The notes under the pieces: model-generated
The model's database searches: none
Seen by the model: the letters and a program-made list of their open reading frames with translations, nothing else
Told to the model about the DNA's origin: nothing
Made by a program: the position numbers and the translations under genes
In this document: one piece after another, positions 1 to 48,945 of the stretch
Position numbering within the stretch: position 1 is the first letter of the stretch
Layout of the letters: every line of letters starts with the position of its first letter
Assembly (NCBI GenBank): GCA_012517155.1
Contig: JAAYVN010000032.1
Coordinates: 1-48,945, forward strand
Direction: 5' to 3'
Origin: Ignavibacteriales bacterium
Lineage (GTDB): Bacteria; Bacteroidota; Ignavibacteria; Ignavibacteriales; Ignavibacteriaceae
DNA length: 48,945 bases

Positions 1-71
1 TAGTAGGATTCCTCGCGGGCATCCCCCTTGTGGAAGGTATTAAAGATGTTCTCCAGGTAGATTTTGGTCAT
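1..71 (-). CDS. N-terminal fragment of a type IIG/ISP-like DNA methylase-restriction enzyme (cut by window edge)
   Basis: An ATG on the minus strand at 71 opens a frame that runs off the left edge. The 23 visible residues begin MTKIYLENIFNTF and continue with HKGDAREESYY. This LEN(I/L)FNTFxxGDAREESYY start resembles the first lines of large fused methylase-nuclease proteins (Eco57I-like or type ISP restriction enzymes), in which the same block opens the nuclease domain. The identification rests on this short block only, so no catalytic motif can be seen. No Shine-Dalgarno sequence is obvious. The gene is divergent from the next plus-strand gene. If correct, the window has two restriction-modification loci about 14 kb apart. 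Confidence 0.5.
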   Translation of the reverse strand, partial: MTKIYLENIFNTFHKGDAREESY

Positions 72-396
72 AGAAAATTACTCGCGCTGAGGTTAAAAAA
101 TAATACTATTCAAACTTAATGTATTTTGTGGAATTATGCAATTGTAAAGATAAGATGAAAGGCAAATGTTCCAAAACGTCTGAAAATGAAAAATGTATGA
201 CTGTTTAGTCGAAGGTCGTTAATAGTCATTTTTAGTTTTTATCCCCCACTACAAAGCAATTGTGAGCAGAAAGGAATTCTTTTGAGATTCCAGGTTTGTT
301 ATGAGGACTGTACGAAAATATACAGTATTAACAGCCGGTGTTTATTTTATAATTGTATTGTCAATTTTTATTAACTAAACAAAGAAAGGTAAAAAA
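72..396. other. Intergenic region between divergent genes
   Basis: This AT-rich 325-bp stretch separates the minus-strand restriction-like gene from the plus-strand DUF6266-like gene and should hold both promoters. I see no hairpin terminator or clear promoter consensus. It contains one 29-codon ATG frame (119-208, plus) with four cysteines at residues 7, 9, 17 and 26. That is too short to call a gene, and it is listed as a finding. Confidence 0.5.
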
Positions 397-1086
397 ATGG
401 CAATACTAATTGGCAGCGTGCTGGGAAATTTCAGAGGGAAACTCGGAAACCTGGCAGCAAGAATAATCGAGGGAAGGACGATATTTGCAGCCCGTCCTTC
501 ATCTTATGATGACCCTATGACTCCTGAACAGATTGAGTACAGAAGTAAACTGGGTACGGCTGCAAAGTTTTCCAGCGGTATAAATAATGTGCTTACATTA
601 AGAAAGCTCTGGAAAAAGATGCGTCCTCCTTTAATGAGCGCATTTTCTTATATGGTTCAGCAGAATGTAAAGCTCGTTGGAACGGAGGCACCCACCGCTG
701 ATTGCATCACTTCACCACCGAATGGTTTCCTCTATTCATCAGCCGACCTTACGGTAGCGGAAGCAAATGTGACGGCAACCATTCCCGCACTGGACACGTT
801 CATTTCCCTGCCTCCTGAGGCAAGCGGGGTAAAGTTTGCGGGAGTAATTTCCTATGGTGACCCCATAAATGAGGGGATGGAGGAGTTTGTAGTGACACCG
901 ATTGAGAAGGAAGTTGAAGGCTACAATTTCTCTGCTCAATACAGTCTGACAATCCCCTTGTCGTCCGTGCAGGTTAATCTGGCAACGCTATACCAGAGAA
1001 AGACTGTCTATCTGGGACTTATAGTGACAGATGAAGGCGGGTCTGAGGTGATAGCACACAGTGACAGCATCTCTGCAGTAGTTTAG
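397..1086 (+). CDS. DUF6266-like protein
   Basis: This is a 229-residue protein without a signal peptide or membrane segment. The first 70 residues carry the pattern I associate with the DUF6266 family of Bacteroidetes: a G-x-LGNFRGKLGN glycine-rich start, an RTIFAARP segment, then a T-x-EQ-x-x-x-R helix and a K-x-LW-K segment. The rest looks like a beta-rich domain of unknown role. DUF6266 proteins have no established function. The ATG at 397 follows AAAGAAAGG, a fair ribosome-binding site. The gene stands alone and is followed by a good hairpin terminator at 1149-1199. The assignment is moderate because only the N-terminal pattern supports it. Confidence 0.55.
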   Translation: MAILIGSVLGNFRGKLGNLAARIIEGRTIFAARPSSYDDPMTPEQIEYRSKLGTAAKFSSGINNVLTLRKLWKKMRPPLMSAFSYMVQQNVKLVGTEAPTADCITSPPNGFLYSSADLTVAEANVTATIPALDTFISLPPEASGVKFAGVISYGDPINEGMEEFVVTPIEKEVEGYNFSAQYSLTIPLSSVQVNLATLYQRKTVYLGLIVTDEGGSEVIAHSDSISAVV

Positions 1087-1148
1087 GATAACGGGAGTAT
1101 GAGCTCTGCAGAGTAATGCTCCGGAGAGCTGATATTCCCTTCCGGTTC

Positions 1149-1199
1149 TTTCCCCCGATACTGACGCGTGGTACCGGGGGAAATTATTTGAGTTTTTTT
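1149..1199 (+). terminator. Rho-independent terminator of the DUF6266-like gene
   Basis: Arms TTTCCCCCGATAC (1149-1161) and GTACCGGGGGAAA (1171-1183) pair over 13 positions with one G-T pair around a 9-base loop. They are followed by TTATTTGAG and a run of seven T. The T run is slightly distant, but the stem is strong and lies about 60 bases after the stop codon. Confidence 0.7.
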
Positions 1200-1314
1200 C
1201 TATAAAAAAGTGTGTGTTCGGAATTATCGTGATATTTATATGCGAAGACCAAAATGGAAAATTTCCGGGGTCAAAAAAATTAAACAATTTATCTTAAGAT
1301 ATGAAAGGAAAAAA

Positions 1315-1773
1315 ATGAAAGAGACATTATTTAAATCAGGGACTCTGATTTTTGTATTAATAATAATATTGATTTGCAGTGCGAAATTAAACGGACAAAG
1401 CGAGGAGGTCGGGAGAATAATTTCCGGGCAGGAAGCTGATTCACTGTTCGGAGAGGTGCTTTACTCCGATACAATTTCGACGGATAAGCTTGTTTCGTTG
1501 TTGGCAGATACAGAAAAATTTGTTATGTTTCAGTTGATAAAAGGGAAAGTTTATATACTGGGAGATAACCGTAATCCACTTTTTCCTAATAATTACATAC
1601 CGGGTGAAAATATCCTTTTTCATCTGTTCAGCAAAACAAAAGTCGGGGAGTTAATTCTATCCGGTTCCTCACTCTTGACGATTATTGAGAAACGAAGAAG
1701 AGTTTTATCTGTGACAAATGGCGACAAGACGCTTGAGTATAGCTATCCGTGTCCTCCATTCTGTTCACCATAG
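1315..1773 (+). CDS. Small secreted protein of unknown function
   Basis: I do not recognise this 152-residue protein. The start chosen is the ATG at 1315, preceded by GAAAGGAAAAAA. From there the protein begins with K, then a hydrophobic stretch (about residues 8-26) ending in KLNGQS, a good signal peptide with a cleavage site near residue 27. An in-frame upstream GTG/ATG would put 35 basic residues in front of the signal, which is unlikely. The mature part is mixed alpha/beta, with a C-terminal CPPFC pair of cysteines. It sits between the DUF6266-like gene and a membrane protein on the same strand. Periplasmic or surface location is inferred. Confidence 0.5.
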   Translation: MKETLFKSGTLIFVLIIILICSAKLNGQSEEVGRIISGQEADSLFGEVLYSDTISTDKLVSLLADTEKFVMFQLIKGKVYILGDNRNPLFPNNYIPGENILFHLFSKTKVGELILSGSSLLTIIEKRRRVLSVTNGDKTLEYSYPCPPFCSP

Positions 1774-1851
1774 TGATTACTGAAAAATTATAAAGATGAT
1801 CCGTTCTTACGGGAGGGATCACTGTAAAAATACAAAATAGAAATTTAATTT

Positions 1852-2433
1852 ATGCAATCTTTACCGCTAATACTTTTCATATCATTAAACACCATTGTGT
1901 GGCTGCTTACCCTGCTAAAGCAGTACAGGACGGAGTACTTTTATTTTTTTGTACTATTAAATGTTATGGATATTGTTACACTGGCAGGATGGATGTCGTT
2001 CGATTTTTCATCAAATGTAATTATGTTTTTTATCACGACACTGATTTTGTTATCCATACTGCCCAATATCTACAAAAATGCAAAGAGAAGACACATTTAC
2101 GTCGCAGCCGCGCTGCTGATTACAGCGGTTTTTCATTTTTTTGACCTGAGCCATACAACGCTATGGGGAATAATGATATTGTGTGTAGTGATAATTTTGA
2201 TAATAACCAGAAGGATTATCGTAACTTCAACGTATCAGGGCATCCTGAACCTGATGCACCTGCTGCTGCTCTTTTATTATTTAACAGTTGTGTTCAAATT
2301 GTTTAATACAATCAGCGGAGTGGATATGGGGGTCTTTTATTTCTGGTTTTTCCAGGTGATGCACCTCCTTACCGGACTGGCTTTCTGTTTTGTGAATGTG
2401 AATACGAAACATTTCGAGATTAAGTTGGGGTGA
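1852..2433 (+). CDS. Multi-pass membrane protein of unknown function
   Basis: This 193-residue, very hydrophobic protein has six or seven predicted membrane helices (about residues 5-22, 29-50, 54-70, 82-97, 103-118, 128-150 and 165-183). I recognise no conserved motif. Short basic loops such as KNAKRRH after helix 3 and TRR after helix 5 suggest cytoplasmic turns. It resembles sensor-type membrane domains in size but has no attached signalling domain. It lies 78 bases after the small secreted protein on the same strand, so co-transcription is possible. Confidence 0.5.
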   Translation: MQSLPLILFISLNTIVWLLTLLKQYRTEYFYFFVLLNVMDIVTLAGWMSFDFSSNVIMFFITTLILLSILPNIYKNAKRRHIYVAAALLITAVFHFFDLSHTTLWGIMILCVVIILIITRRIIVTSTYQGILNLMHLLLLFYYLTVVFKLFNTISGVDMGVFYFWFFQVMHLLTGLAFCFVNVNTKHFEIKLG

Positions 2434-2585
2434 TAGTTCGTTTGCAGCTATCGTAACGGTCAAAGAACGAAAGTCATTAAGCAGTCAATAATGGTCATTG
2501 CGCTTAGCTGTCATCAGGTTGTGTATAGATGTATTAATTGCATAAAAAATGGAATTGCTGATTTGCTGAGTAGTCATAAGATTGC

Positions 2586-2620
2586 AAAAAAAAAACGGAG
2601 TGGGTTTAGCCACTCCGTTT
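2586..2620 (-). terminator. Strong rho-independent terminator of the fadL-ended operon
   Basis: On the minus strand, ACGGAGTGG (2618-2610) and CCACTCCGT (2603-2595) form a perfect 9-bp stem with a 6-base loop, followed by about ten T. It lies about 25 bases after the stop codon of the FadL-like gene and ends the run that starts at YqeY. Confidence 0.9.
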
Positions 2621-2643
2621 GTCATTTCAGACTAATTTATTTT

Positions 2644-3975
2644 TTATAAACCGTAGTTGAAGTTAAGTCCGATAAGATGTGCGCTTGATTTGAATGTTCC
2701 ATTCAAGTAAACAGGATCATTCGGATAGAGGGAAGCGTGATACTGGTTCGGATATACTCTTTCCTTAGAAGTCGTAACGGTTCTTTCCATAAACATAAGA
2801 TAGAGATAAGCGAAATCAACGCTTAGGTTATCTGTAATCTGATAGCTTAAGCCAAGGTTGATGCCAAGTCTGTCAGCATCGGGGAGTGTGGGGTCAACTT
2901 TTTCATCGGAGACAGGGTTAGTGTCATAAAGCAAACCGCCACGAACAGTGAACATTTCACTTGCCATATATTCAGCGCCAAGTCTGGCAATCCAGCTGTT
3001 CTTATAGTCACGAGTAGAGGTCGAAACGTAAGGCTGACCGGCAACAAGGAATTCAGAGAAGGTGATTTCGAGTTTATCGTAACTTGACCAGCCGTTGTAC
3101 TGGAAATCGGCAGCGAGAGTAAGGAAGTTCTCGTTGCAGCTGTTAAAAAATTTATGCGCAAGACCAAACTGAACAACCATAGGGGTATTAAGCGGAGCTG
3201 TGATAGCACCTTTAGGGAGTTGTGCAACAACGGCAGGGGGGGTATTGGCACCGGGGGTAACTTCCGCGGTTCCTTCATATTCCAGTTTCACGTTGCTTTT
3301 GAATGATAAACCCATAGAGAGGCACTTTGTAGCCTGAAAGAAGAGGGCAGCATTAAAGCCATATCCTAATTTATCCCCTTCCATTCTGATCTTTGCATCG
3401 TTAATTTTAGCTATCGGAGGATTTGCAACACCGGTTGGAACAATTACTTCAATATTCCTGGCAATAATCACATCGGAATAGAAGACATTAAAACCAACTG
3501 CTGCGGAGAGTTCATTTGTTAATTTATAGGCAATAACCGGAGAGAAGTTGAAAGTTCTGATCTCGGTTTCAACTGCCATATATTTACCAACCCAATCGTC
3601 TTCCCAGGTGGTTCCAAGTCCCCAGGGATTGTTAACACCAAAACCAACAAAAAGGTCCGGGGTGATTTCCTGAGTGAAATAGAAGTTAATGGGGGTGAAA
3701 ACAGCACTTTTAAGCTTTGATTCTGTAGTCAAAGGGGTTGGACCTGTAATCTGGCTTGAGGGCATTATAAAAGTAGAACCAATGCTGAAGTGAGTTCCGC
3801 GAAGCTGTACGATACCTGCCGGATTGAAATAAACGGCAGAGGGGTCATTAGCAAGACCGGTGAAAGCGCCAGCCATACCCATTGCACGGGCTCCATGCTC
3901 ATTAATCTGAAAACCGCTGCCAAACGTGTTTGAAACGAACATAACTAAAAAAAACAGTGCGACTATTTTTTTCAT
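2644..3975 (-). CDS. FadL/OmpP1/TodX-type outer-membrane transport protein
   Basis: This 443-residue beta-barrel porin belongs to the FadL family, which takes hydrophobic compounds such as long-chain fatty acids across the outer membrane. A signal peptide (residues 1 to about 19, ending NTFG) precedes the family hallmark: SGFQINEHGARAMGMAGAF, then ANDPSAVYFNPAGI near residues 43-56. This is the N-terminal hatch, with an NPA motif. The rest alternates short beta strands, and the C terminus ends in a typical outer-membrane strand (LIGLNFNYGL). It is the last gene of a minus-strand run and lies only 33 bases after the biotin carrier gene. This fits a supply-and-carboxylation link for acyl substrates, though that link is inference. 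The substrate is unknown. Confidence 0.88.
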   Translation of the reverse strand: MKKIVALFFLVMFVSNTFGSGFQINEHGARAMGMAGAFTGLANDPSAVYFNPAGIVQLRGTHFSIGSTFIMPSSQITGPTPLTTESKLKSAVFTPINFYFTQEITPDLFVGFGVNNPWGLGTTWEDDWVGKYMAVETEIRTFNFSPVIAYKLTNELSAAVGFNVFYSDVIIARNIEVIVPTGVANPPIAKINDAKIRMEGDKLGYGFNAALFFQATKCLSMGLSFKSNVKLEYEGTAEVTPGANTPPAVVAQLPKGAITAPLNTPMVVQFGLAHKFFNSCNENFLTLAADFQYNGWSSYDKLEITFSEFLVAGQPYVSTSTRDYKNSWIARLGAEYMASEMFTVRGGLLYDTNPVSDEKVDPTLPDADRLGINLGLSYQITDNLSVDFAYLYLMFMERTVTTSKERVYPNQYHASLYPNDPVYLNGTFKSSAHLIGLNFNYGL

Positions 3976-4008
3976 ACTTACTCCTTATATTTTTTTATGA
4001 TGAATTTA

Positions 4009-4512
4009 TTATTCTAACCGGAAAAGGATTGCGCCTTTTTCCACAGGGTTACCTTCAGATACAAGAATATCTTTTATAAACCCTGAAAAGGGAGATTTTA
4101 TATCGTTCTCCATTTTCATGGCTTCAAGAATAAGAACAGATTCACCATGGTTCACTTCATCCCCGGGTTTTTTCTTGATTTTAAGAACCATCCCGGGCAT
4201 GGGTGAATGGACTTCGCTCCTATGTTTGGCTTTTTCAGAGAGTTTCACAATCTGGGAAGCCTTCTTTTCCAAAACAGTTTCGACATTACAGAAAAAATAA
4301 AAACCGTTCAGTAATATAACTATTTTATTCTTATTTTCTTCAACTTTTATGACTTCATAGACCTTGTTATTGAGCCGCAATGAATAGTGGGCATTGTTGT
4401 TTTGGATAAGTTCACAGGTATATGAAACCCCGTCAATTTCAATCTTATTTTGGGAGAGTATTTTTGCCTCTTTTTCTTTAGAGTTCAGTTCAATCCGGTA
4501 ATCATTAATCAT
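4009..4512 (-). CDS. Biotin carboxyl carrier protein (biotin/lipoyl attachment domain)
   Basis: This 167-residue protein has a C-terminal biotinyl domain (about residues 98-167) with the attachment motif EAMKMEND, biotin lysine K133, and the conserved SPMPGMV strand before it. The first 90 residues are beta-rich and resemble the BT-type domain that docks carrier to carboxylase in propionyl/methylcrotonyl-type enzymes. The start chosen is the ATG at 4512, whose ATGATTAA overlaps the stop of the biotin carboxylase gene by 8 bases. A longer frame to 4620 would lie inside that gene. It should carry CO2 as carboxybiotin from the neighbouring carboxylase to a carboxyltransferase, which is not in the window. 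Confidence 0.9.
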   Translation of the reverse strand: MINDYRIELNSKEKEAKILSQNKIEIDGVSYTCELIQNNNAHYSLRLNNKVYEVIKVEENKNKIVILLNGFYFFCNVETVLEKKASQIVKLSEKAKHRSEVHSPMPGMVLKIKKKPGDEVNHGESVLILEAMKMENDIKSPFSGFIKDILVSEGNPVEKGAILFRLE

Positions 4513-6001
4513 TATTGCCTCCCCATTTGTTATTTTCGGAGCATGCTTTTGGGAGCACGGATGTTTCCGTTCTTTTTTTATTTCTATGGAGGGCTGCAAA
4601 TGCGGTGGCAAAGAGCTCATCCTCCTCTGTGCCCTGCTTTTTCCATTCCCCCGGTGGCAGGGAGAGAAACTCCTTATCGATAAAATTAATGTTATAATCT
4701 CCTTTTCTGAACTTATCGTTATTAATAATCCATTTCAAGAAAGATATGTTGGTGTAAAGTCCTGCTATTAAATAGTTTGAGAGGGCAATACTCATTCTTT
4801 CTATAGCACTGATTCTGTCAATTCCCCAGGTGGTGATTTTGGTAAGCAGCGGGTCATAATAAATGCCAACCTCGGAGCCGAAATCTATGCCACGGTCCAC
4901 ACGAAGACCGGGACCTGAGGGGAGTCTGTGGAGCATGACCTTCCCTGTGGTTGGGAGGAAGTTGTTATCAGGATCTTCTGCATATATACGGCATTCAACG
5001 GCGTGTCCTTTTAGTTTAATATCGTCCTGAGTAAGGGCAAGTTTTCGATCCATGGCTATGAAGATCTGCTCGCGTACAAGATCTGTACCTGTTATCAGTT
5101 CAGTTACAGGGTGTTCCACCTGCAGGCGGGTATTCATTTCAAGGAAATAGATGTTTTTTTCGTTATCTACAAGGAATTCCACAGTACCGGCGTTGTAATA
5201 CCCGCACGCTTTGGCAGCTAACAGGGCGTAATTTGTAATTTTTTTGCGCGTTGATTCGTCCAGAAATGACGAGGGAGCTTCTTCAACTACTTTCTGGTGT
5301 CTTCTTTGCATCGAGCATTCACGCTCGAAAAGGTGGAGATAGTTGCCGTGTTTATCAGCGAGGACCTGAACTTCAATATGCCTGGGGTCGTCGATAAGTT
5401 TTTCAATAAACACAGAGTCATCCTTAAATGCCTTAAGGGCTTCCCTTTTAGCAGATTCGAAAGCATCGGCAAAGTCTTCCATCCGGGTAACTTTTTTCAT
5501 CCCCTTTCCCCCGCCCCCTGCGGATGCTTTAATCAGAACCGGAAAACCGATTTCCTGAACAAGTTTGCTTGCATCTTCTATGGAGGTGACCGGGTCAATG
5601 GTTCCGGGAACAATGGGAACACCTTTAGCGTGCATAAGACGCCGGGCATCAGTTTTCTTTCCCATAGTTTCGACAGTTTTGGAAGAGGGACCTATGAAAG
5701 CGATACCGCTCTCCTCGACTGCCTTAATAAATGCGGCATTCTCAGAAAGGAAACCATAGCCGGGATGAATGGCATCTGCTTTAATTTTTTTTGCGGTGGA
5801 GATTACTTTATCCACATCAAGATAACTTTCTGCCGGATAATAGCCACCAATGGAGTAGGATTCGTCAGCGTAGCGGGTATGGAGAGCTGACCTGTCCGCA
5901 TCAGAAAAGAGGACAGCGGAGGTGATGCCAAGTTCGTTAACGGTTTTAGCGATACGAACGGCTATTTCGCCCCGGTTAAAGATAAGTATTTTTTTGAACA
6001 C
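4505..6001 (-). CDS. Biotin carboxylase subunit of an acyl-CoA (or pyruvate) carboxylase
   Basis: This 498-residue ATP-grasp enzyme carboxylates biotin with bicarbonate and ATP. It shows the N-terminal KILIFNRGEIAVRI fold, HPGYGFLSEN (79-88), the glycine-rich ATP loop AGGGGKGM (161-168), the FERECSMQRRHQK stretch (225-237) and the catalytic EMNTRLQVEHPVTE block (288-301). The length is that of a full biotin carboxylase plus a tail of about 50 residues with low conservation. The biotin carrier is a separate overlapping gene downstream, as in split propionyl-CoA or acetyl-CoA carboxylases. The partner carboxyltransferase is not in the window, so the acyl substrate cannot be named. MutS2 lies 7 bases upstream. 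Confidence 0.92.
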   Translation of the reverse strand: MFKKILIFNRGEIAVRIAKTVNELGITSAVLFSDADRSALHTRYADESYSIGGYYPAESYLDVDKVISTAKKIKADAIHPGYGFLSENAAFIKAVEESGIAFIGPSSKTVETMGKKTDARRLMHAKGVPIVPGTIDPVTSIEDASKLVQEIGFPVLIKASAGGGGKGMKKVTRMEDFADAFESAKREALKAFKDDSVFIEKLIDDPRHIEVQVLADKHGNYLHLFERECSMQRRHQKVVEEAPSSFLDESTRKKITNYALLAAKACGYYNAGTVEFLVDNEKNIYFLEMNTRLQVEHPVTELITGTDLVREQIFIAMDRKLALTQDDIKLKGHAVECRIYAEDPDNNFLPTTGKVMLHRLPSGPGLRVDRGIDFGSEVGIYYDPLLTKITTWGIDRISAIERMSIALSNYLIAGLYTNISFLKWIINNDKFRKGDYNINFIDKEFLSLPPGEWKKQGTEEDELFATAFAALHRNKKRTETSVLPKACSENNKWGGNND

Positions 6002-6008
6002 ACTGCTC

Positions 6009-8357
6009 CTATTTTAGTTCAACTATTGTTACACCCTCGCCACCATACTCAACCGGTGCGAAATGATAGGATTTCACTCCGGGATGGGAGTCCAGTATCT
6101 CTTTAACAAGTTTTTTGAGTACTCCGGTTCCTTTGCCGTGAAGTATTTCAATTCTATCCCGGCTTGAAGAATATGCAGTATCAACAAACTTAATTATTTC
6201 AAGTTCGGTTTCTTCAGGTTTTTTCCCCCGGATGTCCAATCGGAAGCCGTATTGCGCCTCGGTTATGAGACTGTATTCACTGAAAGCCGGTTTTTTCTTT
6301 TCCGGCGCAGTAAGTTCCAGTTCTGAGACTTTCACTTTCAGACGGATTGTTCCGGAAGTAATATGTGCCATCTCCCCGTTACGGAGGAACTCCTCAATAA
6401 TCCCGGTAGAGTTTGAGCCTTTAATTCTGACAGTATCCCCAACTTTAAGATTCTGAACTTCGGCGGAGGGGACAGGTTCTTCCTTATGCAAAGTTTTCCC
6501 TTCGGCAAGGATGTTATGCAATGTCACATTAGCGTTTTTAATTGCCTGTTTTGAGGCGCCTGATTCACGGATTTCCTTGATAATGGCATTAATGGAATGT
6601 TTTGCCTCGTTAAGAAATTTCTCCCCTTCCTCGCGGGAATGTTTCAGAATTAATTTTTTCTCTCTGTCCAGTTTAGTAATTCTTTCATTATATAGAGAAA
6701 TTAATCCCCGAAGCTTGGTTTCGTTAATTTCGGCGGTGCGAAGCTTTTCCTCAAGAATTCTGGATTTATTTTCCATATCCACAAGACTTTTATCGAACTT
6801 CTCCTGTTCGGGATTGAGATGAGCGGAGGCTAGTTTCAGAAGGTCGTTGTCAAAGCCGATACGTTTTGCAATTTCGAAGGCATAGCTTGAACCGGGAATT
6901 CCCTGCCGGAAAGTGTAAGTGGGTTTTAGCTCAATAGTATTGAATTCCATTGATGCATTTTCAATTCCCTCGGTTTCGTTTGCAAGGAGTTTGAGTGCGC
7001 CTAGGTGAGTGGCGGCCAGCAGGGTTACTCCTTTTTCCTTTAGCCTGCTTATAATTGCGGTTGCAAGGGCACTGCCTGCTGCAGGTTCTGTGCCTGTGCC
7101 AAGTTCATCCAGCAGTACAAGGGAATGGTTATCCGCCTGTTCAAGTATATTATAGAGGTTTGATAAGTGTGAACTGAATGTGCTCAGATCATACTCGATG
7201 GACTGCTTATCTCCAATGTCAACAAATATGTGGTTAAAGATATGGAAGTTGGAATCGGGGGAAGCGGGTATGTGGAGTCCGCACTGAACCATAATGGAGA
7301 GGAGTCCTACATTCTTCAGTACAACGGTTTTACCCCCCGCATTAGGTCCGGTAAGGATTATTATTTTATTACCGGCAATTTTCAGATTCAGAGGGACAGT
7401 TCCCTCCCGGGTAAGCTTTTTAAGGAGTACGGGATGCCTGGCATCCGAAATTAAAAGGGGTTTTGAGTCATCCAGCGTTGGGAATGAGCCCCTCGTTTCG
7501 ATTGAGTACTTTGCGATTGCGAAATATTTATCCAGTTCAGCAACAATAAGCAGGGAGTTCAGAAGCGTGTCGCTGTGTTCGGCAATTCTTTTTGTCAGTT
7601 CCCTAAGAATCCTCTCGATTTCTCTTTTTTCAGCGAAGGAGAGGGAGACGATTTCGTTGTTGAGGTTAAGGGTTTCCTCCGGCTCGATATAAACTGTCTG
7701 ACCGGTAGCCGATTCGGAATGAATAAATCCTTTTATGTGGCGTTTATGTTCAGACTTGACAGGAATAACCACTCTCCCCTCCCGCAGGGTGATATACTCC
7801 TCCCGCACGAGATCTTTTTCCGACAGATCTTTAACCAGCCGGTTAACGAGCCTGCGAAGCTCTTCATTTTTGGATCTGATATCGCTTCGAATCTCTTTAA
7901 GCAGTTTGCTTGCGCTGTCTTTTAACTCGCCACTTTCGGTGATAAGGGAAGTGATATGATGTTCGAGCACTTTATCGGAAAAGAGGTGATTCCCCTTGAG
8001 TTTGAGTTCCGGGGCTAATACGATATTATCGCTTAAGAAGCGGACAAGGTTCCTCGAAATCTGAGCAAGGCTGAGTATGGACATAATCTGTTTGACCTCA
8101 AGCACAGCGCCATCTATTTTAGCTATCCGGAGGGGTTCATTAATATCAGGTAGATATTCAATTGGAGGGTAGTTGGAACGAACCAGAATTTCCTTGGCTT
8201 CGGTGGCGCATTTCCCTTCAAGCGCTATAGTGGCGAGGTTATGAAGAGGACGGAGGTCATTAATCAGCAGTTTCCCAACTTCAGTCTGAGCATAAGCGGA
8301 AACATATTTAAGGACTTTAGGAAATTCGAGGGTAATTTCAGTATCGGAAACGGACAT
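6009..8357 (-). CDS. mutS2: MutS2 ATPase/endonuclease
   Basis: This 782-residue protein has the usual MutS2 length. It carries a lever/clamp helical region (residues 1-300), the ABC-type ATPase with Walker A GPNAGGKT (337-344), Walker B LVLLDELGTGT and the ATHL switch, then a coiled coil (about 510-620). It ends in a C-terminal Smr nuclease domain with LDIRGKKPEE and HGKGTGVL (about 705-782). Family members act on recombination intermediates and, in Bacillus, on collided ribosomes; which role applies here is open. The LDIRGKK in place of the more usual LDLRG is conservative. The gene is tightly placed between CvpA (3 bases) and the biotin carboxylase (7 bases). Confidence 0.95.
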   Translation of the reverse strand: MSVSDTEITLEFPKVLKYVSAYAQTEVGKLLINDLRPLHNLATIALEGKCATEAKEILVRSNYPPIEYLPDINEPLRIAKIDGAVLEVKQIMSILSLAQISRNLVRFLSDNIVLAPELKLKGNHLFSDKVLEHHITSLITESGELKDSASKLLKEIRSDIRSKNEELRRLVNRLVKDLSEKDLVREEYITLREGRVVIPVKSEHKRHIKGFIHSESATGQTVYIEPEETLNLNNEIVSLSFAEKREIERILRELTKRIAEHSDTLLNSLLIVAELDKYFAIAKYSIETRGSFPTLDDSKPLLISDARHPVLLKKLTREGTVPLNLKIAGNKIIILTGPNAGGKTVVLKNVGLLSIMVQCGLHIPASPDSNFHIFNHIFVDIGDKQSIEYDLSTFSSHLSNLYNILEQADNHSLVLLDELGTGTEPAAGSALATAIISRLKEKGVTLLAATHLGALKLLANETEGIENASMEFNTIELKPTYTFRQGIPGSSYAFEIAKRIGFDNDLLKLASAHLNPEQEKFDKSLVDMENKSRILEEKLRTAEINETKLRGLISLYNERITKLDREKKLILKHSREEGEKFLNEAKHSINAIIKEIRESGASKQAIKNANVTLHNILAEGKTLHKEEPVPSAEVQNLKVGDTVRIKGSNSTGIIEEFLRNGEMAHITSGTIRLKVKVSELELTAPEKKKPAFSEYSLITEAQYGFRLDIRGKKPEETELEIIKFVDTAYSSSRDRIEILHGKGTGVLKKLVKEILDSHPGVKSYHFAPVEYGGEGVTIVELK

Positions 8358-8360
8358 AAT

Positions 8361-8882
8361 TTATTTTACTTCCTCATCCTGAATGATTAGTTCTTTAATT
8401 TGCTTTTCGGCATCAGTGGAATGTTTTACAAACAGGTCAACCAGCGAATGGAGCATTCCGGCAATGGTATTATATGAAAGAGACTTTTCCTTCTGCTCCT
8501 GAGACGGGAAACTGAATGTGTTCAGAAGAAAAAAGATACTGCTAAGAAAAACTGCAAACTGCAGAACGCCTAGAATCCCTCCGGTGATCCGGTTAATCAG
8601 ATTATTTACCTTATCGTGGGGGTGAACAATTCGCTTGGTGATTGCTGTGATAATTATTATCACAATAAATGTTATTACCCCTGCTGCTATTTTAGCGAAG
8701 TAAATTTCAAAGCCAAGCACTTTATTCAGGACGCTTCCAAAAGGGGCAGCGAGAATGATTCCCAGGACCAGACCGAGCACAAAGCCGACGAATCCAATAA
8801 GTTTCCGCACAAGCCCGTCCTTAAAACCGAGAATAAAAGCTATAGCAAGAAAGATCAGGACGATAATGTCTAAGTAGTTCAT
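8361..8882 (-). CDS. CvpA family membrane protein
   Basis: This 173-residue protein has four hydrophobic segments (about 2-17, 24-46, 62-82 and 100-124). The MNYLDIIVLIFLAIAFILGFKDGL opening with its GxxxG-rich second helix is typical of the CvpA (colicin V production) family. A charged cytoplasmic tail rich in K and E follows. Family members have been linked to envelope stress and bile tolerance, but the mechanism is unknown. It lies 28 bases after YqeY and 3 bases before MutS2, a pairing often seen in other genomes. Confidence 0.85.
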   Translation of the reverse strand: MNYLDIIVLIFLAIAFILGFKDGLVRKLIGFVGFVLGLVLGIILAAPFGSVLNKVLGFEIYFAKIAAGVITFIVIIIITAITKRIVHPHDKVNNLINRITGGILGVLQFAVFLSSIFFLLNTFSFPSQEQKEKSLSYNTIAGMLHSLVDLFVKHSTDAEKQIKELIIQDEEVK

Positions 8883-8910
8883 CTATAAAAGAGTTATAAT
8901 GTTAATAAAA

Positions 8911-9357
8911 TCAGGAGAGGATTTTCTCCACTGCTTCTTTAATTGCCTTCCCTTCGGCTTTTCCCTTAAGATTTTTAACAACCAGGGGCATAAGTTTAGG
9001 AAAGTCGGCTTTGGATACCGCCCCGATTTCCGCGGCAATATTTTTTACATATTCAACAATTTCATCCTGAGTCATTTGTTTGGGAAGGAATTCCAAAAGT
9101 ATAGCGAGTTCCTTTTCCTCCTTATCGCTGAGGTCAGTTCTGCCTGCTTTCTGAAACTGTTCGATTGATTCTTTTCGTTTTTTGACCGCAGAAGTGACGA
9201 GGCGGATCTCATCTTCTTCGGTCAGTTTCATGTCCGCACCGCTTTTTTCAAATTCGAGGATAAGTGCGCGGATTGAGCGGATAGTTTCAAGGCGTACTTT
9301 ATCGCCGCTTTTCATGGCTTCTTTAAGTTCCTGAGTTATTTTATCTTTCAATGACAT
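8911..9357 (-). CDS. yqeY: GatB/YqeY domain protein
   Basis: This 148-residue soluble protein begins MSLKDKITQELKEAMKSGDKVRLETIRSI in pattern, the classical YqeY start. It continues with VVKKRKESIEQFQKAGR-like helices and ends with the GKAEGKAIKEAVEKIL block shared with the tail domain of GatB. YqeY is thought to bind tRNA or assist tRNA-dependent amidation, but its function is not settled. It is the first gene of the run YqeY-CvpA-MutS2-AccC-BCCP-FadL and is separated from the upstream ExbD gene by a terminator. A promoter is therefore expected within 9358-9380, although I see no clear consensus. Confidence 0.9.
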   Translation of the reverse strand: MSLKDKITQELKEAMKSGDKVRLETIRSIRALILEFEKSGADMKLTEEDEIRLVTSAVKKRKESIEQFQKAGRTDLSDKEEKELAILLEFLPKQMTQDEIVEYVKNIAAEIGAVSKADFPKLMPLVVKNLKGKAEGKAIKEAVEKILS

Positions 9358-9380
9358 AATAAATTTCCTTAATATAATTC

Positions 9381-9410
9381 AAAAAAAAGGCAGGAATTAC
9401 CCTGCCTTAA
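9381..9410 (-). terminator. Rho-independent terminator after the exbB-exbD-exbD operon
   Basis: On the minus strand AAGGCAGG (9408-9401) pairs perfectly with CCTGCCTT (9394-9387) around a 6-base loop and is followed by eight T. It lies 30 bases after the stop of the last ExbD gene and before YqeY. Confidence 0.85.
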
Positions 9411-9438
9411 ATTGCTATGATTTACAGTAAAAGGGATG

Positions 9439-9852
9439 TTAAATTTTAACCATGGTTGAATAATTGATTCTCAAGCAAAAAGCTTTTCTCAGTTCCTGCT
9501 GGATATCCGTAACCTGTCCCATATCGCTCCCCTTATCAACTCTCATGGAAACGATAACATTTGGCATAGCCTGACGCTTGTTGTACATGATTTCCTGAAT
9601 GGTTCCAAGATCAACTATTGCGTCATTAATTTGTATTCTGCCATCCTGACCAAGCCAGAGATAGGAAACAAGTCGTTTATTTTCGATTTTCTCGACAGCC
9701 TTAGCTTCCGGAAGTTTATATTTCACAAGCACTTCAACTTCGCGCATGGTGGTAGTCACCATGAAGAAGAGAAGGAGCATGAAGATAATATCCGGCATTG
9801 AAGCAGTCGGTATTTCCTGTTTGGTATTGGCTCTTCTTTTTTCAAATTGCAT
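9439..9852 (-). CDS. ExbD/TolR-type biopolymer transport protein (second copy)
   Basis: This 137-residue protein has a short basic cytoplasmic N terminus, one membrane helix (about 21-39) and a periplasmic domain. The helix carries the essential aspartate of the family, D21 in the MPDIIFML motif. With the MotA/TolQ/ExbB protein it should form a proton channel that powers TonB-dependent uptake or Tol-type envelope work. It follows the other ExbD copy by 14 bases. The copies differ clearly in the periplasmic part, where this one is shorter. This suggests a heteromeric complex, as proposed for other Bacteroidetes; that point is inference. No TonB is in the window. Confidence 0.9.
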   Translation of the reverse strand: MQFEKRRANTKQEIPTASMPDIIFMLLLFFMVTTTMREVEVLVKYKLPEAKAVEKIENKRLVSYLWLGQDGRIQINDAIVDLGTIQEIMYNKRQAMPNVIVSMRVDKGSDMGQVTDIQQELRKAFCLRINYSTMVKI

Positions 9853-9866
9853 AATTTCCCTCGCTG

Positions 9867-10397
9867 TTATTTAACTTTTTCAGGTTCAGCTAACGAAATT
9901 GTAATTGGGATTTTATCCCTGACTTCAACTTGTGCTTCATCCGGAATATTAATAAATTTCTTACCGAAGCGTCGAAGTGCGTATTCATCCCTAACCTCAA
10001 AATAAGCAAGTTTAACCTGGTCTAAAGCCATGATATACCTGTTATAATTGGTTTTTCTATCCGTTTTGACGGATACAATCAATTTTCTGTTAGCGGGTAA
10101 TTCAATTTTGGATTCAATTCTCGGTTTAAGTGTTTTGGAAATCTGAGGGATTGAAATAATTGCACCATCAAGAAGTACATCGCCATTCTCATTAATGAGT
10201 ACGGCAGCCATACGGTCCTTGCTGACTTCAACGGTCTCAACATCCTCAACAAATTCCGGGAGTGTTATACCGATACCTGTATCCACGTCAATAACCGTAG
10301 CGACAAGAAAGAATATGAGCAGAAGAAAAGCAATATCCGCCATGGAACTTGAAGGAATTTCGGCAGATCTTTGTTTTTTCTTTTTAATTAGTGCCAT
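9867..10397 (-). CDS. ExbD/TolR-type biopolymer transport protein (first copy)
   Basis: This is a 176-residue ExbD family member with a poly-basic N terminus (KKKKQR), the membrane helix at about 21-39, and D21 in MADIAFLLLIFFLV. The periplasmic domain of about 135 residues contains the expected NENGDVLLDG strand pair. It is longer than the second ExbD copy by about 40 residues at the C-terminal end, including a REDEYALRRFGKKF-like region absent from that copy. It follows the ExbB gene by 19 bases and is co-transcribed with it. Role: stator peptide coupling the proton gradient to outer-membrane transport. Confidence 0.9.
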   Translation of the reverse strand: MALIKKKKQRSAEIPSSSMADIAFLLLIFFLVATVIDVDTGIGITLPEFVEDVETVEVSKDRMAAVLINENGDVLLDGAIISIPQISKTLKPRIESKIELPANRKLIVSVKTDRKTNYNRYIMALDQVKLAYFEVRDEYALRRFGKKFINIPDEAQVEVRDKIPITISLAEPEKVK

Positions 10398-10416
10398 ATT
10401 AAACTCTTACTTTCGA

Positions 10417-11106
10417 TTATTTTTTGTTTTTGAGTTCGTAGAGTGCATCGATTAGCTCAATTGAGCTGGCTTCCATATCGCTGATTAATTTGTCTATTCT
10501 GGAGACGAAGTAGTTATAGAAGACCTGTAGGATCATAGCTACAACGAGACCGAAAAGAGTTGTTAATAACGCAACTGCGATACCTTCAGCAACGATAGCA
10601 GGAGAGATCTGTGCGGCTTCCTTAATAGCGTCGAATGCCTCGATCATACCCTGAACTGTTCCGGTAAAACCAAGCATAGGAGCGATTGTAATGAATGTTG
10701 AAATCCAGATAAGGCCTTTTTCAAGGAAACCCATTTCGATACCGCCATAAGCCATGATAGCTTTTTCAGCAGAGTCAAGACCTTCGTCTGCTCTGAGTAA
10801 ACCGGCATAAAAAACGGAAGCAACCGGACCGCGGGTCTGGGTGCAGATTTCTTTTGCTTTATCGATACCTTCGTCCATGAGGGCTTTTTTAACTTTAACC
10901 ACAAAATCTTTTGTGTTTATGCTTGCGCGTGTTAAAGTCCACATTCTTTCAATAACGAAGCCAAGACCGATAACAAAGCATGCAAGGATTGGGTGCATAA
11001 AACCGCCACCGGCGTTATATTTCTCAACTAACCAATTCATAATTCCGGTGTCTTGCGTCTGCGCAATCACGAAATTAAACGACATTAAAATATCGGTGAA
11101 TACCAT
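10417..11106 (-). CDS. MotA/TolQ/ExbB proton channel protein
   Basis: This 229-residue inner-membrane protein has three membrane helices (about 36-55, 135-158 and 172-198). The conserved block spans helices 2-3: FLEKGLIWISTFITIAPMLG, then the GTVQGMIEAF turn, then a GIAVALLTTLFGL helix. It forms the pentameric channel with which the two downstream ExbD proteins associate. The operon ends at the 9381-9410 terminator. The 182-base upstream region (11107-11288) is AT-rich and presumably holds the promoter. Confidence 0.92.
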   Translation of the reverse strand: MVFTDILMSFNFVIAQTQDTGIMNWLVEKYNAGGGFMHPILACFVIGLGFVIERMWTLTRASINTKDFVVKVKKALMDEGIDKAKEICTQTRGPVASVFYAGLLRADEGLDSAEKAIMAYGGIEMGFLEKGLIWISTFITIAPMLGFTGTVQGMIEAFDAIKEAAQISPAIVAEGIAVALLTTLFGLVVAMILQVFYNYFVSRIDKLISDMEASSIELIDALYELKNKK

Positions 11107-11288
11107 ATAAAAAGACCTCCAATATGATTTCTTATTTGTTTATGTATGTTGATGTTAAAAATAAATTTCAGTAATTTATTCACTAAATTAATAAAATTAA
11201 ATAAAATACAAAACACAATAATTTCAATTAATCAAAAAAAATGCAGGTGTAATAATAAGGAATTTTCTTAATTTGCAACAGATGAAAA

Positions 11289-11753
11289 TCAAAGCCTGCC
11301 ATTAAAGACCATCTGAACAAGATCTGCAAAGTTATCGGTTTCCTCGTAAACCATAAGATCCTCCCTTGCGCAAATCAGGTATTTCCCGTTTTCGGCATCG
11401 AAAAGCACAAGGTCCTCGTCGGTTCTGCCGATATAAAGAAAAGAGTCCTTATATTCTTCATGCCGTGAATAGTACTCCCTGAATTCACGGTTCGAGGAGA
11501 TAATATCCGGCAGGGAGTAATTCCCTTCCCTTAGTGCGCCCGGGTAACAGCAGAACAACTCAACCCCGTTATAAGCAATGCCGTCCAGAAAGCGAAAGAG
11601 TTCAAACATTCCATCCTCAATAGTGGGGAAACCTTCTTCCTCCATCATGTCTTTGATTGCAAGAAAATCTTCTTTCTTCAGGGGGGTACTCAGAGTAGCA
11701 TACCTGTTTTTCCGCAAGCGGTTGACAACGTTTTCTATTTTATCCATTTTCAT
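11289..11753 (-). CDS. SMI1/KNR4 (SUKH)- or YrhA-like protein
   Basis: This 154-residue soluble acidic protein has a helical N terminus with LSTPLKKEDFLAIKDMM, in the position of the SUKH leading helix. A GVELFCCYP strand-turn follows, then a YIGRTDEDLVLFDAENGKYLI strand pair and a final helix, NFADLVQMVF. This order matches small SMI1/KNR4-superfamily proteins such as YrhA. In bacteria many of these are immunity proteins of contact-dependent toxins, but single housekeeping members also exist. No toxin gene is adjacent: the neighbours are ExbB and a divergent secreted protein. The function therefore stays open. Confidence 0.55.
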   Translation of the reverse strand: MKMDKIENVVNRLRKNRYATLSTPLKKEDFLAIKDMMEEEGFPTIEDGMFELFRFLDGIAYNGVELFCCYPGALREGNYSLPDIISSNREFREYYSRHEEYKDSFLYIGRTDEDLVLFDAENGKYLICAREDLMVYEETDNFADLVQMVFNGRL

Positions 11754-11858
11754 AACCCTAGTGTTACAGTAACGTGGGGGAAATATTTTTTCTGATTTTT
11801 ATCGAAATAATTAATATTTTAGTTAATTTTAAACTACAAAAAAAATATGATATAAATA

Positions 11859-12554
11859 ATGCACAAATTTTTTATTTGTTTGCTTTTCGTGATGATTCCT
11901 GAATTATGGGGACAGACAAGTGACGATGTTACGATAATCGTTAACGGGGACAGTACATCCATAACAATTAATTATAATGATGAGAAACTGACGATAGGAA
12001 ACCTGACAGCTCCCAAAGTGATTGAAGCAGAACTTAATAATGACGAGACTGAAGAGTTAATAATCGTAAGCAAATACGAGGGGAATCCGGCTACGTACAG
12101 AGTATATGCTGTAAGTTTACGTGGTGGTATTTCCATTGTGGATTCCATAGACTCAGGAGTAAGAGAACCGCATGTCTATTATTCTGAAGAGATAGAGGGG
12201 AGTTTGCTGGTAACCGGTTATCCGGAACTTGATTCACTTAATGCGGGAAAGAATGAGTATTATTCCCCTGCTAATTGTCTGGTTTATGACGGAGAAAAGA
12301 TCTATTCCATAAATGAAGATGTGTATACGCTGTTTAACGAAGAGAATGAAGAACTTCTGAAAGAACTCGACAACAAGGAAATAAGATCGGGGTGTGAGTT
12401 TACCAGAGAGAATTCTGCTTTGATTGCCTCCATATATATTAATTTTGTAAATGCGGGAGAGGTTTCAATGGCAGGAGCTTTTCTGAAAAACTACTATATT
12501 TGTACCGACTATATTGAATTTAAAGCGTATCTGACTAATCTTTTGGGTTTATAG
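11859..12554 (+). CDS. Secreted protein of unknown function
   Basis: I do not recognise this 231-residue protein. A signal peptide (residues 1 to about 18, ending ELWG before QTSDD) points to export. The mature protein is acidic. One stretch, AELNNDETEELIIVS (about 54-68), resembles the calcium-binding loop-strand of FG-GAP/VCBS repeats, in which an acidic loop precedes a hydrophobic strand. Only one such unit is seen. The C-terminal third looks helical. It precedes the Gfo/Idh/MocA gene by 29 bases and may be co-transcribed. A surface or periplasmic role is inferred only from the signal. Confidence 0.5.
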   Translation: MHKFFICLLFVMIPELWGQTSDDVTIIVNGDSTSITINYNDEKLTIGNLTAPKVIEAELNNDETEELIIVSKYEGNPATYRVYAVSLRGGISIVDSIDSGVREPHVYYSEEIEGSLLVTGYPELDSLNAGKNEYYSPANCLVYDGEKIYSINEDVYTLFNEENEELLKELDNKEIRSGCEFTRENSALIASIYINFVNAGEVSMAGAFLKNYYICTDYIEFKAYLTNLLGL

Positions 12555-12583
12555 TATATTTATTAAGAAAATAGAAAAAAAGA

Positions 12584-13588
12584 ATGAAAAAAGTAAAGAC
12601 CGGAGTAGCCGGCGTAGGGCATTTAGGTAAGTTCCATACAAAACTACTTAGTGAGATTGAGGTTTGTGAACTGGTTGGAGTTTATGACCTGAACTTTGAC
12701 AAGGCAAAAGAAATTGCTGCCGAGTTTAAGACCAGAGCGTTCCAAACTATGGATGAGCTTCTTGCGAATGTGGAAGCGGTATCAATTGCAGCAACAACCA
12801 GCAGTCATCATGCAATTGCAAAGGAGTGTCTGGAGAAAGGGGTACACTGTTTTATAGAAAAGCCTATAACTGCCACAATTCCAGAGGCGGAAGAGTTGCT
12901 GAGTCTGGGGGCGAAGAATAATCTCAAAATACAGGTGGGGCACGTGGAGAGGTTTAATCCTGCATTGCTGGCTGTTGAGAAGTATCTTTCGAATCCTTTA
13001 TTTGTTCAGAGTGACAGACTGGCATCGTTTAATCCAAGAGGAAGTGACGTTGCGGTTGTGCTGGACCTAATGATTCATGATATTGACATAATCCTCTCGC
13101 TTGTGAAGAGCGAGGTAAGCAAGGTGGATGCAAGCGGAATAGCGGTTGTTTCGGATTCGATTGATATTGCAAATGCGCGGATAGAGTTTGAGAATGGAGC
13201 GGTCGCGAATGTTACTGCAAGCCGTATTTCGCAGAAGAAGATGAGAAAGATGAGACTCTTTCAGAAGGATGCTTATATATCGGTTGACTTTAATGACGGA
13301 ACGTCTGAAATTATGCAGCTGGTGCCTCACGACACACCTGTGGACGGACCATATATGAGTTTCGGCGATATGGGAATAGGCGATAAGAAAAAGAAGATTA
13401 TTTATCAACAGCCCGAGAAAATGCAGGTTAATGCGCTTAAGTTTGAGCTCGACCTGTTTGTTAAGGCAGTTGCCGCTAATACAAGGACAGCTGTGACAGG
13501 CGAAGATGCCTTAAAAGCACTGAAAGTTGCAGAGATGATAATTAATAAGATTGACATATCCGTAAACAAGATAATGAACAGATTTTAA
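12584..13588 (+). CDS. Gfo/Idh/MocA family oxidoreductase (GnnA-like)
   Basis: This 334-residue NAD(P)-dependent dehydrogenase has a Rossmann start GVAGVGHLG (7-15), the EKP motif (92-94) of the family, then GHVERFNPA and DLMIHDIDI with the expected catalytic-region histidine. The VGHxERFNPA plus DLMIHDID combination is typical of the subgroup that includes GnnA, a UDP-GlcNAc 3-dehydrogenase making amino sugars for lipid A. No aminotransferase (GnnB) or lpx gene is adjacent, so the sugar substrate is inference. An LEA14-like lipoprotein gene follows by 21 bases. The ATG start is clear. Confidence 0.85.
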   Translation: MKKVKTGVAGVGHLGKFHTKLLSEIEVCELVGVYDLNFDKAKEIAAEFKTRAFQTMDELLANVEAVSIAATTSSHHAIAKECLEKGVHCFIEKPITATIPEAEELLSLGAKNNLKIQVGHVERFNPALLAVEKYLSNPLFVQSDRLASFNPRGSDVAVVLDLMIHDIDIILSLVKSEVSKVDASGIAVVSDSIDIANARIEFENGAVANVTASRISQKKMRKMRLFQKDAYISVDFNDGTSEIMQLVPHDTPVDGPYMSFGDMGIGDKKKKIIYQQPEKMQVNALKFELDLFVKAVAANTRTAVTGEDALKALKVAEMIINKIDISVNKIMNRF

Positions 13589-13609
13589 CAACCATAAAAT
13601 GAGGCTAAT

Positions 13610-14215
13610 ATGAAAAGAATAGTTCTGACACTCGTAATTACTGCATTTCTGTTCCAGAGCTGCAGTGTTATAAAGACATTCACAAACCTGTCAAGACTGC
13701 AGTTCAAACTTGGATCGACTGCAAATATACAGGTTGCAGGGATTAATATCATGGGAAAATCAAAGATCGGAGATTTTTCGGCAATGGAGATATTGTCAAT
13801 AACTTCAAGCTTTGCAAAAGGGACTTTGCCGCTGACTTTCACATTGAACGTGGAAGCCAAGAACCCTAATGACGGAACCGGCGGATACGCTTCGACAAAT
13901 GCTACGATTAACTCGTTCCCCTACAGGCTGAACATCAACAACAAGGAAATATTATCGGGTAATATCGGTGCACCGGTTAGTGTACCGGGTACAGGTCAGG
14001 TGACGGTCATCCCCCTCCAGTTAACGGTTGACCTGGCAAAGAGTTTCAAAGACGGAAGTTATCAGGATCTGCTTGATGTGGCTCTGCAGGTAATGGGTGT
14101 AGGTAAAGGCACCTCCAACATACAGTTGTTTGCAAAACCGACAGTAGGAACTGCAATCGGGAATATAACCTACCCGGGAGAACTGAAGATAGTTGATTTG
14201 AACTATACGAATTAA
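13610..14215 (+). CDS. LEA14-like lipoprotein
   Basis: This 201-residue protein has a lipoprotein-type signal (MKRIVLTLVITAFLFQSC, lipid cysteine C18) and a beta-rich mature domain. The LPLTFTLNVEAKNPN strand with its conserved N-P pair, and the later VPVSVPG-like and VTVIPLQLTVDL strands, match the water-stress (LEA type 2/WHy) fold. Members are small periplasmic or outer-membrane proteins of unknown function. The lipobox (F-Q-S-C) is looser than in Proteobacteria but usual for Bacteroidetes relatives. GAGG lies 7 bases before the ATG. Confidence 0.65.
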   Translation: MKRIVLTLVITAFLFQSCSVIKTFTNLSRLQFKLGSTANIQVAGINIMGKSKIGDFSAMEILSITSSFAKGTLPLTFTLNVEAKNPNDGTGGYASTNATINSFPYRLNINNKEILSGNIGAPVSVPGTGQVTVIPLQLTVDLAKSFKDGSYQDLLDVALQVMGVGKGTSNIQLFAKPTVGTAIGNITYPGELKIVDLNYTN

Positions 14216-14275
14216 CGCAAACAATTAGTATAAAGAGTTTTAAGATAAGTGCTATAAAATAGTTATCGTTTGAGT

Positions 14276-15136
14276 ATGGATCTATGGAATTACAAAACTG
14301 AAGTCGAATTTTTCAAGCAAGCGCTAAATAGTTTTGCATCTCCTGAACAAATTTTCTACAAATTGAATAGTGGATATTTTGCATATGTACCTAAAGGAAT
14401 AGAAACTGAAGGCAGAACTTTGCAAAGTCGAAATTCACTTATTGGTCAATTTACAGAAAAATGGTGCAAAACTCTGCTTGAACCGATAGCAACCAAATTA
14501 AAACTGTTTGCAATAAATGGAGTTATATGCGATGAACTCGGACTTCCAAAGCATTCGAGTGCAGATTTAGCATTCTGTACATCAAGTGAAATGGTACAAA
14601 AACCTGAGAATATCAAAATTATTTTTGAAATCAAAATGAGCATAGTTTCTAATTACAAATTCGAATTTCCAAAAAAAATCAAGTTTATTGGAGACTATAA
14701 ACAACATAAAGGAAATCCTTCCTTGCTTCGCTCGGACTCGATGCTTAAAGCAATAGGAAAATCAATAAATATAAGGGTTTCGGGAAATTCGGCGGCTAAA
14801 ATACCAATAATAGTAATAGGAAACTCCCCAATAACTGACCGTTATAGCAACAAAGTTGATTTCTTGAAAACCTCAGGAGTTATACAAGGATTCTGGTCAT
14901 TATATCCAAATCCTACTAATTCGGAACACATTAAGTCCACCCCTAAGTCAGGTTTTGAGACTATTTTTGATAAAGAAAATCTATTTCATAAATGTAAAAA
15001 ATTAGTAACAATGGATATGAACTATTTTTCCTCATCAATTTCGAAATATAAACTTGGCGAAATTATTTCAATAGCAAGTCAGGAGCCTACAGACCTTGGA
15101 AAAGCTGAGAAATTCTTGACTTTAATTAGAAGCTAA
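14276..15136 (+). CDS. Putative type II restriction endonuclease
   Basis: This is a 286-residue protein when started at the ATG at 14276; an in-frame TTG six bases earlier is possible. I do not recognise the family by sequence. A PD-(D/E)xK-type nuclease core is plausible: D97 in SSADLAF, then a strand with E118-x-K120 in IIFEIKMS. It ends 2 bases before a DNA methyltransferase gene on the same strand, the classical arrangement of a type II restriction-modification pair. Codon use is more AT-rich than in neighbouring genes, suggesting acquisition. The recognition sequence cannot be read from the protein. Confidence 0.65.
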   Translation: MDLWNYKTEVEFFKQALNSFASPEQIFYKLNSGYFAYVPKGIETEGRTLQSRNSLIGQFTEKWCKTLLEPIATKLKLFAINGVICDELGLPKHSSADLAFCTSSEMVQKPENIKIIFEIKMSIVSNYKFEFPKKIKFIGDYKQHKGNPSLLRSDSMLKAIGKSINIRVSGNSAAKIPIIVIGNSPITDRYSNKVDFLKTSGVIQGFWSLYPNPTNSEHIKSTPKSGFETIFDKENLFHKCKKLVTMDMNYFSSSISKYKLGEIISIASQEPTDLGKAEKFLTLIRS

Positions 15137-15138
15137 AA

Positions 15139-16155
15139 ATGAAGAAACATAAAGGTACAGAAACTAGTTCTTTTGGGACGAATGGAAGAATAAACCACGA
15201 CAGCTCGAAGTTTTATAACTCCAGGTTGTACAAGGACAAAAAAGAAGATATTATAGTTATTCAACCGGAGAATGAAATTCCCAAGGAATTAGAGAATAAA
15301 TTTATTCTTGGAAGTGCAGAAAATATGAAAGAACTGCCTGATAATTCTGTGCATTTAATGATAACTTCGCCCCCTTATAATGTGTCGAAAGAATATGATG
15401 AAGATTTATCCCTTGAAGAATATCTGACTTTATTAAAAAATTCATTCAAAGAAACTTTCAGGGTACTTGTAAACGGAGGAAGAGCTTGCATCAATGTTGC
15501 AAATCTTGGAAGGAAACCATATATCCCTCTTTCTGATTATATCTCCAAAATTATGTATGAAACTGGATTTAATATGAGAGGTGAGATTATCTGGAATAAA
15601 GCAGCAAGTGCAAGTCCTTCAACTGCGTGGGGAAGCTGGTTAAGTGCAGCAAATCCGATACTACGCGATATTCATGAATATATATTAATTTTTTCAAAGG
15701 GGGATTATAAACGTGAAAAAGGAGAAAAAGACAATTCAATAACAAAAGAACAGTTTATGGAATGGACTAAGTCCATATGGACGATAAATGCAGAGAGTGC
15801 AAGAAGAATTGGACATCCTGCTCCTTTTCCGGAAGAACTCCCTTTCAGATTGATTCAACTTTACTCTTTTGTTGGAGATGTAATTCTTGATCCATTTATG
15901 GGTAGCGGAACAACAGCGATTGCAGCGATAAGAAGTGATAGAAAATTTATTGGCTATGATATATCTAAAGAGTATATTAAACTGGCTGAAAAAAGAACCC
16001 AGCCATATTTACAACAAATTGTAATCAATTTTAACTTAAGTAAAGAGAACAAGGAAAAAGCAAATAATATCAACTCAATACCAGCTTTGGGAATAAAACC
16101 TGATAGTTCTATCCCGCTAGGTACTGCTGAGGATACAAATAATTATAATGCTTAA
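15139..16155 (+). CDS. Site-specific DNA methyltransferase (beta class, N4-cytosine-like)
   Basis: This 338-residue enzyme transfers a methyl group from SAM to an exocyclic amino group of DNA. Catalytic motif IV, TSPPYN (76-81), comes before the SAM-binding motif I, DPFMGSGTT (251-259), which is the beta-class order. The SPPY form favours N4-cytosine, although N6-adenine enzymes can share it. The target-recognition region lies between the two, including the NKAASASPSTAWGSW stretch. It should protect the host from the nuclease encoded 2 bases upstream. A bidirectional hairpin terminator follows at 16213-16246. Confidence 0.93.
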   Translation: MKKHKGTETSSFGTNGRINHDSSKFYNSRLYKDKKEDIIVIQPENEIPKELENKFILGSAENMKELPDNSVHLMITSPPYNVSKEYDEDLSLEEYLTLLKNSFKETFRVLVNGGRACINVANLGRKPYIPLSDYISKIMYETGFNMRGEIIWNKAASASPSTAWGSWLSAANPILRDIHEYILIFSKGDYKREKGEKDNSITKEQFMEWTKSIWTINAESARRIGHPAPFPEELPFRLIQLYSFVGDVILDPFMGSGTTAIAAIRSDRKFIGYDISKEYIKLAEKRTQPYLQQIVINFNLSKENKEKANNINSIPALGIKPDSSIPLGTAEDTNNYNA

Positions 16156-16212
16156 TCAATCTAAGTTCATAATAAATTAAAGAATTGTCGAATGGAATGG
16201 TTTAAAGCAAAA

Positions 16213-16246
16213 GAAGGAATTAAGCGGGGGCTTGATTCCTTCTTTT
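16213..16246. terminator. Bidirectional hairpin terminator between methyltransferase and tRNA-Phe
   Basis: GAAGGAAT (16213-16220) pairs with ATTCCTTC (16235-16242), with an inner AAGC/GCTT stem. On the plus strand TTTT follows, ending the methyltransferase transcript. On the minus strand TTTTGCTTT follows, which can end the convergent tRNA-Phe transcript. Confidence 0.8.
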
Positions 16247-16248
16247 AG

Positions 16249-16321
16249 TGGGCAGGGACGGAATTGAACCGCCGACACAAGGATTTTCAGTCCTTTGCTC
16301 TACCAACTGAGCTACCTGCCC
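16249..16321 (-). tRNA. tRNA-Phe (anticodon GAA)
   Basis: The cloverleaf is complete. The acceptor stem GGGCAGG pairs with CCTGCCC, the D arm is AGCTCAGTTGGTAGAGC, the anticodon loop is CTGAAAA with GAA, and the T arm contains GGTTCAATTCC. The discriminator is A and CCA is not encoded. The gene lies between the restriction-modification pair and dCMP deaminase. Confidence 0.97.
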
Positions 16322-16397
16322 TGAAAAATTCAGATTGTAAAAATAATTATTTTTGAAATACTATACAAATTTTTTTTTGAAGAGTGAGAAATAATTT

Positions 16398-16889
16398 ATG
16401 AGCAAAATTAAAAAACGCCCTGCATGGGACCAGTATTTTTTGAAAATGGCAATGCTTGTATCGGAAAGGGCAACCTGCCCAAGAATGCACTGCGGATGCG
16501 TGCTGGTGAGGGACAGGCAGATTCTTTCAACCGGCTATAATGGCTCTATTCCGGGGGATGACCATTGCGAGGATGCAGGGTGCCTGGTGGTGGATAACCA
16601 TTGCGTCAGGACAATACATGCGGAAATGAATGCCATTTTACAGTGCTCGTCGCATGGTGTGAATACGAAGGACTCCACAGCGTATGTAACAAATATGCCG
16701 TGCACCAACTGTGCAAAGGCACTTATCGCAGCCGGGATCAAAGAAATTGTAATATTCAGCGATTACCATGATACAATGGCGGAAGAGTTCTTTGTAAAGG
16801 CAGGGGTTAAACTGAGAAGACTTGAAATGCCGGAAACGACAATAGAATATGACCTGTCGAATTATTCTTCTGCAAAGAAGAAGGAGTGA
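16398..16889 (+). CDS. dCMP deaminase / ComEB-type zinc deaminase
   Basis: This 163-residue cytidine-deaminase-fold enzyme most likely converts dCMP to dUMP for thymidylate synthesis. Zinc and catalytic residues are visible: H74 and E76 in HAEMNAI, and C102/C105 in PCTNC. The extra N-terminal cysteine/histidine cluster (C27, H31, C32, C34, H56, C57) is typical of dCMP deaminases of this group and may bind structural zinc. The GYNGSIPG substrate-binding loop (46-53) is intact. Its stop directly abuts the stop of the convergent Sel1-repeat gene. Confidence 0.92.
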   Translation: MSKIKKRPAWDQYFLKMAMLVSERATCPRMHCGCVLVRDRQILSTGYNGSIPGDDHCEDAGCLVVDNHCVRTIHAEMNAILQCSSHGVNTKDSTAYVTNMPCTNCAKALIAAGIKEIVIFSDYHDTMAEEFFVKAGVKLRRLEMPETTIEYDLSNYSSAKKKE

Positions 16890-18389
16890 TCAGGGGCGTA
16901 CGGAGTCGTAAATTCTTTTAAGGGACTCGTAACCAGCAATACTGCCGCGGATTGCAGCGAGTCTGTAATTATCCGATGCTTTCGCAAAATTTATTTCCAT
17001 ACCTAATCCCCTTTCGAAACAAAGCCCAAGGGCAACAGTTGCAAGCACGGAATTGTTGCTCACGGCATTATTCAGATAAGGAATGATTCTGATGTAGTCA
17101 TCCGACTCGAATTCCAGATTCAGAATTGCGTGGAGGATGCGGCGTATTCCGGACTCGTTATTTCCTAGTTCCTCCCCTTTTTTCCACAAGCCGAGAGCGC
17201 GTTCCCTGTCCTGCTTTACGGAATTCCCTCTGTATAAAATTGTACCGAGTTCAACAATTGAGGGGATGTGATTAATTTCGGCATTCTCTGAAAGCATACG
17301 GACTGCATCTGAATTTATAAGTTGTGTGTCATAACTGTTTAGAATCAGGAAAGACCATACAAATTTAGCATCGGGATTGCCCGCGAAAGATGCGGATTTC
17401 AACATGGAGATAAGTGTATTTGATTTAAGCAGACTCATCAGGAGGCGATGCCCGAGTATTGAGTCGAGTCTGAAAGACCTAATATAATACATTGCGGCTT
17501 TGACAATATCCTTATTAAAGAAGATCCCGTTTTCATAGAGCCTGCCCAGATAATTAAGCGCTTCAGGGCTTCCGAATTCTGCTTCAATTTCCATTTTGCG
17601 GACGAACAGGGTATCAATGAAAAGCGAGGGGGCACCCGGGACCTCTGCAAGAGAGCCAGGTTTTACACTATCCTGAGTACGCAGGGCATCGTTGATAACC
17701 ATAGAATCGTTAACCACGTAGTGGGAATCCGAGACCGAGAAATCAATATACATCAACTGGAAAAGGTTATTGGAATTTTTTTGAATGTTTTTTTCGGTAT
17801 ATGTTTCGAGATCCTTTTCTGTTTTAATCCCCTTCTGTTCAAAATCCTGAATTATTTTCTGTGCATTTTTAACTCCGCTTACGGCAGCTTTTTTAAGCCA
17901 GAAATAGGAGAGTCTGAGGTCACGTTTTACAATAAGATCCTCCGAATAAATAATTCCAACCGCGAACTGAGCCTCCGGGAAATTATTCTCTGCGGCAAGG
18001 AGAAAGTTATCAAATGCTCTGAATGGATTCCACTGGGTGCCCCAGCCGTTATTATAAAATATACCAAGATTATAAAGAGCAATCGGGATCTTTCCCTGAG
18101 CAGCTTTGCTAATCCAGAAGAAACTTTTTGCCGTGTCCGGGGGGAAACCTGAACCTATAAGATAGCGCACGCCAAGTTCATGCTGGGCATAGTAGTCACC
18201 TGAATTTGCCTGCTTAGTAAGGAGGAAACTATCGTAAAGCTGGACGAGATCGTTAGGCGGTCTGAATTCAAGACTGGTCGGGTTATGAGGACGGTTTCGC
18301 TTGAATGCGAGGCTTACAGAGGTATCCACCTGAGAGAAGGCGGAGACTGACAGCAGTACAACAATTAATAAAGGGATTATTTTCTTCAA
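16890..18389 (-). CDS. Secreted Sel1-repeat (TPR-like) protein
   Basis: This 499-residue protein starts at a TTG followed by KKIIPLLIVVLLSVSAFSQ, a good signal peptide, which is why this start is preferred. The mature protein consists of Sel1-type alpha-helical repeats, for example AQHELGVRYLIGSG, ALYNLGIFYNNGWGT, AQFAVGIIYSEDL, ALNYLGRLYENGI and VALGLCFERGLG, in two blocks (about 65-190 and 270-495). The linker between them is less regular. Such repeats mediate protein contacts. The partner is unknown, and location is probably periplasmic or surface. It is convergent with the deaminase gene with no spacer. Confidence 0.85.
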   Translation of the reverse strand: MKKIIPLLIVVLLSVSAFSQVDTSVSLAFKRNRPHNPTSLEFRPPNDLVQLYDSFLLTKQANSGDYYAQHELGVRYLIGSGFPPDTAKSFFWISKAAQGKIPIALYNLGIFYNNGWGTQWNPFRAFDNFLLAAENNFPEAQFAVGIIYSEDLIVKRDLRLSYFWLKKAAVSGVKNAQKIIQDFEQKGIKTEKDLETYTEKNIQKNSNNLFQLMYIDFSVSDSHYVVNDSMVINDALRTQDSVKPGSLAEVPGAPSLFIDTLFVRKMEIEAEFGSPEALNYLGRLYENGIFFNKDIVKAAMYYIRSFRLDSILGHRLLMSLLKSNTLISMLKSASFAGNPDAKFVWSFLILNSYDTQLINSDAVRMLSENAEINHIPSIVELGTILYRGNSVKQDRERALGLWKKGEELGNNESGIRRILHAILNLEFESDDYIRIIPYLNNAVSNNSVLATVALGLCFERGLGMEINFAKASDNYRLAAIRGSIAGYESLKRIYDSVRP

Positions 18390-18675
18390 TAGACTTAAAA
18401 TCTTTTAATTTAAGGTGTAATTTACCGAATGAAGTATTTCAAAACCAAATAAATAATTATTTTTTAGACGTTATGAAGAGAGAATTAGTTTTATTCATTC
18501 AAATACAAAGAGCAAATAACATTTATTCCCCAATAACCAGCATTATGCATTTGCGATCCTTAATAATAGTGGTATTTTTGCATTCACATTTTATTAATTT
18601 ATGATGTTGCTTTACCACAAAATCAGTTTAATATAAAATAAAACCAAGTAATCAGACAACCGGATAAAAAGGAAG

Positions 18676-19431
18676 ATGGAAAATTATTTTGATAAGAGTT
18701 TTGAGTTAAGGTATTCTGAAATGGATAAATCCGGGTATGCATCGCCGACTACCATTCTGACTTTGCTTGAAGAGACGGCAGCGGATCATTGTCATTCTAT
18801 AAACACCAGTTTATATCACCTTCGGGAACAGAATATCGGCTGGGTGCTGATTTCCGGAATCATCAATATGGAACGTTATCCCACTTATAAAGAAAAGATA
18901 GTTATCAGAACATGGTTATCTGATTACACATTCATTAAGGGGACCAGGGAAAACATTATTTATGATGAACAGAAAAATATTATCGGCAGGGCTAAAGGTT
19001 TATGGGTTTTCTTTGACATTAAGAAAAGAAGACCTGTCCAAATATTTAATTCGATAAAGGAGAAATGGTCGTTGTCTCCTACTGAATCAATAAGACATGA
19101 CATTACCGGGAAAATGGAAGTAAATGACTCCGGAAGCAGTATCAGGAAATTTGATGTTAACCTGCATGACATAGACATGTATATGCATCTGAACAATATA
19201 AAGTATTTTCAATGGGTAATGGATTCAATGGACGAAGAAGTTGTGGACAATTGTTATCTGGCTTCGATAGAAGGACGTTTTATAGCAGAAGCAAAGAATG
19301 GCGACACAGTTTTGTCTTTGACCAAGAAAGGCTTAAGTGACAATTCTTTCCTGCATGTAATAAAAGTTCAGGATAGTAATAAAGTTTGTGCAACAGCCAA
19401 ATCATTGTGGAAGAAAAAGGTAAAACAGTAG
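18676..19431 (+). CDS. Acyl-ACP thioesterase (FatA/FatB-like)
   Basis: This 251-residue protein has two hot-dog domains. It releases free fatty acids from acyl carrier protein. The first domain begins SFELRYSEMDKSGYASPTT with the family helix ILTLLEETAADHC (about 27-40). The second domain carries the putative catalytic D-x-x-x-H-x-N-N pattern in LHDIDMYMHLNNIKYFQW (about 166-184). The length equals bacterial members of the family. AAAAAGGAAG precedes the ATG. It stands alone between a divergent Sel1-repeat gene and the tRNA cluster. Confidence 0.85.
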   Translation: MENYFDKSFELRYSEMDKSGYASPTTILTLLEETAADHCHSINTSLYHLREQNIGWVLISGIINMERYPTYKEKIVIRTWLSDYTFIKGTRENIIYDEQKNIIGRAKGLWVFFDIKKRRPVQIFNSIKEKWSLSPTESIRHDITGKMEVNDSGSSIRKFDVNLHDIDMYMHLNNIKYFQWVMDSMDEEVVDNCYLASIEGRFIAEAKNGDTVLSLTKKGLSDNSFLHVIKVQDSNKVCATAKSLWKKKVKQ

Positions 19432-19480
19432 CAGCTAAGTCTTAGAAAAAGCGCTACCGGGAGAAAGAGGATATATAAAT

Positions 19481-19515
19481 AAAAAGCCCTCACACTCTTG
19501 CGAGTATGAGGGCTT
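19481..19515 (-). terminator. Terminator of the minus-strand tRNA cluster
   Basis: AAGCCCTCA (19484-19492) and TGAGGGCTT (19507-19515) form a perfect 9-bp stem, extended inside by ACTC/GAGT. On the minus strand it is followed by TTTTTATTTATAT. It lies 6 bases beyond the 3' end of tRNA-Glu, the last gene of the cluster. On the plus strand it could also slow transcripts from the thioesterase gene. Confidence 0.85.
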
Positions 19516-19521
19516 ACTTGG

Positions 19522-19593
19522 TGACCCCAAGGGGATTTGAACCCCTGTTACCGCCGTGAAAGGGCGATGTCCTAACCACTAGACGATGGGGCC
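19522..19593 (-). tRNA. tRNA-Glu (anticodon TTC)
   Basis: The acceptor stem GGCCCCA pairs with TGGGGTC, allowing one G-T pair. The D arm is CGTCTAGTGGTTAGGACATCG, the anticodon stem-loop is GCCCTTTCACGGC with anticodon TTC, and the T arm is CAGGGGTTCAAATCCCCTT. Discriminator A; no encoded CCA. This is the 3'-most gene of the tRNA group. Confidence 0.97.
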
Positions 19594-19619
19594 GTCTGAA
19601 AGTGTAAAAATATATTGTG

Positions 19620-19694
19620 GGTGAGTAGAGGGACTTGAACCCTCGGCCCCCAGGGCCACAACCTGGTGCTCTAACCAGCTGAGCTATACCCACC
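19620..19694 (-). tRNA. tRNA-His (anticodon GTG)
   Basis: The cloverleaf has GTGGGTA pairing with TACTCAC, the anticodon GTG in loop TTGTGGC, and a T arm with GGTTCAAGTCC. The position just before the acceptor is G and the discriminator is C. These give the G-1:C73 pair that is the identity element of bacterial tRNA-His, and the coordinates include that G. Confidence 0.97.
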
Positions 19695-19729
19695 ATGTAA
19701 TAACCGAAAACATCTACAGGATTATCTAG

Positions 19730-19803
19730 TACGCCCGAGTGGACTCGAACCACTAACCCTCAGCTTAGAAGGCTGATGCTCTGTCCGGTTGAGCTACGGG
19801 CGC
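19730..19803 (-). tRNA. tRNA-Arg (anticodon TCT)
   Basis: The acceptor stem GCGCCCG pairs with CGGGCGT, with a terminal G-T pair. The D arm is TAGCTCAACCGGACAGAGC, the anticodon stem-loop is CAGCCTTCTAAGCTG with TCT, and the T arm is TAGTGGTTCGAGTCCACT. Discriminator A; no encoded CCA. Confidence 0.97.
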
Positions 19804-19906
19804 TTATTAATTCAAAATTTCAATTCCTTTGTTCATTTGTTAGGCTTCTGTTGAGCTAACAACCGAATCTCCAATTTCCGGGTGTTAGTTTTAAGCTCAT
19901 AAAAGT

Positions 19907-19957
19907 TCTTAACCGCTAAGGACGCAAAGTTCAACGCAAAGTAACGCAAAGAGAAAA
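19907..19957 (+). repeat. CGCAAAG-rich direct repeat, copy 1
   Basis: The 51-base unit begins TCTTAACCGCTAAGGACGCA and contains three CGCAAAG words. It aligns without gaps to the copy at 20090-20140, with 43 of 51 positions identical by my count. It lies outside and to the left of the inverted-repeat segment. I know similar CGCAAAG-type words as dispersed intergenic repeats in other bacterial genomes, but the family here cannot be assigned. Confidence 0.65.
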
Positions 19958-19988
19958 TAATTATAATGAAAATCATATGTCGGGGCGG

Positions 19989-20188
19989 TCCGACTGAGCA
20001 GGCTGTTGCAGTGAATGTAGAATATTTTACTCAGGCAAAAATTTCTAAAGTTTCTTAGTTGCGAGGGGGTATTCTAAGCGAAAATCAGCTCTTAAACGCT
20101 AAGTACGCAAAGTTTTTCGCAAAGTAACGCCAAGTAAAAACAATCACTGTGACGGAAAGTACTCATTGCAACAGCCGACTGAGTCGGA
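19989..20188. mobile_element. 200-bp MITE-like segment with imperfect terminal inverted repeats
   Basis: The ends 19989-20013 and 20164-20188 are inverted repeats matching at 21 of 25 positions by my count, starting TCCGACT and ending AGTCGGA. Both arms contain GGCTGTTGCA or its complement. The segment has no coding capacity, contains one copy of the 51-base repeat, and separates two pieces of a tRNA-Pro-like sequence. In the alignment it replaces nine bases of the T-loop region. No target-site duplication is evident, so it could be a non-autonomous element or a product of recombination between repeats. Confidence 0.4.
20090..20140 (+). repeat. CGCAAAG-rich direct repeat, copy 2
   Basis: This is the second copy of the 51-base unit, beginning TCTTAAACGCTAAGTACGCA. 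It lies inside the inverted-repeat segment, 183 bases downstream of copy 1 and in the same orientation. Confidence 0.65.
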
Positions 20189-20226
20189 AACCTGCGACCT
20201 TCCCGATTCCATCGGGACGCGATGAA
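20189..20226 (-). pseudogene. Degenerate tRNA-Pro-like fragment with a rewritten anticodon arm
   Basis: These 38 bases align without gaps to 20280-20317 of the intact tRNA-Pro. The first 12 and last 9 bases are identical, while the 17-base anticodon arm is replaced by another 17-base arm. The new arm (minus strand TCCCG-ATGGAAT-CGGGA) still forms a 5-bp stem with a 7-base loop. Its anticodon would be GGA. A further 12-base match to the tRNA-Pro 3' end (19977-19988 versus 20259-20270) lies beyond the inverted-repeat segment. The 5' half (D arm remainder and acceptor) is not recognisable, so it should not be functional. Confidence 0.6.
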
Positions 20227-20261
20227 TTCAGTCTTATAATCCCATTTAGTTTAACCAAATG

Positions 20262-20337
20262 TCGGGGCGGCAGGATTTGAACCTGCGACCTCCTGCTCCC
20301 AAAGCAGGCGCGATGAACCGGGCTACGCTACGCCCCG
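20262..20337 (-). tRNA. tRNA-Pro (anticodon TGG)
   Basis: The acceptor stem CGGGGCG pairs with CGCCCCG, the D arm is TAGCGTAGCCCGGTTCATCGC, the anticodon stem-loop is CCTGCTTTGGGAGCAGG with TGG, and the T arm is GCAGGTTCAAATCCTGC. Discriminator A; no encoded CCA. It is the 5'-most gene of the minus-strand tRNA group and lies next to a degenerate copy of itself. Confidence 0.97.
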
Positions 20338-20477
20338 AATTATTATTTCAATATTTCAATGAACAGAGTGCTAACTCTTAAAAAATTAGATTACAAAGAT
20401 AATATTCTTTGTTTAAATTACCAATTCTAATTTAATTTTTTTTATCTTTTAAATATGAATTTGAGATTTTATAACTG

Positions 20478-21695
20478 ATGTTCACTTTCTTTGTGACTAA
20501 GCGGTTTCTGTTTTCTAAAAAGGATTCGAAGGCTTTTTCGTTTTTCTCGGGAATTGCTATATCCGGTATAGCCATTGGGGTCGCAACGGTGATAATTGCG
20601 ATAAGCGTTTTGCAGGGATTTGAACAGCTGCTTACCAGAAAACTTATTAACCTGGATTCGCATATTCAGATAACCGGGTTCAGCAATAACCAGCTTCCCG
20701 CTGTTGACAGAAACAGTGCACAAATCAAGAGGATACTTGGCGGATATGGTGAAAGAATTGAGCCTTATATTGCATCGCTGGCAATAATAAATAAAAAAGG
20801 AATGAATGAGGGGATTACGTTAAAAGGGGTAAAGAATGACTATTTCCGCAAACTGAGTGATATCCGGATTGTTGAGGGACGGGGACTTCTGAACACAGGG
20901 GAAAATGAGATGATTATTGGCCGTACTTTGGCAACCCGCCTGTTTGTTAAAACAGGGGACAAGGTTAATATTTTTGCTCTGAGGAATAATGAGGTGCCAA
21001 GTGAGGAAAATCCTCCGGCTATTGAGAAGTTTGAGATTGCAGGAGTTTTTGAAAGCGGACTGGCAAAGTATGATAATAATTTTGCTTACATAAATATTGA
21101 TAATGCCTCTTCACTATTCGGTTTTGGTGAGAATATTTCGGGCTATGAGATTAAACTGAATAACGTTGGGGCTACAGACAGTCTTACTTATGTGCTACAG
21201 GAAAGTTTAAGGTATCCGCATTATGTTACTACTGTGTTTCAGATTTACAGACATATTTTTACCTGGATTGAACTGCAGAGGAAACCGATTCCGATTGTGC
21301 TGACGCTGATAATTATTGTTGCGATTTTTAATATTATCAGCACGCTGCTGATGGTTGTTATGGAAAAGACTCAGGCGATAGGGATATTCAAGTCGCTGGG
21401 TGTGAATAAGCGTAAAATTAATTTCATCTTTCTGCAGCATGGGGTGTTTATCGGGTTTCTGGGGGTTGCGGCGGGAAATCTGCTGGCATTTGTTTTAATC
21501 TGGCTGCAACTTAACTATTCTGTTATTTCCCTTCCGGCGGAGATTTATTTTACTTCGGAAGTCCCGTTAATTCTTGATCCAGTGATTTTCGGAGTGATCT
21601 CGGGGCTTAGTTTCCTGCTGGCTGTGATTGCGGCTATACTCCCCAGTTCGGTTGCTGCACGTATCAGCGCTATATCAACTTTGAGGTTTAACTGA
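20478..21695 (+). CDS. FtsX-like permease of a LolCDE-type lipoprotein exporter (first)
   Basis: This 405-residue inner-membrane protein has the LolC/LolE layout. One N-terminal membrane helix (about 24-46, SGIAISGIAIGVATVIIAI) follows a short basic start. A large periplasmic domain (about 50-270) comes next, then three C-terminal helices (about 273-297, 318-345 and 365-388) with the FtsX-type KSLGVNKRKI coupling loop. With its two downstream partners it should extract lipoproteins from the inner membrane and pass them to a periplasmic carrier. Its TGA overlaps the ATG of the next permease by one base. LolC and LolE cannot be told apart here. Confidence 0.88.
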   Translation: MFTFFVTKRFLFSKKDSKAFSFFSGIAISGIAIGVATVIIAISVLQGFEQLLTRKLINLDSHIQITGFSNNQLPAVDRNSAQIKRILGGYGERIEPYIASLAIINKKGMNEGITLKGVKNDYFRKLSDIRIVEGRGLLNTGENEMIIGRTLATRLFVKTGDKVNIFALRNNEVPSEENPPAIEKFEIAGVFESGLAKYDNNFAYINIDNASSLFGFGENISGYEIKLNNVGATDSLTYVLQESLRYPHYVTTVFQIYRHIFTWIELQRKPIPIVLTLIIIVAIFNIISTLLMVVMEKTQAIGIFKSLGVNKRKINFIFLQHGVFIGFLGVAAGNLLAFVLIWLQLNYSVISLPAEIYFTSEVPLILDPVIFGVISGLSFLLAVIAAILPSSVAARISAISTLRFN

Positions 21696-22921
21696 TGAAA
21701 CTGGAATCGTTTATAGCCCGAAGATACCTGATGTCCAAACATAAGATCAATTTCATTACGATCATATCTTATCTTTCTATCGGGGGAATAAGCATAGGGG
21801 TGGGGGCGCTGATAGTAGTGCTTGCGGTGTTCAACGGATTCAGTGAACTGGTTACTTCATTTTTTACGGGATTCGATCCGCATATCAGAATAGAGGTGAA
21901 AAATGAGGAGGGGTATAATAAACTGGGATATGTGGAGGAAAAATTAAAGGAAGCTGGAATTGAGACTTATTCGCCGATAATCACGAGCAAGATTCTCGCT
22001 ATTCAGGGGAAAATAAATCAGGTTGCGGAGATTAAGGGGATTGATTTGAAGAAGGTGGGCGGAGTTTACGGACTGAAGGAAAGTTTGTTTACCGGAGAGG
22101 TTGACACGAGCGCGGAAAAAGATAACGGGATTTTTATAGGGATTCAGCTTGCGGACAGAATGCAGGTGCTTGTCGGGGATTCAGTAGTGCTGGTTTCCCC
22201 TGCCGGAATTGAGAGATCTATTGTCAGTTATTCACTCCCCCGAATGGAGGCTTTCAGAATTGCAGGAGTTTTCAGTACCGGTAATCAGGAGTATGACGGA
22301 CAGCTGATACTGGGCTCTTTCGGGAAAGTGCAGTCACTGCTGGGGGCGGAGGATAAATACCAGGGATTTGAGCTGAGACTGAAGGAGATTAATTCGTCTG
22401 AAGCGTTCAGGAGTAAATTTTTGAAGGAAATTGGTGAGGAGAATTTTAATGTGCTGACCTGGTATGATCTGCATAAGAATCTTTATTCAGTTATGGAAAT
22501 TGAGAGATGGATTGCTTATCTGATACTTTCACTGATAATTGCGGTTGCTGTGTTTAATATTCTGGGATCGCTGACGATGTCCGTTATTGAGAAAAGACGG
22601 GATATTGGATTGCTGAGGGCGATTGGTCTGAGGGAAAAATCTATATCAAAGATCTTTGTATATCAGGGGATATACGTGGGAGTGATTGGGACGGTGAGCG
22701 GGTTTCTGCTTGGTTTGCTGCTTTATTATATACAGGTTACCTACAATGTGTATCCGCTGGATCCGACTCAGTACAAGATTAACAGTTTGCCGATGCAGTT
22801 GAGAATAATGGATTTTGTTGCGGTTGGGATTGCATCGTTCGTGCTATCGATGGGGGCTGCAATTTATCCTGCAAGAAAAGCTGCCAAAGTAAATCCGATG
22901 GATGCTATTAAATGGGAATAA
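21695..22921 (+). CDS. FtsX-like permease of a LolCDE-type lipoprotein exporter (second)
   Basis: This 408-residue paralogue of the upstream protein has the same architecture. An N-terminal FIARRYLMSKHKINFITIISYLSIGG segment in pattern is followed by helix 1 (about 20-47), a periplasmic domain, then three helices (about 268-293, 318-345 and 368-392). The loop RAIGLREKSI and the final YPARKAAKVNPMDAIKWE tail are typical of LolC/LolE. It probably forms a heterodimer with the first permease. The ATPase gene starts 7 bases after its stop. Confidence 0.9.
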   Translation: MKLESFIARRYLMSKHKINFITIISYLSIGGISIGVGALIVVLAVFNGFSELVTSFFTGFDPHIRIEVKNEEGYNKLGYVEEKLKEAGIETYSPIITSKILAIQGKINQVAEIKGIDLKKVGGVYGLKESLFTGEVDTSAEKDNGIFIGIQLADRMQVLVGDSVVLVSPAGIERSIVSYSLPRMEAFRIAGVFSTGNQEYDGQLILGSFGKVQSLLGAEDKYQGFELRLKEINSSEAFRSKFLKEIGEENFNVLTWYDLHKNLYSVMEIERWIAYLILSLIIAVAVFNILGSLTMSVIEKRRDIGLLRAIGLREKSISKIFVYQGIYVGVIGTVSGFLLGLLLYYIQVTYNVYPLDPTQYKINSLPMQLRIMDFVAVGIASFVLSMGAAIYPARKAAKVNPMDAIKWE

Positions 22922-22928
22922 GTGAAGT

Positions 22929-23609
22929 ATGGATGAATTTATAATTACGTCAGAAGAGATAACCAAATCATTCAGCACGGTAACAAAGAACAGGCTGACT
23001 GTACTGAAAGGAATTTCGCTGAATGTGCCGAAGAATAAAATCACCGTTATATTCGGGGCTTCCGGAGCCGGGAAAAGTACTCTGCTGCATATACTAAGCG
23101 GACTGGATAAGCCGGATTCGGGGAGGGTGGAAATTGAGGGGACTGAAATATTTTCACTTAGTGATGAAAAGCTTGCAAGGTTCAGAAACCGGAATATGGG
23201 CTTCGTTTTTCAGTTCCATCATTTACTGCCTGAATTTACTGCGGTTGAGAATGTGATAATTCCCCAGATCGTGTTCAGAAATAATTTCAGAAAAGCGAAA
23301 GAGAAGAGCCTTAGTCTGCTTAAAGAAATGGGGCTTGAGGAAAGGGTGAATCATAAGCCAGCAGAACTGAGCGGGGGTGAACAGCAGAGGGTGGCACTCG
23401 CCAGAGCGCTTGCAAATGACCCTGAAATTATTTTTGCTGATGAGCCGACCGGAAATCTGGATACAACGAACAGCAATTTAATTCACTCTATTTTTCTTAA
23501 ACTAAGGGACGATTACAGGAAAACGCTTGTTATCGTAACGCATAATCAGGAACTGATGAAACTGGCTGATTATCTTGTGGAGATGAAGGACGGGAAAATC
23601 ATTCTGTAA
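22929..23609 (+). CDS. lolD: ABC transporter ATPase, LolD-like
   Basis: This 226-residue ATPase has Walker A GASGAGKS (43-50), a Q-loop in [15 protein letters not shown], the signature LSGGE (147-151), Walker B IIFADE with catalytic E172, and a switch histidine in [16 protein letters not shown] is the typical LolD Q-loop environment. It energises the two upstream permeases. The three genes form a compact operon with no clear terminator before the convergent BshB1 gene 23 bases away. Confidence 0.9.
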
Positions 23610-23632
23610 CGTTTATCGCCTGATTATTATTG

Positions 23633-24358
23633 TCAGACTAAATTTCTTATTGCCTGAGCAAGATCCAGTTCAACATCCTCTTCGGTAAAGAAGGGTTCGC
23701 CGTAGGACTTCCCTATTTTAAATCCGTAAAACTCCGCTCTCGATTCAATGAATTTAATAAAGCCCGGTTTGCTGATGAAGGTTTCGGGTTCTGTGCTTTT
23801 TGGATTATAGAACTGGGACTCATAAGCACGCATTGCCTTCATCTTCGCCTCGAAAGTATCGGAAATATCAACAATGAAAGATGGTTTGAATGTATATGTC
23901 TGCATAAAATAGTAGAGTTTGTGAGGACGGAAAGCTTCCTGTTGTTTTTCCCTGTCGAATGTTTTGATTTTGGGGAGGCCGGAAAAGAAGTAAGCTTTTT
24001 TAACCAGCCGGCTAACTGCTATATGGTCGGGATGCCGGTCGTTAAAATAGGGGGCAAAAATAATTTTCGGGCGATATTTTCGGATTGTCATAATAATTTT
24101 ATGCAGGTTTTCTTTATTGAGTTGGATATCGCCATCGGGGATATGAAGATTCTCTCGTAAAGCAGTTTTGAGTATAATTGCGGCCTGGAAAGCTTCCTTT
24201 TGACGGGTTTCTGCTGAACCACGAGTGCCTAATTCGCCACGTGTGAGGTCGATAATTCCGACCTTAAGGTTATTATGTGCGAGCTTTAAGAGTGTCCCGC
24301 CCATCGCCAGCTCGGCATCATCCGGATGAGCGGTAAATGCTATTACGTCAAGATTCAT
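23633..24358 (-). CDS. bshB1: Bacillithiol biosynthesis deacetylase (PIG-L family)
   Basis: This 241-residue zinc enzyme removes the acetyl group from GlcNAc-malate in bacillithiol synthesis. It shows the PIG-L motif AHPDDAE (10-16), with H11, D13 and D14 as metal and catalytic residues. It also has LTRGELGTRG, typical of BshB1, and the second metal motif NDRHPDHI with its histidine. The C-terminal KIGKSYGEPF segment is also seen in BshB1. BshA and BshC are not in the window. The gene stands alone, convergent with lolD. Confidence 0.9.
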   Translation of the reverse strand: MNLDVIAFTAHPDDAELAMGGTLLKLAHNNLKVGIIDLTRGELGTRGSAETRQKEAFQAAIILKTALRENLHIPDGDIQLNKENLHKIIMTIRKYRPKIIFAPYFNDRHPDHIAVSRLVKKAYFFSGLPKIKTFDREKQQEAFRPHKLYYFMQTYTFKPSFIVDISDTFEAKMKAMRAYESQFYNPKSTEPETFISKPGFIKFIESRAEFYGFKIGKSYGEPFFTEEDVELDLAQAIRNLV

Positions 24359-24426
24359 AAGCTAAATTTTTTTATTAATGTTAGTGCAAGGTAAGAATTA
24401 TTTTCTATTTAACCTAAACTAAAAAA

Positions 24427-24514
24427 GTGTCTATTTTTCTGGACATCCGGAGGTGTTGCATCCATGTTGAATCGAAGGAGGATCGAAGTTAGAAGTGTCT
24501 ACTTTTCTGGACAC
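24427..24514. repeat. Repeated imperfect palindrome, possible insertion-sequence end remnants
   Basis: GTGTCTATTTTTCTGGACAT (24427-24446) and GTGTCTACTTTTCTGGACAC (24495-24514) are near-identical 20-base copies 68 bases apart in the same orientation. The second is itself flanked by GTGTC/GACAC. A shorter relative, AAAAAAGTGGACAA, occurs near 24618. The words resemble terminal repeats of IS3/IS481-type elements, but no transposase or fragment is present. The rest of the 288-base spacer 24359-24646 shows nothing recognisable. Confidence 0.35.
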
Positions 24515-24646
24515 TTTTGGACTTCAGATGTGGATAATTTAGAAATTTTTTCGATGGACTTCCCTTCTGCTCCCCTTTCTCTCCCCATTCGCTCCCCTTC
24601 CGGCTGGTTCAACTGTATAAAAAAAGTGGACAATTTACTGCCGGAA

Positions 24647-25348
24647 TTACCAGATGTATGGGATCAGGCGGTACTTCGTTTTTCTGCAGTATTCCTCATA
24701 ACCCGGTAATTCCTTCTTCAGCACGGATTCTTCATTTAGCAAGCGGACTGCAAAAGCAAACGGAAGTGTTGCTATTGGGATTAAAGCCCACCATGATCCA
24801 AGGGCTATCGGCATCGGAAGAAACATTATTAGAATTCCAACATACATAGGATGACGCACAATTGAATATAGCCCCGTGGAAATGACCTCCTGATTAGCTT
24901 CGACCTCCACTATCCTGGACGCATAACTGTTTTGCCGGAAGACATTGAAAATAAGAAAATAACCGGAGAGTATTACAGCGTCAGCAATCAGTACAAAATG
25001 CACCGGAACATCTGACCACCCGAAACGACGGTCGAGTCCAGAGATTATAAATCCGCCAAGATGAATTATTGCCGAAAAGAACTGAAAAACCAGTTGTGTT
25101 TTTTCTTTTTCTTTGGCATGAATCCGGCGCTCAAGAAACTTCGGATCGTGCTTCAGGAAGTAGAAGAGGGTGAAAATCATTGGAACTATAAAGATCGCCA
25201 GAAAAAGGTAAACCTGCCAATAATTGAATGTGCCGGCGGGGAGTAAAGTCACGAGAGCCATGAAGAGGAAAAATAATGGAAACCGGGTAAAAACTTTTTG
25301 AATAAGTTTTTTCATTTCAGGATTGGTCATTTCACTTTTTTTATCCAT
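24647..25348 (-). CDS. Isoprenylcysteine carboxyl methyltransferase (ICMT/PEMT)-like membrane protein
   Basis: This 233-residue membrane protein has about five helices (about 23-42, 49-66, 88-105, 117-134 and 170-197). It carries the ICMT/PEMT family C-terminal signature: GLYSIVRHPMYVGIL (about 160-174), then RLLNEESVLKKELPGYEEYCRKTKYRLIP (about 203-231). The RHPxY and E-E...YxxYxxxxxYRL residues bind SAM and the active site. In bacteria the methyl acceptor is unknown, since prenylated CaaX proteins are generally absent. It stands alone; the upstream 480 bases contain no intact gene. Confidence 0.85.
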   Translation of the reverse strand: MDKKSEMTNPEMKKLIQKVFTRFPLFFLFMALVTLLPAGTFNYWQVYLFLAIFIVPMIFTLFYFLKHDPKFLERRIHAKEKEKTQLVFQFFSAIIHLGGFIISGLDRRFGWSDVPVHFVLIADAVILSGYFLIFNVFRQNSYASRIVEVEANQEVISTGLYSIVRHPMYVGILIMFLPMPIALGSWWALIPIATLPFAFAVRLLNEESVLKKELPGYEEYCRKTKYRLIPYIW

Positions 25349-25829
25349 TTTTTTTCTCTTAAGAGTATCAGATAACGGGAATTATAAACAATTTATATTC
25401 ATACAACAAATTTGGTGAAAACCGGCAAATTTATCAAAATCTGTTGGACGATTGGCGCTATCAGATGATGGATGGAAGATCAACTCTTGATTTATTTGAT
25501 TTATATAATTTTGCAATTTCGGTTAGCCGGAAATAAACCGTCGTGATCCATGGAAAGAATATCCTGTTTATTGGTGAAAGTAATCTTTAAATCAATTTGT
25601 AATTAATATTTATTTTGTATATTAGTATATATAATATGTGTTGTGTGGTAAAGTCGGGAGATTCCGGATCAGAAAGCGGGAAAATATTTCTTCGATAATC
25701 TATTTTATGCGCGAATGACTTTAAGAGTTTGAGGATTAAAAAATTAGTTTCTTGATTAGTCCCAAGAATAAAATGCTGAAAGCGGAAGCTGTCAGCGGAT
25801 TTACTTCAAATTAACTGTATGGAGGAGAT
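25349..25829. other. Intergenic region with a possible gene remnant
   Basis: This 481-base AT-rich stretch separates the divergent ICMT-like gene and propeller gene. No RNA or terminator is seen. One plus-strand frame stays open from 25363 to a stop at 25534-25536 but has no ATG or GTG near its start. Its translation contains WRYQMMDGRSTLDLFDLYNF, which looks protein-like. It may be a remnant or chance. Near 25600-25640 the sequence is extremely AT-rich and could hold the propeller gene promoter. Confidence 0.4.
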
Positions 25830-27929
25830 ATGAAGGGCATAATAACTTTTTTGTTTATAACCATTCTGACATGTTTACTGAATGGACAGGCTTACTGGCA
25901 GCAAACCGGCGGTCCGTTCGGGGGAGCAGTCAACTCTTTCCTTGTCAATAGCAGTGGGGATATATACGCTGCAACCACCGGAGGCGTATTCCGTTCAACT
26001 AATAACGGCACTGACTGGACACCCTTAAATACAGGCTTGAATGAACTAACTGTGAATGCACTGGCAATAAATTCCAACGGTCATATTTATGCCGCAACCT
26101 GGGATGGAGTTTATAAGACAACGAATGGCGGCAACTCATGGAATCAAATGGGTTTATTCAATAAGCAAGTCCTTTCAATTGCAATAAACAACAGCGGTCA
26201 TATTTATGCAGGAACTTATGCTTATGGGTTGTATAAAAGTTCCAATAACGGCGCTGCCTGGACGGAGGTAAACACAGGGTTAACAAACACGCAGGTTAAT
26301 TCAATCCTAACCACTGCAAGCGATATATTGTATGTCGGAACCAATGGAGGAGTATTCAAATCAACTGATGGCGGTAATAACTGGGTAAGTAAAAACACGG
26401 GTCTGACAAACGATTATATAAAGACATTTGCAGTCAGCTCGACCGGTCAAATTTATGCGGGAACGGGTTTGGGGCTTTTCAGAACTTCCGATGGTGGTGC
26501 TAACTGGTCAGAGATTCTGGGTATGCCCACATTCTCAATTTATGCAATTGCAATAAATGCAAGCGGCTATATTTTTACCGGCACGAATAACGAAGGTATT
26601 TTCCGATCAACAACCAATGGTTCAACCTGGACAACTAATAATAGCGGATTATCAGACCGGATAGTCAATGCACTTGCAATCAAATCAGGAGGATATGTAT
26701 TAGCGGGAACAACCTGGGGTGTATACCAGTCGACAAATAACGGTAATCTCTGGAACCGGTCGAATTCCGGCTTGTCAGCAGGAGATGTAAGAGCCTTAGC
26801 AATTGATCAGAGCAATGTGGTTTTTGCAGGAACATTCGGAGGAGGAGTTCACCGAACGACAAACAGCGGTATTAATTGGACTGAACTAAACACCGGAGTA
26901 GATATTTACACAGCCTACAGGAAGATCGCTTCACTTGCAATCAACAGCGACGGTCATATTTTTGCCGGGAGTAACGGAGGAGGAATTCACCGCTCAACGA
27001 ACAATGGTAACACCTGGGTGGAAATAAACAACGGAATTGCAAGCGGACTTATAGCCAGGAATATTCTTGCACTTACTGTTAGCAATAGTGGAAATATTTT
27101 TGCTGGCACATGGGGTGACGGGGTTTACAGATCCACCGATAACGGCAATAACTGGGTGAAGGTAAATTCCGGATTGGGGAATCAGTATGTTAATGCACTT
27201 CTCACTAATACAAGCGGACACTTGTTCGCCGGCACAAATTCAGGCGTATTCAGAACAACCGACAATGGTAATAACTGGATTGACATGGGTCTTACAGGAA
27301 AATTCATACAGAGATTTGCGATCAGTGCAAGCGGTATTATTTTTGCGGGAGCAACCTCCGGAATTTATCGCTCAACTGACAACGGAATATCCTGGACGCA
27401 GACAAGTCTGATCAACACCTCAATAGGTGCTATTGCAATCAACTCATTGGGACACGTTTTTGCAGGGACCAGGGATGGTGGAGGGATACTGCGCTCTACC
27501 GATAACGGGAACAACTGGACGCAGATAAACAACGGATTAAATCACCTGAATATTTTCTCTCTGCAAATCAATTCCAATGGATACATTTTTGCAGGAACAA
27601 TAGGAGGAGGGGTTTACTCAAGTATTAATTCAACAACGGATATTAACGAGACTGAAGATCTACCAGCTGAATTTGCACTTTATCAAAACTATCCGAACCC
27701 GTTTAATCCGGAAACAGTAATCAGATATCAGTTACCGGTAAGCAGTAAAGTAACCTTAGGGATATATGATATAGTTGGGAAGGAGGTAAGGAAGCTGGTG
27801 AATGATGAACAGGAAGCAGGAAGTCACACAGTAAAATTTAATGCAGGCAACCTTTCAAGCGGAGTATACATCTGCCGGATAATCGCAGGTGATTTTGTGA
27901 AGACGATAAAGATGAGCCTGTTAAAGTAA
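25830..27929 (+). CDS. Secreted double beta-propeller protein with type IX secretion tail
   Basis: This 699-residue protein has a signal peptide (1 to about 20, ending LNGQA), then 14 repeats of about 42 residues, then a C-terminal sorting domain. Each repeat has the form G-(V/I/L)-(F/Y)-(R/K)-(S/T)-T-(N/D)-(N/G)-G-x-x-W, later an xIYAGT strand. I count 13 complete repeats plus one degenerate last one, which fits two seven-bladed propellers of the GH74/Vps10/Ycf48 type. No glycosidase catalytic residue is evident. The last 85 residues carry YQNYPNPFNPETVIRY and end KTIKMSLLK, the type IX secretion type A domain. GGAGGAG precedes the ATG. It should be surface-attached or released; the ligand is unknown. 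Confidence 0.92.
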   Translation: MKGIITFLFITILTCLLNGQAYWQQTGGPFGGAVNSFLVNSSGDIYAATTGGVFRSTNNGTDWTPLNTGLNELTVNALAINSNGHIYAATWDGVYKTTNGGNSWNQMGLFNKQVLSIAINNSGHIYAGTYAYGLYKSSNNGAAWTEVNTGLTNTQVNSILTTASDILYVGTNGGVFKSTDGGNNWVSKNTGLTNDYIKTFAVSSTGQIYAGTGLGLFRTSDGGANWSEILGMPTFSIYAIAINASGYIFTGTNNEGIFRSTTNGSTWTTNNSGLSDRIVNALAIKSGGYVLAGTTWGVYQSTNNGNLWNRSNSGLSAGDVRALAIDQSNVVFAGTFGGGVHRTTNSGINWTELNTGVDIYTAYRKIASLAINSDGHIFAGSNGGGIHRSTNNGNTWVEINNGIASGLIARNILALTVSNSGNIFAGTWGDGVYRSTDNGNNWVKVNSGLGNQYVNALLTNTSGHLFAGTNSGVFRTTDNGNNWIDMGLTGKFIQRFAISASGIIFAGATSGIYRSTDNGISWTQTSLINTSIGAIAINSLGHVFAGTRDGGGILRSTDNGNNWTQINNGLNHLNIFSLQINSNGYIFAGTIGGGVYSSINSTTDINETEDLPAEFALYQNYPNPFNPETVIRYQLPVSSKVTLGIYDIVGKEVRKLVNDEQEAGSHTVKFNAGNLSSGVYICRIIAGDFVKTIKMSLLK

Positions 27930-27933
27930 TCAA

Positions 27934-28857
27934 TCAGGAGACTTCTTCTACCGGGAGTTGTGACGGTTGCTTGTGTGAAGAAGTTATTAGCGCCACTGCG
28001 GAAATAATGATTACCGTGGATATGATTATTCTTGGATTCATTGGTTCTGAAATTAGTATCCAACCAAGAAAAACTGCAACTACCGGGTTTACATAGGCAT
28101 AAGTGGAGGTAAGTGAGGGTCCTGCTGCATGAAGCAGCCAGATGTACGCACTGTAAGCAATCAATGAGCCAAAAATAATAAGATATATAAGTGCAAGATA
28201 TGAATTGACAGTCACGGCGCTGATGTTGAAATGCTTATACTCACCTACAATAAAACTCCATATCAGCAGCATGAACCCGCCGGAGAGCATCTGAATTGAA
28301 ATTGCTGCAAATTTTGATTCGGGCATCTTAGCATAATTGGTATACACTGATCCAGCCGCCCAGGAGAGTGAAGCAAACATAAGAACAATTGCACCAATGG
28401 GATTGACTGCTTCGGCACGAAGTAATTCAAGGGGACTAATCAGAAACATCAGCCCGGAAAGTCCAAGTACAACCCCTGCTGTCTTTTTAACAGAAGGTTT
28501 GCCGTTTTTCAGTCCCAGCCAATTAATAAGCAGAATCCAGATAGGGACCATTGAAACGAGCAATGAGGCTAATCCGGAAGGAACAAATTGCTCCGCCCAG
28601 ACTACTCCCCCATTCCCTCCAAGAAGAAGAAGTCCACCGATAATGGTATTAGAGCGGATATGACGGGGACGAATGCTGGGTTTCTCTTTTAAGTAAACAT
28701 AGGTGATAAGAATCAGTCCCGCAATTACATGCCGCGCACCCGCCATAAGAAACGGAGGGATGGAGTCAATTGCAAGTTTTATTGCAAGATATGTAGACCC
28801 CCAGATTATATAAACTAATCCAAAAGCAAAAACAAGTTTTACTTTACTTTCCGGCAA
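27934..28857 (-). CDS. EamA/DMT family transporter
   Basis: This 307-residue inner-membrane protein has about ten helices in two EamA repeats (about 5-140 and 150-290). The first repeat has the typical IIWGSTYLAIKLAIDSIPP start (17-35) and RHVIAGLIL. The second repeat ends with the TYAYVNPVVAVFLGWILISEP signature in pattern (about 252-272). Family members export metabolites or amino acids, and the substrate cannot be told. The start is a TTG 3 bases after the stop of the phosphorylase gene, so it is translated from the same message. It is convergent with the propeller gene with only 4 bases between. Confidence 0.88.
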   Translation of the reverse strand: MPESKVKLVFAFGLVYIIWGSTYLAIKLAIDSIPPFLMAGARHVIAGLILITYVYLKEKPSIRPRHIRSNTIIGGLLLLGGNGGVVWAEQFVPSGLASLLVSMVPIWILLINWLGLKNGKPSVKKTAGVVLGLSGLMFLISPLELLRAEAVNPIGAIVLMFASLSWAAGSVYTNYAKMPESKFAAISIQMLSGGFMLLIWSFIVGEYKHFNISAVTVNSYLALIYLIIFGSLIAYSAYIWLLHAAGPSLTSTYAYVNPVVAVFLGWILISEPMNPRIIISTVIIISAVALITSSHKQPSQLPVEEVS

Positions 28858-28860
28858 AGT

Positions 28861-31434
28861 CTATTTAGCCCAATAAACTTTCTCAACCTCAAAAGGTTGA
28901 ATCAACAAGTTATGCTCGGGAAGAATACGCACTGTAAAACCAAAAAGTCCGCTTTCCTCTGTTTTTATTGAACCTGTATAGTGATAAACAGAGTTGGAAG
29001 TGTTCTTGCGGGTGGCAAGTTTCATCACTTCAGTTTTATTTACAGAAGGATCCTCCTGGGTTTTAACCGGACCATAGTAGAGCTGGACAGATACTTCCGA
29101 CGGTTCAATATTGCCTAATTTTACATCAACATGAACTGTATAGGCATCCCTGACCGGGATTTCCTTACCGGTTTCCGGAACATCAATTTTAACGATCTCA
29201 ACCTGATGCCAGTTAGAAACGATTTTTTCTTTCCAGTCGGCAATCATTTTTGCTTTTTTCCATTGATCTGCAGAGAGAGCCGAGCGTTTTTCTGCTGCAG
29301 ACAAATAGAATATTTCGCAGTATTCCCGCACCATACGGTTGGTATTGAAGAAAGAACCAAGCTGCTTCATTGACTTACGCATCATCTCAATCCAGGCGCG
29401 GGGCAGTTTATCCGATTTGCGGTCATAAAACAGAGGAATAATCTCGCGTTCAAGGGTGTTGTAAAGTCCCCGTGATTCAACTTCATCCTGATAATCAAGA
29501 TCAGAATATTCCTCGCCATTACCTATTTTCCAGCCCAGTTCAGGATCAAAACCTTCATCCCACCAGCCGTCAAGAACTGAGAAATTCAGTCCGCCATTGG
29601 CAATAACTTTCATTCCTGAAGTACCGGAAGCTTCGAGGGGGCGTCTTGGAGTATTGAGCCAGATGTCGCATCCCTGAACCAGTTGCCGGGCAACATTCAT
29701 ATCATAATTTTCAAGGAATACTATTTTTCGCCGGAATTTCTCATCGTTTGCAATACGGAAAATTTCCTGAATCAGCGCTTTACCTTCATCATCCTGAGGA
29801 TGTGCTTTACCTGCAAATATGAGTTGGACAGGGAATTCGGGATTGAGCAGAATGTCCGCGAGTCTTTCAATATCGCTAAATATCAGTGCTCCCCTTTTAT
29901 ATGTGGCAAATCTTCTTGCAAATCCGATAGTAAGAACTGAGGGGTCAAGTACTTCCTTTGCTTCCCTAATTTCATTTGGATTGCCTCCGCGGGCTTTGAT
30001 CTGGCTGACGAGTCTCATTCGTGCAAATGCAACGAGGCGTTCACGGCGTCTTTCATGAGTGCGCCATAATTCCTCGGACGGAATGCTGTCTATTTTATCC
30101 CACAGGGAGGGATTGTCTGTATTGCTAAAGATTGAATCCCCAAGATACTGCCTGAGCAGTTCTTCCATATCCTTTGACAGATGGGTGAGAGTATGTACTC
30201 CGTTGGTGATATGGCGAATGGGTATTTCATTAAAGGGTATATCCTTAAAGCCAAAAGACCACATCTTTTTGGAAACGACACTATGAAGTTTACTTACTCC
30301 ATTGATAAATCCTGCCGTGTTCATTGCAAGATGAGCCATATTGAAGTTAGACGTTCCGCTTTCCTTGAGAAGATTTCCAAGGGAATAAAATTCCTGGTTC
30401 GAGATCTTTAGTTTTTCCCGATAGTATTTCCCGAAGTACTTTTCTATCAGTTCATTAGAAAAAACATCAATACCTGCGGGAACAGGAGTATGTGTGGTGA
30501 AAACGTTTGAATAGTAACCGACTTCCTTGGCTTCTTTATAAGAAAGCCCCTCAAACTGCATAAGTTTGCTGATTCTTTCCAGTGAGAGAAATGCAGAGTG
30601 ACCTTCGTTCATGTGGCATACGTAAGGAGTAATATCCATACTGTAGAGGAAATGGATACCACCGATTCCAAGTATAATTTCCTGCTGGATTCGTGTTTCA
30701 ATATTTCCGCCATAGAGGGTGCGGGTTATTTCCCTGTCAGCAGGTGTGTTTTGAGGAAGGTTTGTATCAAGCAGATAAAGGGGATTCCTTCCGACCATTA
30801 TTTTCCATACCTGAAAAAAGACTTCTCTTCCCGGAAACTCAAGAGAAAGGACAACCGGATTATTTTTTGCATCTGTTACACGCTTCATGGGAAGGTTTTC
30901 GAAATCGTTGATTTCATAGCGTTCAAGCTGCCAGCCGTCGGAACTCAGATACTGCTGGAAATAACCTTCCTTGTAAAGCAATCCGATTCCAATTAATGGA
31001 AGACCAAGATCGCTTGCGGATTTGAGATGATCTCCTGCGAGAACACCAAGCCCTCCCGAATAAGTTTGCAGGCACTCAGCGAGTCCAAACTCGGCTGAGA
31101 AATAGATAATATTGAATTTCTTTTTTGAATTATAGTTTTTAGCAAACCAGGTTTGCTCTTTAAGATACTGCTGAAGTGAATCGTATGCATGATTCATTTG
31201 CGAGATGAAGCCATCGTCAGAGGATAGTTCTTCGAGTCTTTGCTGACTTATTTTACCCAGTAAAAGCACAGGATTGTGATTTAAGCCTTCCCATAGGTCC
31301 CGATCCATCCTTCTGAACAGTGAACGGGTTTCGTGTGACCAGCTCCAATAGAGATTATAAGCCAGTTCTCTTAGTTTTTCAAGTTGTTTTGGGAGTGATG
31401 GAATTACTTGATATTGAGCAATAAAATTTATCAT
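28861..31434 (-). CDS. glgP: Alpha-glucan phosphorylase (GT35, short bacterial type)
   Basis: This 857-residue enzyme degrades glycogen or maltodextrin to glucose 1-phosphate. An N-terminal DUF3417 segment (LAYNLYWSWSHETRSLF, 25-40) marks the alpha-glucan family rather than the classical GlgP type. It also shows AEFGLAECLQTYSGGLGVL (114-132), HMNEGHSAF (274-282) and the pyridoxal-phosphate site SGTSGMK with K609. A C-terminal beta-rich extension (about 720-857) is usual for the subfamily. It lies downstream of gatA by 46 bases, in the same direction as the long minus-strand run. No other glycogen gene is in the window. Confidence 0.93.
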   Translation of the reverse strand: MINFIAQYQVIPSLPKQLEKLRELAYNLYWSWSHETRSLFRRMDRDLWEGLNHNPVLLLGKISQQRLEELSSDDGFISQMNHAYDSLQQYLKEQTWFAKNYNSKKKFNIIYFSAEFGLAECLQTYSGGLGVLAGDHLKSASDLGLPLIGIGLLYKEGYFQQYLSSDGWQLERYEINDFENLPMKRVTDAKNNPVVLSLEFPGREVFFQVWKIMVGRNPLYLLDTNLPQNTPADREITRTLYGGNIETRIQQEIILGIGGIHFLYSMDITPYVCHMNEGHSAFLSLERISKLMQFEGLSYKEAKEVGYYSNVFTTHTPVPAGIDVFSNELIEKYFGKYYREKLKISNQEFYSLGNLLKESGTSNFNMAHLAMNTAGFINGVSKLHSVVSKKMWSFGFKDIPFNEIPIRHITNGVHTLTHLSKDMEELLRQYLGDSIFSNTDNPSLWDKIDSIPSEELWRTHERRRERLVAFARMRLVSQIKARGGNPNEIREAKEVLDPSVLTIGFARRFATYKRGALIFSDIERLADILLNPEFPVQLIFAGKAHPQDDEGKALIQEIFRIANDEKFRRKIVFLENYDMNVARQLVQGCDIWLNTPRRPLEASGTSGMKVIANGGLNFSVLDGWWDEGFDPELGWKIGNGEEYSDLDYQDEVESRGLYNTLEREIIPLFYDRKSDKLPRAWIEMMRKSMKQLGSFFNTNRMVREYCEIFYLSAAEKRSALSADQWKKAKMIADWKEKIVSNWHQVEIVKIDVPETGKEIPVRDAYTVHVDVKLGNIEPSEVSVQLYYGPVKTQEDPSVNKTEVMKLATRKNTSNSVYHYTGSIKTEESGLFGFTVRILPEHNLLIQPFEVEKVYWAK

Positions 31435-31480
31435 TTTACCTTCCGAATAATTATCATTTTAATAAGTTATGAAAAACATT

Positions 31481-32896
31481 CTACCGTACTTCCCTTCCGA
31501 AGTCCAATAGCAATTTATCGTTAAAGCAGTTTGCCATAAGCTGAAGACCAACGGGCAAACCTGAATCCGAGTATCCAGCAGGTATATTCAGTGCGGGAAT
31601 ACCGGCCAGATTAGCTGAGGTTGTGTAAACATCCCCCAGATACATTTGTAAAGGATCAGTAAATCCGTCACCGATTTTCTTACCAATGTGTGGTGTAGTG
31701 GGTGCAATGATCAAATCTACCGAACTAAACACAGCATCAAAATCATTTTTTATGAGTCTGCGGACCTTTTGAGCCTTTTTATAATAGGCATCGTAATAAC
31801 CTGCTGAAAGTACGTAAGTCCCCAGCATTATACGGAGTTTCACTTCATCACCAAAACCTTCTGTTCTTGAGAGTGTGTACATTTCGTTCAGATCAGAATT
31901 ATTAAGGGACCGATGTCCATACCTGACACCATCATAGCGGGAAAGATTTGAGGAAGCTTCGGCAGTTGTTAAAATATAGTATGCAGCGACTGCATAGGAG
32001 GTGTGGGGAAGTGAAACAGGCTCAACTTTGATTCCTCTGGACCTGATTCTGTTAATGAAAGAATCCAAAAATGATTTGATCTGCGGATCAAGTCCTTCAC
32101 CAAGGTATTCCAGCGGAAGACCTATCTTTAAGCCTTCCGGTAATTTTTCAGGAACCGAAAAATTTGCCGGAGGCAACTGAGAGGAAGTGGAATCCTTGGG
32201 ATCGTGTCCGGATATTACATCCATCACGATCGCTATATCTGAAATATTATTAGCAATAGGTCCTATAGTATCGAATGAAGAGGCGTAAGATGTAAGTCCA
32301 TATCTCGAAACAATTGAATAAGTTGGTTTAAACCCGTACACTCCGCAGAATGAAGCAGGCTGACGAATTGAGCCCCCCGTATCAGAACCAAGCGAGACAT
32401 CACATAACCGGGCTGCAACTGAAGCAGCTGATCCCCCGCTGGAACCTCCGGGGACATACTCCCGATTAACGGGATTCCTTACAAAACCAAATGCGGAAGT
32501 TTCGTTTGTTGACCCCATTGCAAACTCGTCGGAATTTGTTTTTCCTATTATAATAGCATCTTCAGCAAGCAGTCGTTCAATCACAGTAGCAGAATAGACA
32601 GGAGAAAAGTTTTTCAGGATTGCCGAGGAAGAGGTCATAGGCTTATCTTTTATGGATATAACATCCTTTACGGAGATTACCATCCCGGCAAGCTTACCAT
32701 GATCACCTGAAGAGATTTTTCCCGCAATCGAATCTGCTTTACTAAGCGCTTCCTCCCTGAAAACGGAATTATATGCGTTGAGAGATTTATTCTCCCCGAT
32801 AGAGTGCAGAAATGCAAGAACATTTTCGGGGAGATTAATTTCTCCGGTTTTCATTTTATTAAGTTTATCAGAAAAACAAGAATAATGAAGAGACAT
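31481..32896 (-). CDS. gatA: Asp-tRNA(Asn)/Glu-tRNA(Gln) amidotransferase subunit A
   Basis: This 471-residue amidase-signature enzyme releases ammonia from glutamine for amidation of misacylated tRNA. The Ser-cisSer-Lys triad is visible as K77 (VISVKDVI), S152 (PGGSSGGSAA) and S176 (SDTGGSIRQPA). GFKPTYSIVSRYGLTSYASSFDTIGP is the GatA-specific continuation in pattern. GatB and GatC are not adjacent, although a YqeY/GatB-tail protein is encoded at 8911. It follows the second Tat gene by 26 bases. Confidence 0.94.
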   Translation of the reverse strand: MSLHYSCFSDKLNKMKTGEINLPENVLAFLHSIGENKSLNAYNSVFREEALSKADSIAGKISSGDHGKLAGMVISVKDVISIKDKPMTSSSAILKNFSPVYSATVIERLLAEDAIIIGKTNSDEFAMGSTNETSAFGFVRNPVNREYVPGGSSGGSAASVAARLCDVSLGSDTGGSIRQPASFCGVYGFKPTYSIVSRYGLTSYASSFDTIGPIANNISDIAIVMDVISGHDPKDSTSSQLPPANFSVPEKLPEGLKIGLPLEYLGEGLDPQIKSFLDSFINRIRSRGIKVEPVSLPHTSYAVAAYYILTTAEASSNLSRYDGVRYGHRSLNNSDLNEMYTLSRTEGFGDEVKLRIMLGTYVLSAGYYDAYYKKAQKVRRLIKNDFDAVFSSVDLIIAPTTPHIGKKIGDGFTDPLQMYLGDVYTTSANLAGIPALNIPAGYSDSGLPVGLQLMANCFNDKLLLDFGREVR

Positions 32897-32922
32897 GCTA
32901 AAACAAGGAAAGATACTGGGAT

Positions 32923-33120
32923 TTACATTGTTTTATCGTGAGGTTTATCCTCTTCGATGGTGCTCTTGATTTCATTTTCAACATCCTGATAAGACTTTTT
33001 AAAGTGATGAAAAGCCTTTCCGAAATTACGTGCTATCTCGGGGAGTTTCCTTGGTCCAAAGATCAAAAGAGCAACAAGGACCACAACTATTATTTCACCG
33101 GTTCCGATGTTAGAAAACAT
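32923..33120 (-). CDS. TatA/TatB-type twin-arginine translocase subunit
   Basis: This 65-residue protein has one membrane helix (about 7-21) followed by the FGPRKLPEIARNFGKA amphipathic helix and an acidic tail. The FG-hinge and P-x-x-A-R pattern lean towards TatB or TatE rather than canonical TatA, but length and tail are TatA-like. It follows the other Tat gene by 27 bases and precedes gatA. TatC is not in the window. Confidence 0.88.
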   Translation of the reverse strand: MFSNIGTGEIIVVVLVALLIFGPRKLPEIARNFGKAFHHFKKSYQDVENEIKSTIEEDKPHDKTM

Positions 33121-33147
33121 ACTTTATATCCGAAAATGAATCAGGAA

Positions 33148-33330
33148 TTATTTAGAATTTGACTTATTATCGCGGTTGATATCGTCATCCGTTTCCTTAA
33201 CGGATTTTTTGAACTCCTTAAGTCCTTTGCCGATACCCTGAGCAAGTTCCGGAATTTTTTTTGCTCCAAAAAGAAGAATAAGTACAAGAGCGATAATAAG
33301 TATTTCTGTTACGCCTAAGTTTGAGAACAT
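33148..33330 (-). CDS. tatA: TatA-type twin-arginine translocase subunit
   Basis: This 60-residue protein has a single helix (about 6-20, [28 protein letters not shown] in pattern), an FG hinge and an amphipathic helix with [19 protein letters not shown], the TatA hallmark. It polymerises to form the pore for folded proteins. It starts 2 bases after the purQ stop and is presumably translated from the same transcript. Confidence 0.92.
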
Positions 33331-33332
33331 TA

Positions 33333-34034
33333 TTATAACCTATTGATTAAATTATGATAAATTGATTTAAAAACCACTGCTCCATCTGTTTTTGACAGCG
33401 CGGGATCCGACGCTCTTTCCGGATGGGGCATCATTCCAAGAACATTTCCCTCTTTGTTTTGAATTCCGGCTATGTTGAGACATGAGCCGTTTGGATTGAA
33501 CTCCTGAGCAATAATCCCTTCAGGTGAGGAATACTGAAAAACAATCTGGTTATTGTCCTGAAGAGATTTAAGTGTTTCCTCATCTGCGAAATAGTTGCCA
33601 TCTCCGTGAGCGATAGGTACTTGCAGAGGAGAAGAAGAAATCTCTGATGTAAAAATTGAATTACGGTTCAACGGAGTAATAAACACATCCCTGCAAACAA
33701 ACCGGAGATGATCGTTCCGTAGCAGTATTCCGGGGAGTAAACCGGACTCGAGCAATACCTGAAATCCATTGCAGATACCCACTACCACTCCCCCCTTGTT
33801 TGCAAACGAAACAACGGAATTCATAATCGGCGAGAGTTTTGCAATTGCACCCGGACGAAGATAATCTCCGTAAGAAAAACCACCCGGAAGTATTAAGGCA
33901 TCACAATCCTGAAGATCTGATTCTTTATGCCAGAGGAAAGTGACATCGTATCCAAGTACTTTGCGGAGTGCATAATAAGCATCATGGTCGCAATTTGAAC
34001 CGGGGAAAACAACAACACCGAATTTAATTGTCAT
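33333..34034 (-). CDS. purQ: Phosphoribosylformylglycinamidine synthase subunit PurQ (glutaminase)
   Basis: This 233-residue class I glutaminase supplies ammonia to PurL in the fourth step of purine synthesis. It has FPGSNCDHD (10-18), the [13 protein letters not shown] oxyanion region (51-63), nucleophile C88 in GICNGFQVL, then [10 protein letters not shown] and MMPHPER with the catalytic histidine. The start chosen is the ATG at 34034, which overlaps purS by 11 bases. A longer frame adds eight residues without homology. PurL, the partner of PurQ and PurS, is not in the window. Confidence 0.95.
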
Positions 34035-34281
34035 CTGTCCGTTCCAGCTTGAATTCATAATCTTCCATTATTGGATTGGCAAGAAGTTTACCGCAGAGTT
34101 CAATAACCTCCTTTTGTGCTAATTCTTCATCATCTGTCTGAACCAGGAAATCTATTTCCTTGTTAATTCTGACACTCCTGACGTTTTTAATACCAAGTAG
34201 TTTTGCCCCCTGCTCTACAGCTTTGCCGTAGGGATCGAGAATAGAACTACGCCTTCGTACCACAACTTTAACCTTGAACAC
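34024..34281 (-). CDS. purS: Phosphoribosylformylglycinamidine synthase subunit PurS
   Basis: This 85-residue protein is of normal PurS length. It has KVKVVVRRRSSILDPYGKAV, the typical KxxVxxxxxxLDPxG start in pattern, and the NVRSVRINKEIDFLV strand. PurS bridges PurQ and the small type of PurL. The start is GTG at 34281. It overlaps the purQ start and follows pssA by 37 bases. Confidence 0.93.
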   Translation of the reverse strand: MFKVKVVVRRRSSILDPYGKAVEQGAKLLGIKNVRSVRINKEIDFLVQTDDEELAQKEVIELCGKLLANPIMEDYEFKLERTDDN

Positions 34282-34318
34282 TAATAAACCTCGTATATTT
34301 TTATAAAATGCCTTGCTT

Positions 34319-35035
34319 CTATTTTTTCTTTAAAAAGTATCGAACTATATGTCTAAAGATACCAAACAAAATAACAAAAATAAATATATAAAAGAGCACT
34401 TTCAATCCGAAGATTATAAGCAAGGGAATTGAGACAAGAATGACTGAAACTATATATTTATTTTCCTTAAGTGAAAGTCTGGAAAATTTAGGAAGCGTGT
34501 CATATCTGATTTTTGAAACCATCAGGAAACTTAAAAAGAGTGTAAGAAAAACAGCATAACCCGCATAATTCTTCTGCATATAATCCTCATTAGCAAACAT
34601 TATTACATATGAGGCAATCATTATTGCGGAAGCAGGTATCGGAAGACCCACAAAATGTTTTTTGTCAAAACCGAGCAATGTGGAATTGAACCTGGCAAGA
34701 CGATAAGCCCCGAAAATAAGCAGTAGTGAACTTACTGCAATTCCCCACCCCTCAAAAACAGTAAGAAAAGCAGAGTATATTAAAAAAGCAGGTGCCAGTC
34801 CAAAGCTTACTGCATCTGCCAGGGAGTCGAGTTCAACACCGAATTTACTGCTTGTATTAATCATTCTTGCTACAATCCCATCCAGAGCATCGGCAACTGC
34901 AGCTATTAAAATAAAATACGCTCCATAGAGAAAATCCCCCTGAGCTACTTTGATAACAGACCAGAAGCCAAAAAAGATATTTGCAGTAGTAACAAGATTG
35001 GGGAAAGCAGGTTTAAAGCTGAAATTATTTTTCAT
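34319..35035 (-). CDS. pssA: CDP-diacylglycerol--serine O-phosphatidyltransferase
   Basis: This 238-residue membrane enzyme makes phosphatidylserine. It has the CDP-alcohol transferase motif D-G-x2-A-R-x8-G-x3-D-x3-D complete in the stretch from DALDGIVARMIN to GVELDSLADAVSF (about residues 47-74). It has about six to seven helices and the early FPNLVTTANIFFGF start of this subclass. Its ATGA overlaps the stop of the decarboxylase gene by 4 bases, so the two sequential steps to phosphatidylethanolamine are translationally coupled. Confidence 0.93.
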   Translation of the reverse strand: MKNNFSFKPAFPNLVTTANIFFGFWSVIKVAQGDFLYGAYFILIAAVADALDGIVARMINTSSKFGVELDSLADAVSFGLAPAFLIYSAFLTVFEGWGIAVSSLLLIFGAYRLARFNSTLLGFDKKHFVGLPIPASAIMIASYVIMFANEDYMQKNYAGYAVFLTLFLSFLMVSKIRYDTLPKFSRLSLKENKYIVSVILVSIPLLIIFGLKVLFYIFIFVILFGIFRHIVRYFLKKK

Positions 35036-35688
35036 CGCTGCTCCGGAATCCTGAAAAGGATTGTTTCACCAGCTGTAACGACATCATCTTTCTTAAGTTC
35101 GGTAATCCAGGCAGCGGGTACAACTACATCCACGCGGCTTCCGAATTTTATCATTCCAAATCTTTCTCCGATCTTTACCCTATCCCCTTTTTGCAATTCA
35201 TAAACTATCTTCCGGGCTACATATCCGGCTACCTGCGTAAAGAAGACATTCCCGAATCTTGATTCAATAACGAACTCAGAACGTTCATTATCTGAACTGG
35301 ACTTATCATCATAAGCAACCAGGAATTTACCCCGGTGATACTTCACATGAGTCACTAAGCCATCAATGGGAATTCGGTTAATATGGACATTCAAAGGGGA
35401 CATGAAAATTGAAATTTGCTTCGCTTTTCCTTCAATAAAAGGAGTGCCGTCAACATCCTTAATAAACAGAATCCGCCCGTCTGCCGGAGATACGACAATA
35501 TTGTTATCTGCGGGTACCGTTCGTTCAGGGTCTCTGAAAAAATTAAGCGTAAAACCGGAAATGAGAATTGCCAGGAGAAAGAGAACAATTCGTGTCGGGG
35601 TATTGTTTAAATAAATTCCAAGTGCAATCAGTACAAATGAAATTATAAGGGCAATACCAATTAGGTTATAACCATATTTAGTAAACAT
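35032..35688 (-). CDS. psd: Phosphatidylserine decarboxylase proenzyme (short type)
   Basis: This 218-residue protein has two N-terminal membrane helices (about 8-27 and 33-50) and the Psd domain: NFFRDPERTVP (49-59), VSPADGRI (66-73), MSPLNVHINR (96-105). It ends with the self-cleavage site in KFGSRVDV, where cleavage between G183 and S184 should make the pyruvoyl group. This is the short archaeal/Bacteroidetes-type enzyme. It is followed by pssA with overlap and preceded one base away by the PurC-like gene. Confidence 0.93.
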   Translation of the reverse strand: MFTKYGYNLIGIALIISFVLIALGIYLNNTPTRIVLFLLAILISGFTLNFFRDPERTVPADNNIVVSPADGRILFIKDVDGTPFIEGKAKQISIFMSPLNVHINRIPIDGLVTHVKYHRGKFLVAYDDKSSSDNERSEFVIESRFGNVFFTQVAGYVARKIVYELQKGDRVKIGERFGMIKFGSRVDVVVPAAWITELKKDDVVTAGETILFRIPEQR

Positions 35689-35689
35689 T

Positions 35690-36370
35690 CTAAACCTTAT
35701 CGTTAATTATAATTAATTGAGTCAGGAGATCAGTGTAATGACTTAATGCCGTACCTGATTTAAGATTAAACGCAAAATTCTTGTCATTAGTCCCTTTTAC
35801 ATCAATCACTTTGATGCTAAAGGGAGAATAGTCCCCTGTAGAAACTATTTTTCCATTTTTCAGTCTACCGTATTTCAGGTTTGCAGTGGCAAGAACAAAA
35901 CCTCTTCGTTCAAAAAACGATTTGAGAACCGCGTTAACCTTTGAGCTGATCCGGAGAATCATCTTATATTCTTCATTCGTCAGGAGTAAGAAAGAATTAA
36001 GATGGTTTTCAGATAAAACGAACTTCTCTTCATCATCCAGAAAGAATTCGTACAAAGGGATAGTAATTTCCGAGAACTCCCTAACTCCAAATATCTTTGA
36101 GATCCTTTTACCTGCAATATTCTGAATTTTCACGTGGAAATTCAAAGGATCGTAATGGTCTAAAACCAAAGTGTTTTCCCCCTCGGTAAAGGCATATGCC
36201 GTAGGGATATTATAACCGGAAAGGTATTCATGAAAAAAAGAATTGATTTTCACAATCCTGCTTCCGATATTTTTTACGCGGGCTTTTGAGCTCTTTCCGA
36301 TAATTAAAGAGTCAGAAAAGCTTATTTTAAGCTTGTCTTCAACCGATTCCTGGGTTGTTAAAATTTCCAC
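35690..36370 (-). CDS. PurC (SAICAR synthetase) homologue with apparently lost catalytic residues
   Basis: This 226-residue protein can be aligned along most of its length to PurC. INSFFHEYLSGYNIPTAYAF matches the SxFLFxxLxxxGIxTHF helix. NFHVKIQNIAGKRISKIFGV matches PLEVVVRNVAAGSxxKRxGI. LSENHLNSF matches the EDHI loop, and KVNAVLKSFFERRGFVLATANLKYGRLKNGKIV matches KxNxxLxxFFxxxGIxLVDFKLEFGxxxxGxIxLADE in pattern. Residues invariant in active PurC differ: VRN is QN, DFKLEFG is TANLKYG, DEISPD is GDYSPF, and the GKGE nucleotide loop is absent. The start is GTG at 36370. It heads the psd-pssA-purS-purQ run. It may be a non-catalytic paralogue or regulator, or a very divergent enzyme. Confidence 0.7.
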   Translation of the reverse strand: MEILTTQESVEDKLKISFSDSLIIGKSSKARVKNIGSRIVKINSFFHEYLSGYNIPTAYAFTEGENTLVLDHYDPLNFHVKIQNIAGKRISKIFGVREFSEITIPLYEFFLDDEEKFVLSENHLNSFLLLTNEEYKMILRISSKVNAVLKSFFERRGFVLATANLKYGRLKNGKIVSTGDYSPFSIKVIDVKGTNDKNFAFNLKSGTALSHYTDLLTQLIIINDKV

Positions 36371-36499
36371 TTTTCAGGTAATTTTATAAAATATTATTCA
36401 AAAAATCTTTAAACGTTTTCAATTTTTAAAATTACAGTAATAATAGAAAATAAACAAGTGGAATTTAAGTAAATATTTCTGATTAACGGCGAAAATTTA

Positions 36500-36507
36500 T
36501 ATATTTG
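36500..36507 (+). promoter_or_regulatory. Candidate Bacteroidetes-type -7 promoter element of ybaB-recR
   Basis: TATATTTG fits the TAnnTTTG -7 consensus of the Bacteroidetes primary sigma factor and lies 33 bases before the ybaB ATG. No convincing -33 TTG element is seen at the expected distance. The divergent PurC-like gene starts 129 bases away on the other strand. Confidence 0.35.
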
Positions 36508-36540
36508 TGGATTGTATTAAATAAAAAAGGAATACGAAAG

Positions 36541-36870
36541 ATGTTGAAAGGAAATATGCAGGGAATGTTAAAACAGCTGCAAAAAGTACAGGAAGATATG
36601 GCAAGAGTTCAGGCTGAATTAGCTAACAAAACTGTAACGGAGGAGTCAGGCGGCGGAATGATCAAGGCAACTGTTAACGGTTCAAAGGAATTAGTAAAAC
36701 TGGACATTGATAAACAGGTAATTATCGCAGATGAAAAAGATATTTTAGAGGATCTTGTTGTTGCTGCAGTGAATAAAGCACTTGCTTCAGCCTCAAAAAT
36801 GGCTGATGAGGAGATGACAAAAATTACAAAAGGAATGATGCCTCCGGGACTTGGACTCCCGGGTTTTTAA
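36541..36870 (+). CDS. YbaB/EbfC family nucleoid-associated protein
   Basis: This 109-residue protein starts at the ATG at 36541, preceded by AAAAAAGGAATACGAAAG. The helical start with MQGMLKQLQKVQEDMARVQAELA is followed by the strands of the family, VTEESGGGMIKATVNGSKELVKLDID, and a C-terminal helix ending in a glycine-rich tail. YbaB binds DNA as a dimer. It is encoded directly before recR in very many bacteria, as here. An upstream in-frame start would add twelve residues without similarity. Confidence 0.92.
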   Translation: MLKGNMQGMLKQLQKVQEDMARVQAELANKTVTEESGGGMIKATVNGSKELVKLDIDKQVIIADEKDILEDLVVAAVNKALASASKMADEEMTKITKGMMPPGLGLPGF

Positions 36871-36883
36871 TCAAGGTGAAAAA

Positions 36884-37480
36884 TTGAATATAGCAGAACC
36901 ATTACAGAGAGCAATTGAGGAATTCAGTAAGTTTCCGGGAATAGGCAGAAAAACTGCCCAGAGACTATCCTTGTTTTTATTAAAAACCAATGAAGATAGT
37001 TTTAATAACTTTATTAATTCAATGGTAGATCTGAAAAAGAAACTGACCTTTTGCTCAAGATGCTATAATATCAGCGAGGATGAACTTTGTGAGATATGCA
37101 GAAGTCCGAAGCGTGAAAAGACCACTATCTGCGTGGTGGAAGAGGCAAGCGATATTATTGCTATTGAAAGGACGAATGAATATATGGGAATGTATCACGT
37201 TTTGGGGGGTGTTCTCTCCCCTCTTAGCGGTATGACACATGACCGCCTGAAAATTAAGGAGTTACTCACCCGGCTTAAAGATGAAAACATCGAAGAAATC
37301 ATCCTTGCTTTGAATCCGGACACAGAAGGTGATGCTACCACACTTTATTTACTGAATTTGCTAAAGCCTCTTGGGATTAGGGTAACAAGAATCGCAAGAG
37401 GTCTTCCAATCGGAGGGGATCTTGAATTTGCGGATGAGGCAACAATCGGCAGAGCCTTAACCGGCAGGATCCAGTTGTAA
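36884..37480 (+). CDS. recR: Recombination mediator RecR
   Basis: This 198-residue protein starts with TTG at 36884, preceded by AAGGTGAAAAA. It has a helix-hairpin-helix FPGIGRKTAQRLS (17-29), a zinc finger with C57, C60, C69 and C72, then a Toprim domain with CVVEEASD (83-90) and NPDTEGDATTLYL, and the C-terminal ARGLPIGGDLEFAD Walker B-like segment. It works with RecF/RecO to load RecA on gaps. An alternative TTG at 36851 would overlap ybaB by 20 bases and add eleven residues without family similarity. Confidence 0.95.
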   Translation: MNIAEPLQRAIEEFSKFPGIGRKTAQRLSLFLLKTNEDSFNNFINSMVDLKKKLTFCSRCYNISEDELCEICRSPKREKTTICVVEEASDIIAIERTNEYMGMYHVLGGVLSPLSGMTHDRLKIKELLTRLKDENIEEIILALNPDTEGDATTLYLLNLLKPLGIRVTRIARGLPIGGDLEFADEATIGRALTGRIQL

Positions 37481-37481
37481 A

Positions 37482-38222
37482 ATGGAAAGCTGGTACGAGA
37501 AATGGTTCAACTCAAAGGAATATATTTCCGTATATAAACATCGTAACGAACAGGAGGCAAGAAAATTAGTTTCCCTGATAATAGAAAAGCTTTCTCCTCC
37601 TCCCGGATCCGGTATTATAGATCTGGCTTGCGGTTATGGAAGACATTCATTAATTTTTGCGGAAAAGGGGTACAGAGTAACCGGAGTGGATATTAGTCAG
37701 ACTCTGATTGAACTTGCCCGCACGGAGGCAGAATCCAGGAAACTCGATGCGGAATTTGTGCGTGGTAATTATCATGAATTAGAGTGGCATGAGGAATTTA
37801 ATATTGCGCTAAATTTGTTCACAAGTTTCGGATATGATGATGAGGATGAGATCAATTTTAATCTTTTTACCACTGCACACAGACTGCTGAAACCGTTAGG
37901 ATATTTTGTATTTGACTTTTTTAACAGCAACCATGTGCAGACCAATCTTGAAACGACCTCACAGGAGGAGATGGACGGGGTTATTGTTGAACAGAAGCGG
38001 GAGATAATCCGGGATACCGTTTTTAAGGAGATAATAATCCGCAGAGGGGGCGAAACGGAAAGATTCGAAGAGAAGGTAAAATTATACAAACCCGGATTGC
38101 TCAAAGAGAAACTGGTAAGTGCCGGGTTCAGAATTTTAGACTTGTACGGAGATTATAACGGAAGTAATTTTAATGATGAAAAATCGAGAAGATTTTTAGC
38201 AATATGCGAAAAAAAATCCTAA
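37482..38222 (+). CDS. Class I SAM-dependent methyltransferase
   Basis: This 246-residue protein has a methyltransferase domain with motif I in IIDLACGYGRHSLIFAEKGY (about 44-63), motif II VTGVDIS, then FNIALNLFTSFGY as motif IV and FVFDFFNSNHV as a later strand. The closest general type is the methyltransf_25/YodH-like group whose substrate is unknown. It starts one base after the recR stop and overlaps the following lipoprotein gene by 19 bases. Confidence 0.88.
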   Translation: MESWYEKWFNSKEYISVYKHRNEQEARKLVSLIIEKLSPPPGSGIIDLACGYGRHSLIFAEKGYRVTGVDISQTLIELARTEAESRKLDAEFVRGNYHELEWHEEFNIALNLFTSFGYDDEDEINFNLFTTAHRLLKPLGYFVFDFFNSNHVQTNLETTSQEEMDGVIVEQKREIIRDTVFKEIIIRRGGETERFEEKVKLYKPGLLKEKLVSAGFRILDLYGDYNGSNFNDEKSRRFLAICEKKS

Positions 38223-38782
38223 TAATAATCCCGTTAATATTTATGATTGGTTGCGAGCTTTTCACGGCAAGAGATCCGGAACCGCCGGTGGAACCACGCT
38301 CCACTTTTCAACCAGCTCTCTCATCTGATATTGTCCTGACCAATTTAGTTCACTCGCTTAGTGAAAAGAATACTCAAAATTATCTTGCATGTCTGACCGG
38401 GAATTCATTTCAGAAGCTGAATTACACATTTGTCCCAAGTGCCGAGGCAATTTCAAAATTTCCCATATTTCTTGAAGAATGGTCTTTGCTTAATGAGGAA
38501 CAGTATCTCAATAACATTATTGCGAAAATACCTGAAGAAACTCCAATTACCCTGTCACTTCAGGATACCGTTAGGACTATTCAGGGGGACAGCGTTTTTT
38601 ACTCAGCCAGGTACATTTTAACAGTACCTCATAATGATGTAAATAAACCCACAAGCTTTCAGGGGGAGCTAAAATTTAAGTTAATAAGAGATGCACAGAA
38701 TTTCTGGTCTATTTTCTTCTGGCAGGATATAAAGACTTCCGCAACTCCCTCATGGAGTGAATTAAAAGGAGTGTTTTATTAA
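38204..38782 (+). CDS. Lipoprotein with NTF2/SnoaL-like domain (first of pair)
   Basis: This 192-residue protein has a lipoprotein signal, MRKKILIIIPLIFMIGC, with lipid cysteine C17. The mature protein has a helix LTNLVHSLSEKNTQNYLAC, then a long strand-rich part with the pattern FQGELKFKLIRDAQNFWSIFFW, typical of NTF2-like (SnoaL/DUF4440) folds. I do not recognise a specific family. A paralogous-looking lipoprotein gene follows directly, sharing the SD and start region with its stop codon. The role is unknown. Confidence 0.65.
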   Translation: MRKKILIIIPLIFMIGCELFTARDPEPPVEPRSTFQPALSSDIVLTNLVHSLSEKNTQNYLACLTGNSFQKLNYTFVPSAEAISKFPIFLEEWSLLNEEQYLNNIIAKIPEETPITLSLQDTVRTIQGDSVFYSARYILTVPHNDVNKPTSFQGELKFKLIRDAQNFWSIFFWQDIKTSATPSWSELKGVFY

Positions 38783-39272
38783 AAAATATCTGCCAATTTT
38801 TGTAATTATAATAATTGCCGGTTGTAATCCATTTGCACCAACAGAGGATTTTTCAGATACGGGAAATAACTCCCCAATTTCGGACCAGACAACTATAGAC
38901 GGCGTTTTTCAGAATATGAGATACGCGTACAATTTCAAGGACACACTTATTTATGGAAAGATTCTGAGCGATGATTTTGTGTTCACTTACCGCGATTATG
39001 ATGCGGGATATGATGTTTCCTGGGGTCGTAATGAGGAAATGAGAGTAACTCATAGTCTTTTCAGAAACTGCGAGAGGCTTGACCTGATATGGAATAACGT
39101 GGTGATCAGTTCCGGAGACTCGATTAACTACATGCAAATAAGGAGTTTTAATTTGCTGATTACTTTCAATCCTTCGGACATTGTGAGAATTGATGGGAGG
39201 GTGAATCTGAATTTCGTTAAGAAGGATAATGTCTGGAAAATATCGCGATGGTTAGACGAATCAAATTTTTAG
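38778..39272 (+). CDS. Lipoprotein with NTF2-like domain (second of pair), probable ATT start
   Basis: The reading frame is open from 38766 to the stop at 39270-39272. Its first ATG, at 38916, lies well inside the domain. Extending to ATT at 38778 gives MKKYLPIFVIIIIAGC, a clean lipoprotein signal with lipid cysteine C16, and 164 residues in all. AAAAGGAG lies 8-9 bases before this ATT, and ATTAA overlaps the stop codon of the upstream gene. No ATG, GTG or TTG offers a signal peptide. The mature domain, with MRYAYNFKDTLIYGKILSDDF and the ending NFVKKDNVWKISRWLDESNF, has the same layout as the first lipoprotein. It is followed by ftsX after 8 bases. Confidence 0.7.
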   Translation: MKKYLPIFVIIIIAGCNPFAPTEDFSDTGNNSPISDQTTIDGVFQNMRYAYNFKDTLIYGKILSDDFVFTYRDYDAGYDVSWGRNEEMRVTHSLFRNCERLDLIWNNVVISSGDSINYMQIRSFNLLITFNPSDIVRIDGRVNLNFVKKDNVWKISRWLDESNF

Positions 39273-39280
39273 TATAAAAT

Positions 39281-40147
39281 ATGTTATATTTTGCATTAAA
39301 GGAATCTGTAAGATCGATTGGAAGAACAAAGCTTGCGTTTTTCTTCTCTTTGTTTTCCATGACAACTGCTTTGCTGCTTATACAGTTGTCGGTTATTGCC
39401 TATTTTCTTTCGGCGGTTCTGGAAGAAAAAATTATTGAGACTTTTAAGATAAATATTTTTCTTGAGGAGAATATTACTCCGGACGAAATTAAAAGTACGG
39501 AAGAAGAATTAAGACGAAAACCATATACCAAGGAACTTGAATATATATCCAAGGAAAAAGCAGCTGCTGACTTCATAAAAGAAACAGGAGAAGATTTCCG
39601 GGATATACTGGACTTTAATCCCCTTCCGGCGTCCTTTACGCTAACTCCCGACAGATCTTACATGTATGATGGGAAATCGGAAGAAATAATCAAAGACCTC
39701 AGGAAGTTGCAGATTGCCACTTCAATAGAATTTCAAAACAGTTTCCTGAATGACGTGAATAAATATATGCGCAATGCGAACAGATATATTGTCGGATTGA
39801 CAATTTTTCTAATAATACTTGCTGTGTATATGGTCTATTCAACTTTAAGGCTGATAATTCAAAGTAAAAAAGAAGAAATTGAAACAATGAAACTTGTAGG
39901 GGCTTCCACCTTTGCTATAAAACTACCCATTATTCTTAACGGGATACTCCTGGGGCTGCTGGCTGGAATAATAACTATTGGAGTAATGGCAGCCATACAT
40001 TTGTCTATAAGAAATCAATTTGATGTTTTTATGTACCTTAATCAGAAAAACTATCTCATATACATTGCTGTGGTTTTTTTAATCGGACCTTTCTTAGGAT
40101 GGTTTATCAGCATACTGACGCTCAGAAGAGTTTCATTAAGATTTTAG
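39281..40147 (+). CDS. ftsX: Cell division protein FtsX (permease-like)
   Basis: This 288-residue membrane protein has the FtsX layout. One helix (about 21-45) is followed by an extracytoplasmic domain with the FKINIFLEENITPDEI segment and the EYISKEKAAADF motif (about 84-95). Three C-terminal helices follow (about 168-190, 212-238 and 256-278), with the EEIETMKLVGASTFAIKLPI coupling region. FtsX normally works with the FtsE ATPase to activate septal wall hydrolases, but no FtsE is adjacent. The two upstream lipoproteins and downstream export genes form one compact run. Confidence 0.92.
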   Translation: MLYFALKESVRSIGRTKLAFFFSLFSMTTALLLIQLSVIAYFLSAVLEEKIIETFKINIFLEENITPDEIKSTEEELRRKPYTKELEYISKEKAAADFIKETGEDFRDILDFNPLPASFTLTPDRSYMYDGKSEEIIKDLRKLQIATSIEFQNSFLNDVNKYMRNANRYIVGLTIFLIILAVYMVYSTLRLIIQSKKEEIETMKLVGASTFAIKLPIILNGILLGLLAGIITIGVMAAIHLSIRNQFDVFMYLNQKNYLIYIAVVFLIGPFLGWFISILTLRRVSLRF

Positions 40148-40169
40148 AAATTAAAGTAAAAAGAAGCGT

Positions 40170-41714
40170 ATGAAAAAAAATCATTTATTAAAAATTCTTT
40201 TATTATTCTTACTTCTTGCTTTCGGAGGAAGCATTGCCCAGACGGAAAAACAGCCACCCATTATCCCTTCCGAAGGAAGTATTGACCCAAAAGAGTATAA
40301 AGTCGGTCCCGGGGATATTCTTTTTCTTTCTATAAAAGGTATAGAGGAATATAATTTCAATCTGGGGGTAACTCCCGAGGGGAGCGTGTATATTCCAAAG
40401 ACTGGTGGAATTGACTTAAGAAACCTGACTCTTTATGAGGCAAAGGAACGAATAAAAGAAAGAGTTCTTAAAGAATTCCGGAATGTTGAAATTTTTATAT
40501 CACTCGCCAGCTACAGGACTATAAAAGTCTTCCTTCACGGGCATGTTAAAAACAGCGGCTCAATTCCACTTGCTGCTAATGCAAGGGCATCTGATCTCTT
40601 TACAAATCAGGACATACTTTTACAAGATCCGGATTTGAGGAATATTAGAATTACCAGCAGTGATGGCAGCGTAAAACGTTTCGACTATAAGGCTTTCCTG
40701 AGATATGGAAAGAAGTCAATGAATCCTCTGCTGGAAGACGGCGATTATGTTTATGTGACTAAGGAAGATAATACAGTCAGCATTATGGGAGGGGTAAAGT
40801 ATTTCGGCAAATACCCTTACGTGGAAAATGAAGATGTAAAGAGTCTTATTGATTTAGCTGGGGGTTTTACCAAAAAAGCCCGGGAAGATTCAATTGAGGT
40901 TATTCGTTATGATGATAACCGCCTGACACAGAAAAGTTATTTCTACGATCTGAAGGATATCGAGAGAAACCGAATCATACTTGAAAAGGGGGATATTGTG
41001 GTTGTGCGGGAGCATCCCTTGATATATGAAGACAAGGTGGTTATAATCAACGGATTTGTCAGGACTCCCGGAGTTTATAAAATCGTGGATAACGTTACTA
41101 CTTTGCACGAGATAATTGAACAAGCCGGGGGATTTTTACAGGAAGCTTCATTATCCGACGCAACGCTTACGCGAAGTATAGGAATTAAAGAAGTTGACCC
41201 CGAATTCGAAAGGCTGAAACTCATACAACGAGAAAATATGACCGATGATGAGTATGATTACCTGAAATCCAAATCACGACAGCGACCCGGGAAAATAGTA
41301 GTGAACTTTGTTAAACTGTTTTCCAACAATGACAGGAGCGAGGATATCGTCCTGAGGAAAGGGGACATTATTGATATCCCTGAGGCAAAAAATTACATAA
41401 TAATTCTGGGACAGGCAGTAAATCCCGGCAAAGTGCCATTTAATGAGAAGTACTCGGTGGATGATTATATAAGCATAGCGGGAGGATTTGGCTGGAGGGC
41501 ATTGGAATCGGACGTGAGGGTAATAAAAGTAAACACAGGTGAATGGGTGGATGCCGATGATATAGATCAGCTTGAACCGGGGGATACAATCTGGATTCTA
41601 GAAGATCCGCCTCCTCCAAAATTCTGGGATATTTTCACCACTTCATTAACTATACTGGGACAAGTGGCAACAGTAATTGCAGCAACCGTAGCAATAATAG
41701 TGAGCATGAGGTAA
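40170..41714 (+). CDS. Polysaccharide export protein (Wza/SLBB family)
   Basis: This 514-residue protein has a signal peptide (1 to about 23, ending GSIAQ). Its polysaccharide-export domain has YKVGPGDILFLSIKG (43-57), and several SLBB domains follow: VFLHGHVKNSGSIPL, VSIMGGVKYFGKYPY, VIINGFVRTPGVYKI and IIILGQAVNPGKVPF. It ends in a C-terminal membrane-spanning helix (VATVIAATVAIIVS). Unlike Wza it has no lipobox cysteine. It should form the outer-membrane or periplasmic conduit for the polysaccharide made by the downstream genes. It starts 23 bases after ftsX and ends 2 bases before the chain-length gene. Confidence 0.92.
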   Translation: MKKNHLLKILLLFLLLAFGGSIAQTEKQPPIIPSEGSIDPKEYKVGPGDILFLSIKGIEEYNFNLGVTPEGSVYIPKTGGIDLRNLTLYEAKERIKERVLKEFRNVEIFISLASYRTIKVFLHGHVKNSGSIPLAANARASDLFTNQDILLQDPDLRNIRITSSDGSVKRFDYKAFLRYGKKSMNPLLEDGDYVYVTKEDNTVSIMGGVKYFGKYPYVENEDVKSLIDLAGGFTKKAREDSIEVIRYDDNRLTQKSYFYDLKDIERNRIILEKGDIVVVREHPLIYEDKVVIINGFVRTPGVYKIVDNVTTLHEIIEQAGGFLQEASLSDATLTRSIGIKEVDPEFERLKLIQRENMTDDEYDYLKSKSRQRPGKIVVNFVKLFSNNDRSEDIVLRKGDIIDIPEAKNYIIILGQAVNPGKVPFNEKYSVDDYISIAGGFGWRALESDVRVIKVNTGEWVDADDIDQLEPGDTIWILEDPPPPKFWDIFTTSLTILGQVATVIAATVAIIVSMR

Positions 41715-41715
41715 T

Positions 41716-42864
41716 ATGTCAATACATTATATTCTTAACGCAATTATAACCCATAAAAAAAGAATTATTGCCCCTGCAGTAACAGGGACTGTTTTTTTGT
41801 TCCTGATTCTTTATTTTATTTATCCGATTACATACAAATCGACCGTTACAATCTTACCTCCTGAACAGAAATCCTCTCCGGGGTTGAGTTCATTGCTGCA
41901 GGGAGCAAGTTTTGGCGACATGCTTATGTCAACAGGAAGTGCAAATGCCCAGCTCTATGGGGAGATATTAAAAAGCAGATCCGCTTGCGAATATGTGGTG
42001 AAAAAATTGGACTTGTATGAGTACCTTGACAGAAATAACCTCCAGGATGCTGCAGAAAAATTAAAATCGGAAATGGATATAGATATCAGCAAGGAAGGAA
42101 TAATTAAACTATCCTACCGAACCAGGACTCCCCTGTTCGGATTTTTTTCTTCCTCTTCAGATTCCATAAAAAAACTAAGTGCTCACATATGCAATGCCTA
42201 TGCGGAAGCGCTTGACTCAATTAACAAGATTAAACTCACCGCTAAATCGAGAAAGACAAGGATATATATAGGCGAGCAGATTGATATAACCAAGTCGAAA
42301 CTCGACTCGGTTGAAACTGAACTTTACACTTTTCAAAAGAAGCATAAAGCAGTTTCCATGACTGACCAGTTGAAGGTCTCCATAGAGGCAGCCGCAAAAT
42401 TAAAGGGGGAACTAATCGCAAACGAAATCAACCTTGGTTATCTGTCCCAGAATCTCAACACAGATAACACCATCCTTCAGTCCATCCGTAAGAAGAATGC
42501 AGAATTGAAGGAACAGTTGAGCAAACTGGAGTCATCCAACAACGATTTCATGATCGCTTTTAAGGACGCACCCGAGTTAGGTGTGCAACTGGCAGGAATA
42601 TACAGGGAGTCAAAAATACTTAATGAAGTTTATTTGCTTCTTCAGCAACAATTTTACAAGGAAAAAGTACAGGAGAACCGTGATATCCCGACTGTTGAGG
42701 TGCTGGATACAGCAATTGCTCCCACAAAAGCTGAGAGTCCAAGAGTTGTATTTGCAACTATTGTAGGGGGAATTATTATTTTTCTGCTTCTGTCCTTGTC
42801 AGTTATTATAGATTATAAAAAGATGAACAAGTATTTAAATCCCGGAAAAGAGAGCAGCAAATGA
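41716..42864 (+). CDS. Wzz-type chain-length determinant / co-polymerase
   Basis: This 382-residue protein has two membrane helices (about 18-38 and 349-370) flanking a periplasmic domain with a long coiled coil (about 180-300). The start [25 protein letters not shown] and the [13 protein letters not shown] strand are typical of the Wzz domain. The C terminus has the conserved P-x-x-P type region ([16 protein letters not shown]). There is no attached tyrosine kinase. It regulates polymer length together with the Wzy-like protein at 46511. It overlaps the next gene by ATGA. Confidence 0.88.
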
Positions 42865-43823
42865 CAAACAGCAGTTCACTGAAGAAGGTAGCAGTAGTTA
42901 CTGGAGGTGCCGGGTTTTTAGGCTCACACCTGTGCGACAGACTTTTATACGAGGGCATGAAAGTAATCTGCATAGATAATCTTATTACGGGGAATCCGGA
43001 CAACATTTCGCACCTGATTGGAAATGAAAATTTCCTATTTATAAAACACGATATAACTAACTATATCCATGTTCCGGGTAAAGTGGATTACATACTCCAT
43101 TTCGCCTCCCCCGCAAGTCCAATTGATTACCTGAAACTTCCGATACAAACGCTGAAGGTCGGCTCCCTGGGAACTCACAAAGTGCTTGGACTTGCCAAGG
43201 AAAAGAATGCGGTATTTCTCCTCGCTTCCACAAGCGAGGTTTATGGCGATCCGGACATTCATCCCCAAAAGGAAGATTACTGGGGAAACGTGAATCCTAT
43301 CGGGCCTCGAGGAGTCTATGACGAAGCAAAACGGTTTGCTGAAGCCCTGACTATGGCTTACCATCGATATCACAATGTGGCAACCAGAATCGTAAGGATT
43401 TTTAACACTTACGGACCGCGGATGAGATTGCATGACGGAAGAGCTTTGCCAGCATTTATTGGTCAGGCACTATCAGGAAAAGATGTTACAGTTTTCGGGG
43501 ATGGTTCTCAGACACGGAGTTTTTGCTATGTAAGCGACCAGGTCGACGGCATTTATAAGCTGCTGATCTCACCGGAAGTTGAACCAGTAAATATCGGCAA
43601 TCCGGACGAAATCACTATGAAAGAATTTGCAGAAGAGGTTATCAATCTCACAGGTTCCAGGAGCAAGATAATATTTCAGGAACTTCCAGAAGACGATCCA
43701 AAAGTGCGCCAGCCCGATATTACCAAAGCAAAGAAACTACTGGGCTGGGAACCCCAAGTGCAACGACACGAGGGCTTGCTAAGAACCATTGAATTTTTCA
43801 AGCAGCAATTAAAAATTGATTGA
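42861..43823 (+). CDS. UDP-glucuronate decarboxylase (UDP-xylose synthase), extended SDR
   Basis: This 320-residue NAD-dependent enzyme shows the Rossmann loop GGAGFLG (15-21), the UXS-typical [12 protein letters not shown] (79-90), the active-site region ASTSEVYG (122-129) and the YxxxK pair Y153/K157 in [23 protein letters not shown] and [14 protein letters not shown] (with arginines for the carboxylate) are diagnostic of the decarboxylase. It makes UDP-xylose from UDP-glucuronate for the surface polysaccharide. It overlaps the preceding gene by 4 bases and the following one by 1. Confidence 0.93.
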
Positions 43824-45391
43824 TGAATTCAAAACAGTTTTTTAAGACGGTTGCCGGTGCTTCTCTGCTGATAATCCTCTTCAATTTGCTCTCCCGATTT
43901 CTTGGATTATTAAGAGAAATTATTTTCGCACATAACTTCGGGGTTAGCGAAGAGTTTGAGATATACTTAATTACCGCAGTCTTTCCCACCGTAATCAATC
44001 TTATCTTATATTATCTTGGACAAAACTTTTTTATACCTGTCTATAATAAAACTAAAAACGAACATCCTGAATCGTTAAACTCTGTGACTCAGAAATCGGT
44101 AATCTTCTTTGCCTTGGTTGCCTTGCTTACCGCACTGGTGCTGGAGTTTTTTTCTCCAGAGATAATTTCTTTTTATGTCAATTCACAGAATCCGGTAATG
44201 CAGGAACTTGGATTAAACATATTCCGGATTCTGCTGCTCACTATTCCAATGACCGCAGTGGTTTCTATAATTGCAGCTTATCACCAGGCACGGTACGATT
44301 TTAAGATCCCGATTATTTCTCAAATTCTTTTGAACGTTGTTTTTATTGCTGTACTGATACTTTTCTCAAAGGACTATAACATTTATTCCATAACCATAGC
44401 ATTTGTGAGTGCAACTTTTATTCAGCTGGTTTATCTTCTCTTTGTTACTCCGGAAATATTCCGCGGAACAAATCCGAAATTACTTTTTAACATCAGGGAG
44501 TACAAGGGTATTTCATTCTCTTTACTTATTATCCTCCTTATAGAGATAACAGGTCAAATGTATGTGGTCTTTGACAGGTATTTTTACGAGTACGTAAACA
44601 AAGGAGGTTTTGCAGTGTTAAACTATGCAACTACAGTATATTTACTCCCGGTTGCATTTATCAGTGCGAGTCTCTCACTGGCTATCTTCCCCAAAATCTC
44701 TGATACATACCATAAAAAGGATTATAATAGTTTTAACCGGTCAATTAATGATGGATTCTTAGTACTTGGATTTATACTTGCCGCTTTTACGGCGGTTTAT
44801 TTCTTCTATGGCGATTTTATAATCGGCTTATTTTATCAACGGGGACAGTTCTCAGCAGTCGAAACTCTCCGCACAGAATCACTTCTCCGGATTTTGTCTA
44901 TTAGCCTCATTTTCTACGGCATATACGCAATAATACATAAAGTCTATTTTGTAATCGAAAAGCTCAAACCCCTTTTATACATAAATATTGCGGCAATCGG
45001 TATAAAATTCTTAGGAAATACAATTCTGGTAAATCTCTATCAGGAGATGGGATTGGCTTTAAGCACTATTATTTCCTACTCATTTCTGTTCTTTGCATCA
45101 ATCACCTATTTATTGCTAAGGAAGGAAATAATTATAAAGCCAGATACACTAAAGGAATTTTTTATTGTGCTTCTCAATACCGGAATTTCAATATTAGCCG
45201 CATATATATTTAATTACTTTATCGAACCGGTAAATGTTCCCCCTTCTCTTGTCGGGATTTTGATTTTCGGAGTAGTGTTCTCGGTCAATTCATATCTTTC
45301 CGGCTCAAGGATCATGTTTCTTTTTATCGAAAACTATCTGCCGTCGGGATTAAGCAGCAAAATTCACAACAGCGGTGGGAAAAATGAATAA
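43823..45391 (+). CDS. MurJ/MviN-family lipid-linked oligosaccharide flippase
   Basis: This 522-residue protein of the MOP superfamily has about 13-14 helices. The N-terminal block LLSRFLGLLREIIFAHNFG (about 18-36) is the MurJ hallmark. MurJ flips lipid II, but its position between UDP-xylose synthase and a glycosyltransferase in a Wzx-less polysaccharide locus suggests it may flip the lipid-linked repeat unit instead (inference). The start chosen is the ATG at 43823, which overlaps the previous stop (TGATG). A TTG 3 bases earlier is also in frame. Confidence 0.88.
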   Translation: MNSKQFFKTVAGASLLIILFNLLSRFLGLLREIIFAHNFGVSEEFEIYLITAVFPTVINLILYYLGQNFFIPVYNKTKNEHPESLNSVTQKSVIFFALVALLTALVLEFFSPEIISFYVNSQNPVMQELGLNIFRILLLTIPMTAVVSIIAAYHQARYDFKIPIISQILLNVVFIAVLILFSKDYNIYSITIAFVSATFIQLVYLLFVTPEIFRGTNPKLLFNIREYKGISFSLLIILLIEITGQMYVVFDRYFYEYVNKGGFAVLNYATTVYLLPVAFISASLSLAIFPKISDTYHKKDYNSFNRSINDGFLVLGFILAAFTAVYFFYGDFIIGLFYQRGQFSAVETLRTESLLRILSISLIFYGIYAIIHKVYFVIEKLKPLLYINIAAIGIKFLGNTILVNLYQEMGLALSTIISYSFLFFASITYLLLRKEIIIKPDTLKEFFIVLLNTGISILAAYIFNYFIEPVNVPPSLVGILIFGVVFSVNSYLSGSRIMFLFIENYLPSGLSSKIHNSGGKNE

Positions 45392-46514
45392 CTATAAAAC
45401 CGGGGTTTTAGAGAGAATCAATTCTAACAAGCTACTGAAGTCTCTTTTCATTTTCTTTTCTAATAATTTTTTATACCTTTTACGATCAGTGAGATTAAAT
45501 CGTAAAAAGGGAAAAGGAATTTTAATAGTCTCCTTACACTTGATGGGGGATACTGTTTACACAATTCCGGCAATAAGACATTTGCTAAGGGATAATCCCG
45601 GTAAGAAATTTCATGTATTGTGCTTTGCCCCGGGAAGAAAGCTTTACTCGGAATTCTTCCCCGAAATAGAAATACATGCGATTTCTAGAAAAGATTTTAT
45701 AAAAAACAGAATTGCAGGAAAAAAAGTGAGGGAAGTCGTAAACCGCATAAATGCAGAAACAATAGTCGATATTACGGGAGCAATAACATCCGTAACATCA
45801 GTTCTGTTCGCATCGGGCAAACTTACCGGAATGAATTTAGCCGAGTACAAAAAAGTGTATGCTCACTTCACACCTTTGCGTACTGAACCCCACTTGATGG
45901 ATATGTATCTCGATGCAGTTTCGGTTTTGTTAAAAGCCCCGGTGGACAAAAAACTTTACGAATTCAAACCTACACCGGGCATTCCGGGCAAATTATTGAT
46001 CTTTCCCTTTGCAGGATGGAGTGCCAAAGAGTGGGGTTTTGAGAAATTCCTTGAGATCGCCAAATTTCTGAAGGAAAACTATATCGTAGAGTTCATAGCA
46101 GAACCGGGACAACTGACACCGGAAAGGGAAAGTAAACTTGCCGGTAATAAAATAAAGGTAAATTATTCCGGATCACTGGATGAACTGTTCAGGCTTATTA
46201 AGGACTGTTCCCTCTTCATTTCCAACGATTCCGGACCTCTGCGTGTAGCCCAGGCTCTGGGTAAACCGGTATTCATAATCTACGGACCTTCGAATCCGGA
46301 TTATTCAATTCCCTTCCCCGTTTCCTCTGACGGAATTGGAGATAATGCGGGGTATATCAGAAAATTTATTCATTGCTCCCCTGCAGGTACACAATTCTGC
46401 CACACGCTTGGGGGTAGAAGATGTCCCACGATAGAATGCATGAGAGAACTTTCTGTTGATAATGTGTATGCGAAACTTAGCAGATTTTTACTAAATCTTG
46501 GTACCAGGACGTGA
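45384..46514 (+). CDS. Glycosyltransferase family 9 (heptosyltransferase-like)
   Basis: This 376-residue protein has the GT9/GT-B layout. An N-terminal segment with KGILIVSLHLMGDTVYTIPAIRHL in pattern is followed by the sugar-nucleotide half with FPFAGWSAKEWGFEKFLEIAKFL, ISNDSGPLRVAQALGKPVFIIYGPSNP and the C-terminal ECMRELSVDNVYAKL. SNDSGPxRxAxALG is the GT9 donor motif. A basic, hydrophobic N terminus suggests a membrane-associated enzyme. The ATG at 45384 overlaps the flippase gene by 8 bases; a GTG at 45375 is an alternative. The acceptor is probably the surface polysaccharide or lipid A core. Confidence 0.88.
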   Translation: MNNYKTGVLERINSNKLLKSLFIFFSNNFLYLLRSVRLNRKKGKGILIVSLHLMGDTVYTIPAIRHLLRDNPGKKFHVLCFAPGRKLYSEFFPEIEIHAISRKDFIKNRIAGKKVREVVNRINAETIVDITGAITSVTSVLFASGKLTGMNLAEYKKVYAHFTPLRTEPHLMDMYLDAVSVLLKAPVDKKLYEFKPTPGIPGKLLIFPFAGWSAKEWGFEKFLEIAKFLKENYIVEFIAEPGQLTPERESKLAGNKIKVNYSGSLDELFRLIKDCSLFISNDSGPLRVAQALGKPVFIIYGPSNPDYSIPFPVSSDGIGDNAGYIRKFIHCSPAGTQFCHTLGGRRCPTIECMRELSVDNVYAKLSRFLLNLGTRT

Positions 46515-47941
46515 GGATGTTAAAGAACATATTTGCTCATGCAAGCATATTTCGCGAAGTCTTCACATTTAGAGGAATGGCGCTTGGTTTCATGTCCGCC
46601 CTAATTCTCTCACTCTTCTCGGGGATCATGGCATTTCTATTTATCCCGGTCATTATTCTTTACCTGGTAGTGTTGGATAAAACAGAAATCATTCTGATGT
46701 TAATCGTGTTTTCATTTCTCGCTGTAACAAGGAATATAAGCAGTGAATTGCGTGATGTACTCCAGTATATGAATATTCTTCTCCTTTTTCTTCTGCTGGT
46801 AAAAAAGCATCTGAAAAAAGAGCTTACTCTTCCGGATATGCCAAAGGAATTATACGTTTTCCTGGGAGTGTACATAAGTGCATTGCTGATTGCTTCAGTA
46901 TTTGCAGGACAAGTATTTACCGGACTGGATCATATATTCCGTCAGGTGATTTTCCTGGGAATGTTCTATGCCATTTTTCTGCTGATTGAAAACCGGCAGG
47001 CTGCGTACTATCCGGCATACGGAATAATTGCCGCGGCATTATTCCAGGGAGTTATAACCATCTATTCCCTTTACCAGGTGAATTTCGATCTGACACAGTT
47101 TGGCGCAGATTACTTTCTTTCTCTCAGTGCCGATCTGACACTTAATAAAAACACCATAGGGATATATTTGTTGTATGGACTGATACTTTCCGCGGTGCTT
47201 TTCAGATTCCGGGAATCATTTATATATAAATCTCTCATCACGGGCATAATATTTATTCTACTCATCGGAATGATTCTGATAAATTCCCGGGCAGTATTGC
47301 TTGCACTTGCTGTTTCATTCCTTTTTCTCCTATATAAACTCAAAGTAAAGTATTTTTACTACAGCCTTACCGGATTACTGATATTGGTTGCGATGGTTTT
47401 CCTCCCTCCCTTCAATGAGTTTTTTGAACTCTATTTCCGGGTGGAAGAACTTTTCGGACAGCGGGACATAATAACGCAGTCATCATGGAGTCTTATTCAG
47501 AACGAATGGTTGATGGGTACCGGACCAGGTGGGACAAAAGCTCTCATTTATAAATATATCCCATTCATGCTCGGTTCACCGGAGGAAATGTGGATACGTC
47601 ATCACTTTTACCAGATTGAATATGGTCATGCACATAACTACTTTTTATTCATGCTTTCCGATCTAGGTGTATTAGGATTAGCGGCCTCCCTTATTCTCTG
47701 TTACGCGTATATTAAAATTGGTTTAACAGTTATGGCAGCATACAAACAGATAGAGCCAAATCTTTACTTTTTCTCCGCAGCTTTATTAAGTCTCGGAATA
47801 GGTATGTTTGTAAGGGGATTCTTTGAGTGGGGTGGTATTTTGGGATATGGAATGATAAACACCGATTTACCATTCTGGACGGGTTTTGCAATTCTCATAT
47901 ACCTTCATACCCTCCAGATTCATAGCACAAAATCTGCGTGA
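46511..47941 (+). CDS. O-antigen polymerase/ligase-like membrane protein (Wzy/WaaL type)
   Basis: This 476-residue membrane protein has about twelve helices and one large periplasmic loop (about residues 305-375). The Wzy_C/WaaL signature is visible: a helix with INSRAVLLALAVSFLF (about 257-272), then the loop with GTGPGG, and YGHAHNYFLFMLSDLGVLGLAASL (about 373-396), in which the H-x-H-N-x-x-L pattern is typical. Polymerase and ligase cannot be told apart by sequence alone. The start is GTG at 46511 overlapping the previous stop (GTGA); an ATG at 46517 is possible. It ends the contiguous run, and a 165-base gap follows. Confidence 0.85.
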   Translation: MRMLKNIFAHASIFREVFTFRGMALGFMSALILSLFSGIMAFLFIPVIILYLVVLDKTEIILMLIVFSFLAVTRNISSELRDVLQYMNILLLFLLLVKKHLKKELTLPDMPKELYVFLGVYISALLIASVFAGQVFTGLDHIFRQVIFLGMFYAIFLLIENRQAAYYPAYGIIAAALFQGVITIYSLYQVNFDLTQFGADYFLSLSADLTLNKNTIGIYLLYGLILSAVLFRFRESFIYKSLITGIIFILLIGMILINSRAVLLALAVSFLFLLYKLKVKYFYYSLTGLLILVAMVFLPPFNEFFELYFRVEELFGQRDIITQSSWSLIQNEWLMGTGPGGTKALIYKYIPFMLGSPEEMWIRHHFYQIEYGHAHNYFLFMLSDLGVLGLAASLILCYAYIKIGLTVMAAYKQIEPNLYFFSAALLSLGIGMFVRGFFEWGGILGYGMINTDLPFWTGFAILIYLHTLQIHSTKSA

Positions 47942-48106
47942 AACCGGATTTTCCGCAAGCTTTCTGTCCCAAAAGTATTGCAAGAAAATCATTTAAAATT
48001 GAAATTTATATCAATTATTACAAATTCTATTATTATTTTTGTAAGTTGGATTGATTAATCTATTTACAAAATATATTCTTGAAAAGATTCCTACTAAGGC
48101 TATAAG

Positions 48107-48945
48107 ATGAAAAACTATTTGCGGACGATTACGGGAAAAAAAGTAGTTGTTACCGGCGGACTTGGATTTGTCGGACACAATCTGGTAAAAAAACTGGTAA
48201 ACGAATACCAATGCGATGTAACGGTTGTGGACGACTGCAGCAACAGCAGTCCTGCTGTAATGAATGAAATCAAAGACCGGGTGAAGATAAATATAATATC
48301 CATTCTTGATGATAAAAACTTCTTCCCTTTGCTTGATGATGCACAGTATATTTTCCATCTTGCCTGTATTCAAATAGGTCTCGCCACATCACAGCCTTTT
48401 CTGGACCTCCACGTAAACGGTGAAGGGACACTGAAAATCCTTGATTATCTTCAACAAAACAGAAGTGAAAAACTTGAACGCATACTCTACACGTCTTCCG
48501 CATCTGTATATGGCAGCAATACAAAACTCCCTTTGGAGGAGGATGATCCGAAGAATGTTTTAAGTCATTATGCCGCATCCAAACTGCTGGGGGAGAACTA
48601 CATGAATGTTTATAACGTTACGTTTGACCTTCCGGTAACAATAGTCAGATACTCAAATGTATACGGTTACGGTCAATCCCCGCGTAATCCCTATTGCGGA
48701 GTACTTGGTAAATTCGTGCACAACGCACTGACCGGTGCAGCGCTTAAAGTATTCGGTGATGGTGAACAAACAAGGGACTACACATTTATTGAGGATGCTT
48801 TGACTGCAACCATATTAGCCGCCGTACACCCGAAAGGACTCGGGGAAACCTACAACATAGGTACTTCGGTTGAGACCTCAGTAAACAAGCTTGTTGATCT
48901 TATCGGGGCGATGGGAATATCGTCATCTGTGGAATACGTGCCCGA
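48107..48945 (+). CDS. NAD-dependent sugar epimerase/dehydratase (extended SDR), cut by window edge
   Basis: From an ATG at 48107 the frame stays open to the window end, giving 279 residues and an incomplete codon; a full enzyme would be about 310-330. It has a Rossmann loop VVVTGGLGFVG (about 13-23), LYTSSASVYG (128-136) and Y155/K159 in SHYAASK. RYSNVYGYGQSPRNPYCGVL and the FGDGEQTRDYTFIEDA block follow, typical of UDP-glucose 4-epimerase-like or CDP-abequose-type enzymes. The substrate is probably a nucleotide sugar for the polysaccharide locus. The 165-base upstream gap is very AT-rich and may hold a promoter. Confidence 0.9.
   Translation, partial: MKNYLRTITGKKVVVTGGLGFVGHNLVKKLVNEYQCDVTVVDDCSNSSPAVMNEIKDRVKINIISILDDKNFFPLLDDAQYIFHLACIQIGLATSQPFLDLHVNGEGTLKILDYLQQNRSEKLERILYTSSASVYGSNTKLPLEEDDPKNVLSHYAASKLLGENYMNVYNVTFDLPVTIVRYSNVYGYGQSPRNPYCGVLGKFVHNALTGAALKVFGDGEQTRDYTFIEDALTATILAAVHPKGLGETYNIGTSVETSVNKLVDLIGAMGISSSVEYVP

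Follow-up and report, generated by a model that had tools for sequence, protein, structure and literature searches.

A hairpin-scarred tRNA-Pro copy in an Ignavibacteriales contig as the probable relic of a tRNA-targeting GIY-YIG element

The window analysed here, a stretch of 48,945 nucleotides from an Ignavibacteriales bacterium, carries an intact tRNA-Pro(UGG) gene and, beside it, a partial copy of the same gene in which two arms have been replaced by hairpins. We consider this copy to be, probably, the decayed right end of a homing-endonuclease-like element that targets tRNA genes, one that has lost its open reading frame (ORF) and was later split by a repeat. The explanation for the copy lies outside the window. 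At other loci the order is an intact tRNA, a nuclease ORF and a second copy of the tRNA (often its 3′ part only) with an arm replaced by a hairpin (most often TCCCGA...TCGGGA), and the key partner at those loci, a GIY-YIG ORF, is missing here.

The tRNA-Pro locus and its scarred copy

The features of the locus are as follows.

20261..20337, minus strand: intact tRNA-Pro(UGG), called by ARAGORN and matched by Rfam RF00005 at 20262-20337 (66.5 bits); source of the copy
20227..20260, minus strand: spacer of 34 bp between the tRNA and the scarred copy, with no ORF; other loci have a GIY-YIG ORF here
20218..20226, minus strand: end of the D arm of the copy, TTCATCGCG on the tRNA strand, 9/9 identical to the tRNA
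20201..20217, minus strand: hairpin TCCCGATGGAATCGGGA replacing the anticodon arm, with perfect 7-bp arms
20189..20200, minus strand: variable loop and 5′ strand of the T arm of the copy, AGGTCGCAGGTT, 12/12 identical to the tRNA
19989..20188, no strand assigned: dispersed MITE-like repeat of 200 bp; each tip is one part of a TCCGAC...GTCGGA hairpin that takes the place of the copy's T arm
19977..19988, minus strand: 3′ end of the copy, CCGCCCCGACAT on the tRNA strand, a repeat match to the tRNA

According to ARAGORN and Rfam, genes for tRNA-Arg, -His and -Glu lie downstream of tRNA-Pro, with a partial second tRNA-Pro between Pro and Arg. The original prediction, made from the letters of the window, was that a partial copy had arisen next to the intact gene by duplication. 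Repeat matches confirm the copy and support that origin: positions 19977-19988 (ATGTCGGGGCGG) fall within an 18-nt repeat (19971-19988) whose counterpart at 20253-20270 is 89% identical, positions 20189-20200 (AACCTGCGACCT) equal 20280-20291 of the intact tRNA at 12/12 bases, and positions 20218-20226 (CGCGATGAA) are identical, at 9/9 bases, to the D-arm side of the tRNA. The scarred copy itself was not called as a tRNA by ARAGORN or Rfam; its 5′ part is absent, and it lacks the combination of both acceptor-stem strands and a D arm that a functional tRNA has.

The 17-nt anticodon arm of the copy is exactly replaced by a hairpin, TCCCGA-N5-TCGGGA, that differs from the tRNA arm and forms a perfect 7-bp stem with a 3-nt loop (20201-20217). 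As had been proposed, the same 17 new bases can equally be read as a 5-bp stem and a 7-nt loop with U33 and the anticodon GGA; we attribute that anticodon to a hairpin with a variable loop that happens to give GGA, and the copy bearing it shows no sign of tRNA-Ser identity. The predicted RNA fold of the hairpin is ordinary (−12.3 kcal/mol, z −1.35 versus shuffles). The sequence after the hairpin is AGGTCGC when read on the tRNA strand and CGCGATG on the opposite strand, and neither has the T-run of an intrinsic terminator.

The T arm of the copy is likewise replaced by a hairpin (TCCGAC/GTCGGA), itself split by the 200-bp dispersed repeat, in keeping with the predicted insertion at the T loop. 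The inverted-repeat ends that had been described for the insert were found at 19989-20014 and 20163-20188 (26 nt, 85% complementary), and CCGACTGAG, a candidate target-site duplication that may instead represent the palindrome tips, is present at both ends of the segment. The genome-wide search that had been proposed for it did reveal other copies, with 21 other genome matches at E≤1e-3, four of which are near full length and some of which are pieces of one copy or of the inner repeat only. The segment thus has the several copies with terminal inverted repeats that characterize a MITE. The ends of many of the copies inspected bear parts of a TCCGNC...GNCGGA palindrome, and solitary TCCGNC palindromes occur at 45 sites in the genome (reversed control, 1). 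In the window, the palindrome takes the place of the copy's T arm; two relatives (G007 and G021) have solitary hairpins at exactly this position. The simplest order of events, as judged from these sequences, would be that the T-arm hairpin came first and that the 200-bp repeat entered that hairpin later.

Several further features of the repeats were recorded. An 8-bp ATGACAAC repeat, another candidate target-site duplication, flanks one locus, L008, in a repetitive stretch. Within the window, two 73-nt stretches of an ACGCAAAGT-rich repeat (19889-19961 and 20072-20144), one outside and one inside the insert, are 78% identical. In three copies of the 200-bp repeat from the same genome (L002, L013 and L017), the mini-palindromes TCCGACTCGGTCGGA and TCCGCCTGCGGCGGA replace short stretches of CGCAAAGT units. 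A GxxExxY nuclease (PF13366) was considered as the mobiliser of the 200-bp repeat and rejected, since it was found at two loci, both without the ends of the repeat.

The remainder of the window offered no GIY-YIG partner: PF01541 had 10 matches in the genome and none on the window contig (C96). A search of the genome contigs with a neighbouring protein found no relative, and in a plasmid collection the 20 listed of 39 matching records align to the tRNA-Pro part only.

Recurrence of scarred tRNA copies

The claim that the locus is more than a chance arrangement was borne out by recurrence. The anticodon-arm junctions (CGCG-TCCCGA-N(2-12)-TCGGGA-GGTC) were found at 27 sites in 15 of 391 genomes of the class (reversed control, 0), and the 21 other genome matches of the 200-bp segment point in the same direction. 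The strict form of the Pro pattern is also present in named records of Bacteroidota, Ignavibacteriota, Neomarinimicrobiota and PVC bacteria. The search of named records returned at least 118 stretches (L111-L228); among the 118 listed, 71 have a same-strand tRNA called by ARAGORN within 600 bp and 21 have a GIY-YIG ORF. When tRNA calls overlapping the scarred copy itself are left out, 69 of the 118 listed have a same-strand tRNA at ≤600 bp (55 of these being Pro), and one has a tRNA on the opposite strand only. Some of the remaining listed stretches, such as actinobacterial records, look like chance matches.

An intact tRNA-Pro was present in 36 of the 37 stretches compared from relatives. Inspection of these 36 by eye revealed downstream partial copies of tRNA-Pro in six (G007, G011, G013, G019, G021 and G039), in all of which the anticodon and/or T arm is replaced or interrupted by hairpin-forming sequence (the T arm in G019 being irregular), as well as copies of the 5′ part of tRNA-Pro, with the same anticodon-arm hairpin, upstream of the gene in three others (G015, G026 and G027). 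In a comparison in which each of the 37 regions having an intact tRNA-Pro was searched with its own tRNAs (G024, the 38th region, lacks one), 26 partial matches fell outside tRNA genes, without exception on the same strand, versus 19 in 20 rounds with shuffled queries, or about one per round. That comparison gave the window's copy an E value of only 0.015 and missed the G019 copy seen by eye. On the reversed-pattern and shuffled-query controls, chance or artefact was rejected as an explanation. When 10 scarred loci were scanned against Rfam at a lax threshold, only tRNA reached the gathering score.

Two of the named records are informative about the Pro(UGG) copies. One from an Ignavibacteria bacterium (L184) carries the same copy sequence as G021, a relative of the window's family, which suggests a place for the window's genome in or near the Ignavibacteriales, and one from Flavobacterium succinicans (L165) is a Pro(UGG) locus of the same type in which the ORF is still present and the copy bears TCCCGATGGTAATCGGGA. 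Among the relatives, the other Pro(UGG) copies inspected have spacers free of an ORF, and because neither those spacers nor the window contains one, the link between Pro(UGG) and a nuclease is drawn here by analogy.

The genome of the window itself contains hairpin-marked copies of several tRNAs: Pro, Asp (three), Asn, Gly(UCC) (one 5′ and one 3′), Val, Met and a tRNA-Lys-like array. It has 25 TCCCGA...TCGGGA hairpins (reversed control, 0), of which 13 lie, by our count, inside scarred tRNA copies. Across many genomes the same arms recur with differing loops: they replace the anticodon arm in copies of tRNA-Pro and -Gly, and the T arm in copies of tRNA-Asp and in Lys-like copies. The original prediction had looked to another tRNA or to a terminator hairpin as the source of the new arm, and neither source is supported: the arms are common to the copies of several tRNAs in many genomes, another tRNA as donor is disfavoured by constant arms with a variable loop, and the hairpin in the window is followed by no T-run.

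At one contig end of the same genome (L272, C13:1-500), six tandem units of about 72 bp, each comprising a tRNA 3′ fragment with a T-arm hairpin and a terminator-like stem, come after the 3′ half of an apparent tRNA-Lys. In partial tRNA-Arg copies of two relatives, the T loop is split by two adjacent small hairpins, as in double-hairpin elements; the hairpin pairs listed for G011 (L274) and G018 (L273) are, respectively, TCCC-AAA-GGGA plus TTCC-GAT-GGAA, and TGC-AAA-GCA plus TCC-TTT-GGA.

The GIY-YIG ORF and its association with tRNA genes

At the Asp, Asn, Gly and Met loci of the same genome, a GIY-YIG ORF of approximately 80-100 amino acids, on the tRNA strand in every case examined, sits between the intact tRNA and the scarred copy. 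PF01541 was the only Pfam domain in the two ORFs tested (E 5e-17 and 1e-16), and the nearest solved chains to the nuclease are those of the UPF0213 proteins 1ywl and 1zg2 (E about 6e-5). The GIY-YIG gene expected of a free-standing homing endonuclease element is present at these four tRNAs and in relatives, and absent at the window locus.

We sampled the best-scoring GIY-YIG locus from each of 29 of 40 relatives, chosen regardless of tRNAs. An intact tRNA lies within 170 bp, always on the same strand, in 14 of the 29; the ORF comes after the tRNA in 11 of these and before it in three. Of the 11 loci having the ORF after the tRNA, 10 carry a repeat of tRNA sequence beyond the ORF, often together with the terminator. 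The repeated parts are 98-100% identical in L313, L346, L364 and L368, and at the Asn locus of the window's own genome the repeat spans 62 bp at 98% identity, terminator included. In L150, L146, L350 and L363 the ORF starts at the 3′ end of the tRNA and stops in the copy: an ATG directly follows the last bases of the tRNA in L150, L363 and L146, and the stop codon is taken from the copy, either from GGTTAG of the D loop (L150, L146 and L350) or, at two other loci, from inside the hairpin (L353 and L359).

No intact tRNA is nearby in the other 15 of the 29 loci. Two of these (L346 and L361) carry tRNA-like remnants; the remaining 13 are without a tRNA, and many of them lie inside other dispersed repeats. 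Inspection by eye of the 16 tRNA-linked loci (the 14 with an intact tRNA plus L346 and L361), which were not chosen for hairpins, revealed exact TCCCGA/TCGGGA arms in eight, another hairpin in five, and none in three (L349, L351 and L367).

Tandem arrays in which the hairpin and the ORF share one period were found in two genomes (317 bp in G148 and 315 bp in G001), which suggests that breaks may also drive local amplification. Elsewhere, five identical-scoring GIY-YIG frames are spaced at 450 bp in a relative (G018:C1:120132-122135). On another contig of the window's own genome (C145; L335/L372), a GIY-YIG ORF lies away from tRNAs, between CCCCGTGAAATA and TATTTCACGGGG, and the same contig has a PDDEXK_3 ORF flanked by CACAGATT-type repeats.

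Were the hairpin a marker of the element's junction, the T-arm junction of Asp copies would be expected beside tRNA-Asp and a nuclease in further genomes. The Asp loci known beforehand were those of the window's own genome, G009 and G004, from which the pattern AGGTCGTCCCGA-N(2-8)-TCGGGAAGTC was taken. It was found at 42 sites in 25 of 391 genomes and 24 of 190 genera (control, 0), two of the 25 genomes having been known before the test. Twenty loci were fetched, two of them from known genomes: 16 have an intact tRNA-Asp(GTC) within 400 bp on the same strand, and 15 have a GIY-YIG ORF within 176 bp on the same strand, with no ORF detected in the other five. Two loci (L386 and L387) have neither tRNA-Asp nor a GIY-YIG ORF nearby. 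The insertion point is thus fixed both at the Pro anticodon arm and at the Asp T arm, with controls of 0.

We then placed 54 nucleases on a tree, built from 78 columns only and with 17 of its 51 inner branches open. Adjacency to a tRNA requires three changes on this tree, compared with a mean of 13.2 after shuffling (0 of 500 shuffles as low); in that scoring the labels of L144, L168 and L198 came from ARAGORN calls that fall on the copy or adjoin it, L186 was scored as having no tRNA in spite of a tRNA-Ala 656 bp away, and six rows were labelled by hand. The identity of the tRNA, with L144, L168 and L198 dropped, requires nine changes over 35 rows (300 shuffles: mean 13.6, lowest 11). Three Asn-linked nucleases group together at 100/96, as do three Asp-linked nucleases and one unassigned at 96/78, and a Pro-rich group of 19 (95/82) includes one Ala-linked, one Lys-linked and one mislabelled member. 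The exceptions are L370, an Asn-linked nuclease whose nearest grouping is with a Ser-linked row, and a minimum of five Pro-linked rows that fall outside the Pro-rich group. With those exceptions, the nuclease lineages appear largely to follow their target tRNA. A further clade (97/96) contains 12 small GIY-YIG ORFs from relatives that lie away from tRNAs, many amid dispersed repeats such as CTTCGACTACGCTCAG or TCATCCTGAGCTTGTCGAAGG (L343, L344, L345, L347, L352, L354, L356, L357, L358, L362, L365 and L371), and is perhaps another partnership between a nuclease and a repeat.

Proposed explanation and relation to known systems

The architecture described above holds at many tRNA genes and in many genomes, on the tRNA strand, with fixed junctions and with nuclease lineages clustered by tRNA. 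From it we infer cutting, homing and a role for the hairpin. The nuclease would cut or nick its target gene, at the anticodon arm for tRNA-Pro, -Gly, -Ala and -Lys and at the T arm for tRNA-Asp and -Asn, and repair from an allele bearing the element would copy in the 3′ half, the ORF and the hairpin. The tRNA would stay whole, its old 3′ half would be displaced, and the hairpin may keep the displaced copy from serving as a target or as a recombination partner. Copies of the 5′ half upstream of tRNAs would need a mirror-image event. At the locus in the window, a Pro(UGG) element would have lost its ORF; a second hairpin stands at the T arm, and the 200-bp MITE-like repeat would have split that hairpin later.

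Small mobile palindromes of bacteria, such as REPINs, Rickettsia palindromic elements and the small dispersed repeats of Nostoc, are short hairpins that enter other repeats and genes; the hairpins described here differ in lying exactly at a former tRNA arm, beside a nuclease gene. A history without a nuclease, in which tandem duplication of the tRNA by slippage or unequal recombination was followed by decay and by neutral settling of the genome's mobile mini-palindromes, is the foremost alternative, and we regard it as unlikely. It draws on the presence of mini-palindromes in other repeats (the 45 TCCGNC sites against one in the control, and those inside copies of the 200-bp repeat), on the many scarred copies that now have no ORF and on the occurrence of tandem arrays. 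It does not lead one to expect that one arm should be exactly exchanged for another, at fixed junctions and across many genera, nor a nuclease between the tRNA and the copy (15 of 20 Asp loci) together with the signals from the tree. Considerably less probable is that the copies are functional RNAs, acting as tRNA-like decoys or processing signals with conserved arms. Arms that still pair despite their new sequence, in copies on the tRNA strand that might be co-transcribed, would suit such a role, but the copies are variously 3′ or 5′ parts and patchily distributed (six downstream and three upstream among 36 relatives, by eye), the 10 loci match no Rfam family other than tRNA at the gathering score, and the fold in the window has a z of only −1.35.

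tRNA genes are known targets of integrases, and a 3′ tRNA fragment downstream of an intact tRNA is what would be seen at attR. We find it very improbable that the locus is the scar left at an attachment site in tRNA-Pro by a genomic island of the integrase type, which would leave unaccounted the replacement of an arm by a hairpin, the upstream 5′-half copies and the units of about 300 bp with a single GIY-YIG ORF. The least credible account is the one originally proposed for the new arm, a one-off recombination with another tRNA (anticodon GGA) or with a terminator hairpin: the geometry does fit an anticodon arm with U33 and GGA, but the arm sequence is common to the copies of several tRNAs in many genera, with a varying loop, and lacks a T-run. 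Of the earlier interpretation, then, duplication and T-loop insertion stand and the source of the anticodon arm does not, and in place of a lone pseudogene with a recombined arm we think it likely that the window preserves the decayed right end of a GIY-YIG element targeting tRNA-Pro.

Among the closest known arrangements is that of mobile ORFs in the fungal mitochondrial genes atp6, atp9, cox2 and nad3, for which one of four nucleases is GIY-YIG (PMC3630166). There, as here, an endonuclease ORF lies behind an intact gene and supplies its 3′ part, the native 3′ part being displaced downstream; a displaced 3′ duplicate lies beyond the ORF in 10 of 11 relatives' loci and at the Asn locus of the window's genome. 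In the material presented in that report, the fungal elements occupy mitochondrial protein genes and their inserted and native parts are strongly diverged, whereas those described here occupy bacterial chromosomal tRNA genes, encode a bare GIY-YIG domain and leave a hairpin scar. We do not assign them to the fungal family because their repeated parts are nearly identical (98-100%) rather than recoded. The phage enzyme SegB is a free-standing GIY-YIG endonuclease associated with tRNA genes; breaks result in amplification of segments that include the tRNA and nuclease genes (PMC13096335). It resembles the present nucleases in target and enzyme class and differs in its phage genome, protein size and setting, and the portions of that report drawn on here mention no scarred tRNA copy or replacement hairpin. 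Standalone Slx1-like and UPF0213 GIY-YIG proteins, for which a role in DNA repair or RNA metabolism has been discussed (PMC1564403), share the minimal domain with no other Pfam domain; unlike the present case, tRNA-gene elements are not mentioned in the relevant portions of that account. A literature search, mostly without subscription papers and without preprints, found no description of hairpin-scarred tRNA copies or of tRNA-nested GIY-YIG elements in bacterial chromosomes.

The window alone is a modest relic, and the interest lies in the widespread class to which it leads: very small nuclease elements found repeatedly in tRNA genes of Ignavibacteriota, Bacteroidota, Neomarinimicrobiota and PVC bacteria. 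They could account for the odd tRNA fragments and the small GIY-YIG ORFs that lie next to tRNA genes, and provide many matched pairs of nuclease and target for work on specificity. They also raise two questions: how the intact tRNA of the host or donor escapes a nuclease directed at so essential and conserved a gene, and what makes a new hairpin, often with TCCCGA arms, so frequent a scar. One tentative possibility is that minimal selfish elements of about 300 bp are widespread and drive through essential bacterial tRNA genes, each lineage of bare GIY-YIG nucleases being matched mainly to one tRNA; the host would be spared because the tRNA is left whole, the displaced copy would be marked by a hairpin replacing the stem-loop that was cut, and the nuclease may recognize tRNA-gene DNA in the form of an extruded hairpin, so that arm swapping could be part of the life cycle of the element.
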